Assembly: GCA_905250025.1 (NCBI GenBank)
Contig: CAJNOJ010000155.1
Span: forward strand, 9,912 to 73,911
From: Adineta ricciae
Lineage: Eukaryota; Rotifera; Eurotatoria; Adinetida; Adinetidae
DNA: 64,000 bases
Direction of reading: 5' to 3'
The notes under the pieces were generated by a model. That model saw only the letters and a program-made list of their open reading frames with translations. It had not been told where the DNA came from and made no database searches. Numbering within the stretch: position 1 is the stretch's first letter; each line of letters begins with the position of its first letter. This document shows, piece after piece, positions 1 to 64,000 of this stretch. Made by a program: the position numbers and the translations under genes.

Positions 1-177
1 GAAGAGCTCAAGATCGAATCAGTCGTTGTCGTTTTTTTCTCTGTTCGTTCGTATAATATATAACCTTGTAGATCTCAGGAATTTGTGTGCGTGTCTATCA
101 ATGGCAAAGACACGAATTCTCTTCATCATTTTTCTAATGATCTATTGAATGAGTTTCGTTCGACGAAGACGACGAAT

Positions 178-3100
178 ATGTCGTCGTCGAACTGTGCTCT
201 ATTTGTGATTGTCATCATGAACTTCTCATCGACAGTTCTATTCATCTGTTTGATATTTCTCAAATGGCAAGTTCGTGGTCAAGATGATTCAGGACAACAT
301 TCGTCTTTAACCGTTGAAACTCAATACCTTCGTTTCGATATGAGTCAATATGGGCAAGATGGTGGCGTTTTTTCCAGTAAGTATCTTTCTTCTCCATTCA
401 TAATTTTGTTTTTCATTCGCCGGTTCGCTCGTTTTTCAAGGTCCTAATTTTCCAAACTATTATCCACAAAATACAATCTTGTTTTATCAATTCATTGCTT
501 CATCGGATTATCGTGTTGTGATTGAAATCGATTTCTTTCAAGTTCGCGGTGTGACTCCTCAGTGTACACATGATTATCTCGATGTTTACATCAATGTAAC
601 TAATTTTGACGTTGTACATAATCCAGTTAATGATCAACTACTCCATCGTTACTGTGGCCGAAATAAACCACCTTTGCTTGTCTCATTTACGAATTTACTT
701 CTTTTGGGATTTTTTACTGAAGATACGCAAACTGAGAGGGGCTTTAATGGTTCATTTCGATTTATTCCTGCACAACCTTATCGAAAAAATTTAAAACGTG
801 AACCATGTGATTATGTATTCGATTCATCAGTATCAAAACGTGGAGAATTATTTTCTTCAACATATCCAGGAACTTATCTACCAGTAAGAGAATCGATTTT
901 CGAACAAAAAATCAGTTTTTTTTCGTTTATTTTTAGGGACAATTCTGTAATTATTCATTCGTTGGTCAACCTGGTGAACGTATTCATATTCGCTTTCGTG
1001 ATTTAATTCTCTTCAAAACTCCAAACACTCACCATTGTGCTGTCGATCTAATAAAACTCTATGACAATACCTTAGATCCACCCGAACTTCGTCGATTTCT
1101 TTCAAGTTTTCAATCAGCAAGTCATTCTGAACAACAATATCTCTCTGATCAACACGATCATCATCATATAACTGATCTTTGTGGAACATATGTCCTCCCA
1201 CTTGATGTTTACTCCACGGGTAATTTATTGTTACTCTATTTCATTGCTACACATTATGCCGAGCTGACAGATGAAGAACAAGCACAGATGGCTGAGCATT
1301 CGGGACCAGTTTGGCGGAAAGGTTTCTTTGCTGAGTACGAATTTTCTTCTTCATTGACGAAACTCGATTTTATCAGCAAAAATAAATCGAATCAATATGT
1401 TTCTGGAACTGAATGTGATCAGACCATTAAATCATTTGGACAAGGACATGGTAATCATCAAAGACAATTGATTTCCGACGTTGATTACATTCCCTGTACT
1501 ATCTTTTTTTTAGGAAAATTTCAATCACCTAATTGGCCACACCCTTACAAGCCTCAAACATCGTGCACGACTTATCTATTGGGACTTGATGATCGTTACA
1601 CATTAGAAAATGTGGAAATTGAGTTCGATCAATTTGATATTGATTGTAATTTAGCTTCGCTGGTCATTTATAATGCCAGTCGGATTTACGATTATCGTTT
1701 ACGATCACGTCCGAGTAGCCCATTGTTATCAACTTCGAAATCGTCATTATTTAGTAACTATTATCGACAGGAATTAGATTTTAAAGGAAATCTGTCATTT
1801 TGTGGACATTTTAAGCCCGAAGGACGTTTTGTTTCGAAAAATGCTCTATTAAAACTGTCATTTATCCCAACCGATCGTTCCGGAACGAATGTTTACTCCT
1901 CATTAAATAGCGGAGGTAAATTTCAAGCACGATACAAATTTGTTAAAAGTTACCATCAAGTCTCCGCCGACGAATATGATGGTACCAATCCAAATACTTG
2001 TAATCTTTCTTACTATCAATCTCGCGCACTATTCGGTAACATCATTTCACTCACGTTCTTCCTTATTTCATCCTGTACCTTTTCTTTCCTTTTAGGAAAA
2101 TTCGAACCGCCTCGCTCATCGGAAAACGACTATTTTGCCAATTCAAATTGTACATTTAATTTCTATCCAATGAATGAAAATTCTCGTTTGTTAATCTGGT
2201 ACGATTATTTCAATATTGTCGATGATGATCTGATTCAATGTCCTTCGGATAATTTAACGTACACATACAGTCTTTATTCATCATCAATATTCTATGTTCA
2301 TCCGTTTCGATACTGTGGATATCGAAATTTTCCATCACCATTTTTAAGCGTTCGTTCAACGGAATTATTTCGTATACATTTTCGATCGAATGATGATGCC
2401 GACGCAGGATTAGGATTCGAAGGACGTTATCAATTTGTCAATCAGTCAAATTCATTGTTCTCACCAGCCATATGTCGAACTCCATTTGATTCGATTGTTT
2501 ATGTAAATGAAACCAATGAACCATCAGGAAACATTTCCAGCGATGGCTATCCCGAAAATGTGATCTGCGAATGGTCTTATGTAACATCGCGCGGCTTTCA
2601 ATTTCTGTTAGAACTCAATCTACTGCAAATCGAAGGCTCGAAAACAAAAGATCCACCTCAAGGTTGTCAAACAGCTGTACTGAGAATTTACAGCGAAGGA
2701 CGAATCGATGAATTATGTGGACAACAGGAGGAAATCTATTATTTTACCACCGAATCAAATTGGTTTACTATTCAATTTATTTCCCTGAATCGACAAACGA
2801 AAGAACTTCTTCGTGGTTTTCATATCTATTGGACTGTTATTGAGACAAGAACGAAATCCGTTGATCAACGATGTTCTCTCTCCGATGAGTATTTTTATTG
2901 TAAAAAAACTGCAAATCATTCGATAGGAAATTTTTGTATTCACCGTTCGCTTTTATGCGATGGTCATTCACATTGTCAGCCGATTTCCAATGACGATGAA
3001 CATCCCTCGAATTGTTATATGATGATTCCATCACGTGTCAAACAACCGTTAGCATTGCCATCATCGACCCTATCATTCTTTCACCAACATCTTCTGTTAA

Positions 3101-3345
3101 TTGTCATTATCTTCGTACTTTGTTTAACAATGTTATGTATTGTTTTCATACTAATTTGTTTATTAATCAAAATGAAACGAAGACAACAAGATCGACAATC
3201 GTCGAAACGACGGCGAACAAATCAACGCGATGATTTACTCCTACGCAAAAAGTCGTTGCAAACGTATTCGGATGAAGAAGAAGAAGACGAAGATGATGGT
3301 GAACATCATATAAATAGGATGGAACAAGCTGTGACTACAGTTTAG
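178..3345 (+). CDS. Five-CUB, one-LDLa transmembrane receptor-associated protein (LEV-10/NETO-like)
   Basis: Spliced from five exons; introns at about 377-440, 884-936, 1451-1513 and 2036-2095 each have GT..AG ends. The protein has an N-terminal hydrophobic signal segment, then five CUB-like units. They are recognised by SPNFPNYYP-type starts, paired cysteines and FCGHF, RYCGY or LCGQQ motifs. An LDL-receptor class A module follows (RCSLSDEYFYC to CDGHSHCQPISNDDE), then one transmembrane helix near 3088-3165 and an Arg/Lys- and acid-rich cytoplasmic tail. Five CUBs plus one LDLa plus one helix is the architecture of nematode LEV-10; NETO proteins have two CUBs. In those families such proteins cluster or tune neurotransmitter receptors at synapses. 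That role is inferred from architecture only. The start is the first ATG in frame with the signal segment; an ATG 39 bases downstream would also work. Confidence 0.85.
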
Positions 3346-3954
3346 AAAAACCAAATCAAAAGAAAGAAATTCTATGTTTGATAATCCGTCCGTTGGCTTT
3401 TTTTTCTGTCATTTTATCTTGTTTATGCAAATGAGTATGTGCGAGAGAAAGAAATCTTATGTGAGTGTGTGTTAGAAGAAATAAATGTCAGGTTAAATGA
3501 TTCTAGCCGAAAATCTTTTGAATAGACTAGATTTGCTTGTTTTTCTTTTCTCAGTCGAAGGGTAGGAGAGGAAGTTATGTGTAGAGAAAGATATGTCGAA
3601 AGATAATCAGAGAAGAATTAATGCGATAAAATACGTGCAGGGTTTCGATTACCAACGTTGTTTTGGTTGACAATATTGTTATTTCAGAAGAAATCAGTTC
3701 ACTTCGATATCTTTCGAATGGAATCATTTCCTGCTGATCATGGTTTATAATGAAATCAACTATTGAGATAATCACATTTCTGCAGTTACTCGATCGGTCA
3801 ATTCAATAAGTCTTCTCGGTAGTCATCGTATGAGAGATCTTACACGAATAAGTTCAGAAGAGATCGATCATTTATTTGTAATATATTGATTAGTTGTGAA
3901 TGAATACAATAAAGAATAAGAGCGATTATTGAGTCAATGTATAAATGAATAGAT
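3346..3954. other. Intergenic, convergent 3' flanks
   Basis: This stretch lies between the stop of the CUB protein and the stop of the cystatin, which are convergent. It holds AT-rich sequence with AATAAA-like signals (for example near 3479 and 3908). Short frames on the minus strand have no protein-like composition. I see no gene here. Confidence 0.6.
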
Positions 3955-4499
3955 TTAAAAATGATCAAGTTTTTCAGCTGGACAATCGAGTAGTTTTTCG
4001 CTGATAGCGACTTGTTCTGCTTTACCATGTGTATCTTTTTGCCAGGGAACGTGATAAACGCGAACAGTGGCATATTTCTTATCTGGAAGTTGAACCTGAA
4101 GTGAATCAATTCTTTGTTTGAAATGAGAAAAATATCTGATGAAATACTTTGAAAAAATAGTTTTGCCCAGCGACTACTTGGGTTGAAACTTGAGTAGGTT
4201 TCAATTGGTACGTTTTAGGCACATGAAATTGCTCTTGAAGTTTTTTCTCCGAATGATCTTTATACTAAATATATGTCATTGATTATTTATGAACAAAAAT
4301 GTTTGGATGTCTCTGTACCAAATCCCAAACTTTCAAATCATCTTCATTGACAGGACGAACTGAAGCAATTCCACCGCATAGTATTCTGAAAGATTCGCTG
4401 ATAAACAAAATTAATCAAATATAATTCAACTTACTGTGGAGTCGGTTTAGGTGCTTCGTCTGTTGCCTTAGTAGTTTCGTGTCCAGCGTGAGATGACAT
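3955..4499 (-). CDS. Stefin-type cystatin (cysteine protease inhibitor)
   Basis: Four exons join to about 129 residues. The start reads MSSHAGHETTKATDE. An intron (donor GTAAGT) precedes the segment ILCGGIASVRPVNEDDLKVW. A second intron of about 54 nt follows, and the next exon carries the cystatin inhibitory motif QVVAG in TQVVAGQNYFFK. The last exon reads VQLPDKKYATVRVYHVPW and ends in EKLDHF. The conserved N-terminal glycine region (CGG) and the QxVxG loop are the papain-binding parts of type 1 cystatins. No signal peptide is visible, which fits a cytosolic stefin that restrains cathepsins. The second intron could instead be read as a 30-nt intron; the 54-nt reading fits the other introns in the window better. 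Confidence 0.85.
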
Positions 4500-5512
4500 T
4501 TTTTATATCTAAAAAACATGTTAAAACCGCTTTAGTCTCATAAATCTAATGAAAAAGAAATAAAAAATATGAAAAACGTCTGAAATGCAAAATGTTCTAT
4601 GAATACGTATTTATATTCGCATAAAAAGCAAATGGTTAATGGAGCAATTCGTTTCCTCTCATGTCACTCCCTGTGTTATTCATCATCAACATCGTTAACC
4701 CTTCAATTTACTGTGCTGTTGACGATCGCTCTTTCTTTTCTTTCTTTGAAAAACATACTACGATACAATGGAATGGCTAAACCAATAGACGAACCATATC
4801 GAGGCTCGACAAACGAGAGATGGACCTATATGTGTCTTCTCTCTCTGTCTCTATTACCGGCCCACCATCTCATATTTGCTTCAGAGAAGATGTGAATCAC
4901 TATGTATAAATATTTAATATTTTTTTGCGTTTTGTATTAGTAAGAACATGGGCGAAGATACGATCGGAGCGTTTTCTTAATTACTCTAATGATAAAAATA
5001 AATAGGGATGTTCCTACGCAATGAGTTGTTGAGAACGCGTCGTCTCCGTCAATTTTGTTAACTACGACACACCCATGAAAGCAGATCGATTTCGATTATT
5101 AGCACATCTTTGTCTGTCGAATACTAATGCTGTAGCTAGATGTTTATTGCGAACAGAATACAGTTTTCATTTGATACGATGTGTATATATATATATGTTT
5201 GTTCAGACATCGATGACAAAAGAACTATTATCAATCAAAACATTACTCTCTTACTTTTAAATTTTGATTCTCAGTACATGGCTCGTCTGCAATACAAAAT
5301 AGAGCCAAAACGCTGATGTCTGCATTCAAGTCTTTTCGGGAGTTGAAAGAATGTCTCAACCATGATAGACAGATGGCGCTTGTTGTTTGTTTCTCAGATT
5401 ATATACTGAATAGGTGGAGAATGAAGGTTCTCACCTGAACGATCAATTGACTCATGGTTTCTTTTCAAAGAAAAAAGAATCTGACAGAAAATAGCTCAAC
5501 TCAAGACATAAA
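4500..5512. other. Intergenic, divergent promoter region
   Basis: This is the shared upstream region of the cystatin (minus) and BBS7 (plus). It contains a short TA-rich repeat near 5191-5203 and scattered short frames without coding character, including one at 4599-4895. I could not identify specific elements. Confidence 0.5.
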
Positions 5513-8441
5513 ATGCTTGAATTACAATTAAACCGTGTTGATTATCTAAAAGTAAAAGAAATTTGTCAATCATTCTTTTAAGAAAGAATCATTTTGTTTT
5601 TCGAAGACTATCTCATCCATTCCAACCAAATGTATGCGATTATTATCTCGTGAAAATGTTAAAAAAGACACTCAAAAAGTACACACATATTCTCATGCAT
5701 ATAATTAATATCTGATTTGATTTTTAGCTTGCATTGGGTGAAAGCAATGGAAGTGTGCAACTCTTTTCCATTCGAAAGAAAGACACAAGTGTAATTCTTC
5801 TCAAAAGACATACTTACGAATAATTTATTAGAAAATTTTCCCATTTAGACAATTTTCAAAACGGCACCAGGGAAGCGCATCAACCGGATCGAACTTGGAG
5901 GTCGTCTCGGTGAAATTCCTGATCGAATCTTTGTTGCTGCCGAAAATGAGGTGAAAGGTTATTCGAAAAAAGGCAAACAATTCTATGCATTTGACACGAA
6001 TATCAACGAACCCATTCGGTGCATGTAAGTCTCACTCATTTTCTTCTACTAATCTCACTTTAAAAAAAAACAAAGGAGTATTCTTGGCTCGAGTTTATAC
6101 ACATGTACAGAAACAACTTATACGCATTACATTGAATCCAAAGAAACCGACACAGTGACATTTGCAGCCAAAATGAATGACATTGTTATTTTACCACTTC
6201 CTATTCAAGCTATGCCAGTCGTTGCTTGTCAAGATCGATTGTTAAGACCATTACATGTAAGTCTAAACTAAACCAATTGCAAATCAATATCATAAATTCG
6301 ATTTTGTTCCTCGTAGAAATCTTCAGTGTTGTATGATGCAGAAGTACCTGGTATTCCAACCACTTTAATACTTTCGAACAAAAACGGAGGTATGTCAGAG
6401 AAATTGATTATTGATTGATCAGTATTTTTGTGTTTAGGTCCAACGAAGAGTGAAGTTGTGTATGGAACATCAGATGGTCGTTTGGGTCAACTAGAAATTG
6501 GCAGGTTAGACTTCAGACATATGATTCATTTTCGCATTCATATATATTTAAAACTCTACTAATAGTATCTCAGCTAATAGCAAATGGGAAATAGCAAATC
6601 CCAAGCATTTGTCTGGCATCAGTGCGATCGATTTTTATGATATCCTAGCTGACGGCGTGCCCGATATGATCGTTGCACGTGAAGATGGAACAGTTGAAGT
6701 ATACAATTTCGAAACGACAGATGAACCAGTTCTCAAGTTTACCTTCGTGAGTTACAACATTTTTACTCATTTTTTAAATAATATCTATCGTATGTTTCAG
6801 AATGGCACTGAGAGTATTACGAATATCGAAGGTGGAGTTGTTGGCAATCCGAATTATGACGAGTTGATATGTTGCACATATCAAGGTGAGTATTTTTTGG
6901 TTGATCAATCGATATATTTTTTAACTGAATTCGTTTTAGGTTGGATCTTCGGTTTAACAACTCAGCCATTACAAAATGACTTGGGCGGTGAAGTTGTTAC
7001 TGCACAAAATGATGATCTCAAAAATCGTATTGAAGATCTTAAGTGAGAGAAAAGAGAATTTTTAGAAGAGAATGTTTACATTCCAACTCATTTCTAGGAA
7101 TGAAATTGATGAATTACAAAGACGACTCATAGTGGCACGTGAACGTTACCAAGAAGCCATCAAATCTGACACTCGTGCCTTGTCAACTATTCGAGAATTT
7201 CGTGTTAATGATCGATTTGAACTCAATCGTGATGATGCAACATATAATCTGATGATTGAAAGTGAAATTCCAATCGACAATGTTCTTTTGCAATGTGATG
7301 TCATTTTGGATGTACTCGACGTGGAAAAAAATTCTGCTGTTATGAGCTTCAGTGATTGTGATCCAAGAGTAAAATGAACGTTTTATTTGAACGTAAAATT
7401 TTCTTTGTTTCTCAAGGATAACAATGCCGTACTTGTGACTTATCGTTGTCAAATGAATACAACACGTTTAGAAATGCATGTTCGAACAATCGAAGGTCAT
7501 TATGGAACATTACAATTGTATATCACATCGAAAATTCAACCGCGATGTTCAATGCTTCGCCGGCATATAATAAAACCATTGTCATTACATCAACGAAGTT
7601 CGTCTGCAATCGATCCCAACAAGTAGAGAGAAAATCCAAAAGAAGATATTCTGAAATTTGCTGTTTTATTTTTTAGACGAATGAATACAATGAAAATAAC
7701 AGGATCATTTAGTTATGCAGAAATTCATTCATGGATTCAGTTTTGTCTTGCCGATGTTCCGGAACGACCACCTATTGAAAAAGAAAATCGTTTAGTTTAT
7801 ACAAACATCTTCTTACAAACACAACTGGAATGTATATACAAGTAAGTATTCATTTACAATTCTGATTTTCCTACCGGATATCATCTAAATGAACTCATTT
7901 GTTTTTAGACAAGATGAAGCAATATTTCGTTCGGAAAATGTTTCCACTATCTCCATACTCAAAGATGTAATGAGTAAAAAAGCAACAGAAAAGAAAATCA
8001 CGCTCGATATTTCCTATGGTAATCTCAAACGTCAAAAGAAACTTGTCTTTCGATATGTTGTCTTTGATTTTAGAACTAAGCAATGAAACTATTGCTATAA
8101 CACTTGGTCAAATCCTACCCATGATTGCCCATTATAAAACTCTGACTGACAAATACAATCTGATCGAGCCATTACAAGAGTTAATTATGGATGGTTCATC
8201 GGATAATATTCTCACACCAGAATATCGACAAGTGTTGACAAATGCTGAGTCGATACGTGAACAACATAAACAAACACCAGTACATTTGAATCGTTTGTGT
8301 AGTATGGTAGCAGATTTGTTCATCGATAAACATAAATTCGAAGGAACAAATGTGAAAGCAAAGATTCCGACTCTATTCGAAAAACTGAATACGTCATTTA
8401 CTCAACCGCAGATTTTCATTGACTTTTTTAATTCATTATAA
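5513..8441 (+). CDS. BBS7: Bardet-Biedl syndrome 7 protein (BBSome subunit)
   Basis: A multi-exon gene with a dozen or so short GT..AG introns. The start is [13 protein letters not shown], which lines up with the MDLILNRMDYLQ start of animal BBS7; the first intron begins immediately after it. Further matches run in order: [154 protein letters not shown] and [18 protein letters not shown]. These cover the beta-propeller, coiled-coil, GAE and platform regions. BBS7 sits in the BBSome, the coat that moves membrane cargo in cilia. The protein ends near the family's usual length, with FIDFFNSL. Confidence 0.95.
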
Positions 8442-8452
8442 CCTATTTGATT

Positions 8453-8796
8453 CTATTTATTATTGCTGTTGTGAAATAATTGTTCTTGAAAATAGAATTC
8501 AATCTGGAGATGCTTGAGTTGATCTAAAGATGGTTGATGAACAATTTTTTCTAATAAAATATCGCCAATGATGAATTTCATAATGAGCTGAAACTTCCTT
8601 GTCTACACGGATGTCTCTCAAATGCGAGAACAATAAAATGATTTTTCACGGTTATAACAATCTTTTCTAAACCCGTCGCACATGACTTTATTGGAATATC
8701 ATTGAAATAAACATCTGGAGATTTGCGCATTACAGTGTAGAGAAAGACTAAACACGTCTGTGTCTGATTTACATGTCGAATTGGAAGTGAACACAT
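8453..8796 (-). CDS. Uncertain small protein, no family recognised
   Basis: A minus-strand frame starts MCSLPIRHVNQTQTC and includes FLYTVMRKSPDVYFNDIP. It could be joined by a 62-nt intron (donor GTGAAAAA, acceptor TTTCAG, about 8588-8649) to an in-frame exon reading LIMKFIIGDILLEKIVHQP and ending HNSNNK. The codon choice looks protein-like and four cysteines lie in the first exon. The frame extends upstream through a hydrophobic stretch without an ATG, so the true start may be missing. It lies convergent with the end of BBS7. It could be a broken gene or chance; I assign no function. Confidence 0.25.
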
Positions 8797-8939
8797 CACG
8801 TATGAAGAACATAAGCAGAATAATGCAATATATATTTGAGTTGTGAATAGTCAAAAGAGGAAGATAAAAATCATAATGAAATTTTTATGAACTAAATTTG
8901 ACTGATAATATATTTTCTTGAGCAAAGCATCTTCCACAT

Positions 8940-9055
8940 GCCTACTCAGAGCAATGTCTCCGGGTCCCGGATCCGTATGTTTTTAGTGTCGTTCTTTCGA
9001 ATTCAGCCTGTAACTTTTGTTATGGGCGTTAATCGATGAGTACGGAGTCCTTTCT
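8940..9055. other. GC-richer segment with inverted repeats; possible structured RNA
   Basis: Within AT-rich flanks this segment contains the short hairpin TCCGGGTCCCGGA (8959-8971), a small hairpin TAACTTTTGTTA (9011-9022), and a near-complementary pair GGATCCGTA (8969-8977) with TACGGAGTCC (9041-9050). No long frame covers it and no RNA family was recognised. The first hairpin and the long-range pair overlap by three bases, so they would compete. Strand is unknown. Confidence 0.3.
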
Positions 9056-9755
9056 GGTACCGATTCGGTGTAAATTTTGTTTTTAATATCAGAATCAATA
9101 AAATTGTCAATAATTTTGTTCGATCAATTCGGTAGAAACAAGAACAAAACAACAACACTTTCTGAGAAGATCATTCTTATTGAGACCCGTTTGATTGATC
9201 TTTGGCAAATTCGTTCTTTTCCAAACAGATCTGCTAAAATTCACAATTACCTTTACTTTTCTAAAAATTTTAATTATTATCGTTAAGTCGTTTAACAAGT
9301 CTTACCTGATGTTTGACGAACACAATCTGTGTTCTTGTCCGATAAGAAACTTTGATAGGTCATTCATTCCACAATTGTGCAATAATGTCAAACTCTGAAG
9401 GCGAATTCAATTTTCGACTTTACTACTACTATTATGATTATATTTATCAAGTTATTTGATTATTCCTTTCATTTCAAATACATGTCATCTACTGATATAA
9501 ATGATAGAAGTTCTTAAAATTCATAATTAGCTGTATGATTTATCGATAAAAACTATGCATATCCATCATTCATTGAGTGACATCAAACTTTCGAAGGTAC
9601 AAATTTGCACTTGACGTTCATTTATTGAGTTTTATAAATAAAACATATAAGAATTGATGAAAACAGGATTTTTCTATAAGGGTGGATTTACTGACGAAGT
9701 TGGATAAACTCTATATAGACAACAAAAGCTTAATCGAAGTTTAATCGAAAATTAA
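9056..9755. other. Intergenic, nothing recognised
   Basis: AT-rich sequence downstream of the HHE gene. Overlapping frames on both strands near 9077-9398 have low-complexity Phe/Ile/Asn composition and no domain signature. I see no gene. Confidence 0.5.
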
Positions 9756-10366
9756 TTACTTGAGATTTGATGAATATTTTGCTTGCTGAAAGTCATTGGC
9801 TAAAGATGAACTTTGATCAGGTATTAAAACTTCTTCTAACTTTGGTAAATTTTGATTTTGTTCACTGAAAAAGAAATACTTTTTTTAAAATTGGTGCTTG
9901 TCAAATTCGAAAATAAAAACCGTTGAATATGCTTGTGAAACAATTCAATTAATTGATCAAATATAAAACGATACTTTGGATCTGTTATTGTTGTCAAGTC
10001 AAGAATAAATAAAAGCTTTTTCATCTAAATAACAAATATAAAATATCGGATAATTAGATAATGATGAAAACAACCTCACGATGATCGCGTTGACTTTGAT
10101 GAATCAGTTCTGTATTGTTTTCTTTGATATATTTCTCATAAGCAGGAAAAAGAATGAGTTCTTCAGCTGTCGAGTGTCGGATGAAATCTTGTCGAAATTG
10201 ATTTGACCAAGACTGTTGATCATCAACATTTCCATTACTCATTATGTAATTCTGTAAAACACGACTAAAACAAAGTTATTATCAAATAATGTTGTGTTAT
10301 TCAAACCTCCAACAGTTTTTGAAGTTTTTTATGAGCATCTTTGATAATCTCGGATATTGTAGACAT
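9756..10366 (-). CDS. HHE (hemerythrin-like) cation-binding domain protein
   Basis: Four exons give a protein of about 140 residues. The start is MSTISEIIKDAHKKLQKLLE. Splicing at GTTTGAAT..TTTTACAG leads to NYIMSNGNVDDQQSWSNQF, then FIRHSTAEELILFPAYEKY and HQSQRDHRE. A third exon gives KKLLFILDLTT and FDQLIELFHKHIQR. A final exon, after an intron at about 9847-9902, gives EQNQNLPKLEEVL and ends SSNLK. The ordered His/Glu residues (AHKKL, RHSTAEE, DHRE, FHKH) match the four-helix HHE fold, which binds a di-iron or similar centre. Reading through the last intron would give a different lysine-rich tail. The family is common in fungi and bacteria and patchy in animals. Its substrate cannot be inferred here. 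Confidence 0.8.
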
Positions 10367-10808
10367 ATTGAAGTGATTTTTATGTCTGTTTATTGTAATG
10401 ATCACTATCAGTCCTTCGCAGTATGTTTGTTATTTTTGACTCTCTAATAATTGAATCATTCAACCGTAAGAGAAACGACGACTTGTACTAATCGGACAAG
10501 TTTCAAGTCAAGAAGTGTGTTTTGACTAATCTTAACCTACCTGTCGGCATTCGTTGTGAAAACTATCTCATCGTAATGTATACACTGGTTTAAAAATACA
10601 ACCTAAGTGGTTATTGACAACCTCATTCTTATTGTAAAATTGAGAGTTCAGTTTTGTCCTTTGAGTCATACGTGTGATAGGTTTACATTCATTTTTGTTT
10701 GTTAGATCTCGACGATGATCTCGTCGGATTGATGTTGTTCTTTTTTTATTTCAATTCTTGTTAACCCAAATCGACTCGGATACAAAAACAAAGGAAAACA
10801 AACTGTTT
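10367..10808. other. Intergenic
   Basis: Spacer between the start of the HHE gene and the end of the L13 gene, which are in the same orientation. It must hold the HHE promoter and the L13 3' end. No gene or repeat was seen. Confidence 0.5.
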
Positions 10809-11498
10809 TTATTTTTCTTTTTTGGGTTTCTTTTCATCTTCAGCAGCTTGTTTAGCTTTCTTTTCACGTTGACCGATTAAACGTGCATCAGCACGAGCCA
10901 TACGAATAGCTTGAAAAGCTTGAAATTTCGTATCAGCATCATTGACTGGTCGAGCTTTTTCCCGTGTAACACGTTGTTTAACTGGCATAACACGTTGTTT
11001 CTTCAATTGAACAGCCAATTTGGTTTCTTCAGGTTTAGCATCGTTCTTCTTGGGTTTATCGGCTTTCAATGGGAATAAGATAAGTTTGCCAAGATATTGT
11101 TTCAAACGTTGAACATTGAGCTAAGAAAACAGAAATCCATGAATGATCAACGAAATAATTCAAAAAATTACTTGGAGAGCTTCAGTTGATTTATTTCGTC
11201 GTCGATGATCAACAGAAATTCCAATTGTTCGAGCATAGGTTGGGTGAAGACCAGCAGCACGAATTTCATCCAATGAAAAACCACGTCCAGCACGAACTTT
11301 TGTGTTGTAACGACGTGTTTCACCACGAACTATTGGCCGTAATGAACCTTTAGCTGGACGTGGAGCAACACGTTGAGCTTTGGTTAAACGTTTTTGATGT
11401 CGGCGAGCTTTGCGACCAGGTTGGTCAAACCATGTGCGGACGTGTAATTGCCACTTTTTATGAAAGTGAGCATTTGGGATAACGTTGTTATGTTTCAT
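10809..11498 (-). CDS. RPL13: Large-subunit ribosomal protein eL13
   Basis: Two exons: 11172-11498 and 10809-11120, joined over a roughly 51-nt intron. The first exon encodes [20 protein letters not shown], then [37 protein letters not shown] and [20 protein letters not shown], all hallmarks of eukaryotic L13. The second gives [18 protein letters not shown] and a lysine-rich tail ending KKPKKEK. The protein is about 212 residues, normal for the family. It is a structural component of the 60S ribosomal subunit. The upstream sequence holds a polypyrimidine stretch and an AG at about 11531-11550 on the minus strand, suggesting a 5'-UTR intron as is usual for ribosomal-protein genes. Confidence 0.97.
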
Positions 11499-12223
11499 GA
11501 TTGAACTTTTCGACTTTTCTTACGTCGATCTACAATTAAAAAAGAAAAGTAAAAATCATCTATGAATAAATTTATCAAGTCCTCAGATCTCATAATCAGA
11601 CATCATACGAGCCCACATACACAAGACGACTGAACTGCTACTTAAGTTCAAAACAGAAAAGCCTGAAAGCTCTTTTTGTTTTGTATTAAGAGATAAACTG
11701 ACGATTAAGTAGTTGTTCGTTCGTCTCACGTTTTGATTGCTCTTCAATCGTCATCTATCATCATTGGACTATTTTAAAAACAAATAACGATTATATCTGC
11801 ATCAGTCGAATTCAAAATTCTTTCATAGTTATTCAGACTAATCTGTCTTAAATAAATTAACATCATCTGCAGATTTTTAACAAAAAAAAATGCTCGACAA
11901 AGCATTAGAATAGAAAAGTATACAAAAAAAATGGAAACTGTTTATGTGAGAAATACTCGACCAATGGTAAATTGCGGACTGATTGTCTACTTGATCTGAT
12001 TTGAGTAGAAGAGTTCGGTAGGGACGAGATTTTTTAAAGAAAACAAACAGAAAAAAGTGTTTTTTATTTCAATTAATTTCGAAAAATACTTCCTATTTAA
12101 AAGAATTCTTTTCATTGGACGAGATTTAACCAGTCAGACACACGATGAATCATACTACGAAGAAGAGAGATGTTTTACCAGTTGGGTAAATGAGTCGAAT
12201 ATAACATTCTATATTTTGAGAGA
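11499..12223. other. Divergent promoter region between eL13 and anoctamin-10
   Basis: It separates the starts of two divergent genes. It contains A-runs, a likely 5'-UTR splice acceptor for the L13 transcript near 11531, and a plus-strand frame from 12057 that precedes the anoctamin start but lacks similarity to it. No other element was recognised. Confidence 0.5.
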
Positions 12224-14941
12224 ATGTCAACAGCATCGAATGCAAACTTTGAACCTCTTGTGGTTCTACACTTTTCGAATGCTACACCTGCTGCAACAAA
12301 AGAATGGGTTATTAATCGATTAACTGCTAGTCAAAATGACAATGACGGTGCTGATTTACTTGTCCGATATGATCCTGATCCGGAAAGTCATGTAAGCGTT
12401 GAATCTCCTTTTGTTTTCTTATGAAATTGCTCGATGGATTCTTTTCCAATAGAATAATATTCTTTTAATTGGTGCTACACTTCATCGTTTATTAGTGGGT
12501 GCTGAAGAATTACGAATGAAGAAACCTTATAAGAACAAAGCTTTACGTGAATTTCTCATTTCGGATATTAATCATTTTGATAATTCACGTAAATTTATAA
12601 ACTTGTGTATGTTAGGAATGAAATGTTCTTGTTTTATTAGAAAATCATGATAGTTTCCTATTGAAATCTGAAAAACAAAGAATTATTTGGGAAGAAATTC
12701 AGATTCTTCGCCCAGCCAAGGACGAAAATTTCGTTCCAGGTGTCCCTACCAAAGCCATAACGCACGAAAATGACACTGTCCGTACGTAAAACCAACTGAG
12801 AAATCAGAAAAGCCATACAATAAAAACTCTTCATTTATTTCTAGTTAATCTTCTGGACAGTCTCGATTTTCTCGTCAGTGCGTTTCCGTTACATGATAAA
12901 GAAGACATCAAATTAATTGAACGTGATTGGTTTATGTCCAAAGATGCTTTATTTAAATCACAAGATATTCGTAAGACATTCTTCAAACAAAACAACGAAC
13001 ATATTTGTAATTTTTTGAAGATAAAGTTCGAAATTATTTTGGTGAGAATGTTGCATATTACTTCGCATTCTTGGAATTTTACACCAAAGCACTTATACCG
13101 ACTGCTTTACTTGGTAAAAGTTATTATATATTTGTTTTCTAATAGAATGTTTTCCGTTCGTAGGTCTTGTTGTAAGCTTTTGGCCAAGTTCAGATTTTTT
13201 CAAATATTCATTATTCTGTATTTTCAATGTTATTTGGTGGAGTGTATTCGTATGTTGATCGTTGTCAATCGGTTTTAGAGTGAAATAACCACTGTTTTCC
13301 ATTCAGATCGAGCGATGGAAACGTTTAAGTATCAAACTTGCTTATGAGTGGGGTACAATGGATTTACAAATCTTTGAACGGCCTCGATCCCTCTATCACG
13401 GTGACTTACAACTTTCACCCATAACAAATCAAAAAGAACGTCGATATCCGAAGTAAGAACGTTCATGATGATATTCAGTACATATTGAATGCTTTCCTAC
13501 ATTATTCAGATGGAAACGGACATTAAAGAAATATTTGGTCACCTATCCAATAGTTATGTTGTGTTTGGCTTTGTCATTATGGATCTATTTTGCTTATTAT
13601 GCTGTTCAACAGAAAACGGATAAAAGATATCCATTGGAGGCGACCGCAATTCTTCCGACGGCGAAGTTAATGCGCATGGTTCCATCAACTGGATATTCGT
13701 TGTTGATTATACCAATGAATCTCATTTATAAAAAATTAGCTATATTCATGACAAATTATGGTAGAGGACTCTATGAAATCGAGAATATATGTTTTTATCT
13801 TGAACTTCGTTTTCGTTTAGAGAATCATCGTCTTCAAACGAGTTATGAAAATAATCTAACATCGAAATTGTTTGTTTTCTATTTCATAAACTGTTTCATT
13901 GGACTTTTCTATGAAGCGTTCTTCAATGCAAATTACGGCAACGTCGCTCAAGTAAATATCAGCAGAGTTTTCTTGTATCGAAAAGGAATATTGATGGATA
14001 TTTTAGTTACTAACAGTGTTCGTCATCATCAACGCAATTTTGTTAAAGTTCACAGAACAGATTGGACCATACATATTCAAACGTGTTAAAAAGAATCAAT
14101 TAACTCGACGAGGTTCTGTTGATGTCAAAGTGAGCGACGCAGTGAAACAAGCGAAAACATTGACACCTTTCGAAGTAATTTAAAATAGTCTTCAATTAAC
14201 GATCGTTTCTCATTCGATTTGTTTTTAGGGAACCTATACAGATTATTTGACTATCTTTGAACAATATGGTTATGTCGCTTTGTTTTCCGCCGTACGTTCA
14301 ACTTGTCTTTCAATTATGAATAAAATTTTCGCCCTTTCAGGTATTTCCTTGGGTGACAATTTGCGCATTGATTAACAATATCTTTGAACTTCGTGCTGAT
14401 GCTTTCAAATACTGCTATGTTTATCAACGTCCATTTGCTCAACCAGCGTGGAATATCGGTTCGTAAAACCATCCATTTTCTTTCGAATCTAATCGATGAT
14501 ATTCAATTGAAGGAAGTTGGCATTATGCCTTCGATATTTTAAGTTCAGTAGCCATTGTTACAAACACAGCTCTGATCGCCATGCAACCTTCAGTTCGACA
14601 ATACTTCTCATCATATACTGATGCTGAGTATATTCTATTCTTCGTCGCTGCTGAAGTAGGTCGATTCGATTTCGTTATTAAAAATTATAGCTTTTGACTT
14701 TTTTTCCTTCTAGCATGTTCTTCTTGCTTTGAAATTTGCGATTAGCTTTGCTATACCAGACATACCACATGAGGTTCAAATTGCAAAAGCGAAGAATCTC
14801 TATGAATCTAATATGGCATTAAGACATGAAGTAAGATTTACTATCGAGTTGTTTTGTATTTTGGTTAAGAGAAATACTTCTCTGTCTTTTTAGCGTGAAC
14901 GAAAAGCTTTGAAAGCTCAAGAATCATTACGAAAGAATTAA
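12224..14941 (+). CDS. ANO10: Anoctamin-10-like membrane protein (TMEM16 family)
   Basis: About a dozen exons. The start MSTASNANFEPLVVLHFSN precedes ATKEWVINRLTA, as in animal ANO10 (PLVVIEL..TKEWLKNRI). Further matches run in order: HRLLVGAEELRM, EEIQILRPAKDENFVPGVP, SAFPLHDKEDIKLIERDW, NYFGENVAYYFAFLEFYTKA, TMDLQIFERPRSLYHG, TYTDYLTIFEQYGYVALFSA, NNIFELRADAFKYCYVYQRP, AAEHVLLALKFAISFAIPDI and a short charged tail ending ESLRKN. Anoctamins have ten transmembrane helices and act as ion channels or lipid scramblases; the ANO10 group is mostly intracellular. The glutamate and aspartate in NNxxExRxDA correspond to a calcium-site helix in the family. The intron at about 13951-14035 must be removed to recover the segment VIINAILLKFTEQIGPYIF. 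Confidence 0.9.
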
Positions 14942-15351
14942 TTTAAAGTCTTCCTCTACATTCAGTTAAGTTTCCTCATGACAAATCTAATTAGTTGTCC
15001 TCATAATCAACCAGTCAATAACCCAGCATCTTTCGTCCTTGCATATATCTACGATCTGCCATTTTCTTCAATTCTTCCGTGTCAGATGTATATATCAAGC
15101 CTATTTCTGCTTACTTCTGGCGCGAATATTTTGGTCGGTGAATCGGTAATATTAATCGCTTTTCTATACACTATAGATTTTGTTTTCAAATAAACCAGCT
15201 TAGTTACAATTGTATTCATCATTTCTTATCTCTATAAAAAAAAAGGTAGACCAATTCTTGAGGAGGATCCGATCAATGTCAAAACACTGACATCATCTAA
15301 ACTTTCTTTTTTTTCCGGATCGATGTACTTGCGGAAAAATCAAACAAAATT
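14942..15351. other. Intergenic, convergent 3' flanks
   Basis: It lies between the stops of anoctamin-10 (plus) and the small membrane protein (minus). A 71-codon plus-strand frame here has no family features. No gene seen. Confidence 0.5.
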
Positions 15352-15720
15352 TTAATATTCCAATGTGATCTTCTCGGTTAAAGGGTCAACTATCTCCATA
15401 TCAGGTACAATCGTGCTTTGGTCTATGGCGCTTGGTACCGAATCAATAACAGATATCGTTCTTCTCTGTAAATGCTGATGTCGATGTGAGCTGTGGTCAA
15501 TGATATCGTTAGATATGACTGTTATGCCTTGTTTCTGCTGAGTATCTGGTAAATCATCAACATCGATAACGGTACTTGATAATTGACTGGAAAACACATT
15601 TGTAGATACTTTGCCTCGCTCGGTTCTCTTAATAAAAGTATACGCCATGATAAGACCAAGTGCAACAATGAGAGTAATAACAGCTAATATAGAAAGAGTT
15701 AGAGTAAGAAACGTTGTCAT
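15352..15720 (-). CDS. Small single-pass membrane protein, family not recognised
   Basis: An uninterrupted frame of 122 codons from the ATG at 15720 (MTTFLTLTLSILAV). One strongly hydrophobic helix (roughly residues 4-28, through LIVALGLIMAYTF) is followed by KRTERGK, so the N-terminus could be outside and the C-terminus inside. The rest is polar with Ser/Thr/Asp, a short histidine cluster (SSHRHQHLQRR) and a C-terminal acidic segment. The open frame extends 12 codons upstream to a TTG, so an unseen 5' exon is possible. No domain is recognised and no function is claimed. Confidence 0.5.
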   Translation of the reverse strand: MTTFLTLTLSILAVITLIVALGLIMAYTFIKRTERGKVSTNVFSSQLSSTVIDVDDLPDTQQKQGITVISNDIIDHSSHRHQHLQRRTISVIDSVPSAIDQSTIVPDMEIVDPLTEKITLEY

Positions 15721-16267
15721 TGTTTTCGATTCGAAAACTAAAGGTATTGAATTCAACCATTCATAAACAATTTTCTGTTCACGAATGATAAAAGACGAAA
15801 TAAAGCACCATAACGCGCGTTTGTTCTAAAAATATTCTATTTTGTCCTTAACCTATGTTCATGGCAAAAAAAGAATATTTCACTAATGAATTCTAATGTC
15901 TGTATTCATCAAAAAATGAATATTTGAAAACTTTCTATTGAATTGCTTGAAAAGTCATTTGTAATTCCATTCATCGACGAATGTATTTAAGATGTCATTG
16001 AATAAAACAATCGAAATATATTTGATATTCATCCATTCATTAGTAGCCATAAAGAACAAAGAATATACACTTTGTGCTTGAAAATAAAAATTAACTACTA
16101 AGAAGAAGACAACAAAGTGATCGACAACAGCAAAGAGAAAACAACAAGAACAACAACAAATAAAGAACGAAAGAAAGAATATGTTTATTATGTATATAAA
16201 CTCATTGAGATGGACGGATTGATTGATCTTGAAAGTAACTTCGTAAATCTTCGTTTCATTTCGAATA
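15721..16267. other. Intergenic or POU4 3' flank
   Basis: AT-rich sequence between two minus-strand genes. It includes an A/C-rich low-complexity run (about 16108-16165) that would be a U/G-rich 3'-UTR of the POU4 transcript. No gene seen. Confidence 0.5.
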
Positions 16268-17803
16268 TTATGCCGATTGTCCAGCAGCGAATCTTAAACG
16301 TTTGTTTTTCTGTCGCTGATTGCAAAACCAAACCCGAACGACGTTTTTCTTCAGATCAAGTTTATCGGCGATTTGAGCGATACGTTCACCGCTCGGTCTT
16401 TGTTGTTGGATAAAACATGATTCAAGAAACCGTTTCTCTTGTGCTGCAATCGATGTACGCTTTCTTTTCTTATCAATTAAACTTCCTGTTGAACTTCCGT
16501 GTCCACTTGAACCACCAATCGATCCGTTTAATTCATCCTTCTTTCTTTGTCTCATTTCTGCTTCAGCGAATTCTAACCATGCTTGAAGAACTGGTTTCAA
16601 GGCAACCATATTGTTATGTGATAATGTAAGTGATTCAAATCGACAGATTGTTGATTGAGAAAGTGAACCTACGCCCGGCATTTTCAATTTAGATAATTGT
16701 TGTCCAACATCAGCTTGTGTGACACCTAATTTGATTCGTCGTTGTTTGAAACGTTCGGCAAATGTTTCCAGTTCGCGAGGATCAACATCGAGTTCATGAG
16801 CAGGCATAAGACCCGTGACAACACCATGATGATGCATGCCAACAACCATACCGGGCAAAACTCCAGCAGCAGCTGCTGCATGGTGATGTGCGACAGCCGC
16901 ATATTGATGTTGATAAAATGGATGTAAATCCGAAGATATGTGCGGATGATGATTGTGATGAAGATGATGATTATGTGAATTTTGGTCAGAAAGTAGATGA
17001 TTTTCCATATTTGAAGCGCCTGGATAAGCCACAGTAGAAGATGAGGATGAAGACGATGATGAAACAGTCGCCGGGCCTGATGAACAAGCGAACGGCGAAG
17101 GATAATAAAGTGCCGAGCTGGATTCGGGTTTTGTAAGAGCTTCAGCTTGACGAAGAAAATTATCATCAATAGTTGGACAGAATAAACTCTAGAACGAGTC
17201 AATTAAAGAGTTCGTCATAGTATTTATTAAACTTACATTGGGTTCAAATTTGAAATTATCACCAAAACAATTGGATTTTGACCACTAGAATAAATCAAAA
17301 TCTTTGATTTCCGATCGAACAAGAAAAGAAAGCTTAATTATGAAAATCTGATTGGCTCATTCGTCTATGTTAGTTTTCTTAATCCTTTCAATGTTCATTC
17401 AGAAGAAAAGAAATCTGTTCATCTCGTTTCCGATTACAAAAGAATGACAAAATATAGATAATCAACACCTTGATGCACCCTAGACACGTACAGACGAAAG
17501 ATGAGAACAAATCTAATTTTTACTTTTTCCCGTCTTTGCACTTACCGGTGTGCTTGGCATATATCGTCGATTATTATTCGATTCACTTGATGCTACTGCA
17601 ACAGCAGCAGCGCGATAGAAATTACTTGGTGAATATCGTCCCATGTTGACACTTGATACGTTCGAATTGGTAACTGTACTTGTCGTTGCTTGAGACGAGG
17701 GAAATGCTGAAGATGAGTTTAAAAATGCTAATTTATTTGCCGGCATGATAGGCGAGGATGATAACGGCGATGATTGGTCAATCGGTGATATACTTGTCAG
17801 CAT
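16268..17803 (-). CDS. POU4: Class IV POU homeodomain transcription factor (Brn-3/POU4)
   Basis: Three exons are visible. The last covers a His/Ala-rich region, the POU-specific domain (DPRELETFAERFKQRRIKLG, TQADVGQQLSKLKMPGVGSL, SQSTICRFESLTLSHNNMVA), a linker and the homeodomain (KKRKRTSIAAQEKRFLE, KLDLKKNVVRVWFCNQRQKN). SLFCPTIDDNFLRQAEALTK near 17180 corresponds to the N-terminal POU-IV box of Brn-3 proteins, which settles the class. A small exon, SKSNCFGDNFKFEPN, lies between introns. The 5' exon starts MLTSISPIDQSS at 17803. An alternative upstream exon (about 17833-17960) could splice over a 42-nt intron into the same frame, giving a longer N-terminus (NDKLNR joined to SISPIDQ). POU4 factors specify sensory neurons. 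The protein should act in the nucleus as an octamer-type DNA binder. Confidence 0.93.
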
Positions 17804-20173
17804 TGTCGATAATTGAAATCAATCAATAATTTACCTTCTATTTAACTTATCATTATTATTAACAATGAATTGATATAATTCTTTTTCCTTTTGTTCTGGT
17901 ACACTTGAATGATTATATGTCGATGATGATGTGTGTGTGTGTGTATATGCTCTAAATAATAAATAAATACATACATGGTTAAAAAAGCAAGGCATTCGAT
18001 CATAATAATTTATCAATATTCATTCCTTCATTCACTCACATCAGAGGAAAGAAAGATATAGAATCAACATGACTGGCTAGAAGAAGAGGTATTCTTCGTA
18101 GTGTTTTCCGTTGGCTGTGATGGAAATAAGAAAGGAGAAGAAGGAGAGAAAAGGTGTAGGTTGCTGGTAGGAGAGTTTTGTCTTCTCTTGATTCTTTTTT
18201 TTTCTTCTTTCTCATTTTCCATGATTCTCTATCTACTGCAACTTTCGTTCCGTGAGTGATTAGTGATAAATAAAATATGAGATACCGACCTTTTTCTTCG
18301 ATTAGTTATGAGATGGAAAAAGAAAACTTCCACCTGGAGAGAAAGGAAAAGAAACGCGAACGGAGAAATTCGCTCATTGGCTAATGAGATTCGTTATCCA
18401 CCAATGAAGAGAAGTGTTACAACATCTGTCTGTCATCTTTAACAGAGTAAAGAGAGAAGATTTCCCCAAGCGCAAACGACACGCAAGGCGACGATCACTT
18501 CTATCATTCAAGTATTATCTCTTGTTCGGTCCTTCTTCTTCTTCTCCTTTATTCTTGTTTTAATTCAATTGAACCTTAATTCATTGTCCAACAATGAGAG
18601 ATAGGTAGATATAAATAAGTTAATACTTGTAAAAGCTCATTTACACAAATGAGTGCTTCAATGCAATCAGCTATTCATTCTTCTTCTTCTCTTCGTCTAT
18701 GTTAAGTAAAGAATAGATGAACATCGAAAACAAAAGAAGAGATACGTATGTTTATTGCAAAAAAACCGCTTCTGACGAATCTTGATTGTTTCGTAGTATT
18801 TGATATTAAAAAACAAACGAGACGGATTCAGTTCTGTTTGATCTATTCGAGGTACCTGTTTCCCGTTTCTCATTAAATCATGTACATACAATCCTTGTAT
18901 ATTTGCCCCGAAGGCAACCACAAACATGCGCGTGGGGTGCGAAAAAAAGAAAACGACAGACAGAATCAATTTTTAATACATTGTTACGCATCAGATCGGA
19001 ATAAAGTAAAGGAAAATGTGTTTGCTCGAAGTAAACTAGTTTTGAACAGTTCGAGTCAACTGAGAAAAAATACCAGATGGATTTGTGATCTTTTCTTCTG
19101 TTTCTTGTCTGTCATGATGATGAGTGCAATACACCCACCCCGAAAATTTGTCACGTTACGAGCCGACTCAGTAATTCTTGCCATGCTACGTGTATGAATG
19201 ACATTGTCCGGTTGTGAGAGTATTCTCAGATGACACTTCAATGCATTGCTTATCATAATTGTTCAACCATATTGATTACCTTTTTCCTTCATTTTGTCGT
19301 TCCTGTTTTTCTTTCAGATAAGACACATAAGGTGGCTAGTTACTGAATTTCTTTTTCTTTCGATGTTGACATTCGGTGTTAAATGAAAAACTAAATCAAA
19401 AGATTATGCCAATCAGTTTTTCTTTCTGTCGGTAAATGGCTCGAAGCAATGAGAAAAAAACAAATCGTAGAAATAACATTTTTTTAGAAGAAAAAGATAG
19501 ATTTCGGAACAGATGGAAAAGAAAATGAACAAACTGTTACTCTCATCGATCACCTGTATTCAATAGCATAGACAATCATCGTTCCCTCGATGATTTACTT
19601 CGAGTTTTCTTTTTTTTTCACTAGTGACGTGAACAACAAGAGACACAGACAGAACAAGTGATGTATGTGTCAATCTCTCTCGGGAGCATTAAAAAAAGTG
19701 GAGGCGGACCTGAGTCATTCCATTGATTCGAGCTGATCGATTAGACAAGATAACAGATGGTAATCGGCAACGATACTAATGCACCTTTTTTCTTTCATTT
19801 GCTTGTTTTCTTTTTCGATGTGCACATCTCGTTGACGAGAAGGACAACAACAGTTATTATTCGGAGTAGGAATGTTAAAATTGTTCTTTGTCTCTTTCGT
19901 TGACCATCTGCTTAACTGTGAGACCACTTGGCGTGTCATGAAATGGGTTTTCTTATTTCCATATGGCAAGCATCGATATGCAATAAGAGAAATCTATTCA
20001 TTAATTGAAGAAAAAAAAAGACGAACGACTTCATTGAATCAGATGTCGTTAGTTTCTCTTTGAAAAGTTCATGGCAAACATATGCTGTCTCAGTTACCTC
20101 AGAAACTCATAGTAAAATGGCAAATTTATATAAACAGACTCGATCAGTGTAAATAAATCGATTGGAGAGAACG
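17804..20173. promoter_or_regulatory. Long gene-free region upstream of POU4; putative control region
   Basis: About 2.4 kb between the POU4 start (minus) and the DUF4709-like gene (plus), unusually long for this compact window. It contains a GT microsatellite (about 17929-17944), purine-rich runs (18120-18170) and pyrimidine-rich runs (18525-18550), and no frame with protein character beyond the possible POU4 5' exon. Developmental transcription factor genes usually carry such upstream regulatory DNA. Enhancer function is inference; no specific site is claimed. Confidence 0.4.
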
Positions 20174-21883
20174 ATGAGGTAAATCTACATGTGAAAGATC
20201 TTTGCGAATTGGAATATTTTCGTTGATTTTCATTAGTACGTTACCGTCGATTTCGGATAAAATTCATACTGGTCTTTATTGTACGGATTGTGCTTGTCAA
20301 ACTGAACGCGATGAAATTATTCAGCTGAGAAGTACGACTAAATTATTAAAAAATGTTCATCATGTATGGCGCTGGTTGTTTTTTTTCTAATAAAATATAC
20401 ATTTGCATCCAATTAGGAGATTGAATTAGTTAAAAATGAATTAACATTTACTCGGGATAGTTTACGATCGGCATTCTACGATGAATTGCAAACCAATGCG
20501 AAAACAATGTGAGAGACATATCTGATCACACCATTTTCATGTCTTTTCTCTCTTAAGATATTATCAATTGATTGATAAAATCGATGCACTCAGAGAAAGT
20601 CACCGAAAAGTAAGGAAAACAATTTTGAAGACAAAAATATTGTTCGGATGAGATTTTTTAGGCTTTAGAAACAATTCGACTGTCATATCGCAGCCAATTA
20701 CACGATTTTATCTCTCAAGCAAGAAATATTATCCAAGTAAAGTTATGGGAGAGTTGTTTGCCAGAAGAAAGTTTTGCTTTTTAGACCGAAAAGTCGTCGT
20801 CGTCGTCGGAATCAGCTGCAAATAAACAACGATCAAACGCTGAAAATCTTGAAAAAACTTTCTTTCAGCAAGCAGCTATCAAAGGTTATGAAACAGAAAT
20901 CAATAATTTAAAACTGGAAATCGAACAGCTCCGAGAAACCTCCCAAGTACGAATACGAAACATTTTCTTTATTTGAACCTATTGTTCGTTGCTTTAGCAT
21001 GAAATTAAACTAGCAACATCGTTTCTTAACGACGAAAAAAGCCGTTTAAGTAAAGAATTAGCCATTGCCAATCAAACACTAAACCATCTAGAAGAAACGT
21101 TGACAAAACGAGATGAACAAATCCGAGATTTGAGTGAGATTTCCGTCAAAATGCATTCGCTAATTCAAATTTCCTTCGTTCACAGAGTATGATCTATCTT
21201 CGCTTCAAAATAAGTTAAAAGAAGCAACAAAGAAAGCTGCAGTGCGTGAACCGGAACCTCCACCGAAACCTCCAACGCAGACACGTTTGGTACAAACGGA
21301 CCCGTGGAAACCACCCGCTCCGCCAGTAAGTTCGACGCCGCAAAAGGAAGTTCTCATTATGAAAAAACCAACTGTCATCACACTCGAGCCGGAAAATGAA
21401 ACTCGATCAGCGATGGAAAAACTCGAAGAAAAGTACGAAGAAATTATCCGAGAAAAAGACGAACAAATTCAAGATCTATTACAAGAAGTACAAATAAACT
21501 TTGTCGACAAATTGAATCATAATTTTCATTCTTAGATCAATTCACAACCGAAAATTTCGGTCCAAAATTCAAGAATTGAAAAGCATACAAATACGGAAGA
21601 ACGTCATCGGAATGATTTAAAACGGTATATGACTCTTTTATGTGGTTAGAAAAACAGAGTTCGCCTGTTCTTTCAGATATGCGGAAAAACATCGACATGA
21701 AATTCAAATGTGGGAGACGAAATATGACATCCTTCATCGAAGGTACTTGACACTTATTGTTCTGCTCGGATAGAACATTGTTTTGTTTTGTTTCATAGTA
21801 TGATGGCTCTTCGTGATGAGATGTATACACGACAAACACGAGTCCGCGAACGATTCAATGATAAACCCGCTGTTTCCACATGA
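20174..21883 (+). CDS. Coiled-coil protein, C10orf67/DUF4709-like
   Basis: Many short exons. The first exon supplies only ATGAG; after an intron (donor GTAAATCT, acceptor CATTAG) the frame reads MSTLPSISDKIHTGLYCTDC followed by ACQTERDEIIQLRSTTK. The pattern of a CTDxAxQT motif, then ELTFTRDSLRSAFYDELQTN and SHRKALETIRLSYRSQLHDF, recalls the DUF4709 domain of C10orf67-type proteins. The middle and C-terminal parts are heptad-rich (EKTFFQQAAIKGYETEINNL, EKLEEKYEEIIREKDEQIQD). They are interrupted by a proline-rich insert (PEPPPKPPTQTRLVQTDPWK). The end is RERFNDKPAVST. Family assignment is from remembered motif similarity and is moderate; the coiled coil itself is clear. C10orf67-type proteins are poorly characterised. 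Confidence 0.55.
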
Positions 21884-21929
21884 AACTGACGTTTAATCTT
21901 TTTATAAAATCTTTGTCAGATAGATTTTT

Positions 21930-22297
21930 TTATTCATCCTTCTCTTTTTCAACTTTTCTTTGTCTTTGAACAACAATAAACGAACACAGATGATCCGTTC
22001 GTAAGAGATATTCACAATCTTTTGTTTTCAAGCGCAGTTCAATTAGTTCTTTCAAACCCAAATGATGAATTGTTCGTTTGATCCGTTCGATAAACGGCTG
22101 CAGCTGTGTTACTAAGTTCTTCGTATATTCTTCATCAAATGTCGTCCGAATAGGAACACCTATGGTTATTTGTCGAAAAACTCATTATCTTTCCTAGTAT
22201 TGCAGAGCCTACCAGTCGATGTCATGCATAGATAACCTTCAACATGCTGAAGTGCTTGTATTCGATCAAGTGTAAGTTGAATTTCTCTCAATGCCAT
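21930..22297 (-). CDS. DYNLRB: Roadblock/LC7-type dynein light chain
   Basis: Two exons joined over a roughly 50-nt intron (donor GTAGGCTC, acceptor CCATAG) give about 104 residues: MALREIQLTLDRIQALQHVE, GYLCMTSTG, VPIRTTFDEEYTKN, LVTQLQPFIERIKRTIHHLG, LIELRLKTKDCEYLLRTDHL, CSFIVVQRQ and a charged tail. The order of helix, strand GYLCMTSTG-VPIRTTFD, long helix, LRLKTKDCEYLL and FIVVQ matches DYNLRB (GIIVVNTEGIPIKST, LRIRSKKNEIMV, YFLIVIQ). Roadblock light chains dimerise and bind the dynein intermediate chain. Divergence from the human sequence is high, so it could be an axonemal or other roadblock paralogue. Confidence 0.82.
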
Positions 22298-23052
22298 CTA
22301 TTGATTAGAGAAAGTGTGTACTACAACAAATTATCAATGAAAACTATTGGCGCGTGGCGGGAGAGATCACAGAATTGAATTAGTTAATCTGCAGAAGAAA
22401 ATCGCAGTTATTAATGTTTTCTTTTTCGATCAACGTTTGTATGCTTGTTCTGACAGTCGACAGAATATCTCCCTCGTTTTCACATTTACTATGTTGTGGA
22501 TGTTGTTTGCTCTTCTTTTGCTGCTTCTCTTCGTTTTCTTTTTCTTCTGCTTCTCGGAATCGAGTTTTTCTGCCGTCTTTTTTTGTTGTTGTTATAAGCT
22601 TCGCATTCGATTTGGTTTTAGGCATGCGCATATACAGAACGTAACACACACACACATCTAAAGATAGAGAACTAGTCGGAAAATGCAATTTTCTCTTCTT
22701 GGGTTTCCTCTTTTTTCCTCTTTTCTGCTGCTAGTTGTGACGATAGATCGCATGCAGAACATAATACATTACAACGACAACGGCACTGACGGCAGTGAGC
22801 CGAAAAAAAAGAAAGTAGAATGAAAAGAAGAATAAGAAGAGCGGATGTACGAGAACTGAACGCACTGTTAACAATCAGCAATAGTGGGACGGAATATGAT
22901 AAAGGTTGTCTATAAAGACAAAATTAATAGAAAAGGTACGGAAAAACAACAATCACGCATACACATTCGTCCAATATTATCTCTTCTCTCACAATCTTCT
23001 TCTTCTTCTTCATTATATTAATAGATACTTCAGTGACAAAATTCATACAACT
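22298..23052. other. Divergent promoter region of roadblock light chain and GABBR1
   Basis: It lies between two divergent genes. It contains pyrimidine-rich blocks (22510-22600), a short CA repeat near 22645 and a CTT run near 22996. Both strands carry low-complexity frames here, which I consider non-coding. Confidence 0.45.
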
Positions 23053-26000
23053 ATGTTATTGGAATCTATGTGCATTAGTAATTGCCGTTTATTACTTTTT
23101 CTTTACCTATTTCATGGATTTATTGTCGAATATATACAGTCAATTACAATTGCACATCAATTACAAATTAATATTTCACCTCCGATATCTGCTAAAAAGG
23201 ATAAAACGTTATGGATCGGCGGTAAAGATCAAAAGGTTCTTTTTTTCCAAATTTTGACGAATGTTTTTCTTTGGAAAAGGAATGTTTCCTCAAACAGGCG
23301 AGTGGGCTGGCGGTGAAGCCGCATTTCCGGCAGCGATCAAAGCATTAGATCAAATCAATCAACGCGAAGACATTTTACCCGGTTATTATCTAAATCTTTC
23401 CGCATACGATACCAGGGTAATTCGAATGTTTCCATTGTCGAAATCTATTATTCATATTTTCGACTTCATTTAGTGTTCTGCTGGTCTCGGTACCACAATT
23501 TTGTATGAACTTCTTTATAACAAAACGTTTGGCAATGTAAATAGTTCGATCTTAATGTTACTCGGACCGGCATGTAGTCCCGTGTCAACAGCTGTTGGAG
23601 AAGCAGCAAAAATGTGGAATTTAATTGTTCTTTCATACGGTTCAAGTTCACCAGCATTATCAAATCGTGCTCGTTTTCATACTTTTTTTCGTACACATCC
23701 TCCTGCGACATTACACAATCCTACACGGATCAAATTTTTCGAATTATTCGGCTGGAAGCGTATCGCAATATTGATTCAGACTGAAGAAGTTTGGCAATCA
23801 ACGGCGGAAAATTTGGAAGTTTTAGCACGGAAACACAATGTTCATGTAGATCAATGATGATGAACAAGAAGAGAAAATTACAACTTGTGTTTTGTTCTAG
23901 ATTGCTGTTCGGCAATTGTTTGACAATGATCCTTCACATGCAATAAGTAACTTGCAGAAAGATGATATTCGTATTATTGTCGGACTCTTCTACGAAGAAA
24001 AGGCGAGAAAAGTCTTTTGCAAAGTAAGTCAATGGGAAAATTTTACGTCGAGTAGACAAGTTGTCGTCTTTTCAAGGCCTATCAGCAAAAATATTTTGGA
24101 GAGAGTTACGTTTGGTGGTTGATTGGTTGGTAAGTCAATCAAATTGAAAAAACGTGAAATTTAATCGGAATTCAATTGACTTAGGTACGCGGATAATTGG
24201 TTTTTAAAAATCGATGATATCGATTGTACAGCCGATGAAATGTCTCGAGCAGTCGAAGGTCATTTCACAACCGAAATTCAAATGTTAACTGATTCAACAA
24301 CACGAACGATATCAGGCTTAACAGCACGAGAATTTATTACTGATTTAAACACAACATTGAAACAATTATTTCCAAATAAACCAGTTGAATCAGTCGGAGG
24401 TTATGTCGAAGCACCTCTCGCTTACGATGCCACATGGGCATTGGCATTGGCATTGAATCGATCGTTAGAACGAACAAATTTAGAGGAGTGGAGTTATGGA
24501 AATGTGAATATGAAAGAAATCATGTAAGGAAAGAAGAAGAGAATTGTGCTTAATGTTCTTTTTTGTTTTCAGGATGGATGATATGAAAAAAACAGATTTT
24601 TTTGGTGTTTCCGGCGCGGTGAAATTCGACGAACTAGGAAATCGAATGTCAAAAGTTGTTGTTGAACAACTACGAAGTAAGTTGTTTATAATTTGATTCT
24701 TGTTTTTCAAATTAATTACGCATAGATGGATATTATCACCGTTTGGCTCGATTTGATGCTGAAAAAGGCTCAATTGAATGGTTAAACGGTGAAGAACCGG
24801 ATGGTAGTCGATGTTGGAACTACAAACACAACTATTCATCCGGTAATTCTTCATTCTTCGTCTCAATATTTTCCACTTCATGATGATTTCTTCAGGCTAT
24901 GAAAAACGTCGTTTAGCTCCTTACGACCAAATGCAAATCTCCAATAAAGTTTTAGAAATCTCCCGAACGTTATATTTAACCATGAGCTGTTTTGCTGCAC
25001 TTGGTTTACTATTTTCTCTCGTCTGTCTTGTATTGAACATTGCCTATCGAAAGCGCAAGTAAGATGTCATTGGATTAGATTGATCTTATGTTCGTATGTG
25101 TAGATTCATTTGGCAATCGAAACCTATGTATAATAATTGTGCTTTGATCGGAGGTATTATCTGTTTGGTTGATGTATTTTTACTCGGGGCGGATAGTCAA
25201 ACGGATAATCCAACACGTTTTGTCAAACTTTGTCAAGTACGAAAACAAAAATTGGTATAGGAAAATTGATTTGTTGTTGTTTTTTCTTAGTTGAAAGGTT
25301 CACTTCTCGCAGCTGGCTTTTCTATATGTTATGGTGGGTTATTAGCTAAACTTGTTCGAACATATCTTCTCTCAACAAAGAAAACTATTGTAAGTCGTCA
25401 CATTTGAATTGTCAAATAATTCATTTTTCTATTCCAGAATCGTTTGTGGTCAATGTGTGAATTATTTATCATTGTGGGATGTTTACTATTGATTGACTTG
25501 ATTGTTTTTATCATTTGGCATATAAAAGATCCATTAGTATTCACATCTGAACCGACAGGTGATAGTTCGATCTTACACGACGTGAAAACTGTTTTTAAAT
25601 TTCAACAATGTCGATCAAAACATCATATGATCTGGATTGGATTACTCTATTCGATCAAAGGCATTCTAATTGTTATCGGAATCTATTTAAGTTATGAAAC
25701 ACGTGCTAGTAAACTCGAAATGATAAACGACGCACATTTAGTTCGAATGTGTACTTATAATATCTTCGTAAGTGTGAAGACGCTTTTAATGTAAAACTCA
25801 CCTGAATATCTGTCTTTTAGATTGTATGTTTGATTTCGGCATCATTAACGTTAATTATCGAACGTAATCAAGATGCTGATTTTGCTTTTGCATCAATTGC
25901 GATTATTCTCTGTTGTTTTGTTTCCTTCGGTTTGATATTTTTGCCGAAAATTCTTTGTCTTGTTCGTGGTCGCGATCAATCACTTTCTTCAATCGGCAAC

Positions 26001-26468
26001 AAAGATCAAGCAATCTCGAATTCAACAGGCACTGGTCATGGATCGAATTCGACCACGCAACAATTGAGTAGTGAAGATGAAGAGAAACATCGAAAATTAG
26101 TTGCAGAAAACGAACAATTAAAAGCATTGATTGCCGAACGTGAAGCCCGAGTGAATGAATTAATTGAAAAACTGAAACAACACGGAAATAATGTTGTCAT
26201 ACGTGATGTTCAACGCTTTACAACCAATGCCAATCCAAATCAAACATCTGCGAATCATGACGGAGAATCAACAGGATTGATTGATTCAACTGCATATGTT
26301 ATGCGTCGCCGATCAACATTTGCCAATCCGATTACATTAAGCACACATCTTTCTAATACGGCTATATCGACGACAACAACATCAGCTACAGGCAAAGTTA
26401 TGGAAGTGCCTGCTGAAACGAATCACAAACATTCCTCAACATCATCTTATCGAGAATCGGTTTGTTGA
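23053..26468 (+). CDS. GABBR1: Metabotropic GABA-B receptor subunit 1
   Basis: At least ten exons. The start [20 protein letters not shown] is a signal peptide. The Venus-flytrap ligand domain follows: LWIGG spliced to [112 protein letters not shown], a spliced [17 protein letters not shown] and [21 protein letters not shown] seven-helix class C GPCR domain runs from about 24950 to 25960. The tail has a coiled coil ([29 protein letters not shown]), the element that pairs GABBR1 with GABBR2. Sushi repeats are absent, as in the shorter GABBR1 isoforms. The introns at about 24024-24076 and 24131-24184 must be removed. The receptor signals through Gi/o at synapses. The C-terminus is SSYRESVC. Confidence 0.95.
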
Positions 26469-28785
26469 AATGAACAAGCACGAAAAAGAAAGTTTTTATT
26501 TATATTATGTGTCGAGTGTATATTTATGAATAAATTATTTTGAAGAAAATATGTAAATGGTGTTGGAGATACTTTTCGTATGTCAAATGCCGGCTATCTA
26601 AATTGGATTCGATAGTTCAGTTAATGAAATAATCGACTATTTTCCGATAGAATTGCTTTGATTAAGAAAGAAACGAAGGAAGTATTGGTAAGTGCACGAA
26701 TTATGTAAAATAGAGTGGTACTTCTTATCGAAATGTCTGCTTGATCACATTTGTCAACATTGACAGGCGTGCTATACTGACAGATGCTGAATCTTTTCGC
26801 CGAAAATAACACTGAGTGTATGTGCGGTTTAAACACTCTCTCTTCACTCTCACAGATGTTACTTCAATACGATAGATATTAGAACGATAAGAAATTGAAT
26901 AATTCTTCATCTACTACTTTGTGATGAACTAACGGAAGATTGCCCAGATATCGTTTTTGAAACAGGAGTGCTCGTAATCATAAGAGATTAACAACTGTTT
27001 ATAAGAATTCGAGATGAAACGGTAACAGAAGAGTTCACGGAAGAATTGCTACTGTGTAATCATACTCAATCCAACCTATTGTGACTTGGAACGACATTTG
27101 ACAGCATACATGTTATATATCGAAGAAGGAAACAAACTACTGACTATTTATTGATTTGAGTGTCGCTGACGCTAAGAATTATCCACTTCTGAAGACTCTC
27201 TCTGAATATTCCAATAAATAAATAGGAAAAAATGATTCATTTTAAAATAGATATTCCGTCCGTGTATAACTCGAAACTTGAATTCAATTATCTGTTTGAG
27301 TATTCGCATACTTAGATGTATACCTAAAAAAGAACTATAAGGAGCTCAGGAATTTCCCGTTTGGAGTCGTATTATTGGTTCGTCTGAATCCGAATATCAC
27401 TCGTTGTGGAAGGTCCGATCAGCAGGAATAATTGAATACTCGAACAGGTAGTTGAATTCAAGTCTCGAGTTTGACGCCGCTGAACTCCCTCGATGTATGG
27501 CACTATTAGCGATAATAAAGTCGAAAAACATCGACATTGAATCTTTACTTTTGATATTGAATAGACAAAGCTGATTGGATTTTGGATCTAATAGGATCAT
27601 TTTTTAATAATGTAAACCATCTGAAAGAATCATAATGAGTTTGAAATGCATACACCTCATTTTCAAGCAGCAGGTAGTGCTATGATTAGCCGCGTAAAAA
27701 AGATTATCAATAGGATATCGTGATGTATATATAGCAGAAAGCTTTTATTGGTTGGAACGGGTATTCAGAGTGTAGACTATTTATTTAGTTTCAAATGTAA
27801 GAAATATGAATGCAATAGTGAGTTTGCACCGATCGTCTAAAGACTTATTTAGGAATTTCTTTCGAATATGATATCTTATAGTCTCATATACTCGATTATC
27901 AATCATAATCAACTCTGATTGAGTTATATACATTAGCTTGAGACAATTATCGTCAATCAAATCAGTATATGAGTAATAAATTATGGGATAAACGTTGAAG
28001 TAATTCAGGTTATGGAAGCTAGAACATGTTTTTTGGTTATTCTTTCAGTAAAGCAAGTCAAAGCGACGACTGCGCTGCATTACTCGTTCCATAAAAAGAA
28101 TGGTATAAGATTCATATAAATAAATTTAAAAGTTATATTTCAATTCTCACACATACCGAATTGAAATATCTTTTGCTTAGCATCACACCAGAAAAGCTTT
28201 AATGAGCTTACAATGAATTTACGCTAACAATCTTCTTCGTATATAAAAATTAGATTTGCATCAACTGTATATTGATGGTATTAAATTCCCTTATTGATTT
28301 TATTTGTAACTTTTTCAAAATCCAGATCCATTAAAAGAGAGGTTTTTTAAGAATCAGTTTTCATCTGATGACATTCAAATATGATCATACTGGCGCCACC
28401 TGTCGGAAAATCTGATATCTTGACGAATTTATTCTAAAGGAAGAGAATTATCATAATAAAAATAAGGGTGAAGTTGATTAAAAGATTCATATTGTTTTCA
28501 GAGTTTCATCATCGAGATTTGAAGTCAATCCATATGTACAGATACAATCAAATCAAATCTGATTGTCAAGAGAATAGTCCGTCTTTGTATGACTCATTAG
28601 TTATCTCTTTCTTCCGATAAGAAGATTTTTTATCTTCGATACGATAAACAATCACTGATAGAATTAACTTGTAAAAATCGATTCTTCAACGTTCGCAGTG
28701 GCGCGTTCATTTTTCTTGATTTGCTCTCATCCAGTACTGATTTAGGTTTTTTAGAATTATATGTAAATAAAATTATTTAACGGCT
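26469..28785. other. Long intergenic stretch, no gene recognised
   Basis: About 2.3 kb of AT-rich sequence between GABBR1 and kinesin light chain. Short frames near 26621-26910 and 27397-27600 have no domain character. I found no terminal inverted repeats or target-site duplications that would define a transposon, and no tRNA-like B box. Its right end must include the kinesin light chain promoter. Confidence 0.5.
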
Positions 28786-30533
<1,748 letters not shown>

Positions 30534-31610
30534 AGAAAGCTTTTCTTTCTGTACTTTTAACCATTTTGAACAGTCGACTCTTTCTGACTTACTTGTTTCT
30601 TTAAGAAAGAAAAACCAAACCTTTCGTGTTCCTTTTTTAACTTTCTGACAAATATCTTTCTGAATTCTCATTCGTTCTAGTTTTTCTTATTTTCTATGTA
30701 TATGTTCATTGTATGAAAAGCTATAAGCAGTTGAAATAAACGGAAAACTCACTCGATTTCAAAATTCCTTATCATCCACATAATTTGAAATTCGCGGTAA
30801 CTTTGTCCATGTTTTCCATCTGTCTAATGTGATTGTAACTCATTTTTACTCGCTGTATATTTTGCATATTACATGTATCAAGGGTTGTTCTTTCCTTTTC
30901 ATCCAATCACGTATTCTTCCTGATTAAAATCGATCGTACGTTGTTGGTTTCTTTATGATTCACTTTCGATGCAATCATTCAAACACGTGTCCTTCGTATT
31001 TGGTGTTTTCTCTTTGCTTTCTTTGTAACACACAAAGAATAACTCGTCGTATGAAAGACATACAAAACGATCAGATAAAAGAGAAACAACGGAATACAGA
31101 TACTCACATACATATATGTATATAATATATATATATTCGAAGTTCAATCATGTCATCACACAAGAGAAGAAGAAAAAATTCAACAAGGAAACAAGAACAT
31201 GTTGACTTTCTATGTCAAAATAGATATAATAAATATTTACAGAGAAAGAACAAAAAGCAAGAGAGAATATTCATATTAAGTTGGCAGTTTTCCAGTTGAA
31301 GTAAAGACGAAAACGAAAAACGTAGAGAGAAAAGAAAAACGAAGAGAAAGAAAAAACGAAAACTGTTCGATGAAAATAAAACCCAAATGAAACGAAAAAC
31401 AAACAGGAGAAGAAGAAGAAGCACGGAATGATATTGACTCTTTCTCTTTCATTTTATTATCAGACCTACAAAATACACGTACATAGAGAGAGATGATTGG
31501 TTTCTACACAACGATCGATCACCGGTGCATCGAAAAAGAAGCTTATTGCATAAGCATCATATCTCCTGATGAGATTTTCTTCTTATCAATAAGGATATCA
31601 AGCAACGTCG
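30534..31610. other. Intergenic, convergent 3' flanks
   Basis: It lies between the stops of kinesin light chain (plus) and the SAP130-like gene (minus). It contains an AT repeat near 31119-31136 and A/G-rich runs around 31310-31420 that create spurious low-complexity frames on the minus strand. No gene seen. Confidence 0.55.
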
Positions 31611-34264
31611 CTAGCGTTCTTTAGTTCTTCGGGTTGGTGTTGACGGCACATTGGTCACGGATGTTGATGAAATGGGCAATTTCGACGTTGAACACATCTC
31701 TCGTAATGTATTTCCATGATCAAGTAGATTAACAAGCAATGTGGAGATTTGAGTTAAATGTTCGCAAAAGTAACGGTGACGTTGGACATTACTCTGAATA
31801 CAATGACAATAAGAATAAATTTCTCTTTCAAAGATAATTATTCATACTTCAATTAAATCTCCGATGGTATTACGAACGGAACAATCACTTATATTCAATT
31901 GATCTAATAATTGACTGATATCAGTTAGATTGTTTTGTGTAATTTGTTCATCATGCGTCTAAAGTAGTTTGTTATTACTATTGATTTGGAATTTCAACAA
32001 GTCGACTTCTTACCAAATCGGCTAGATATGTTGTTAGTCGATCAATACGCCATGATGCCCATGGTTGTGTTAGTTTCTTTCGTATTGTTTCTAAACTTTT
32101 CACAGGTACAGTTCGCTTGGGATCTGTTGAAAAGAAAATCCAATGAATATTCGATTTGAACAGAAAAATCGTCTTACTCATTCGAATAACATCCGAATAT
32201 TTCTCATAATGATTTATTTTCGGTTTCCAAGAGACTCGTGATAGAAGTGTATTCATTGGTTGAGAACGAGCTTTTGTTGCAATCCATCGAATACCTGTTC
32301 TCTGATCATAATAAACAAAATCTAAATGAAATCAATATGAATAGATCAGTGTTTTCGAAGTTCGAACAAACCTTGTGATAATCGTTTGAGTAATTCATCG
32401 TTAATAACTTCCGTTGATGAATCATCGTTTGTTATTGTCTCTTGTTTGATATTGTTATGATTGAGTGACTTGGTTTCATCAGAACTTTTTCTTTGTACGC
32501 GTCTTTTTCTCACATGATTGCTGGAAAGTATTGCTGCAGCAGCTAATTCTGCGGATGAACGTTTTTTCGATACGAGAAGACCAGATGTGTCCAAAGGGGT
32601 GGATGAAGTGACGGATGAAGGAGGATTCGGTGTTGTATTTTCGATAGATAGTTTTAATGAAGATTTATGACGAGATTTACGGAATTTTTTCCCAGTCGAT
32701 GAGGATGATGATGAATCGAACTGTTCATAATGAGCAATTTTGGTCGGTGGTTCGGATGGAGATGTTTGTTCACTGACAAAAGAAAGATTTCATGAAGAGA
32801 AAAACATTCAGATGAACTTACTCTTCGGGTAGTTTGTGTTTTTTAGCTGTCGCTGGCAATACAGATGAAATCTGTTGAGTCGATGGTTGTAACGGTAGAC
32901 GAGTACGGTTTTTAACAGAATTTTTATTATGATGAACTAAAACAAGAATAGAAAGAATTAAAAATGGAGTTTTCGTGTCTTACTGTTTCTCAGCAGAGCT
33001 GAATCGTGCAGTTTTTCGTCAGTTTGTATATCACGAATGGCTGTTGTGGTGATAGTATGATTGTTATTATTATGATCCATTGATCGTTGTGTAGTTGCTA
33101 TTCGAACAGATGGTGATGCGGAATAGAAATTCGATAATTGAACTGAATTTAGCGGATCGGATGTTGATGTTTGAGGTAATAAAGACATGTGAATAACTGT
33201 TTGATGACCAGAATCTGTGCGAAAAAAAGAACATATTTGATAAGAACAGAAAGAAAAGATATAAAAGTGACGTCTTACCTGAATTTTTCGTGGTTAAAAG
33301 TGGATTTTCAGTGGATGTTGGTGAAGACAAATTTGACTGTTCATTTGATGTTGATATGAGATGAACTGGCCGTGAGAGCATTTTTGCTGACACTGAAAAA
33401 AATAACGAAAGAAAAGTTGCGTTTTGAACAGAGCAGGAAACTTTCACTAACGAATTTTTGTTGTAGATTGCTGAGGCCAAATGTTCGACGCGGAATTTGG
33501 CTGAATGACTAATTTTGGCGTGACAGAATTGGATGATGAAGAGGAATTCGTTACTATTGGCTGAACAAGAGTTAAACGACTTTTGGATAAAAATTGCGGC
33601 TTGGGAGAGTTTTTTCCATCCGAAGTACTACTGCAAAGATCGGTTGTGGAAGAGATTAATGTTTGAATTTTCGGTGAAGTTGTTCCAGGTGGAATTAACG
33701 TAACTACTGACGATGAGCTACCTGTTGAATTCGTTTGTTGATTCAGTATGTAAGTTTTCGATGCGGAATATCCTCCATTTGTAGTCGGCGTGGAAGTTTT
33801 GTCGAGAAATTGAAATTGTAAGGCTGTAGGTGGAGAAGATTTACCAGTTGTTGGTGTAACTAAACGAATTGATGATGGAGCCGTAGATGTGGATGGATGT
33901 CGAAGAGATGAAGTCAAATTCTTATTTGAACTATCAGGATGTGTTTCAGCTAAAGAAATAAATCAGTAAAAAGAACTTATAGATTAGAATTGACATGAAA
34001 ATCACATACGAAGAGACAGCTTTTTAACAATTGACACCTGATTTGCCATTGATATTGTTGGTACGAGTTGCTTTGGATGCTAGAATACAAATAAAACTAG
34101 ATAAGTGAACCATATTAATCATAACAAACCAATTTTAAACCGGAATAAATCAGTGTAGTTGGTAAAGATGATGAACAATCAGTTTCAGTCGATAATTGTT
34201 GTTGTTGATCGTTTAATACATCACTCTGCATTGATAATCGATGTGAACAAACGCGGACTGTCAT
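31611..34264 (-). CDS. SAP130: SAP130-like Sin3 histone deacetylase complex subunit
   Basis: Ten or so exons. The start MTVRVCSHRLSMQSDVLND precedes long Ser/Thr/Pro/Asn-rich disordered regions (for example TLIPPGTTSPKIQTLISSTT), as in SAP130. A basic segment follows (SNHVRKRRVQRKSSDE). The conserved C-terminus is recognisable across several exons: VYYDQRTGIRWIATKARSQP, LLSRVSWKPKINHYEKYSDV, KKLTQPWASWRIDRLTTYLA, LTDISQLLDQLNISDCSVRN and SNVQRHRYFCEHLTQISTLL. The order RPxxxLL..W+xxxxHxxRYSDV, a Trp-rich helix, then NxQRxxxxxxQIxxA is typical of SAP130, which helps assemble the Sin3-HDAC co-repressor. Identification rests on the C-terminal third. An acceptor-like site just upstream of the start suggests a 5'-UTR intron. 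Confidence 0.75.
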
Positions 34265-36016
34265 AAACAACAGTAAAACTAAAAATTAATGTTCAAATAA
34301 ATCATTATTTATCCGAAGGAAAAAAAAATTTATTAAATATATATATATATACTAAAGAAAAAAAAGCAGCGACAACCTACCCCGGGTGTACGCCGACGAC
34401 GTCTTTTAGCTACATATGCAAAGAAAGCGAGAAGATTTTTTTTCATTCTCTTTCTTTGCATTTTTTCTTCTCTTCTTCTATTCTCTTTTTGCCGATCTAT
34501 CAAAAGGTTCGGTGTTCGACTCTCGTTCTTTTTTCCTTTTCTTCACATTCGAGCTCGGCACACCAGTAACGGCGGTAGCTATCGTCTCTCTATATATATG
34601 TATACACACACTAATGACAATCTCGGGCATCATGCGTTTGTGTGCATTGAGACATGCCTGACCTACATGAAATTGCGAGTTGATTGGATGGAAGAAACGA
34701 TGTAGGAAGAAAAAGATTTGACAACGTAAGATGAAAAAAATCGGAACACAATAAAAAATATTATATCGATATGATTGTATTCGTTTTTATGAGATATAAC
34801 ATTGATATTCAGTCATTCATATATTTATATATTCATTCATTAAGGTAAATGTGCGAAATCATGAATTGATTCTATAATCAGTTGATTCGAATCAATTCAA
34901 TGATTTAACAAGCGAAAACGAGCTACAGAGACGTCTGATTGTTGTTTCATACTATTTAGTCTACATTCGGTGGAGAGAGAATAGAGTAAATGTAATCAAC
35001 GTGCAGTTTATTTCGTTTTCTTCTTCTTCTTCTTCTTCTTATCGTCTTTACGAGCATTTGCTTTCACTCTGATCGATGTATTCACTCGAAACTAAACAGA
35101 CATAATAATAGCGAACGAACATATCTGTACATAACAAAAACAGAGAGAAGGCAAGGTGAAATGTGAAGTGTCGAGATAAATTTCATTGATCGTTCGTCTT
35201 AAAACTAACTAATCGAAAGTCGAAGATAATAATCGAAGATGATTCGCTTTATAAAAGTTCTAATTGATACTTACGAATGATAAAAACACGACAAGGATAT
35301 CGTCTTATTGATTAAAACTTATCAATAACATCAAGACGAGTTTTCATACAAATGCAAAATCTGCTCGTTTTTCGCCTTCGAAACAGCAACTAGATGTTGG
35401 ACAGCTTGCTAACATGCATATAACCTTACGGATGTAAATACTATAACAAACAAAACAACAACTTACTTACGTCACGAAAAAAATATTCTCATTGGTCAAT
35501 GACAAAGTGCATTTGCGCAAAGCATCAATGCACTTTCGCGACATCTCGAAAGAAATGCACAGCAAATAGGAAAAGCTTGCTTGATTTATGAACAACTGCC
35601 TAGTTTTTCTTCGAGAAACAAAGCAAAGTATAGCATTGCGTTCGATATGTTTTATTTCTCAAGAGTGTGACACCGTTGATTACAGATCAGTATTTTACTT
35701 AAAAAAAACGATACTTAGTTTCAATTAACGGTGGATACTTAAGAAAAGATTTCGAGTAGAAACTCTTGACATGTCAGTTGATAATTAGGTATGCGAGTGT
35801 GATAGAGCATCTACCCTCTTCACCATAATGAGCTTTAGCTGTTTTAATTAAGCAATGCTGCTAAATTCGTCGTCAATCGTGAAAAATTAGAATTCAAAAA
35901 CATGACAATGATTTACTATCGGAATTAACATATGAATGGATATTTAAATTCTTTAATGAAAAAAAGGAAACCATCTGTTTGTGATAATGTACAGATTCAT
36001 CTGTAGAAAAAAATCC
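34265..36016. other. Intergenic, no gene recognised
   Basis: About 1.75 kb upstream of the SAP130-like gene. It holds AT repeats near 34336-34352 and a pyrimidine-rich block at 34430-34540. It also has a CTT microsatellite at about 35018-35040; read on the minus strand this gives a lysine-run frame that I do not accept as a gene. Otherwise I see nothing. Confidence 0.5.
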
Positions 36017-36842
36017 CTATTTCAAGAGTTTTAAACCCATTTTATCATTGAAGTCTAATGTATGAAGAGTTGATTCGAAATTTTCTAATGATACCGTTGA
36101 GTTAGTTTGTCTTTCTGTAAATTCTCCGACGACTTTCTCAGCAATGATCGATGCTTCCTCGTCACTAATTTGTCCAACCTATAGCAACAAAAGGAATCAT
36201 TTTTTGTTGAATAACTCAAGTAATTTACCATCATCTTCAAAATTTCCTGCACATCCTCCTTCGATAGTCGTCCATCATGATCAACATCATACATCTAAAC
36301 AACAATTCCAATTCGAAGATCAAAGCGATTCGGTTTAACGTACTCGAAAGATAAACTTGATCTTTCGTGTTCTCGCCGTGTCATTTGGACAATATCTGAT
36401 GGATTCCAGATCAGTTTTAGTTGTAGATGTTATTGTTTGTGCCGACGATCGACGTCGTTGATTATGACTCCCTCGTTCGCGCTGAGCAAATGTGCTCATA
36501 AAATCAACGAACTGACGAAATGTTAATTTACCATTAGAACCAAAATCGTCAAAAATAACTTTTATCAAACGTTTGGCAATGGGATTTTGGTTAAATTTCG
36601 GCACACGTCCTAGATCAACAGCATCTAGATAACCTTTGTAACCTTTTGCATCGCCACGTCCGTCACGATCAAGCTCGTAAAAGCGAGTCCAAAGAGAACT
36701 AATTTGTCGTTTGGAAAGACCTGCAAAAGAAGAAAAGAAATATTGTTACTGTCGCAATTTGTCTTTTTCTACGCCACTTGCCTGTATTAAAAGTAATTTC
36801 ATCAACATCAATTGTATCAGGTACTGACGCTGTTGCTCCCAT
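36017..36842 (-). CDS. Calcineurin-B homologous EF-hand protein (CHP-like)
   Basis: Four exons. MGATASVPDTIDVDEITFNT begins with Met-Gly, which would be N-myristoylated in CHP and calcineurin B. A second exon gives GLSKRQISSLWTRFYELDRD, PKFNQNPIAKRLIKVIFDDF, NGKLTFRQFVDFMSTFAQRE and RKIKFIFR. A third carries the clear EF-hand MYDVDHDGRLSKEDVQEILK, and the last gives VGQISDEEASIIAEKVVGEF and the terminus FNDKMGLKLLK. The end resembles the VDVEQKMSIRFL end of CHP1. Only the third EF-hand keeps most calcium ligands; its last position is Asp instead of Glu. CHP proteins support plasma-membrane Na+/H+ exchangers. The first intron appears to use a GC donor (see findings). A calcineurin B paralogue is the alternative. 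Confidence 0.8.
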
Positions 36843-38938
36843 GATTGTGTTTTATTGAATTTACACAGAATACAAAAGAAATAGGATCCTGCTGATTCAA
36901 ATTTTTTCGTACAATGCGTAATGAGCTGTTTTCAAGGAGAGAAAACGAATCGTTTGAAGCTATTCTGAAAAAAAATGAGAAGAAATGAAAGCAATTATAT
37001 GCGTTTGTCGTTTGAAACCGTATAAAACGATTTGTGAAATCATTCTTGTCATTGCAGAGTTGATTTATGAAGTATGTATTGATGTGAAAAGAAGCAAGAG
37101 AAATCAGGTTACTTTTCTCGTAGAATGAATAAGTAATTGCCGAACAGAGACAGAGGAAAAACAAGAAGAAAAGAACAATAGTGAAAAGCATATTCAGATA
37201 GTTAGATTGGGGGAAATTGAGAGAAAGCTCGCTTTTTTTTAATACTTACAAATTCAGTTTTGAGTTCATGCAAAAGAGGAAACAAAGCAATTACTCTTTT
37301 GACTATAGGAGACATTTAAGTAGAGGCACGTCCATCAAATTGACATATCTATCTTGAGAAGTACTATGATGTTGTTATTCTTCTTGATTATATCCACAAG
37401 GAAAATGTTTCTCTGCTGAATGTACGGGTGTGCCAGAACAAATGACAAGTTTATTTCTATCTATTCCTAAAAAAGACGGCTATGACTTAACAAGACACAA
37501 CGAGATAGAAAGCGAAGCACAAATGACAATCGATTGAACGTCAACTAGAAATATTTTTACTCTCTGTGCGTCTACTTTTTCTTTGACTGAACGCAAAGAC
37601 ATAGGAAAAGAGGAAACTAATGCGATAATAAAGAAAAACGAGTAGTTACCCGTTGCCATGTGCCTTAATCGTAGTCGACAGATGCCCACATATATATACA
37701 TAACATGAGAGAAAAAGATAGAAGATGTATGTAATCAATCGTGTAATAATCCATAATGATTATACGTCGCAGAAAGGAAAAGAAGAAACTTGCGCAGCAA
37801 ACATTATCTTCTATCTTAATCAGAATCAAAACCGCTACAAAAGAAATTTGTCAGCACTACACTTTGACAATCTTGTCTTTTGACTTCGTCATCTACAAGG
37901 CTGACGAACTAGAATGCGAATAGAGGAAGGATAACTATCGATATTTTTCCTCTTTTCTGTTAATATGGGATAAACCTGATAGGAACGTGCGCTACGCGTA
38001 GTATACGATGATGATTTAGTTACAAAGTTGTAATTATGTCTTCGGAAGTCCTATTCGTTGAGTTCTGTGATATTTCATATAAATAACTAATGATCTCATA
38101 AATTTTCTATGTTTTCATTTGCATTTTTAACGTTATCCAAGAGTAAAACATGTCTGAACAAAGAATTTCGGAATTACAGATGATTGACAGCAACGTCACA
38201 AGTTAAAATATGATCCAAAACATCTGTGGAAAAGCTAAACAACAAGCATTGCAAGTAACTCTTGGAGAGTCAATTCATTTTCATGTTCGCCTTTCTCATT
38301 GCCGGTCAATTTCACACATAATTTCGATTCATGTGCTAATCTACTGACGATATTTCTATACTATTCGTCGTTTTGATTTCTGTGATGGCTTTGACAATGT
38401 GAATCTTTGCTTTACAACTTAATTTTGGTAAAATCTGTCAGCACAAATATGTGGAAGATTAGATCGATCGTTGATAAGGATTGTATGAAAAGAACAACAA
38501 CGTCTTTTCAAGTGCATTCGAGTTTGAAAGGAAGCACTAACTTCAGTTGGAAGATTTTTTTATTGGTAGCATTTTTTCAACAAAGTAAACCTCTCTCTTC
38601 ACCTCTATCGCCGTTTATTACTAATAACACAATTCTGTGTTACTCATTTCTTCAAACCAACTCGAGTCGAATATACTCACTAAATCAACAACAAAAGAGA
38701 GAGAGAGAGACAAATGCCTAATTTTGAAGTTTTTTCCAACGTAGATCACCAAACACTTCCTACACCGATACTATATAGATGTAATTTGTAACTATAATAT
38801 AAAGTATAAACTTTGCAGCAAATCTCGATTGTGATTCAACGTATTTATTTCATAAACTAGAGCGAATCGTTTTTCTTCCATCTTTTCTCATTCTATCAAA
38901 AAACGGACTAGGCAGCAAACATTTCATCTTATTCTGCC
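36843..38938. other. Intergenic, no gene recognised
   Basis: About 2.1 kb between the CHP-like gene (minus) and the prenyl-synthase gene (plus), so it must hold two divergent promoters. A short GA repeat lies at about 38696-38711. Several short frames have low-complexity composition. I see no RNA gene or transposon. Confidence 0.5.
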
Positions 38939-41900
38939 ATGCACGCGGAATGTAAGTTGCACTCATTTCTTCATTTTTTAATCTCTTTTTTGCTTGTCAT
39001 AGGTAAATTTGTACCGAAAACTGAATCTGCTAATCATCGCTGTTGTTTCTTCTCACGATTTGATCATAATGTTCATCCTGTGATTGACACACGACAATTT
39101 CAATTTGAAGAATCCGAAAGTCAACAACGACGTCAAGTCGAAGCGTTTATTTTTTCTAAATTAGAAGAATATTCTCGTGAGAAATCGACAACATTCTTTC
39201 ATCTGACTTCATTTTCTCATATACGTCGTCGTTTGAAACGTGATTTGAAATCGTTTCTTAAACGAATCCATCCGTACTTGGTTCCTGAAGAAAAACTCAT
39301 TCAATGGCTCGATGAAACATTGCAAAGAATCACTTCTCATCTACCACATTTACATTCTTTATTCAATTCTTCAAATGATTTGCAAAAACTATTTGCACAG
39401 GAGAATTCCTTTTCATCGGCAACTATCAACACTCAATGGCAACAATTGCAGCTCAAACGAGCAAAGGAAATACTTCCAAATACATCTGAAGATCTCTTAG
39501 ACGAATATCGGAAACATGTTGTTGAGAAACTTACACCAAAGAAACTGGAAAACAATCGATTATCATTGAAAAGCAAAGATCCAATCGATTTAGATGTTAA
39601 ATTTAATGAAGCGGAACTAGTCGGAAGGGAGTATTTAACAAAAATCTTTGATGACTATCAAAAACGTCAATATCCGAATGTGAATTTGCTGAGAGAAATG
39701 ATTCAGCTTGGAATGAATCAGATGGTCAAACGACCGAAAACAGACGAATTTCGAAATGCTTTGTCGTCATCGAATGTTCTTGTTAAAGCAATGTTTATCA
39801 TCAAAAGCAAAAACGCTTATACAATGAGTTTGAAAAATATCGCCGACGATTTTATGGTAAAAGCTCTTCGAATTTTACAAACTTTTCTAAGTTTTATTTA
39901 GTTTCTTCGTTTCGGTCGTTCACTTGACTATGATATGAATGAAAAAGATTCGATTACTTCAAGATTTGCCTCGTTAATACACATGTTTTTGAATACCATC
40001 TCAACTCTGCTTCATTCAGTTCAATCGGAAACATCTCTCACGACATTTTCTCAATTTGATTCGAATTTATCTTCAGAAGAGATCCTCTCACCACTTGTGT
40101 ATATTGATCAATGGACATGGTTGATCCAGAAATGGAAAATCGCTTTGCAAACATTTCCAGTTCATTTGACGAAATCTGGCGCGTTCGGTCGACTTATCCG
40201 AACGACGATCGGAGTTGGAATAGCTCGACTGTATGGATTCGCGGAAAACAATGATCACGAAGATTTAGATAGTAAGTTTTTTCAAGCATTACAAATGGGA
40301 TTTTATTACGGAGTTGCTTATGCACTTGTTGATGGATTGCAAGACAGTGATAATAACGAAGAACAACAACATTCAATCGATGTTGATCACTGGTTAAGTG
40401 AAATGGAGCGAATCCTATGCGGACATGAATTGGATCCATCATCATTGCCTCAACTACCGATGACATCGCTTTTGCTTGAAACTTTTCATAGTCTTGTCCA
40501 ATTAACATCAGTGAATTCAATTGCTGAAGAGACATTTGTCGATCTCGCGTTGCTTCTCCGTTCACAAAGAGCGGATAAGAAAGATTCGAAACGGATTTAT
40601 CAAAACAACATTGAGCTTTATCTTGGATCATTGATGAAATCACATTTTACCTATACTGCAACGGCTTTCATGGGTGGCGCACGAATGGTTGAGGGTCATG
40701 AACGTCTATGGACAATGCCATTCCTCGGACAATTAACAGACGATTGTCGTGATTTTAATGAAGACCGTCGAGATAATTCGGTCACACCCGTTACGTACTA
40801 TGCTCAACATAAAGAGTCCAATGTGTTGAATCCATTTTTTGTCTTTCTGTTCGTTTGCGAAGATTTGTATCTGCAAAGTCAGCGAGATGCGAATACAGGA
40901 GCATTTCTGGGACGTCGAATCATTCGAACACTACGATCGTTGCAAAAAGATTTCAACGAATTTTTACTTATTTTCGTTTCTCCAACCTATCCAGAGTTAT
41001 TCAAATATACTCTTTCATTAGAGAAACTCTTCGATCGCGTTAGTGATCCAGAAAAGTCTGTCTTTCGTCGCATGAACCAATTCGGTATTGATTATTCTTT
41101 TAACCATCGAAAAGTTGAAACCTTCGCTTTTGATCATTTACCTCTAATCGAAAAACAATTAACAAGAATGCCTAACAACAACGATCCAATCGTTCTTGGA
41201 ATGAACCATAGCCTCAAAGCCGGTGGAAAGCGTCTTCGTCCATTACTTCTTCTCATGGTTACTCAACTGTATCATATCGACATCAAACGTGTTTTACCTT
41301 TGGCAATCGCCATTGAGTATCTTCATACAAGTAGTTTAATCTTTGACGATCTTCCTGCACAGGACAATGCACCATTACGACGAGGACAACCGACGCTTCA
41401 CATGCCAATCGAAAGTGATCAGAACAACATTCCATCATCGTTAACAGAAGGACGAGCTCAATTAGTCGCAGTTGATCTAATTGCTCAGGCGATCCGACTG
41501 GTAACTGTAGATTTACATCGTGAAGGTTTTCCATATGAAAGTATCAATCAAGTAACAGCAGAACTATCACAATCAATGGATGAACTTTGTCACGGACAAT
41601 TTCTTGATCTGCAAGCAGCGAGAGTGAAGAGAACAACATTGACGATTGACGAACTTGATCATATCGCTCAGTTGAAAACTGGAAAAGCAATTGAGGTTGT
41701 TCTCGTTTGTCCTGTGATTCTTGCACAAATCGATCAAAATTCGCTAAAGAGAACCATCGACCGTCTTCGGGAACTTGGCCGGTTGATGGGAATTCTATTT
41801 CAAATGAAAGATGATCTGTTAGATGTTGAAGGAAATGTAGGCGAACTTGGAAAATTAACAAATATTGATCAACATAATGAAACGATGACTTACGTGAGTT

Positions 41901-42034
41901 TATTGGGAATTGAAAACACTCGACAACGTTTAAAAAGCAAACGAAAAGAAGCAGAAAAGATTCTCAATGAACTATGGCCTCAAGCAGGAACTATTCGAGA
42001 TGTTATCCGACATATTTGTGAACGAAAAAACTAA
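38939..42034 (+). CDS. Two-module polyprenyl (trans-isoprenyl) diphosphate synthase
   Basis: Two small introns (38952-39002, 51 nt; 39857-39901, 45 nt) give a 999-residue protein, about three times a normal FPP synthase. The C-terminal module (from about residue 700) is a bacterial-type FPP/GGPP synthase. It has GMNHSLKAGGKRLRPLLLLM, the first Asp-rich motif FDDLPAQDNAPLRRGQPTLH (about residue 771), LKTGKAIEVV, and the second Asp-rich motif FQMKDDLLDVEGN (about residue 926). The N-terminal module also has synthase traits: YYGVAYALVDGLQD (about 432) and GQLTDDCRDFNEDRRDNSVT followed by PVTYY (about 569). Its first Asp-rich motif is incomplete. Such enzymes condense isopentenyl diphosphate with allylic diphosphates. 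Few introns and a bacterial-like module suggest horizontal origin; that is inference. The 51-nt first intron is stop-free, and if retained it encodes a hydrophobic segment. Confidence 0.88.
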
Positions 42035-42783
42035 CTTGTCAGATAATGTTGATTTTTTTTCTAATGATTTTATTTAGAAATATAAATATATAAGCAAATG
42101 AACCAGTTCATTCTTACTTATAGAATTGCAAGTACAATATATTTGAACACAAAGTATGAATGATAACAATACTATTAAGGGTAAAACTACCGAGAAAAGA
42201 CGCGAAGATGGAACAGGAACTACAGAAATAAAAAGTATTATCTTGAAAACTATCAATCATAAGGAACACATAAAGTCGCATATCTATTCGAGCTATCTTC
42301 ATCATTTTCGTATACATTGGAAGTGAAAACAAAACAAATCGAACATTCTGAATGTACATCCTTTTGGTAAAATGACTTTTGTCAATCCACATTCTAACGA
42401 AGAGTAGATTCGTTTTATTTTGCAAATACATTTTTATGAAAATCACTTCACTACACATTCATTCTTTTATTTTTAATAATCATCAATGTAGGATCCTCAT
42501 GGGAAAATGTGATATTCATTGATGTATGCTTGATTGTACAAAAAAACGTGACACTTCATCATATTATTTGTGTTTTATCTGCTCAGTTCAAGTCTGATCG
42601 CACATCATCGATCTCTGCATCCGGGTAAGTTATGATTATCTTTCTGAACGAAAATCAAAGACCCATGCGATTTACATATTTTTATTTGATATTCTCTATT
42701 AGGACCGTATATATTGAGTTAAATCTCAATGTACAACATGTATTTACACAAAAAAAAACAACAAGAGAAAAGTGTCTAGTTTG
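42035..42783. other. Intergenic, convergent 3' flanks
   Basis: It lies between the stops of the prenyl-synthase gene (plus) and TFIIB (minus). AT-rich, with AATAAA-like sequences in both directions. Short minus-strand frames have no protein character. Confidence 0.55.
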
Positions 42784-43740
42784 TTAACATTTGGGTAGAT
42801 TCCGTAGCGAACAGGCGGAGAATTCCGGACCGGTTGGTAATAATTGCGATACTTTCAATGAAAGTTCTTTATATACTTGACGAATGGTGCTCTCTGCAGT
42901 TCCGGTTGCTAGTCCTAAGTCTTTTATTGGTTTTTGTTCACCAATAATAGCACATGCCATGTAAATGACTGCGCCTACAACTGATTCTGGTGCTCGACTT
43001 TGTATATCACAAATTTCTTTCGCTCGTTCGCTAATGTGTGTTGAAACTTTGACAATGAGTCTATGATTTTTCAGTTCAAGTCGACCACAGAAACGAGAGA
43101 TGAGATTTTTGACATCCACCGCTTCATGCAGAATAAAATTCGGTAGTTCTTGTTTTATCTTACTAAAACATCTACCAATCTTCACTTTCGATACACCCGG
43201 CGCAATGCCACATATTTCTTTAATTGTACGCGGCATACCTCCTTGCCGACAAGATATATAAATACACGTGGCAGCAATTGCTTCTTTTTCATAGCCACGC
43301 GCACATTTTGCATCATGACATTTCTTGTAGAGTAAACACGCTTGTTTTACTATTCGGTTTTCTAACGAGATTCGATTGGCCATTTGTCGAATGATGTTAT
43401 AACCGTCTTGTAAAGCTCTGTCTCCTGATGATGTCTGGACCGATGTAGTTTTATATTTCTGCTGGCCGAATTCGTCGACTGCTGGTTTACCTTTCCCTTT
43501 GGCAATCATCGTATCGAATGTATTGTTGTCAAATAAGAAATTATCTGGACCACCGACGCGACACATGTCTTTCGCATCGGTGTCATTGGCAAATGTTCGC
43601 CATTCGGAGCTAACATCGATCGTTCGATCGCCCACTACTAACCCACACTCAGAACAGATCGTATCACCTGCACGCCAATCTTCGATTAACGTCGATTCGG
43701 GATGAAAACGACATGAGAGGGTTTGCATGTTCCGTGTCAT
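42784..43740 (-). CDS. GTF2B: General transcription factor IIB
   Basis: A single uninterrupted frame of 318 codons, close to the 316 of human TFIIB. The N-terminal zinc ribbon has CRFHPEST and CSECGLVVGDR ligands (C-x2-H, C-x2-C). The B-reader and linker VSSEWRTFANDTDAKDMCRV follow. The first cyclin repeat includes DGYNIIRQMANRISLENRIV and YEKEAIAATCIYISCRQGG, then RTIKEICGIAPGVSKVKIGR. The second includes ISERAKEICDIQSRAPESVV and AAIYMAC-type sequence (GAVIYMACAIIGEQKPIKDL), then TGTAESTIRQVYKEL. TFIIB bridges TBP-DNA and RNA polymerase II at the promoter. It has no introns, in contrast to nearly every neighbour. All functional motifs look intact, so it is unlikely to be a dead retrocopy. 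Confidence 0.97.
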   Translation of the reverse strand: MTRNMQTLSCRFHPESTLIEDWRAGDTICSECGLVVGDRTIDVSSEWRTFANDTDAKDMCRVGGPDNFLFDNNTFDTMIAKGKGKPAVDEFGQQKYKTTSVQTSSGDRALQDGYNIIRQMANRISLENRIVKQACLLYKKCHDAKCARGYEKEAIAATCIYISCRQGGMPRTIKEICGIAPGVSKVKIGRCFSKIKQELPNFILHEAVDVKNLISRFCGRLELKNHRLIVKVSTHISERAKEICDIQSRAPESVVGAVIYMACAIIGEQKPIKDLGLATGTAESTIRQVYKELSLKVSQLLPTGPEFSACSLRNLPKC

Positions 43741-44305
43741 TCTTTCTTATGTCTAGTAAAAACATTTCTTTACATGAGTAAAAAGGGCAGCAGTATACCT
43801 CAGTCATTACACTTTCCACTTCGTCTTTCATTCCTGTCGATGCGATATTTGTCAGGACAAACGCACGTCTCGCTTGTACGTCATGGGTTTTTTCCTATGA
43901 CGCCATGTTACCATTCAGTGGGATATTTACAAGGAAATATTAATGCTTTTAATATTTTGTGAAATGAGTTTTGTTTTCGTTGATCAAATTGTTACAACAA
44001 GAGGACACATGTCAAACAAATCAGATTTCTATTCCATGCGTGTTTTCTCCAATATTCGAAATCTAATCGACATCTCCTCAGAATCAAGATTTGCTTCGTA
44101 TATTATAAAAGAATATTTCGGCAAAATTTACCGTGATGACTCACATTTCCTTCCAATGAAGTGTGCGTCATTCATGAGTCTTATTGCACAACATGCTGAT
44201 TGTAATTTCGTAATCGCTCGCTTCACAGTGTTTTTCCTATAAAAAAGGAGATGAAATGTGTTCAGACAAAGCAGTGAAAAAGGTTTTGAGTTTGACAGTT
44301 TGAGC
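43741..44305. promoter_or_regulatory. Upstream region of TFIIB and U2 snRNA
   Basis: This interval separates TFIIB (minus) from the U2 gene (plus) and must include the U2 promoter, which in animals is a proximal sequence element about 50-60 bases upstream. I cannot recognise a rotifer element by eye. A 99-codon frame at 43943-44242 ends just before U2 and looks spurious. Confidence 0.35.
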
Positions 44306-44500
44306 ATAGCTTCACGGCCTTTTAGGCTAAGATCGAAGTTTAGTATCTGTTCTCGTCGGTTTGAAAGCCGGCGCTGGTCTCATTGAGACCAGAGGCACTT
44401 TCAAAGCGGATTTTTGGAGCAGACCATGTACATCTGTGTTTACTCGGATGTTTCATGCGTCTGATCGTCTCGGCACTGCATTGCCGTCGAGTTCGGTCAA
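44306..44500 (+). ncRNA. U2: U2 small nuclear RNA
   Basis: The 5' end ATAGCTTCACGGCCTTTTAG corresponds to AUCGCUUCUCGGCCUUUUGG of animal U2, followed by GCTAAGATC and TTTAGTATCTGTTCT. Stem IIa is CGTCGG/CCGGCG and stem IIb is CTGGTCTC/GAGACCAG. The Sm site and flank GGATTTTTGGAGCAG are identical to the usual sequence. Stem III (about CATG..CATC / GATG..CATG) and stem IV with the GCACTGCATTGC loop follow. U2 pairs with the intron branch site and with U6 in the spliceosome. Compared with the human sequence there is an extra A in the stem I loop. There is also an extra base between GATC and the branch-pairing segment, which reads TTAGTA instead of GTAGTA. The exact 3' end is uncertain. Confidence 0.92.
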
Positions 44501-44502
44501 CA

Positions 44503-44524
44503 CCCGTGTTCTTCGGGACACGGG
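44503..44524 (+). repeat. Nine-base-pair hairpin with TTCG loop just after U2
   Basis: CCCGTGTTC (44503-44511), loop TTCG, GGACACGGG (44516-44524) form a stem with one G-T pair closed by a C(UUCG)G tetraloop. It lies immediately after stem IV of U2 and has no counterpart in human U2. It could be a 3' extension of the RNA or part of 3'-end processing. Confidence 0.7.
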
Positions 44525-44570
44525 AACTACAATAAAAATTCAAAATGAAGATACTAACTATATACTAGTC

Positions 44571-44658
44571 TATTGATATACTTGTGCGATTCGACAGGAT
44601 CGGTAAGATCTTTGCTATCCCACTTGGATTTTACACCGATAGATCCTTCATATCAATA
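44571..44658. repeat. Nested inverted repeat downstream of U2
   Basis: TATTGATAT (44571-44579) is perfectly complementary to ATATCAATA (44650-44658). Inside, GGATCGGTAA (44597-44606) pairs imperfectly with TTACACCGATAGATCC (44631-44646). Together they make an 88-nt imperfect stem-loop. It does not match a known small RNA that I recognise. Confidence 0.45.
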
Positions 44659-46144
44659 AAGATATTTGTATTCATACCACAATACAGTTTTATCGTATAC
44701 ATGTTTGCAATTGAAATTAAAATACATTGATAATCTACTTTTAACTGTAGAAAGTTGTCGTTTGAACGCACGAATATTTTTCGATAGTTTCACCAAATAG
44801 AGAACAACAAACTATGAAATACAGACGACTACAGTTAATGAATATATAGACGATAGTCTATCGAGTATGATATCTCAATGATCAGAGAAAATCATAGATA
44901 ATTTATATATTTTCTTTTGTTTATGAGTAAACAATTGATTTAATCTGCAATCAAATAATTTCATGTCCTGATTATCCAAAAATTGATATATTAACTCGTA
45001 TTACATATTGTTTTCCTTCACCTCAAACACCAGACTTGACTACAAGACAACACTTTCCATTGCCCATCAGATAGATAGATAAACAACAGCGTAGAACATC
45101 TCAATATCAAATTTGAAAGTTGAACTGTAATTTTCTTGTTTTTTGTTCAAAATGACACGAGAATTTTTGCTTCGGAAGATGTCGATAGTTATCAATACCT
45201 TGAAAAAAAGTGAGTGAAGTCATCGTTCGTTGTCCAGACAATGCTCACCCGTCATGTCGAATGATTAAACCACATCGTAGAAGAAACAGCGTCTCGTATC
45301 TATTAATCTTTAATTTCATTTCATTTTTTTGGTTTTCTTTGTTTCTTTGTCAATAATTATTTTCGATTAATAGAAATACTTCATTTTCTCTTTCAAAGAT
45401 TCTCAACTAATTGAATATGTTCGTTTTCATGTTCTTCGAAATTCTATTACCGAAAAATCACAGTCCCAAATTTCACATAATTATCGGTTACCAACATATT
45501 GACGTAAGTATATAAAAATCATCAATAAAAAAGACGTCGCAGAGAGAAATCAAGCAGACATTAATGATGAACATGTTTTTTATACACGGAGATTCACAAG
45601 GTTAGGATTTGAATGAATGGCATAGAAATGAAAAAAGAGAAAAAAAAACGCTGCTTCACTTATATAAATAGTGTAGCAACAGCTACATCTAAAACTCTCA
45701 CACCTTCTGTATGTTTTTTTTTTGTTCTTTTTGAATGATCACTTATACAAATTCTTCTCGATCTCTTTCTTTTCTTCTTCTTCTTATGCATGTTGATATT
45801 ACGTCGATCGAACTCTTTGGATATATAAGTGCAACGTCTCTCCTATTCCTATACACACGCATACAACTTCTTTGTCTCTTGGATTTTTTTCTTCTCTCGA
45901 ACGTTTTTTTCTAAATGAACAAGAAATACACTTCTCTATAACTCGTTTTGTTTTCTCTACCGTGCGCCTGATATAATATATACATGTGCGTGCGAATACC
46001 GAAGAAAAATATCTTACAAAAGTCAAGATATTAAACCTTGCCATTAGGTGCTTGGTCAACAGCGGAATAGGAGAAGAAACACGGCACATTCATTATTTCA
46101 ATTCAAGCTCATGAGCACCAGTATTTCTATCCAATTTGAGCACG
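44659..46144. other. Intergenic, no gene recognised
   Basis: About 1.5 kb of AT-rich sequence with pyrimidine-rich and A-rich runs (45640-45660, 45716-45785). The minus-strand frame at 45799-46089 is low-complexity. It must contain the promoter of the downstream coiled-coil gene. Confidence 0.5.
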
Positions 46145-49100
46145 ATGTATCCAGGAACTCGACGAAAAAAGCGTACAGATAGTATGAAAGTGACTACTGG
46201 GGAACGGGAATCTGAAGCAGAAGAAGAAGAAGATGATGATGATGATGGTGATCATTCGCATTCGAAAATCAAACATCAAACGAGAGATCCGTCAAAATCG
46301 ACTCATTCTGCTGCGATTGCTTCGTTGTTCAGCCTTGCAAGTAAGAATCAACATATACTTTTCTCGCTTTTACATAAACAATCGACTTTTTCTCTTCGAA
46401 AACCGTCCAAAATCGATGTTAAGATGACAACACTCGTCTTATAAAATGTTTGCAGATGTACAGCTTCCTGTCTGTTGTTTCTCTTGAATTTTATGGTTTT
46501 ACTCAAATGTCCTTATACTTTCCTTACCTGTATTCATATTCCGAAGATTTATCTTTGATGGTCAAGGATCTTCCATCGAAGAGGAACCAAAACTTCTTGA
46601 AATTATCATTCGTCCTTGTGTGAAACAGTTTTTTGTTTAGTTTAATTGCTCTTAGAATGAAGTTTTGAAGTGGAGCAAGACTGAAACATTTTTAATTAAG
46701 CGCAGTTTGACGTCCCGTTACTCTCGTTGAAATGTTAACAAAAAACAGCACGTTTACTACATATTTTCATTTGATTATACAAAAACCTTCGCTTCGATGA
46801 TTGAAACATTGACAAAAGTTCATTTTTGTTCGAAATCTTTTCTTGAATCATCACAATCTCTCTTGACTATTCTAGTGCCTACAACTACCGAACATGACCG
46901 ACAATTACCTAATGCAGCGGCCCTTCAAGTTGCGCATATACTCGAAAGTTCAGATCTTCAGGAAATTGCTCGACTCGATTGGGTTGAACAAATTCAATAC
47001 TTTGTTACCGAACGTTCACATCTCATCAATCAGGTATTATTGCTCATTTGTTTAGCCAATGATCGTATCGGATTAATTTCAGCTCGAACATATTCGAACA
47101 CAATTCGACAAACAATACAATTCATTAAAGCGTCGACTTGATGAAAGCGAAACGAAAAATGAACGTCTCACCGCTCAACATCGATCAGCGACAAAACAAC
47201 TTCTTCTGTATAAAAATCTCATCGAAGCTCCTGAAAACTCTGATTCTCCAACTCCGAAAAAAGATTATCAACAATTGAAACAAACCATTGATTCCATCGT
47301 CAAAGAAAACAACCATCTATACGCCGAATTACAAGAATTCATAACCAGCGATCCCGTCTATGATCAAGTGAAGCTACTTGAAACCACCAATCGACATTTA
47401 CAACAAGAATTACTTCAAAGCAGCAATCAAAACGCTCAATTAAAGAAGCTTATCAACGTCGATGAAATCAAACATTTGAAAACTCTTCTCGCCAAAACCT
47501 CCGATGAATGCGAACAATTGCGATTATTAAATAAAAAACTGGTTAACGAAATTGAGCATCGACGAGGACAAACACAAACTTCATCACCCAAACAGGTTTG
47601 TACAAGAAAAGAAAACTTGTTTGTAATTGGATTCTTTCACATTACTTTCGATTTTTGAACACTTCATATAACAAAAGCATTTGATTTCATATTTACTCTT
47701 TAATAACCGATCTGGCAATTTCATGAACCTTGGATTGATCAGATTTCTCATGTATCGTTATGAATGTTGACCTGAGCAGTAGAATATCTGAGACGATGAC
47801 CTTGCGAAGCGAAAGAAACGAGTTTAATGGATGTTGATATAGAGAAAAGAAATGTTCGAGTCGAAATCTTCATTTGAATGAATATTTAAACAAGAAAAAA
47901 TTTGCCACATTGAGATTCTGATGTAATAGAAACTCGAATAAAGTTTAATCAACACAAATACGTCGACGAACGACACAAAAAATTTGCATAGATTTATAGA
48001 AGTGTTCAGGCGCTCGATGAAATCTTCTATTCTTCGCCTTCTTTTTGTTATTTGTAGAATGAAAAGAAAAGAAAAGAAAAGAATATGCAATTCGATCGTC
48101 TCATCAGTTACCAAATGAGTTTTTTTTTGTCTTAGACACACTACAAGAAAAGGATCATCATGTTTACATTACTTTTAATTAGAAATCTTTCATTTCAGGT
48201 ACAAATCTATCTTCATCCACCATCACAACGTTCACCCACATCAAGTCCAAAACTTACCGACGAACAAAATTCACAATTGACAATACAAAATCTTCGTCAA
48301 CTCGACTTAACCACACATTTGCCATTACCATCATCATCGACTCTATCAACATCAGCAAACCTGACCGAATTACACGAACACGTTCAGTTGTTAGAACAAA
48401 AGTTACAGCAGCGAGACCATGAGTTACATACTTTACAGCTTGAAATTGAAAAAGGTACGAGTTCAATCATGAGTTCGATCGAAGATCTGTGCATCGCATC
48501 GAATTCCGTCTCTCCCGTCCCACACTCTCCGATGATTCGTGCGAAATCCACATCCAGTCAACTAAAACCAACAATTGAAGAATTGCAGAATGAAATTGAC
48601 CAATTGCATGATAAATTAGATGAAATAACACGTGAAAATCAAACATTGAGAAATCGAACACGAGAATTCGACACGATCTATGAAGAAAATGAATATTTGT
48701 ATGCTGAGAAAAGCGTTCGAAACGAAGAAATGGAACGTGCACGTATCCGTGAATTAGTTTTAGAACAGGAAATTCGAACATTGAAAGAACGCGAAAAGGA
48801 ATTTCTTGTCACAAGTGACACCACACCCGAAAGTTCGAATATCACGCAACTAAAACTAAAAATCGATTGGTTACATCGAACAAATAACGAATTAGAACTC
48901 GAAAACGTTCGAGTGCGTGAACAACTCGATTTTTTGTCCGAAAAATGTCAAGATTTGAAAAACGAACTTATCCACAAAGATGAACATCACAAGCAAATCC
49001 TATCTGTTGCCGAAGATCAACAGCAGCTACCTCAAGTAAACTAAATTCCCTTCCTCATCTGAGTTCTTCCATATCTTCTTTAGGAACTAATCCGATTGGA

Positions 49101-51653
49101 AAAAATGAAAATCAATCTCGAACATCAAATCGAACAAGATCGACAAGACTACGAGAGAACTCTTCAAGCCATGGAAGAACACAATGAAAAACGAGAACAA
49201 AAATACAGTGTAAGTAGACAAACTCTTCACATCTACCGCTTTCCTTTCTCTCAAATTATTCTTTTGATTATGAAAATTTCTTCTAGACGCTCTACGATAC
49301 AATTCTCAAACTTCAAAATGATTACCGTCAGAAAGAATTGGATTATGTTCAACAAATGGATGATATTGTCAAACAACGCACAGAACTTCATACACAATTA
49401 ACAACACTTCAGAATGAACATAAACAAATTCAACAAGAGAACAAATCTTTGAAAGATGAAGTATGACGTCGAATTTCTCTTCTCTCGTTCACACTTATCG
49501 TTTATTTAGATCAAATCGAAAGACGAAATCAATCGCGATCTGAAATCAGCATTAGCATCATCAAACAATGATTCACAATCAACTTATACTCAATTACGAC
49601 AGGCCAACAGCAATCTCACTGAATTACAGAAAAAATACGATCGAGATCTGGCCGATCGAAACAAACAAATCGAAACGTTACATAATCAGCACAAACAGAT
49701 GATGGTAATTCTTACGATCAAGAAAAATCATCAGTTTTTCTTTTCTCACTTGCTTTTCAGACGAATTATGATGAAGGTTTATTGAAAACTCATCAAACAA
49801 TTATTCAATTGCAACATGAAAATAAACAATACTCGAATCAAATCGAATCGTACCGATCGAATCTTGAAAAACTTCAGTCTGAACTGAATGAAAAGAAACA
49901 AGTAACCTGAGCGGAGGATGCATTCGGAGAACAAATTTTCTCTTATGTAGTTTATCGAACAAGTTCAAAGTGATCTAACCGAACGATCAGCGTTACATGT
50001 GAATATTAATAATCAACTAGCACAAGAAAACAAAGCGCGAATGACGAAAATCTCCGATTTAGAACACGCAATTGCTCAAGAACAGCTACAAGTATAAAGA
50101 ATTTCTCTCAATCGAGTTGATTTTAGGTGAAACTAAATGAAATGTTTAGAAAATGGAATGTCAACGAACAATTCAAGATTTACAAATGGAATTATTGAAA
50201 TCTCGAGCAATAGCAAAGGAATCTTTGGAAAAAAGTCAAGAATTAGAACGACGTCTTCATGAAACAGATAAAAATTTCGAAGAAACAATTCGAAATCATC
50301 TCACTGAATCCACCGAACCAACTAGACGTGAATTAATGTCGTTAAGAGCAGAATTAGTTACAAAATCTGACCAAGTCACTCTTCTACAATACGCGCTCGA
50401 CGAAGAAAAACTCAAACGGTACAAAAGACGACTTTTTCAAGAAAAAAAATCTTCATTCTTTTCGATTTAGACAAAGACTTGAAATGAAATTAAAACGTTT
50501 GAAAGAAGAATATATCAATGTTCGAAAAGAATTATACAATCGAATTGAGGAAATCAACGGTCTTCAACACGAATTAGTAGAATGTCGATTTAAAAATGAG
50601 TATAATCTTCATTTAACTAATCAAACATTCAGTTCGATAAAATCTGTACGACGAAAATTCATTGATTTCACTCGAAGAGTCAATCTTTCTTTTCGAATTT
50701 CAGACGAATGAAACTGAGCCATCGACAGCAGTTCAACTTTATCTGAAAGAAAAAACTGATAATCAACAATGGCAATTGAAATGTCGAACATATCAACAAA
50801 AAGTCGAACATTTACAACGAAATTACGACTTAACAAAAGGAAAGTACAAAGAACGTTTACGCGAAGAACGGTTCGTTGAAAATTCTTCGAATTACCACTA
50901 AATTGACGACTATTTATTCTTCTCTAGAGAACTGTTCGAACGTACGAAACGAAAATATCTTGATCATTTAAAAAACGTTCAACGAGATCTTCACGAGACT
51001 CGTCAATTGTTAGAAAAAGATGCCGAATTAAAATTTCATCAGGAATCCGCCTATCAACAATTGATTGACGAACGACGACAGTTACTAACGAGGTATAATC
51101 CATCACGATCAATGATTGATGCTTCTATTCGCACTGCTTCTTCTACTATTGATCACACACATCCACAATTGATGGATAATGTCACTTTTTATAGGCAAGT
51201 CTTGTCAGTGCACCTGCTTTACTTGTTTGATTCGATTGTTTTCATCGGTTTTTCATTTACAAATCTCCTTTTATGAATAGTATGGTGGACAAAGACGCGA
51301 AAGTTCGCGAGATGCGTCGAGAAAATCTGTTACTAACATCGAAAATTCAGCTATTAGAAGATCAAATGGAGAATCTCAATGAACGTGTCGATCGAACATT
51401 GCGCGAACGAAGTCAATTCCGTCGAGATATCGGAACTGTCCGATTGGATAGTAACCTTTCTATAGAAGTAAACATTTCACTCGCTGATAAACCATTTTCA
51501 TCTATTCGTTCGTTTCAGACAGCATCTCGGTCATCGACAAGTCCATCGCCCACTCGAGCAATAACTTATACGGAAACAAATACGAGAAATCAACCGATTC
51601 ATCATACGGAATCATTTGGATTCGATAATATTCGAACAATGTCGCCGTCTTGA
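46145..51653 (+). CDS. Long coiled-coil protein, family not recognised
   Basis: About 15 exons. The first exon (MYPGTRRKKRTDSMKVTTG, then an acidic run of Glu and Asp) ends at about 46340 and would join over a roughly 535-nt intron to PTTTEHDRQLPNAAALQVAH. That exon continues LESSDLQEIARLDWVEQIQY up to 47033. The rest is almost all heptad repeat: QLEHIRTQFDKQYNSLKRRL, EIKHLKTLLAKTSDECEQLR, EELQNEIDQLHDKLDEITRE, ENEYLYAEKSVRNEEMERAR, LEMKLKRLKEEYINVRKELY and KVREMRRENLLLTSKIQLLE. The C-terminus is a Ser/Thr-rich tail ending FDNIRTMSPS. A large intron (about 47596-48198) lies in the middle. The composition suggests a cytoskeletal, centrosomal or ciliary scaffold, but no specific family is assigned. 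The first junction is the least certain; the second exon could begin its own start codon. Confidence 0.75.
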
Positions 51654-51828
51654 TGGAGTGAAATGCGTTTTGTGCTGTCAGATATTTGTTTTTGTTCGAC
51701 ATGCGAACTTGTAGGATGGAATTATTAGGTTATTTTTATATAATTTCTGTGTGTGATAAAGAATAAAATGTATTTCGATTATCTCATGGACAAAAGACGA
51801 ACTTTTCTCGTTTTTAGATTAGAAAAAC

Positions 51829-54393
51829 ATGAGTTCAAGTTTAGTCGCACTTGCCAAAGAACTAAGTCGAACAAGACCCGAAGAATTGCCTGAGAAATTT
51901 TTGCAACTTCAACGTAGGTTTTGTCGATGGCGACTCTCTCGTCGAAAAATATCGATCTGTTTCAAATTTAGAACTTCTCCAACGATCAACATCCATCACT
52001 AGTCTTAAATATGAAATTATTTCACTTGATATCTTACCAATTCTCTTATTAACACTTCGGCAAGAGTTTACAACGATTCCCAATGGATGGCGATTAGCTG
52101 CAATGAATTTGGGTCCATTAGCTTGGTAAAGACTTGGATTTGTCGGGCTAATTTTTACGATTTGTTCATTTAGTTCGTGTATGTGTGTAGAAGTCGATAA
52201 AACGAATGTGAAAACAAAGACCTGGTCAACGAAATTTTTCGATCGATATCTCCCGCAAGGTGTTGATAGCTTTATTTTACTTACCCGACATTTACAAGAT
52301 CGATATATGCAAGAAAAGAAAGTAAATAGTGTTTTCTTTTCTTTGTTACACTTGATAGCAACGATTTTTAGTCTCATCTTCGTCAAGATTATGTCACGTA
52401 TATGACAACAGTAATGAATAATCTACTGGAGGTATTGAATTTTCATTCCAATCAGTATGGATTGATCAAACAGGGTAAACTGGTTGAAAGATTGATAAAA
52501 TTTGTAATCAAAACGATTTAAATTTTAGCTTTGGTTTCGAATAAATTTATGGAATTATTTCTCACTGACGATGTTTATATCTGTGCATTGATGATCAACA
52601 GTTTCGAAGATATTGTCCGAAAGGGCAGGTAATTATTTAAAGAACAACGTTTCAATTGTTGTCTTCTACTTCTAAATAGACGTTTGACTGGTTCGAGTGT
52701 ATTTAATGACCTATCGAATAAATTGAAACAAGATTATGTCAATGAACTTGCGTATAAACTAACAGTTTTCGATAACAATGAAGTTGGAAAGTAAGCTTTG
52801 TTTTGAAAATCGATTATTTACATAGAAATCACTCTTGTAGAGCAGCTGTGCGTGCTCTGATTGCAGTTTGCGAAACTGATTCCAGTATTGTCACTTTATT
52901 AGCTGATAAATTCAAGTATATCATGTCTGTTCACCATATTTATCTGACGATGTTTTGTACAGAGGTCTCCCTACGATTCTACAACGTTGGCAAGGTCGAG
53001 GTTTTGGTATGGATCTTCAAGATTTGCTTGCAATTATACGACGCACGACTCGAGGTGGTCCCTATTCTCGCGAATACCAGGTAAATTTGTTAATTTAAGA
53101 TTATGTTATCGGTGGATTGGTTTTGTAAAGAGAGAGAACTATGCTGCTAGTCGAATTCAAGCCTGCTGGCGAGGTTTTGCAACTCGGAAACGATTAGCAA
53201 AGGCGAACAAAGCTATGAGACAATTTCAAACTAGTTTCAGGTTTGCTTTTTTAAATCATATTATATATGAGACGAATTCATCGGTTTTCTCTTAGGAAAC
53301 GAAAGTTGAGAGAAGCGCAGCTGAAAGATCGTGAACGTGAACGTGCGGAAGTTCAATATCAGGCGACACGTGAACATTATCGACGTTTACGACAATTCAA
53401 ACTTCAACAAATGCAAACCATTAAATTGTTACCAGCATGTAAAAGAGAGAACTTTTCTCGTAAAGAAATCGATGTTATTCGTTTTAGCTGAAGTCGAAAA
53501 GTTTCTTGAAATTCAACGTTTACAAAGTGCGACAAAAATTCAAGCAGCTTTCCGAGGTTATTCACAACGACGTAACCTGACGAATGGCGGTCGTAACCGT
53601 TTGATTGCTGAGCGTGCTGCGCGTCGGATCCAACGAACATATCGACGATATCGACAACGAAAACAAGCCGAACTCGATCGGCGTCAGGAACGATTGAAAT
53701 ACATCAAACCGACCATTCTCACTGAAGCTAAGCGAGAAGAACTACTCGAACAGATCGATCAATGGAGAAGTGAAAGAGCTGTGAGTATTTTACTTTGTTC
53801 AGCAGTGATGACTTGTGCAAAATTTTAGCCAAGACCAATGTCGAATGAGGAATTTCAAGCACTTCATGACCGCGCACAAGACAGTCTCAATCGATATGTG
53901 ACGACTAATCGAGCATGGCGTCGAATTGAGCAACGACAACGTTTGTTACTTCATATGATGGATAATGACTCGGAATTTCTTTTGACAAGTATTCATATCC
54001 ATCAAAACATTTTTTGCATAACAAGAATTTTTTGTTGGTTTTTTAGATCATCCAAAATTAAAATCAGCAGTGGATCCAACTAATCCTACAGAGGTATCAT
54101 TGAATCAATTAGATAAAGCAGCTGCTTATCTAACTCACCCATCATCGGCTATTCGTTATCGTGCACGGCAAGATCATATTGATGCGATGAAATTTGCTCG
54201 AGCACCATGGTACAAAACAATCCAAATGGCTAACATGGATGACGAAGAGGAAGACGAAGATGAATATTTGAATCGTGGTGGTCTCGATGATTTTGGTCGA
54301 AATGATATTTTGAATAATCCAAATCGTTTCGAATACGAAAAACGAAAGTTCTATCAATTTACACCTACATCGTCAATTCAACGTCTACATTGA
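51829..54393 (+). CDS. IQCB1: IQ-motif protein B1 / nephrocystin-5
   Basis: About a dozen short-intron exons starting MSSSLVALAKELSRTRPEEL. The N-terminal half is helical, armadillo-like (ILPILLLTLRQEFTTIPNGW, EVLNFHSNQYGLIKQALV, VGKAAVRALIAVCETDSSIV). The middle has IQ motifs (ASRIQACWRGFATRKRL, ATKIQAAFRGYSQRRNL, AARRIQRTYRRYRQRKQAEL) that would bind calmodulin. The C-terminal region MSNEEFQALHDRAQDSLNRY and DHIDAMKFARAPWYKTIQ aligns with human IQCB1 (AHLTTLKHIQAPWWKKL), followed by an acidic stretch DEEEDEDEY. The domain order and length (about 600 residues) fit IQCB1. NPHP5 works at the ciliary base and transition zone and is functionally tied to the BBSome, another member of which (BBS7) is encoded 43 kb upstream. 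Confidence 0.88.
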
Positions 54394-54640
54394 GTTTTTT
54401 GCCTGTTTTGTTTGTAGTAGAACTTCTGTTTGAATAAATCTTTAACAATGTCTTGAACAGAATTCTTAAATCTCCAAGATCTTGTATACGATCCATACGT
54501 AACTCGATAGAGGGCGGTAATATCCAATCGAGTAGAAACTCGATGTTTTCATCGCCTTCAATTGGTGTTCTTCGTTTCGAACATATGGGTACTTCATTCT
54601 TTCCACAAAACACAAGTAGTATAATCTGTCCTGAACACAT
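54365..54640 (-). CDS. Possible small protein overlapping the IQCB1 3' end
   Basis: A 91-codon minus-strand frame starts MCSGQIILLVFCGKNEVPIC and includes EFLLDWILPPSIELRMDRIQ and LGDLRILFKTLLKIYSNR. The amino acid mixture looks more protein-like than the opposite-strand frame at 54453-54731. An upstream exon reading NGEWLENSDENV (about 54690-54730) could splice in, but I could not find a junction that keeps frame. It overlaps the last codons of IQCB1 on the other strand, which argues for caution. No family recognised. Confidence 0.28.
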   Translation of the reverse strand: MCSGQIILLVFCGKNEVPICSKRRTPIEGDENIEFLLDWILPPSIELRMDRIQDLGDLRILFKTLLKIYSNRSSTTNKTGKKLNVDVELTM

Positions 54641-54861
54641 TACAACTGTTTATTTACTCATTTTTCCTGATTATTTATCTTTTACAAAACATTTTCATCG
54701 CTGTTTTCGAGCCATTCGCCATTCATTCTAAGATTTTATTTAATCCATCAGTTACGCCATGAAAAATACCATTGTTTTCCTCGTAAAACATATACACTAC
54801 GTCCAAGATTCTTTGCTTTCTCCGGAACGTAATCGAAAGCATAGATTTTTCTAGATAGACA

Positions 54862-55761
54862 ATGTCATCCACAAAACCAAATGTCATATTCGTATTAGGT
54901 GGTCCAGGAGCAGGTAAACATCTATTTTCGAAGATTCTGTTTATACTGTATTATCTCTATTTAGGTAAAGGCACACAATGCACTCGAATAGCTGAAGTGA
55001 GTGGTACATTCGAAGTTTCAATCATTTTTTTCTTCATCAATCTGTTCTAGACGTACGGATATGTTCATTTGTCTGCTGGCGACCTTCTTCGCGAAGAAGC
55101 TGCTAAGCCCGCCTCTACACTTGGTAAAGAAATCAATGAACACATTAAAAATGGTTCCATCGTCCCGGTTGCTATCACTTGCAAATTACTCGAAAACGTA
55201 TAAACCTTTCTTACACTCACTTGCCTACGAATTCCGTTTTTTTCTCATAGGCGATGAATAACAGTGGCAAACAGAATTTCTTAATCGATGGTTTTCCACG
55301 CAATAAAGACAATGTTGATGGTTGGAAAAAAGCTCTGGATGGGAAAGTCAACATTCAATGTGTACTTTTCTTTGATTGTGATGAAAAGGTAAAACAAGAA
55401 TTCTCCCCACTGACTGAATTTCATTCTTTTCATCTCGAACAGACTTGTGTTGCTCGATGTTTGGAACGTGGCAAAGCCAGTGGACGAACCGATGATAACG
55501 AAGAAAGTTTGAAGAAACGGTAGGAAAAATACGAGACATTCCTCCCATGAGAAAGAAATCAGGTATTTTAGAATTGTCACGTATAACGAATCGACTAGAC
55601 CGGTTATTCAATTTTATGAGAAAGAAAATCTTGTCAAACGTATCGATGCGTCCAACGATGTTGATAAGGTTAAAGTGTTCCTCCCGACGAAAACTTGAAT
55701 GAAATTGAGTTTTTAGGTTTTTGAAGATGTCTCCAATGTATTCAATAGTTTCAAATCGTGA
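54862..55761 (+). CDS. CMPK1: UMP-CMP kinase
   Basis: Six or so exons yielding about 195 residues. [12 protein letters not shown] spliced to [10 protein letters not shown] is the P-loop, with an intron inside the GAGKGT motif. Then [55 protein letters not shown] (NMP-binding DGFPRN), [30 protein letters not shown] (lid arginines), [20 protein letters not shown] and [20 protein letters not shown]. [15 protein letters not shown] and the short lid are diagnostic for UMP-CMP kinase rather than adenylate kinase 1. The enzyme phosphorylates UMP and CMP with ATP in pyrimidine nucleotide synthesis. All catalytic residues I can check are present. Confidence 0.95.
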
Positions 55762-55981
55762 TCTCCATAGACGAATCAGTTAAGAAAAGAGTGCAATCTT
55801 TTTAATTTCTAGCTTTGCATGTTTTCAACAACTATTTCAGACAGAATCTTTGATGATTTTCAAAAAAAAAATAAACTTTGCTTATCTGTATTCGATAAAT
55901 TTCATTTCTTTTCCTTCGCAAAAACAAAAACACGTGCTCGTCATATTTATTCGAAGAACACTTCGTTCATTTTAGATCAAT

Positions 55982-58476
55982 ATGCAACGTCCATCGAATC
56001 GTTATCGTGTTGGCCATCAGTATTCTCATCATCATTCGCCTTCTCATGACGACGATATCGATTTATCTCCTACGAATTCATATTCTGATGAGAAAGAGGA
56101 TTTCAAACAACCGATGAGATATTCGCCAATCGAAATTAGCAACGAGTTCGAATCAGCGATACGAAATCTTCGTCCATCGGCAAGTCAACGGAAGAAAGCA
56201 AAAGCGAATTTAAATATTAGCAAACAAAAAGCTGATTTACCGCAGCTAAACCTGGCAAATGATGAGAATTTCAATGAACAAAATTTTAATAAGGAAAATT
56301 CGTCGCAAGATCAACAATCAGGACATTGGTTTCCAAATCCAGATATCGGTCATGTCGATTCCGATGCATTTATTCGACATAATCATGTTGGTAAGTTGTT
56401 TTCCCATCACTAAATCATCGTCTAATTTCTTGGAAAAGAATGTTCTCAACAACCAATGGAGTCAAATGATCAAATTAATCCACCAGCTCTATTAACAACT
56501 TATCCTCCAGTCGGAATTTCAACCCGTCCAACTGCACTTGTTGCTCCAGCTGGTCCAGCTCGATCGATATCGGCGTTTGTCGCTTCAACCTCGTCGATCA
56601 AAACTGTAAACGATACAAATCTAAACACTCGATTGAACTCAACCGATCAACAAACAATCACCTCATCAACATCCGCTTTTCAACCGATAGCAAGTCTTCA
56701 AAATCTTCTCAATGGCAAATCCACAAACAAATCTGCTCCACTTCTCATGGACATTCCCCAACATAAAGCACTAGTTCGTGGCCAACAATTGACTAAAGTA
56801 CATATTTCTCATCCGCAAAGCCCGTCAATTGTCTATGTAAGTTTCAATCCGATGTTCATCAAAATTTTCAATTGAGATTTTTCAGTTGATGTTACACGAA
56901 GATTTCAATACAGCTTGTCGTCTCCTCCATGAAATGGCGGCTCATCCTGACCTTCAACGCGATCAATCACCAACCTATTCGTTCAAGTATGAAATGTAAA
57001 CTACTTTCTCATCAATACACGTCAGTTGTTCGACTAGAGCTCAAGTCAATCGTTTATGCGCGTGCTATCACGAAGGTCGTTGGTTTCGTTGTCGTATCAC
57101 ACAAATTTCGCCTGATTTTTCTTCGGCGACCGTCGTCTACTTAGATTGGGGTATGACAATTCCAATGCAAATCGGTCCGGAGTACATCCGTCGTTTACCG
57201 AATGAATTCTACGCTGAACCGACTTGTTCAATCATGTGTCATTTGGATGGTGTGCCAAATACGAACGAGTTGATTCCAGCTGATTGTCTCACTGAATGCA
57301 TTGCTCTATTGAGTGAAAATGAATACGATGTGACAGTGAATGGCTATGATAGTAATTCAGGTGGAAAAGTAATTCTGTCCGTGAATGGAAGGATTATTAA
57401 TGATCAAATTCGACAATTACTGGTACCAAATGTAAGTGAAATTGTTTGAAAGATTTTCTTTTCTATGTGGAAAGTATTGATTCAGAAATTGATGTCAATT
57501 GATGATGAACTGGTTGAACAATTTCGTCACGAACTTCCGTTGACCATTGGTGATGAATTGAAAGTTTTGCTTAGTTCATTCAGTGGTAAAGATGATTCAT
57601 TCTATGTATTACTTATCAATGAAGATACTGTCGTTATCGATCGCGCTATGAGTCAACTACAAGAAACTCATTTTTCCAATGGTTACACGTCTGAAACACC
57701 ACAAATTAAAACGTTCGTGTTTCGTTTTTTGAATTTTATTCAATTATTTGCGTCATCTTTAGTCTTGTTGTCGCTCGTTATGCTGATGACGGTAAATGGT
57801 ATCGCGCATGGATTAAATCAGTATGCATACAACGGCAACAAGTCACTGTCTTCTTCGTAGATTTCGGTAATGAAAGTACAGTAATGTTTGAAGATATTTC
57901 ACCATGTCCGGAATCCGTTCGAACACTTCCATGGCTCGGCATACGTGTTCGTTTACTCGACGAAACGATGTCCCATGATGAATTGGCGGCATTTTGGAAA
58001 ATCGCCGAATCTAACTATATCTGGATTAAGATCTTAGATATACTCAAAGATTCCTATAGTATACAAATTAAGATTGATTATACACTCATACTCCGACAGG
58101 AACGAATGAAAATCTTAGAAGCAAATCAAGGTGTTCATGTCGGTGTACAAGTATAACAAGAACCTTTTTTTCGAATGCGATTAGAGTTGTGTTTGTTTAG
58201 ACTTTGTCGAACGATCAATCGTTGTCAACTATTTGTCCATCAAATCACTCCGATGTAAATTCGATCGTCACGGTACCTTCGCTTACTGATCCATGTGCCA
58301 TGGGAAACGAAACATTGATTCGAAATTTATTTGAAATGATTAGTAATGAATTACGCCGTCTTCGACATCGTATTAATGATAGTGATGAAGCATCACAAGA
58401 TCGTCATAGTCAGTTAATGCAATTATTATTTTCATCGGTTAATTTAAATAATAGTAATAATTCCAAAAGACTTTGA
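55982..58476 (+). CDS. Protein with two Tudor domains (germline/piRNA-type)
   Basis: About eight exons. The N-terminal half is disordered (MQRPSNRYRVGHQYSHHHSP, many Ser/Asn/Gln). The first extended Tudor domain has VNRLCACYHEGRWFRCRITQ, VVYLDWGMTIPM and IRRLPNEFY. The second has VVARYADDGKWYRAWIK, VTVFFVDFGNESTVMFEDIS, then LPWLGIRVRLLDE. The aromatic and acidic residues in YHEGRWFR..YLDWG and YADDGKWYRA..FVDFGN match Tudor modules that bind symmetrically dimethylated arginine on Piwi proteins. Such proteins (TDRD family) act in germ granules and transposon silencing; that role is inferred. The C-terminus is a helical tail (NLFEMISNELRRLRHRI). The first domain has TIPM where an asparagine usually follows the DxG turn, so its ligand pocket may be weak. 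Confidence 0.85.
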
Positions 58477-58669
58477 AAATCTTTCACAATTCAAACTGAA
58501 ACATACGCGTCAGATGTTTTTTTTTCCTTTCAGATTAAATCAACCGGTTTGTTTTCAAAATTGTTTTCTTTTCGTTTTGTATTCTGTTTCATAGATCTTG
58601 TTCAACTTTCTAATAGATTACTTTCTTCTAGATAAGATTTCAATTCATTGTTTTTTCATTCATATCGTG

Positions 58670-59197
58670 ATGGCCAGTCTATTTCGTAACTCCCAATCGA
58701 TGGTTTCGCGTTTGTCATATGTTTATCGCACTGCAACAACAGCAGCAGCTAACGCAGCCAAATCAACAGGCGGAAGCAACGTAGCAGTACGAGATGCTCG
58801 ACCACGCTCGAATGTCTCAGATCCTATTCGACCACGACCTGCGCCAGAATCAACTTCAATGTAAGTGAAAATCTCCTGGACTATCATCTGATCAGTTGTT
58901 TGTTTACTTTAGTCCGTTAGTTGGTACAGCTTTAAATACGCCAGGACAACTAGTATTGGGCTTATTTCTTGCTATTAGTGGATACTTCATTTTCAACAAT
59001 TATATAGTCAACCCTGAGTTTTACAAAAGTTTACAAATAAGTCGCGAAGCAAGTAAAGTCAATTCACATGCTCACTCAGCTGGGTAAGACGCGATTTCTA
59101 TGAGGAAAATCCTGTTGTATGCTCTGATTGAATTTCATTTAGGCATGATCTCGGTCACAAATCTGACGATGGTCACGGAGATAAGAAGAGACATTGA
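58670..59197 (+). CDS. Small single-helix membrane protein, possibly mitochondrial
   Basis: Three exons (introns about 58862-58911 and 59083-59142) give about 138 residues. MASLFRNSQSMVSRLSYVYR followed by TATTAAANAAK is a basic, Ser/Ala-rich N-terminus without acidic residues, as in mitochondrial presequences. A single helix follows (GQLVLGLFLAISGYFIFNNY) and the tail is His/Gly/Asp-rich (GHDLGHKSDDGHGDKKRH), which might bind metal. No family is recognised. It lies in the same orientation about 190 bases after the Tudor gene. Confidence 0.6.
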
Positions 59198-60180
59198 GCG
59201 ATTAGCTGTGAACATTGGTCGATTGTAGAACATTTTCTATTTAGTTTTTAGTTCTATTCGTCTTTGATTACAACTCTCATAGTTTCATCCAACAGAATTC
59301 TCCGGAAATTTGTTTCACCTTTTCTCTTTTTCCATTTCAAATAAAGATCGAGAACTTAATGACATGAGTTTAGTTTTCTATTTTTAATCATCAAAGTGCT
59401 TACTCAACTCAGTCTTTTCTTCAACATTACTGATCTTTTCTTTAATGGCATTGAAATGAAAATCTCTCGACAAAAAAAGTTCAACTATGTCCGGATTCTT
59501 TTTTCCCAAATAAAAGAAAATAATTGCAATCGAGATCATCGCTTCACAGTAAATAACATCGAACAAAACAATTTCTTTTATTATATCGTTAAGTCTTTTT
59601 GAAAAAGAACGTCATCTTCACTTTCTTCCTTTCTATACCAAAAAAAAACCATTACGGTGCCACTGAGTTCAGGATTAAAAACGACGTCAGTTCCTCTGTC
59701 TGGCACACGAGGGGAACTGCCTTCGCGGTATGAATGAACTTTCCGGATTAGATATCAAGCGTTCCCATTGCCCTTTAGTCTGAAGATTTCTTCTTCTCCA
59801 ATGATACTCATTGACACTCGCGAAGGAAAAACGATAAAAATACAGTTACTCAATGTCAGCTAAGCTCGCAGACTACAAGATATCCGGAAAGCAAGAGGCA
59901 TTAATCGATCGCACTTATCATTGTGAACGTTTATTAAATTGGTGTAGGAGAAAACCTCTGCACTAAATGTTTCATCCAAACGAATTTGAGATAACAATTT
60001 ATTAGTTGTCATAGAATAAAACAACGGATACAATCGTCAACTAAGATATATATATATATATACGTGCTTGTCATCTGATAGTATTAACTTGCTGATCAGA
60101 TACAAGCGAAGAATGGATGTTAGTTTGGTTTACGCTGTCGTTAAGGGAATTTTGAAGAACTTCTTCGTTCTGTGACAATT
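59198..60180. other. Intergenic, contains the candidate RNA at 59689-59826
   Basis: It lies between the small membrane protein (plus) and the nuclear receptor end (minus). Besides the structured segment described separately, it holds an A run (59638-59648), a TA microsatellite at about 60047-60064 and short AT-rich frames on both strands that I reject. Confidence 0.5.
59689..59826 (-). ncRNA. Candidate structured RNA, family unknown
   Basis: Read on the minus strand, CCTTCGCG at 59826-59819 is perfectly complementary to CGCGAAGG at 59727-59720. It is followed by the hairpin AGTTCCCCT (59718-59710) / AGAGGAACT (59697-59689), and then TTTTT (59681-59677), like a polymerase III stop. GC content is above the flanks and there is no long frame. 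The upstream side on that strand has a TATTTTTATC stretch. I do not recognise a family; U1, U4, U5, U6, U6atac, 7SK, SRP and Y RNAs were considered and none matched. Strand choice rests on the T-run. Confidence 0.4.
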
Positions 60181-61588
60181 TTACCGAGCATCAGGTATCC
60201 AAATTGATTTTATAATTGGTGCTAATTCTTGCTCTTGCTGTTGAACAACACTTGTACGAATGAAATCTTCCGCCATACTTTGACTTATTTGTGAATGTAG
60301 TACTCGACTAATCAATGAAGTTATCAAGTGTACAGATTTTTGAAAATTCGAACAACGAGTGAGAATATAACGCCATAACAATTCCACATAGATATTTTGA
60401 GCGTGCAAGATCGTTTTTATGATGTTTGCTTTTGTGTGTGTAGTCGGTTGACATTCATATGACACACTCAAATAAGTAGAAAACGTCAGAATAATTAAGG
60501 ATAATTTCATTAGGATTGGATCGTGCACGAAGGGTGTGAGTGCGAAACTTCGCTCACAGAAACTTTCGTATAACTCTTTGGGAAATAAGTGTATGCATAC
60601 AGGAGAGTCTTGATGAAGATCAGGAGTAACTGTCTGTATTAAATAAGCGCAATGTTTGAATAAAACATGTTTAAAATTGGATTTCACGAGCGAAAACTTG
60701 CCATCAATTGGTATCGAACGGAATTCCGGTAATAATTGAAGAAATGATATGAAAGATATGTAGATACTCGACGATGCATTGAGAAATGCACGTACTGTTA
60801 ACGATTCATTAACTGGCATGGTTAATTGTTCTTTTGGTGTAGATGTACAAATTTTATTATATCCGTGGAAAATATTTGTCAACAGGTGATAACTATCTGC
60901 GGATAAATAAACATCCTCTTTTGATTGAAGTAATAAATTAATCGGACGAATCTAAATGAAAGTAAAACGAGTCTGACTGAATATAAGAAAAGGATGTTTG
61001 AGCGCACCAATGGTTTATTTGGAATTGCTAATGATTTGTTAACGATATTGTGCTCTAATCGTTTTTGTCGATTGGATTCGATTAATATTAATCTTTCACG
61101 TCGTTGGTCATCTGTACGAATTGCTTTGCGATCCATTCCAACTCGAAAACATTTAGCTAGTCGACAACAATTACATTGCCGACGGGTATCACTCGTCACT
61201 GGACAGTCGCCATCATCTCGACATTGAAATTCAATTGTCTAAACAATCAAAAGCAGCATTTCTACGATATCTCTTTCAAATAAAGTGCAAAATCATGTAG
61301 CGTACGCCGAGTTTGACAGCATTGCGTCGAAAAAAAGCTTTGCAAGGTGAGCACGTTTGAACGCCAAAGTTCAGACCAATAGCTGAATCTCCACAAACAA
61401 GACACTTGTCGCCTTCTTTCGTTTTTCGCTTTCTTCCTGGTCGTGTGCGAAATATCTCATTCATTTGGATTTTTTTCTAAAAATTGTAAACAAAAATTTA
61501 TCAAATACACTCAAATGGAGACAAAACAACATACGTCCTCTTCTTTCGCCATGATAGGTTGATAATCAGAACCAATTATTTGATTCAT
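60181..61588 (-). CDS. Nuclear receptor (zinc-finger DNA-binding plus divergent ligand-binding domain)
   Basis: Four exons. [18 protein letters not shown] leads to a basic stretch and the first zinc finger [20 protein letters not shown] continuing [13 protein letters not shown] splice at about 61248-61316 joins the second finger, [20 protein letters not shown], then [20 protein letters not shown]. All eight zinc cysteines are present. The P-box reads CSPCKA instead of the usual CEGCKG or CEGCKA. The ligand-binding region is helical ([40 protein letters not shown]) and too divergent to place. The protein binds DNA in the nucleus and may be ligand-regulated. Its P-box and long divergent C-terminus suggest a rotifer-specific subfamily. 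Confidence 0.92.
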
Positions 61589-62845
61589 CGTCGGATGAGA
61601 TAATAAATAAATTAACAGAATCGATTTAATAGAATGACGGACAAACTTATTTTCTTCTTATTTCATCATGCATAAGATTTGCAACGTACTTAAACAATGT
61701 AGAACAGAACGGAAAAAATATTCCTTAGTTTGTGTTACTTCCCTAGTATAGAAGGCAAAGGAAAGAGAGAGATGTCGATGACAGAAAAGAAAAAAAAAAG
61801 ACTAATGTTGGCTTTTTCAGAACTACGAAAGAAAAGAAAAACAAGAGCATCGTTTTTAATTCTAACGACGTATTTCTCCAAATGAGATAGGAGAAAAAAA
61901 AGGAGATTGTTGAAAACAATTCTGGCGCGTTTTCCTCTTGGAAAAATCTTAGTTAAACGCGGTTTGCCACTACAAACTTGTCTGTATGTTTTGATGAAGA
62001 AAACATGAATACGCAGTGTCAACGGATTCTTGAACATGAATAATATCTTTCATGTTTTGCTTCTTCATTAATTCTTTACTAATTATCTTGATAATAATTG
62101 TGACTTCCTCTTTAGGAAAACGATATTTTCCCTCAATACAAAAAATTAATCAACATAAAAATGTTTATTTTTAGTTGAATTATCGGATAAAACGCTTTTC
62201 GCGTCCAAAATTCTTTTCCTACAATTAACCTTCACACGACAAGCATGCAATGTGAGATCATCTATGTTCTATTCATAGTTTTAATGTTTGTACGAATCTC
62301 TAATCTCCAGGAGGCTAGTCATCTCACTTTTCAAACAAACAAAGCATATAAATATCAAATTACATTTGTTTTCACGGTTGAAAACAAAGCAGTTAAGAAC
62401 AAAACACACTGGCTCTACGAATCACTCGAAAAGAGACAGTGAAGCGTGATTATTAACACATATGATTATAAGTTCAACACTGGTTATCTGTAGAACAGGA
62501 TTGAATAGATAATGGTGTGTTTATATTCGCAAATAAAGATAAACCTTTTTTGTAGACGTCATTTTTAACTCGGAGGACGTGTGTACACATAAATTATCTC
62601 GAGCAAAAGAATTGAAGGTGATGTTTATACCTTTCTTCTCGATTCTTTTTCAACTTATCAAACGAAAAGTATTTTGAGAAGATAATTTGGACGATATAAA
62701 GCATCCGAGGATAAGATAAAGTATATATTTTTGTCAGATGTGAACGAAGAAAGAAGCAGAAAAGAAAGTAGGCTTGCTGGTAACATTGTTGAAAAGAAAT
62801 TTTCATACGAAATTCGAAGAAAATTTATGCAAAGAACAATTCTAG
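61589..62845. other. Divergent promoter region, no gene recognised
   Basis: About 1.25 kb between the nuclear receptor (minus) and the membrane protein (plus). A-rich runs at 61787-61799 and 61892-61901 and several low-complexity frames on both strands. Nothing else seen. Confidence 0.5.
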
Positions 62846-64000
62846 ATGAAGAAAATAAATTCAAGTCGGAGAAGTTCAACTAGTAGCGAAGAATCAACGA
62901 ATGAACTCGATGATCGACATTTAATATCAACTGCTGCGAAATCATCAAAACAAATTACAGTTTGTACTCTATGTGGCCGATACAAAGGTTTTCGAATGTC
63001 ACGTTATCTATTTATATCTTTATGTGTTCTACTTGTTTTACTTCTTCTACTTTTTGCTGTCTTACTCACACTCTATGTGATCATTCCGATCATCGTTCGT
63101 GCGACAATCGATAAAGCACAAGTCGGATTTCATTCGGTGAATATCGAACAAGTTGAAAAAGATCGTTTTCGTCTTCGAGCACAATTAGAATTATCCCGGA
63201 CAGGTTCAATTTCTGCGACAATCATCGGACCGTTGATAATCAATGTTGACAACGTCGGTATTGTCACTGTGAATGAGTCCATTTCGATTAAAGGTGGTTC
63301 ATCTGGTACGACTGTGGTACCAATTGATTCTCCGTTTATGGTGACAAATATAACTGCCTTTCATAACTTTACTCGCTCACTTGTGTTCGATTCTCGTGTC
63401 GTCTGGCATTTAAAAGCAGAAGCAACCATTCAACCATTGACGCGTCACATGCTTTCTTATTCAAATATTCCATTTAATAAAGATGTGACGTTGAATGCGT
63501 TAAATGGTCTTCCGAATGTTACTATTAACTCAATTAATTTGAATCGATCGACTGAACACAATGTCTTTGCTGATATAAACATTCAAATCGTCAATCCATC
63601 GTTATTCAGTATTGATGTTGGTAAGTCAGATAAAAAATTTCGAATTATTCTAAATTTTTGCTTTTCAGGTCGATTATACTTTTCTTTACAATATAATAAC
63701 TGGACTGTTGGCTATGTCGAATCAGCTAGTCAGAATTTAACTATTCATGCTGGTGAAAATTCGATACAATGTCTCGGTGAATTGCAATCGACTTCAACGG
63801 AGTCTTATCAAGCTTTATTAACTATCATACAGAATTATCTTACGGGTCAGGCTACTAAACTCGAAGCTTTGGCTGGTCCGAATGTTACATCGTATCCGCT
63901 TCTTTCCATTGGAATGATGGGTCTCTCATTGAGTGTTCCAATGCCACCATTTAGTGAACAGTTGATCGTTTCATTGAAATTTAATTCCATGTCATTAACT
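62846..64000 (+). CDS. Type II membrane protein with LEA2/DUF3712-like repeats, cut by the window edge
   Basis: The start MKKINSSRRSSTSSEESTNE is polar and cytoplasmic. A CxxC pair (TVCTLCGRYK) precedes a single strong transmembrane helix (LFISLCVLLVLLLLLFAVLL) at about residues 55-80. The extracellular part has beta-strand units such as VNIEQVEKDRFRLRAQLELS, TIIGPLIINVDNVGIVTV, NSINLNRSTEHNVFADINIQ and GRLYFSLQYNNWTVGYVESA, with several N-glycosylation sequons. A roughly 50-nt intron lies at about 63620-63668. The alternation of short-range strands with IVNPSLFSIDVGRLYF resembles LEA2 or DUF3712 folds; that is inference. The frame is still open at the right edge, so the gene is incomplete. 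Function is unknown. Confidence 0.72.
   Translation, partial: MKKINSSRRSSTSSEESTNELDDRHLISTAAKSSKQITVCTLCGRYKGFRMSRYLFISLCVLLVLLLLLFAVLLTLYVIIPIIVRATIDKAQVGFHSVNIEQVEKDRFRLRAQLELSRTGSISATIIGPLIINVDNVGIVTVNESISIKGGSSGTTVVPIDSPFMVTNITAFHNFTRSLVFDSRVVWHLKAEATIQPLTRHMLSYSNIPFNKDVTLNALNGLPNVTINSINLNRSTEHNVFADINIQIVNPSLFSIDVGKSDKKFRIILNFCFSGRLYFSLQYNNWTVGYVESASQNLTIHAGENSIQCLGELQSTSTESYQALLTIIQNYLTGQATKLEALAGPNVTSYPLLSIGMMGLSLSVPMPPFSEQLIVSLKFNSMSLT

Follow-up and report, generated by a model that had tools for sequence, protein, structure and literature searches.

A two-module gene of bacterial affinity in the rotifer Adineta ricciae joins an uncharacterised module with class-I-like landmarks to a type II GGPP-synthase-like module

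The window analysed here, a stretch of 64 kb, is part of contig C155 of the Adineta ricciae genome (130.5 Mb in 1033 contigs). Spliced translation of the gene located at 38939-42034 on its forward strand predicted a product of 999 residues and two tiny introns, through which two stop-to-stop frames (38912-39901 and 39902-42034) are connected. Each predicted intron is the sole GT-AG pair, of at least 30 bp, that keeps the frame open in the stretches scanned (Table 1). An earlier note on this DNA had described a two-module unit of this length with two tiny introns and several named motifs, and both the splice scan and the translation gave the same picture. VDGLQD and LTDDCRD occupy residues 432-437 and 567-573 of module 1, and DDLPAQD, LKTG and FQMKDDLLD are found at residues 771-777, 880-883 and 922-930 of module 2. 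Other reading frames of the window encode a CUB protein (937-3342), a POU plus homeodomain protein (16271-17188) and, about 750 bases downstream of the two-module gene, a TFIIB in one long frame on the reverse strand (42787-43746). Two adjoining frames with TPR repeats were also observed on the forward strand at 28964-30530, the second of which matches, below its cut-off, the nephrocystin-3 TPR model as well.

Table 1. Features of the two-module gene, with positions counted from the first letter of the window.
Feature	Position	Strand	Evidence
Exon 1, start codon, 13 nt	38939..38951	+	sole open splice in the scanned stretch
Intron 1, 51 bp, phase 1, GT-AG, predicted	38952..39002	+	splice scan
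Exon 2	39003..39856	+	reading frames and splice scan
Intron 2, 45 bp, phase 0, GT-AG, predicted	39857..39901	+	splice scan
Exon 3, 710 codons open up to the stop	39902..42034	+	reading-frame list
N-terminal extension, residues 1-200, in both rotifer copies (30% identical)	38939..39589	+	alignments
Module 1, residues 362-690, uncharacterised, class-I-like landmarks	40118..41104	+	homology to bacterial proteins
Module 1 motif 1, D433-G-L-Q-D437	40331..40345	+	alignment columns
Module 1 motif 2, QLTDDCRDFNED (Q566 to D577)	40730..40765	+	alignment columns
Module 2, residues 691-999, type II GGPP-synthase-like trans-prenyl diphosphate synthase	41105..42031	+	profiles, motifs
Module 2 first Asp-rich motif DDLPAQD, two-residue insertion, Ser at -4/-5	41345..41365	+	alignment
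Module 2 second Asp-rich motif QMKDDLLD	41801..41824	+	alignment

Module 2 was identified as a trans-prenyl diphosphate synthase, as had been proposed from its motifs. Pfam family PF00348 covers residues 723-968 with an E-value of 6.4e-40 (137.4 bits against a cut-off of 27), the best NCBIfam families are FPPsyn (E 9.5e-52) and CrtE, and the top PDB chain is 3uca (E 7.7e-35). The NCBIfam scores lie under the curated cut-offs of both families (144.1 against 460 for CrtE, 175.9 against 275 for FPPsyn). Trans-prenyl synthases carry as hallmarks the FARM and the SARM, a GKRxRP motif, an RR pair after the FARM, a KT pair, a Q before the SARM and a GK after it. This whole set is present in module 2 of the window gene and of a second rotifer copy described below, both of which show GKRLRP, H764, DDLPAQD, R782-R783, K881-T882, Q923, the SARM DDLLD and K940. 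The catalytic positions are kept as well in the 43 bacterial rows of our alignment, R733 being Arg in 41 of them, and the Arg pair after the FARM is found in 45 of 45 module 2 rows. The catalytic residues of module 2 are thus intact. Bacterial type II CrtE and IspA enzymes (PF00348) share this catalytic set and the sequence family; however, they are single modules of about 300 aa, and the rotifer module 2 stays below the NCBIfam cut-offs of both. Concerning the product, type II GGPP synthases are defined in PMC7261888, in the part of it available to us, by a two-residue insertion in the FARM and no aromatic residue at positions -4 or -5. The insertion in DDLPAQD, together with S766 and S767, agrees with the rule in that form and points to a type II GGPP synthase, whose product is likely about C20 (GGPP) or longer.

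One further gene of the same build was found in the rotifer genome, on contig C53, where a thioredoxin gene in two exon pieces adjoins it. Its protein shares 55.7% of residues with that of the window in module 2 and 51.7% in module 1, and residues 1-361 are about 30% identical. Two introns, of 50 and 249 bp, were mapped in the C53 copy at positions different from that of window intron 2, which is itself missing at the corresponding place. No mappable internal intron is therefore common to both copies, in a comparison that covers window intron 2 and the two mapped C53 introns, and this fits the later gain of introns that the earlier note had suggested. The dN between the copies was 0.46 in module 1 and 0.42 in module 2, with a dS that was not computable and was taken as saturated, while the N-terminal part gave a dN of 0.75 and a dS of 1.34. 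These values indicate that the duplication is old and that both modules are under constraint. A second copy of the TFIIB gene was also seen, 54-57% identical to that of the window; as it lies on contig C8 and not on C53, the TFIIB pair is no sign of a common duplicated block. In addition, the rotifer has a separate FPPS on C72, whose top PDB matches are named as farnesyl or isoprenyl diphosphate synthases. Four other loci (C7, C440, C8 and C77) are GGPPS-like, C7 reaching 6e-49 against GGPPS chains such as 2q80, and a weaker one on C22 was taken for a long-chain synthase. Since the host has FPPS- and GGPPS-like genes of its own, the two-module enzyme is an extra one.

A search with the module 2 profile in 119 genomes from the phylum of a Clostridia record placed three of the five best matches within open frames of 798-841 codons. 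The genes at loci L098, L099 and L100 encode proteins of 806, 794 and 794 aa, and the 999-aa rotifer protein matched them by tblastn in one piece, from residue 362 to 997 or 998, with 28-29% identity (E 6e-49 to 1.5e-47, at all six of the six loci carrying these three genes). As this score is mostly due to module 2, module 1 was tested by itself. In blastp, module 1 alone gave E-values between 6e-12 and 2e-4 over six host-bacterium pairs. An HMM built on the first modules of the three bacterial proteins recognised the two host copies (8.7e-15 and 9.8e-10, against 0.24 for the top-scoring of 1,000 shuffles), and hhalign gave 97.5% between host and bacterial modules 1. Homology to the bacterial first modules and recurrence in the second rotifer gene indicate that module 1 is a real conserved unit.

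The distribution of these bacterial genes was then considered. In the Bacillota order to which genome G813 belongs, probably the Paenibacillales, 89 of 198 genomes match the module 1 profile, mostly within open frames of about 760-870 codons. Forty-three distinct bacterial genes were read fully (42 belonging to the 89 matching genomes, the other to G1110), and all 43 bear both modules in the same order as the host gene. Outside the rotifer, this joined arrangement was seen, among the genomes searched, in one group of bacteria and no other. Among 398 genomes drawn across the phylum, 10 match the profile at E ≤1e-3; seven of these matches are strong (E <1e-200), six of them being also among the 89 of the order. 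A weak match in G1338, a Bacillota genome of 3.2 Mb (E 7.7e-8; L147 3-1193, reverse strand, a 397-aa frame), runs off the contig at its C-terminal end, where any second module would lie, and two marginal ones (1.6e-4 and 7.1e-4), whose frames have 241 and 234 codons, show neither Asp-rich motif. No partner gene was common to the neighbourhoods of L098, L099, L100 and L148 when their reading-frame lists were compared by eye, and a search of viral contigs with module 2 gave nothing.

The bacterial proteins of about 800 aa (L098, L099, L100, L101-L123 and L127-L146) have the same modules, order and conserved positions as the host protein, but differ from it in several respects. They are encoded by single uninterrupted frames and lack the N-terminal extension of about 200 aa, their alignments starting near residue 162-200 of the 999-aa protein. 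In addition, their module 1 carries an intact DDxxD that is altered in the host, and at position -5 of the FARM all 43 bacterial rows have Ala where the host copies have Ser, with Ser at -4 in both. The alignment of the host N-terminal parts, searched against genome contigs, gave 110 pattern matches and no relatives; nothing was obtained with it in 195, 395 and 199 genomes of three phyla, nor with the window N-terminal part in plasmids. A profile of the same N-terminal region finds the three bacterial modules 1 at 35-47 bits with filters off, so these blanks are informative, for those samples and for the tool's first look only.

The module 2 tree was built from 98 sequences under LG+C20, with supports given as ultrafast bootstrap / SH-aLRT. 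Its rows included 14 bacterial two-module sequences chosen from the 43, together with 72 single-module ones, a non-random set that had scored best in three phyla; the C22 locus was not included. The pair of host sequences forms a group (100/98) whose sister is the set of 14 bacterial two-module rows (100/99, with 0.97 on the inner branch), in a tree whose bootstrap had not quite settled, where the host FPPS, L016 and others form long branches that may be falsely joined and where an unlike letter make-up was flagged for some rows, that of the window included. Together, the host pair and the two-module bacteria sit among the single-module bacterial enzymes, with the FPPS and two GGPPS of the host placed outside this grouping. 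The bacterial affinity proposed in the earlier note is supported by this position. The branch of the host pair is long, and the pair arises beside the bacterial fused set, as its sister, rather than from within it; no close donor appeared among the bacterial genomes sampled. We infer a transfer from bacterium to animal from the breadth of the bacterial set, the grouping of module 2 with bacterial enzymes and the intron differences, in spite of the lack of nesting. Because the bacterial proteins are already fused and in the same order, the fusion is probably older than the transfer. Of the suggestion that a bacterial gene was acquired or a fusion formed, the bacterial affinity is supported, whereas a fusion in the animal is not needed, and the idea that it was necessarily made there was discarded.

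Other origins of the gene were weighed against this one. A bacterial piece joined to animal DNA by contamination or assembly error has in its favour only the bacterial affinity of the protein. It was rejected, its probability being practically nil, since the gene has two predicted introns and a GC3 of 0.296 that is within the range of three other window reading frames (0.258-0.334), animal genes flank it on both sides and the second copy lies on another contig beside the intron-split thioredoxin gene. Vertical inheritance of an ancient eukaryotic fused gene that other lineages lost, or a gene passing from animal to bacteria, would agree with the sister position of the host pair and with the age of the gene in the lineage, the silent distance between the copies being not computable, as if saturated. 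However, module 2 lies among bacterial IspA/CrtE-type enzymes and apart from the FPPS and GGPPS of the host, the bacterial family is broad and the introns differ between the host copies, so that we regard both routes as very unlikely.

With respect to module 1, no match of note was obtained in Pfam, NCBIfam or PDB; a PHROGs search was blank. The profile search of PDB yielded no credible match, its top being a viral protein at 1.3e-3, judged to be chance, followed by a heptaprenyl synthase at 0.29. No class I enzyme showed significant similarity to module 1. Across the alignment, with its 43 bacterial rows and the two host copies, D433, D437, K535, Q566, L567, D569, D570, D573 and D577 are invariant; S536 and R557 are conserved in 42 of the 43 bacterial rows, and positions 386 and 389 hold K in the bacterial rows but R in those of the host. 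The layout QxxDDxxD is the same in modules 1 and 2, and in both a K-S or K-T pair precedes it. Motif 1 reads DDxxD in 43 of 43 bacterial rows, DGxxD in the window gene and DCxxD in the C53 copy, so only its second Asp is lost. According to the part of PMC6214179 available, metal is bound by the two outermost Asp residues of the FARM, and typically not by the second. If module 1 is prenyl-synthase-like, the host copies would thus retain the metal ligands, and the module may be catalytic despite this loss. No Arg pair follows motif 1 within 20 residues in any of the 45 rows, and a normal IPP site in module 1 is for this reason unlikely. The NSE motif of terpene synthases, of the (N/H)DxxSxxxE type, is also absent from module 1, which has DDxxDxxxD there instead. 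Trans-prenyl synthases and class I terpene synthases are reported to be without mutual sequence similarity (PMC8307374 and PMC7484799, in the parts available), so the blank in sequence searches does not refute a class I fold, which we infer for module 1.

The earlier note had described module 1, like module 2, as trans-isoprenyl diphosphate synthase-like. That module 1 is such a synthase was not supported, as no sequence comparison shows it and the Arg pair present in 45 of 45 modules 2 is found in none of the 45 modules 1. The related idea of a second, degenerate synthase that arose by internal duplication draws on the QxxDDxxD of both modules with its K-S or K-T pair upstream. It also draws on PF00348, which was reached below threshold by 8 of 24 module 1 members (best E 7.9e-4) and showed no match in the host copies. 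In addition, an HMM of 72 bacterial prenyl synthases scored at least 3.5 bits in 16 of these 24 members and in 8 of 4,800 shuffles (top shuffle, 7.8), the 24 being close relatives whose scores are not independent. No single comparison was significant, however: that HMM gave -1.2 to 5.9 bits (-1.2 for the window row) with every E-value at least 1.6, and hhalign gave 0.1% between modules 1 and 2, with few sequences. The module 1 profile scored 26.8 against the 72 synthases and 31.3 after the window row and L124 were added; reversed alignments gave 16-17, and 40 column shuffles, run on the first of these two comparisons alone, reached at most 26.5. Moreover, in the matching stretch of 24-25 columns motif 1 of module 1 is aligned to the second motif of the synthases, a pairing at odds with a simple correspondence between the two motifs. 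Considering also the missing Arg pair, a degenerate synthase is quite improbable. The idea that module 1 is a non-catalytic, regulatory partner of module 2 within one chain and sets chain length, like the small subunits of heterodimers, has a precedent in the heterodimeric hexaprenyl and heptaprenyl synthases, where such a length-setting subunit is known (PMC7839719, in the part available). It would agree with the absence of the Arg pair from all 45 rows and with the replacement of the second Asp of motif 1, by Gly and Cys, in both host copies. A regulatory or specialised role had been suggested in the earlier note from the altered VDGLQD motif; the alteration is real, but its regulatory meaning is weakened because all 45 rows retain the two outer Asp residues of the motif. 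A pure scaffold, furthermore, would need none of the expected metal Asp residues, the Lys and the Gln before motif 2 that are invariant in these 45 rows. The DDxxD is intact in 43 of 43 bacteria. We deem a regulatory half rather unlikely.

We consider it rather probable that an ancestor of the animal acquired long ago an already fused bacterial enzyme in which module 2 makes a diphosphate of about C20 and module 1 processes this product. This two-step enzyme was ranked highest on account of the invariant Asp set of module 1, the extra character of the gene and the parallel with fungal chimeras discussed below. The donor would have been a bacterium with a fused enzyme of the type now spread across one Bacillota order, and its arrival would have been followed by intron gain, duplication and the acquisition of the N-terminal extension. 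Module 2 would condense IPP onto allylic diphosphates, stopping at about C20 (GGPP) or longer. Module 1 would hold a metal and diphosphate site of class I type and act on the product of module 2 within the same protein, most likely by ionising the C20 or so diphosphate to give a terpene or a terpene alcohol. In this reading module 1 would be catalytic, and the product may be an unusual terpene. A bolder and decidedly tentative reading is that module 1 founds a new class I terpene synthase family, a bifunctional prenyl-synthase/terpene-cyclase born in Bacillota, retained across an order and passed whole to an animal whose two diverged copies make a terpene. The product would then be a diterpene or longer compound built from C5 units within one protein, and the family would be unrelated by sequence to the fungal chimeras.

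In those fungal chimeric terpene synthases (PTTS), an N-terminal class I synthase and a C-terminal prenyl synthase share one chain (PMC8307374). This is the order of the rotifer gene, if module 1 is of class I, as seen for example in fusicoccadiene synthase. Module 1 had no sequence match to the PTTS chains, although PTTS entries are present in the PDB set, so any likeness would be convergence and not membership; the prenyl synthase part of PTTS is matched instead by the eukaryotic GGPPS of the host. The combination of terpene synthase and prenyl synthase in one chain was called unique to fungi in 2021 (PMC8307374, in the part available), a claim that would fail if module 1 is a cyclase, in which case an animal would have gained a de novo terpene route from bacteria. 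Trombidid mites have laterally acquired terpene synthases with at most 30% identity to microbial homologues (PMC6275457). These are, like the rotifer gene, animal terpenoid genes of bacterial or fungal affinity and set a precedent for the transfer route; unlike it, they are not mentioned as fused to a prenyl synthase in the part of that source available. Literature on the host gene or on the bacterial fusion was not found among the titles listed. A term search in the main text of three papers on bdelloid transfers gave no mention of prenyl synthase, and a table in the part of one of them that deals with horizontally acquired sequences lists the pathway 'ubiquinone and other terpenoid-quinone biosynthesis'. 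The gene described here connects a bacterial two-module enzyme, uncharacterised and widely conserved, with an animal in which both modules have stayed under constraint since an old duplication, and the motif columns common to the 45 sequences make the question of module 1 directly testable.

Finally, three bacterial frames that came up in the searches were rejected as relatives. A 701-aa frame of Deltaproteobacteria (L021 3971-6076) has the prenyl synthase first and is a different fusion, whose second part was recognised by eye as squalene/phytoene synthase-like. Two long acidobacterial frames were found to be single-module genes inside long GC-rich frames. At L014 4986-5711, an acidobacterial single-module enzyme with EYLHTSSLILDDLPAMDD falls near the two-module set (93/88, on a branch flagged as long), and a gene of this type is possibly the kind that gave rise to module 2.
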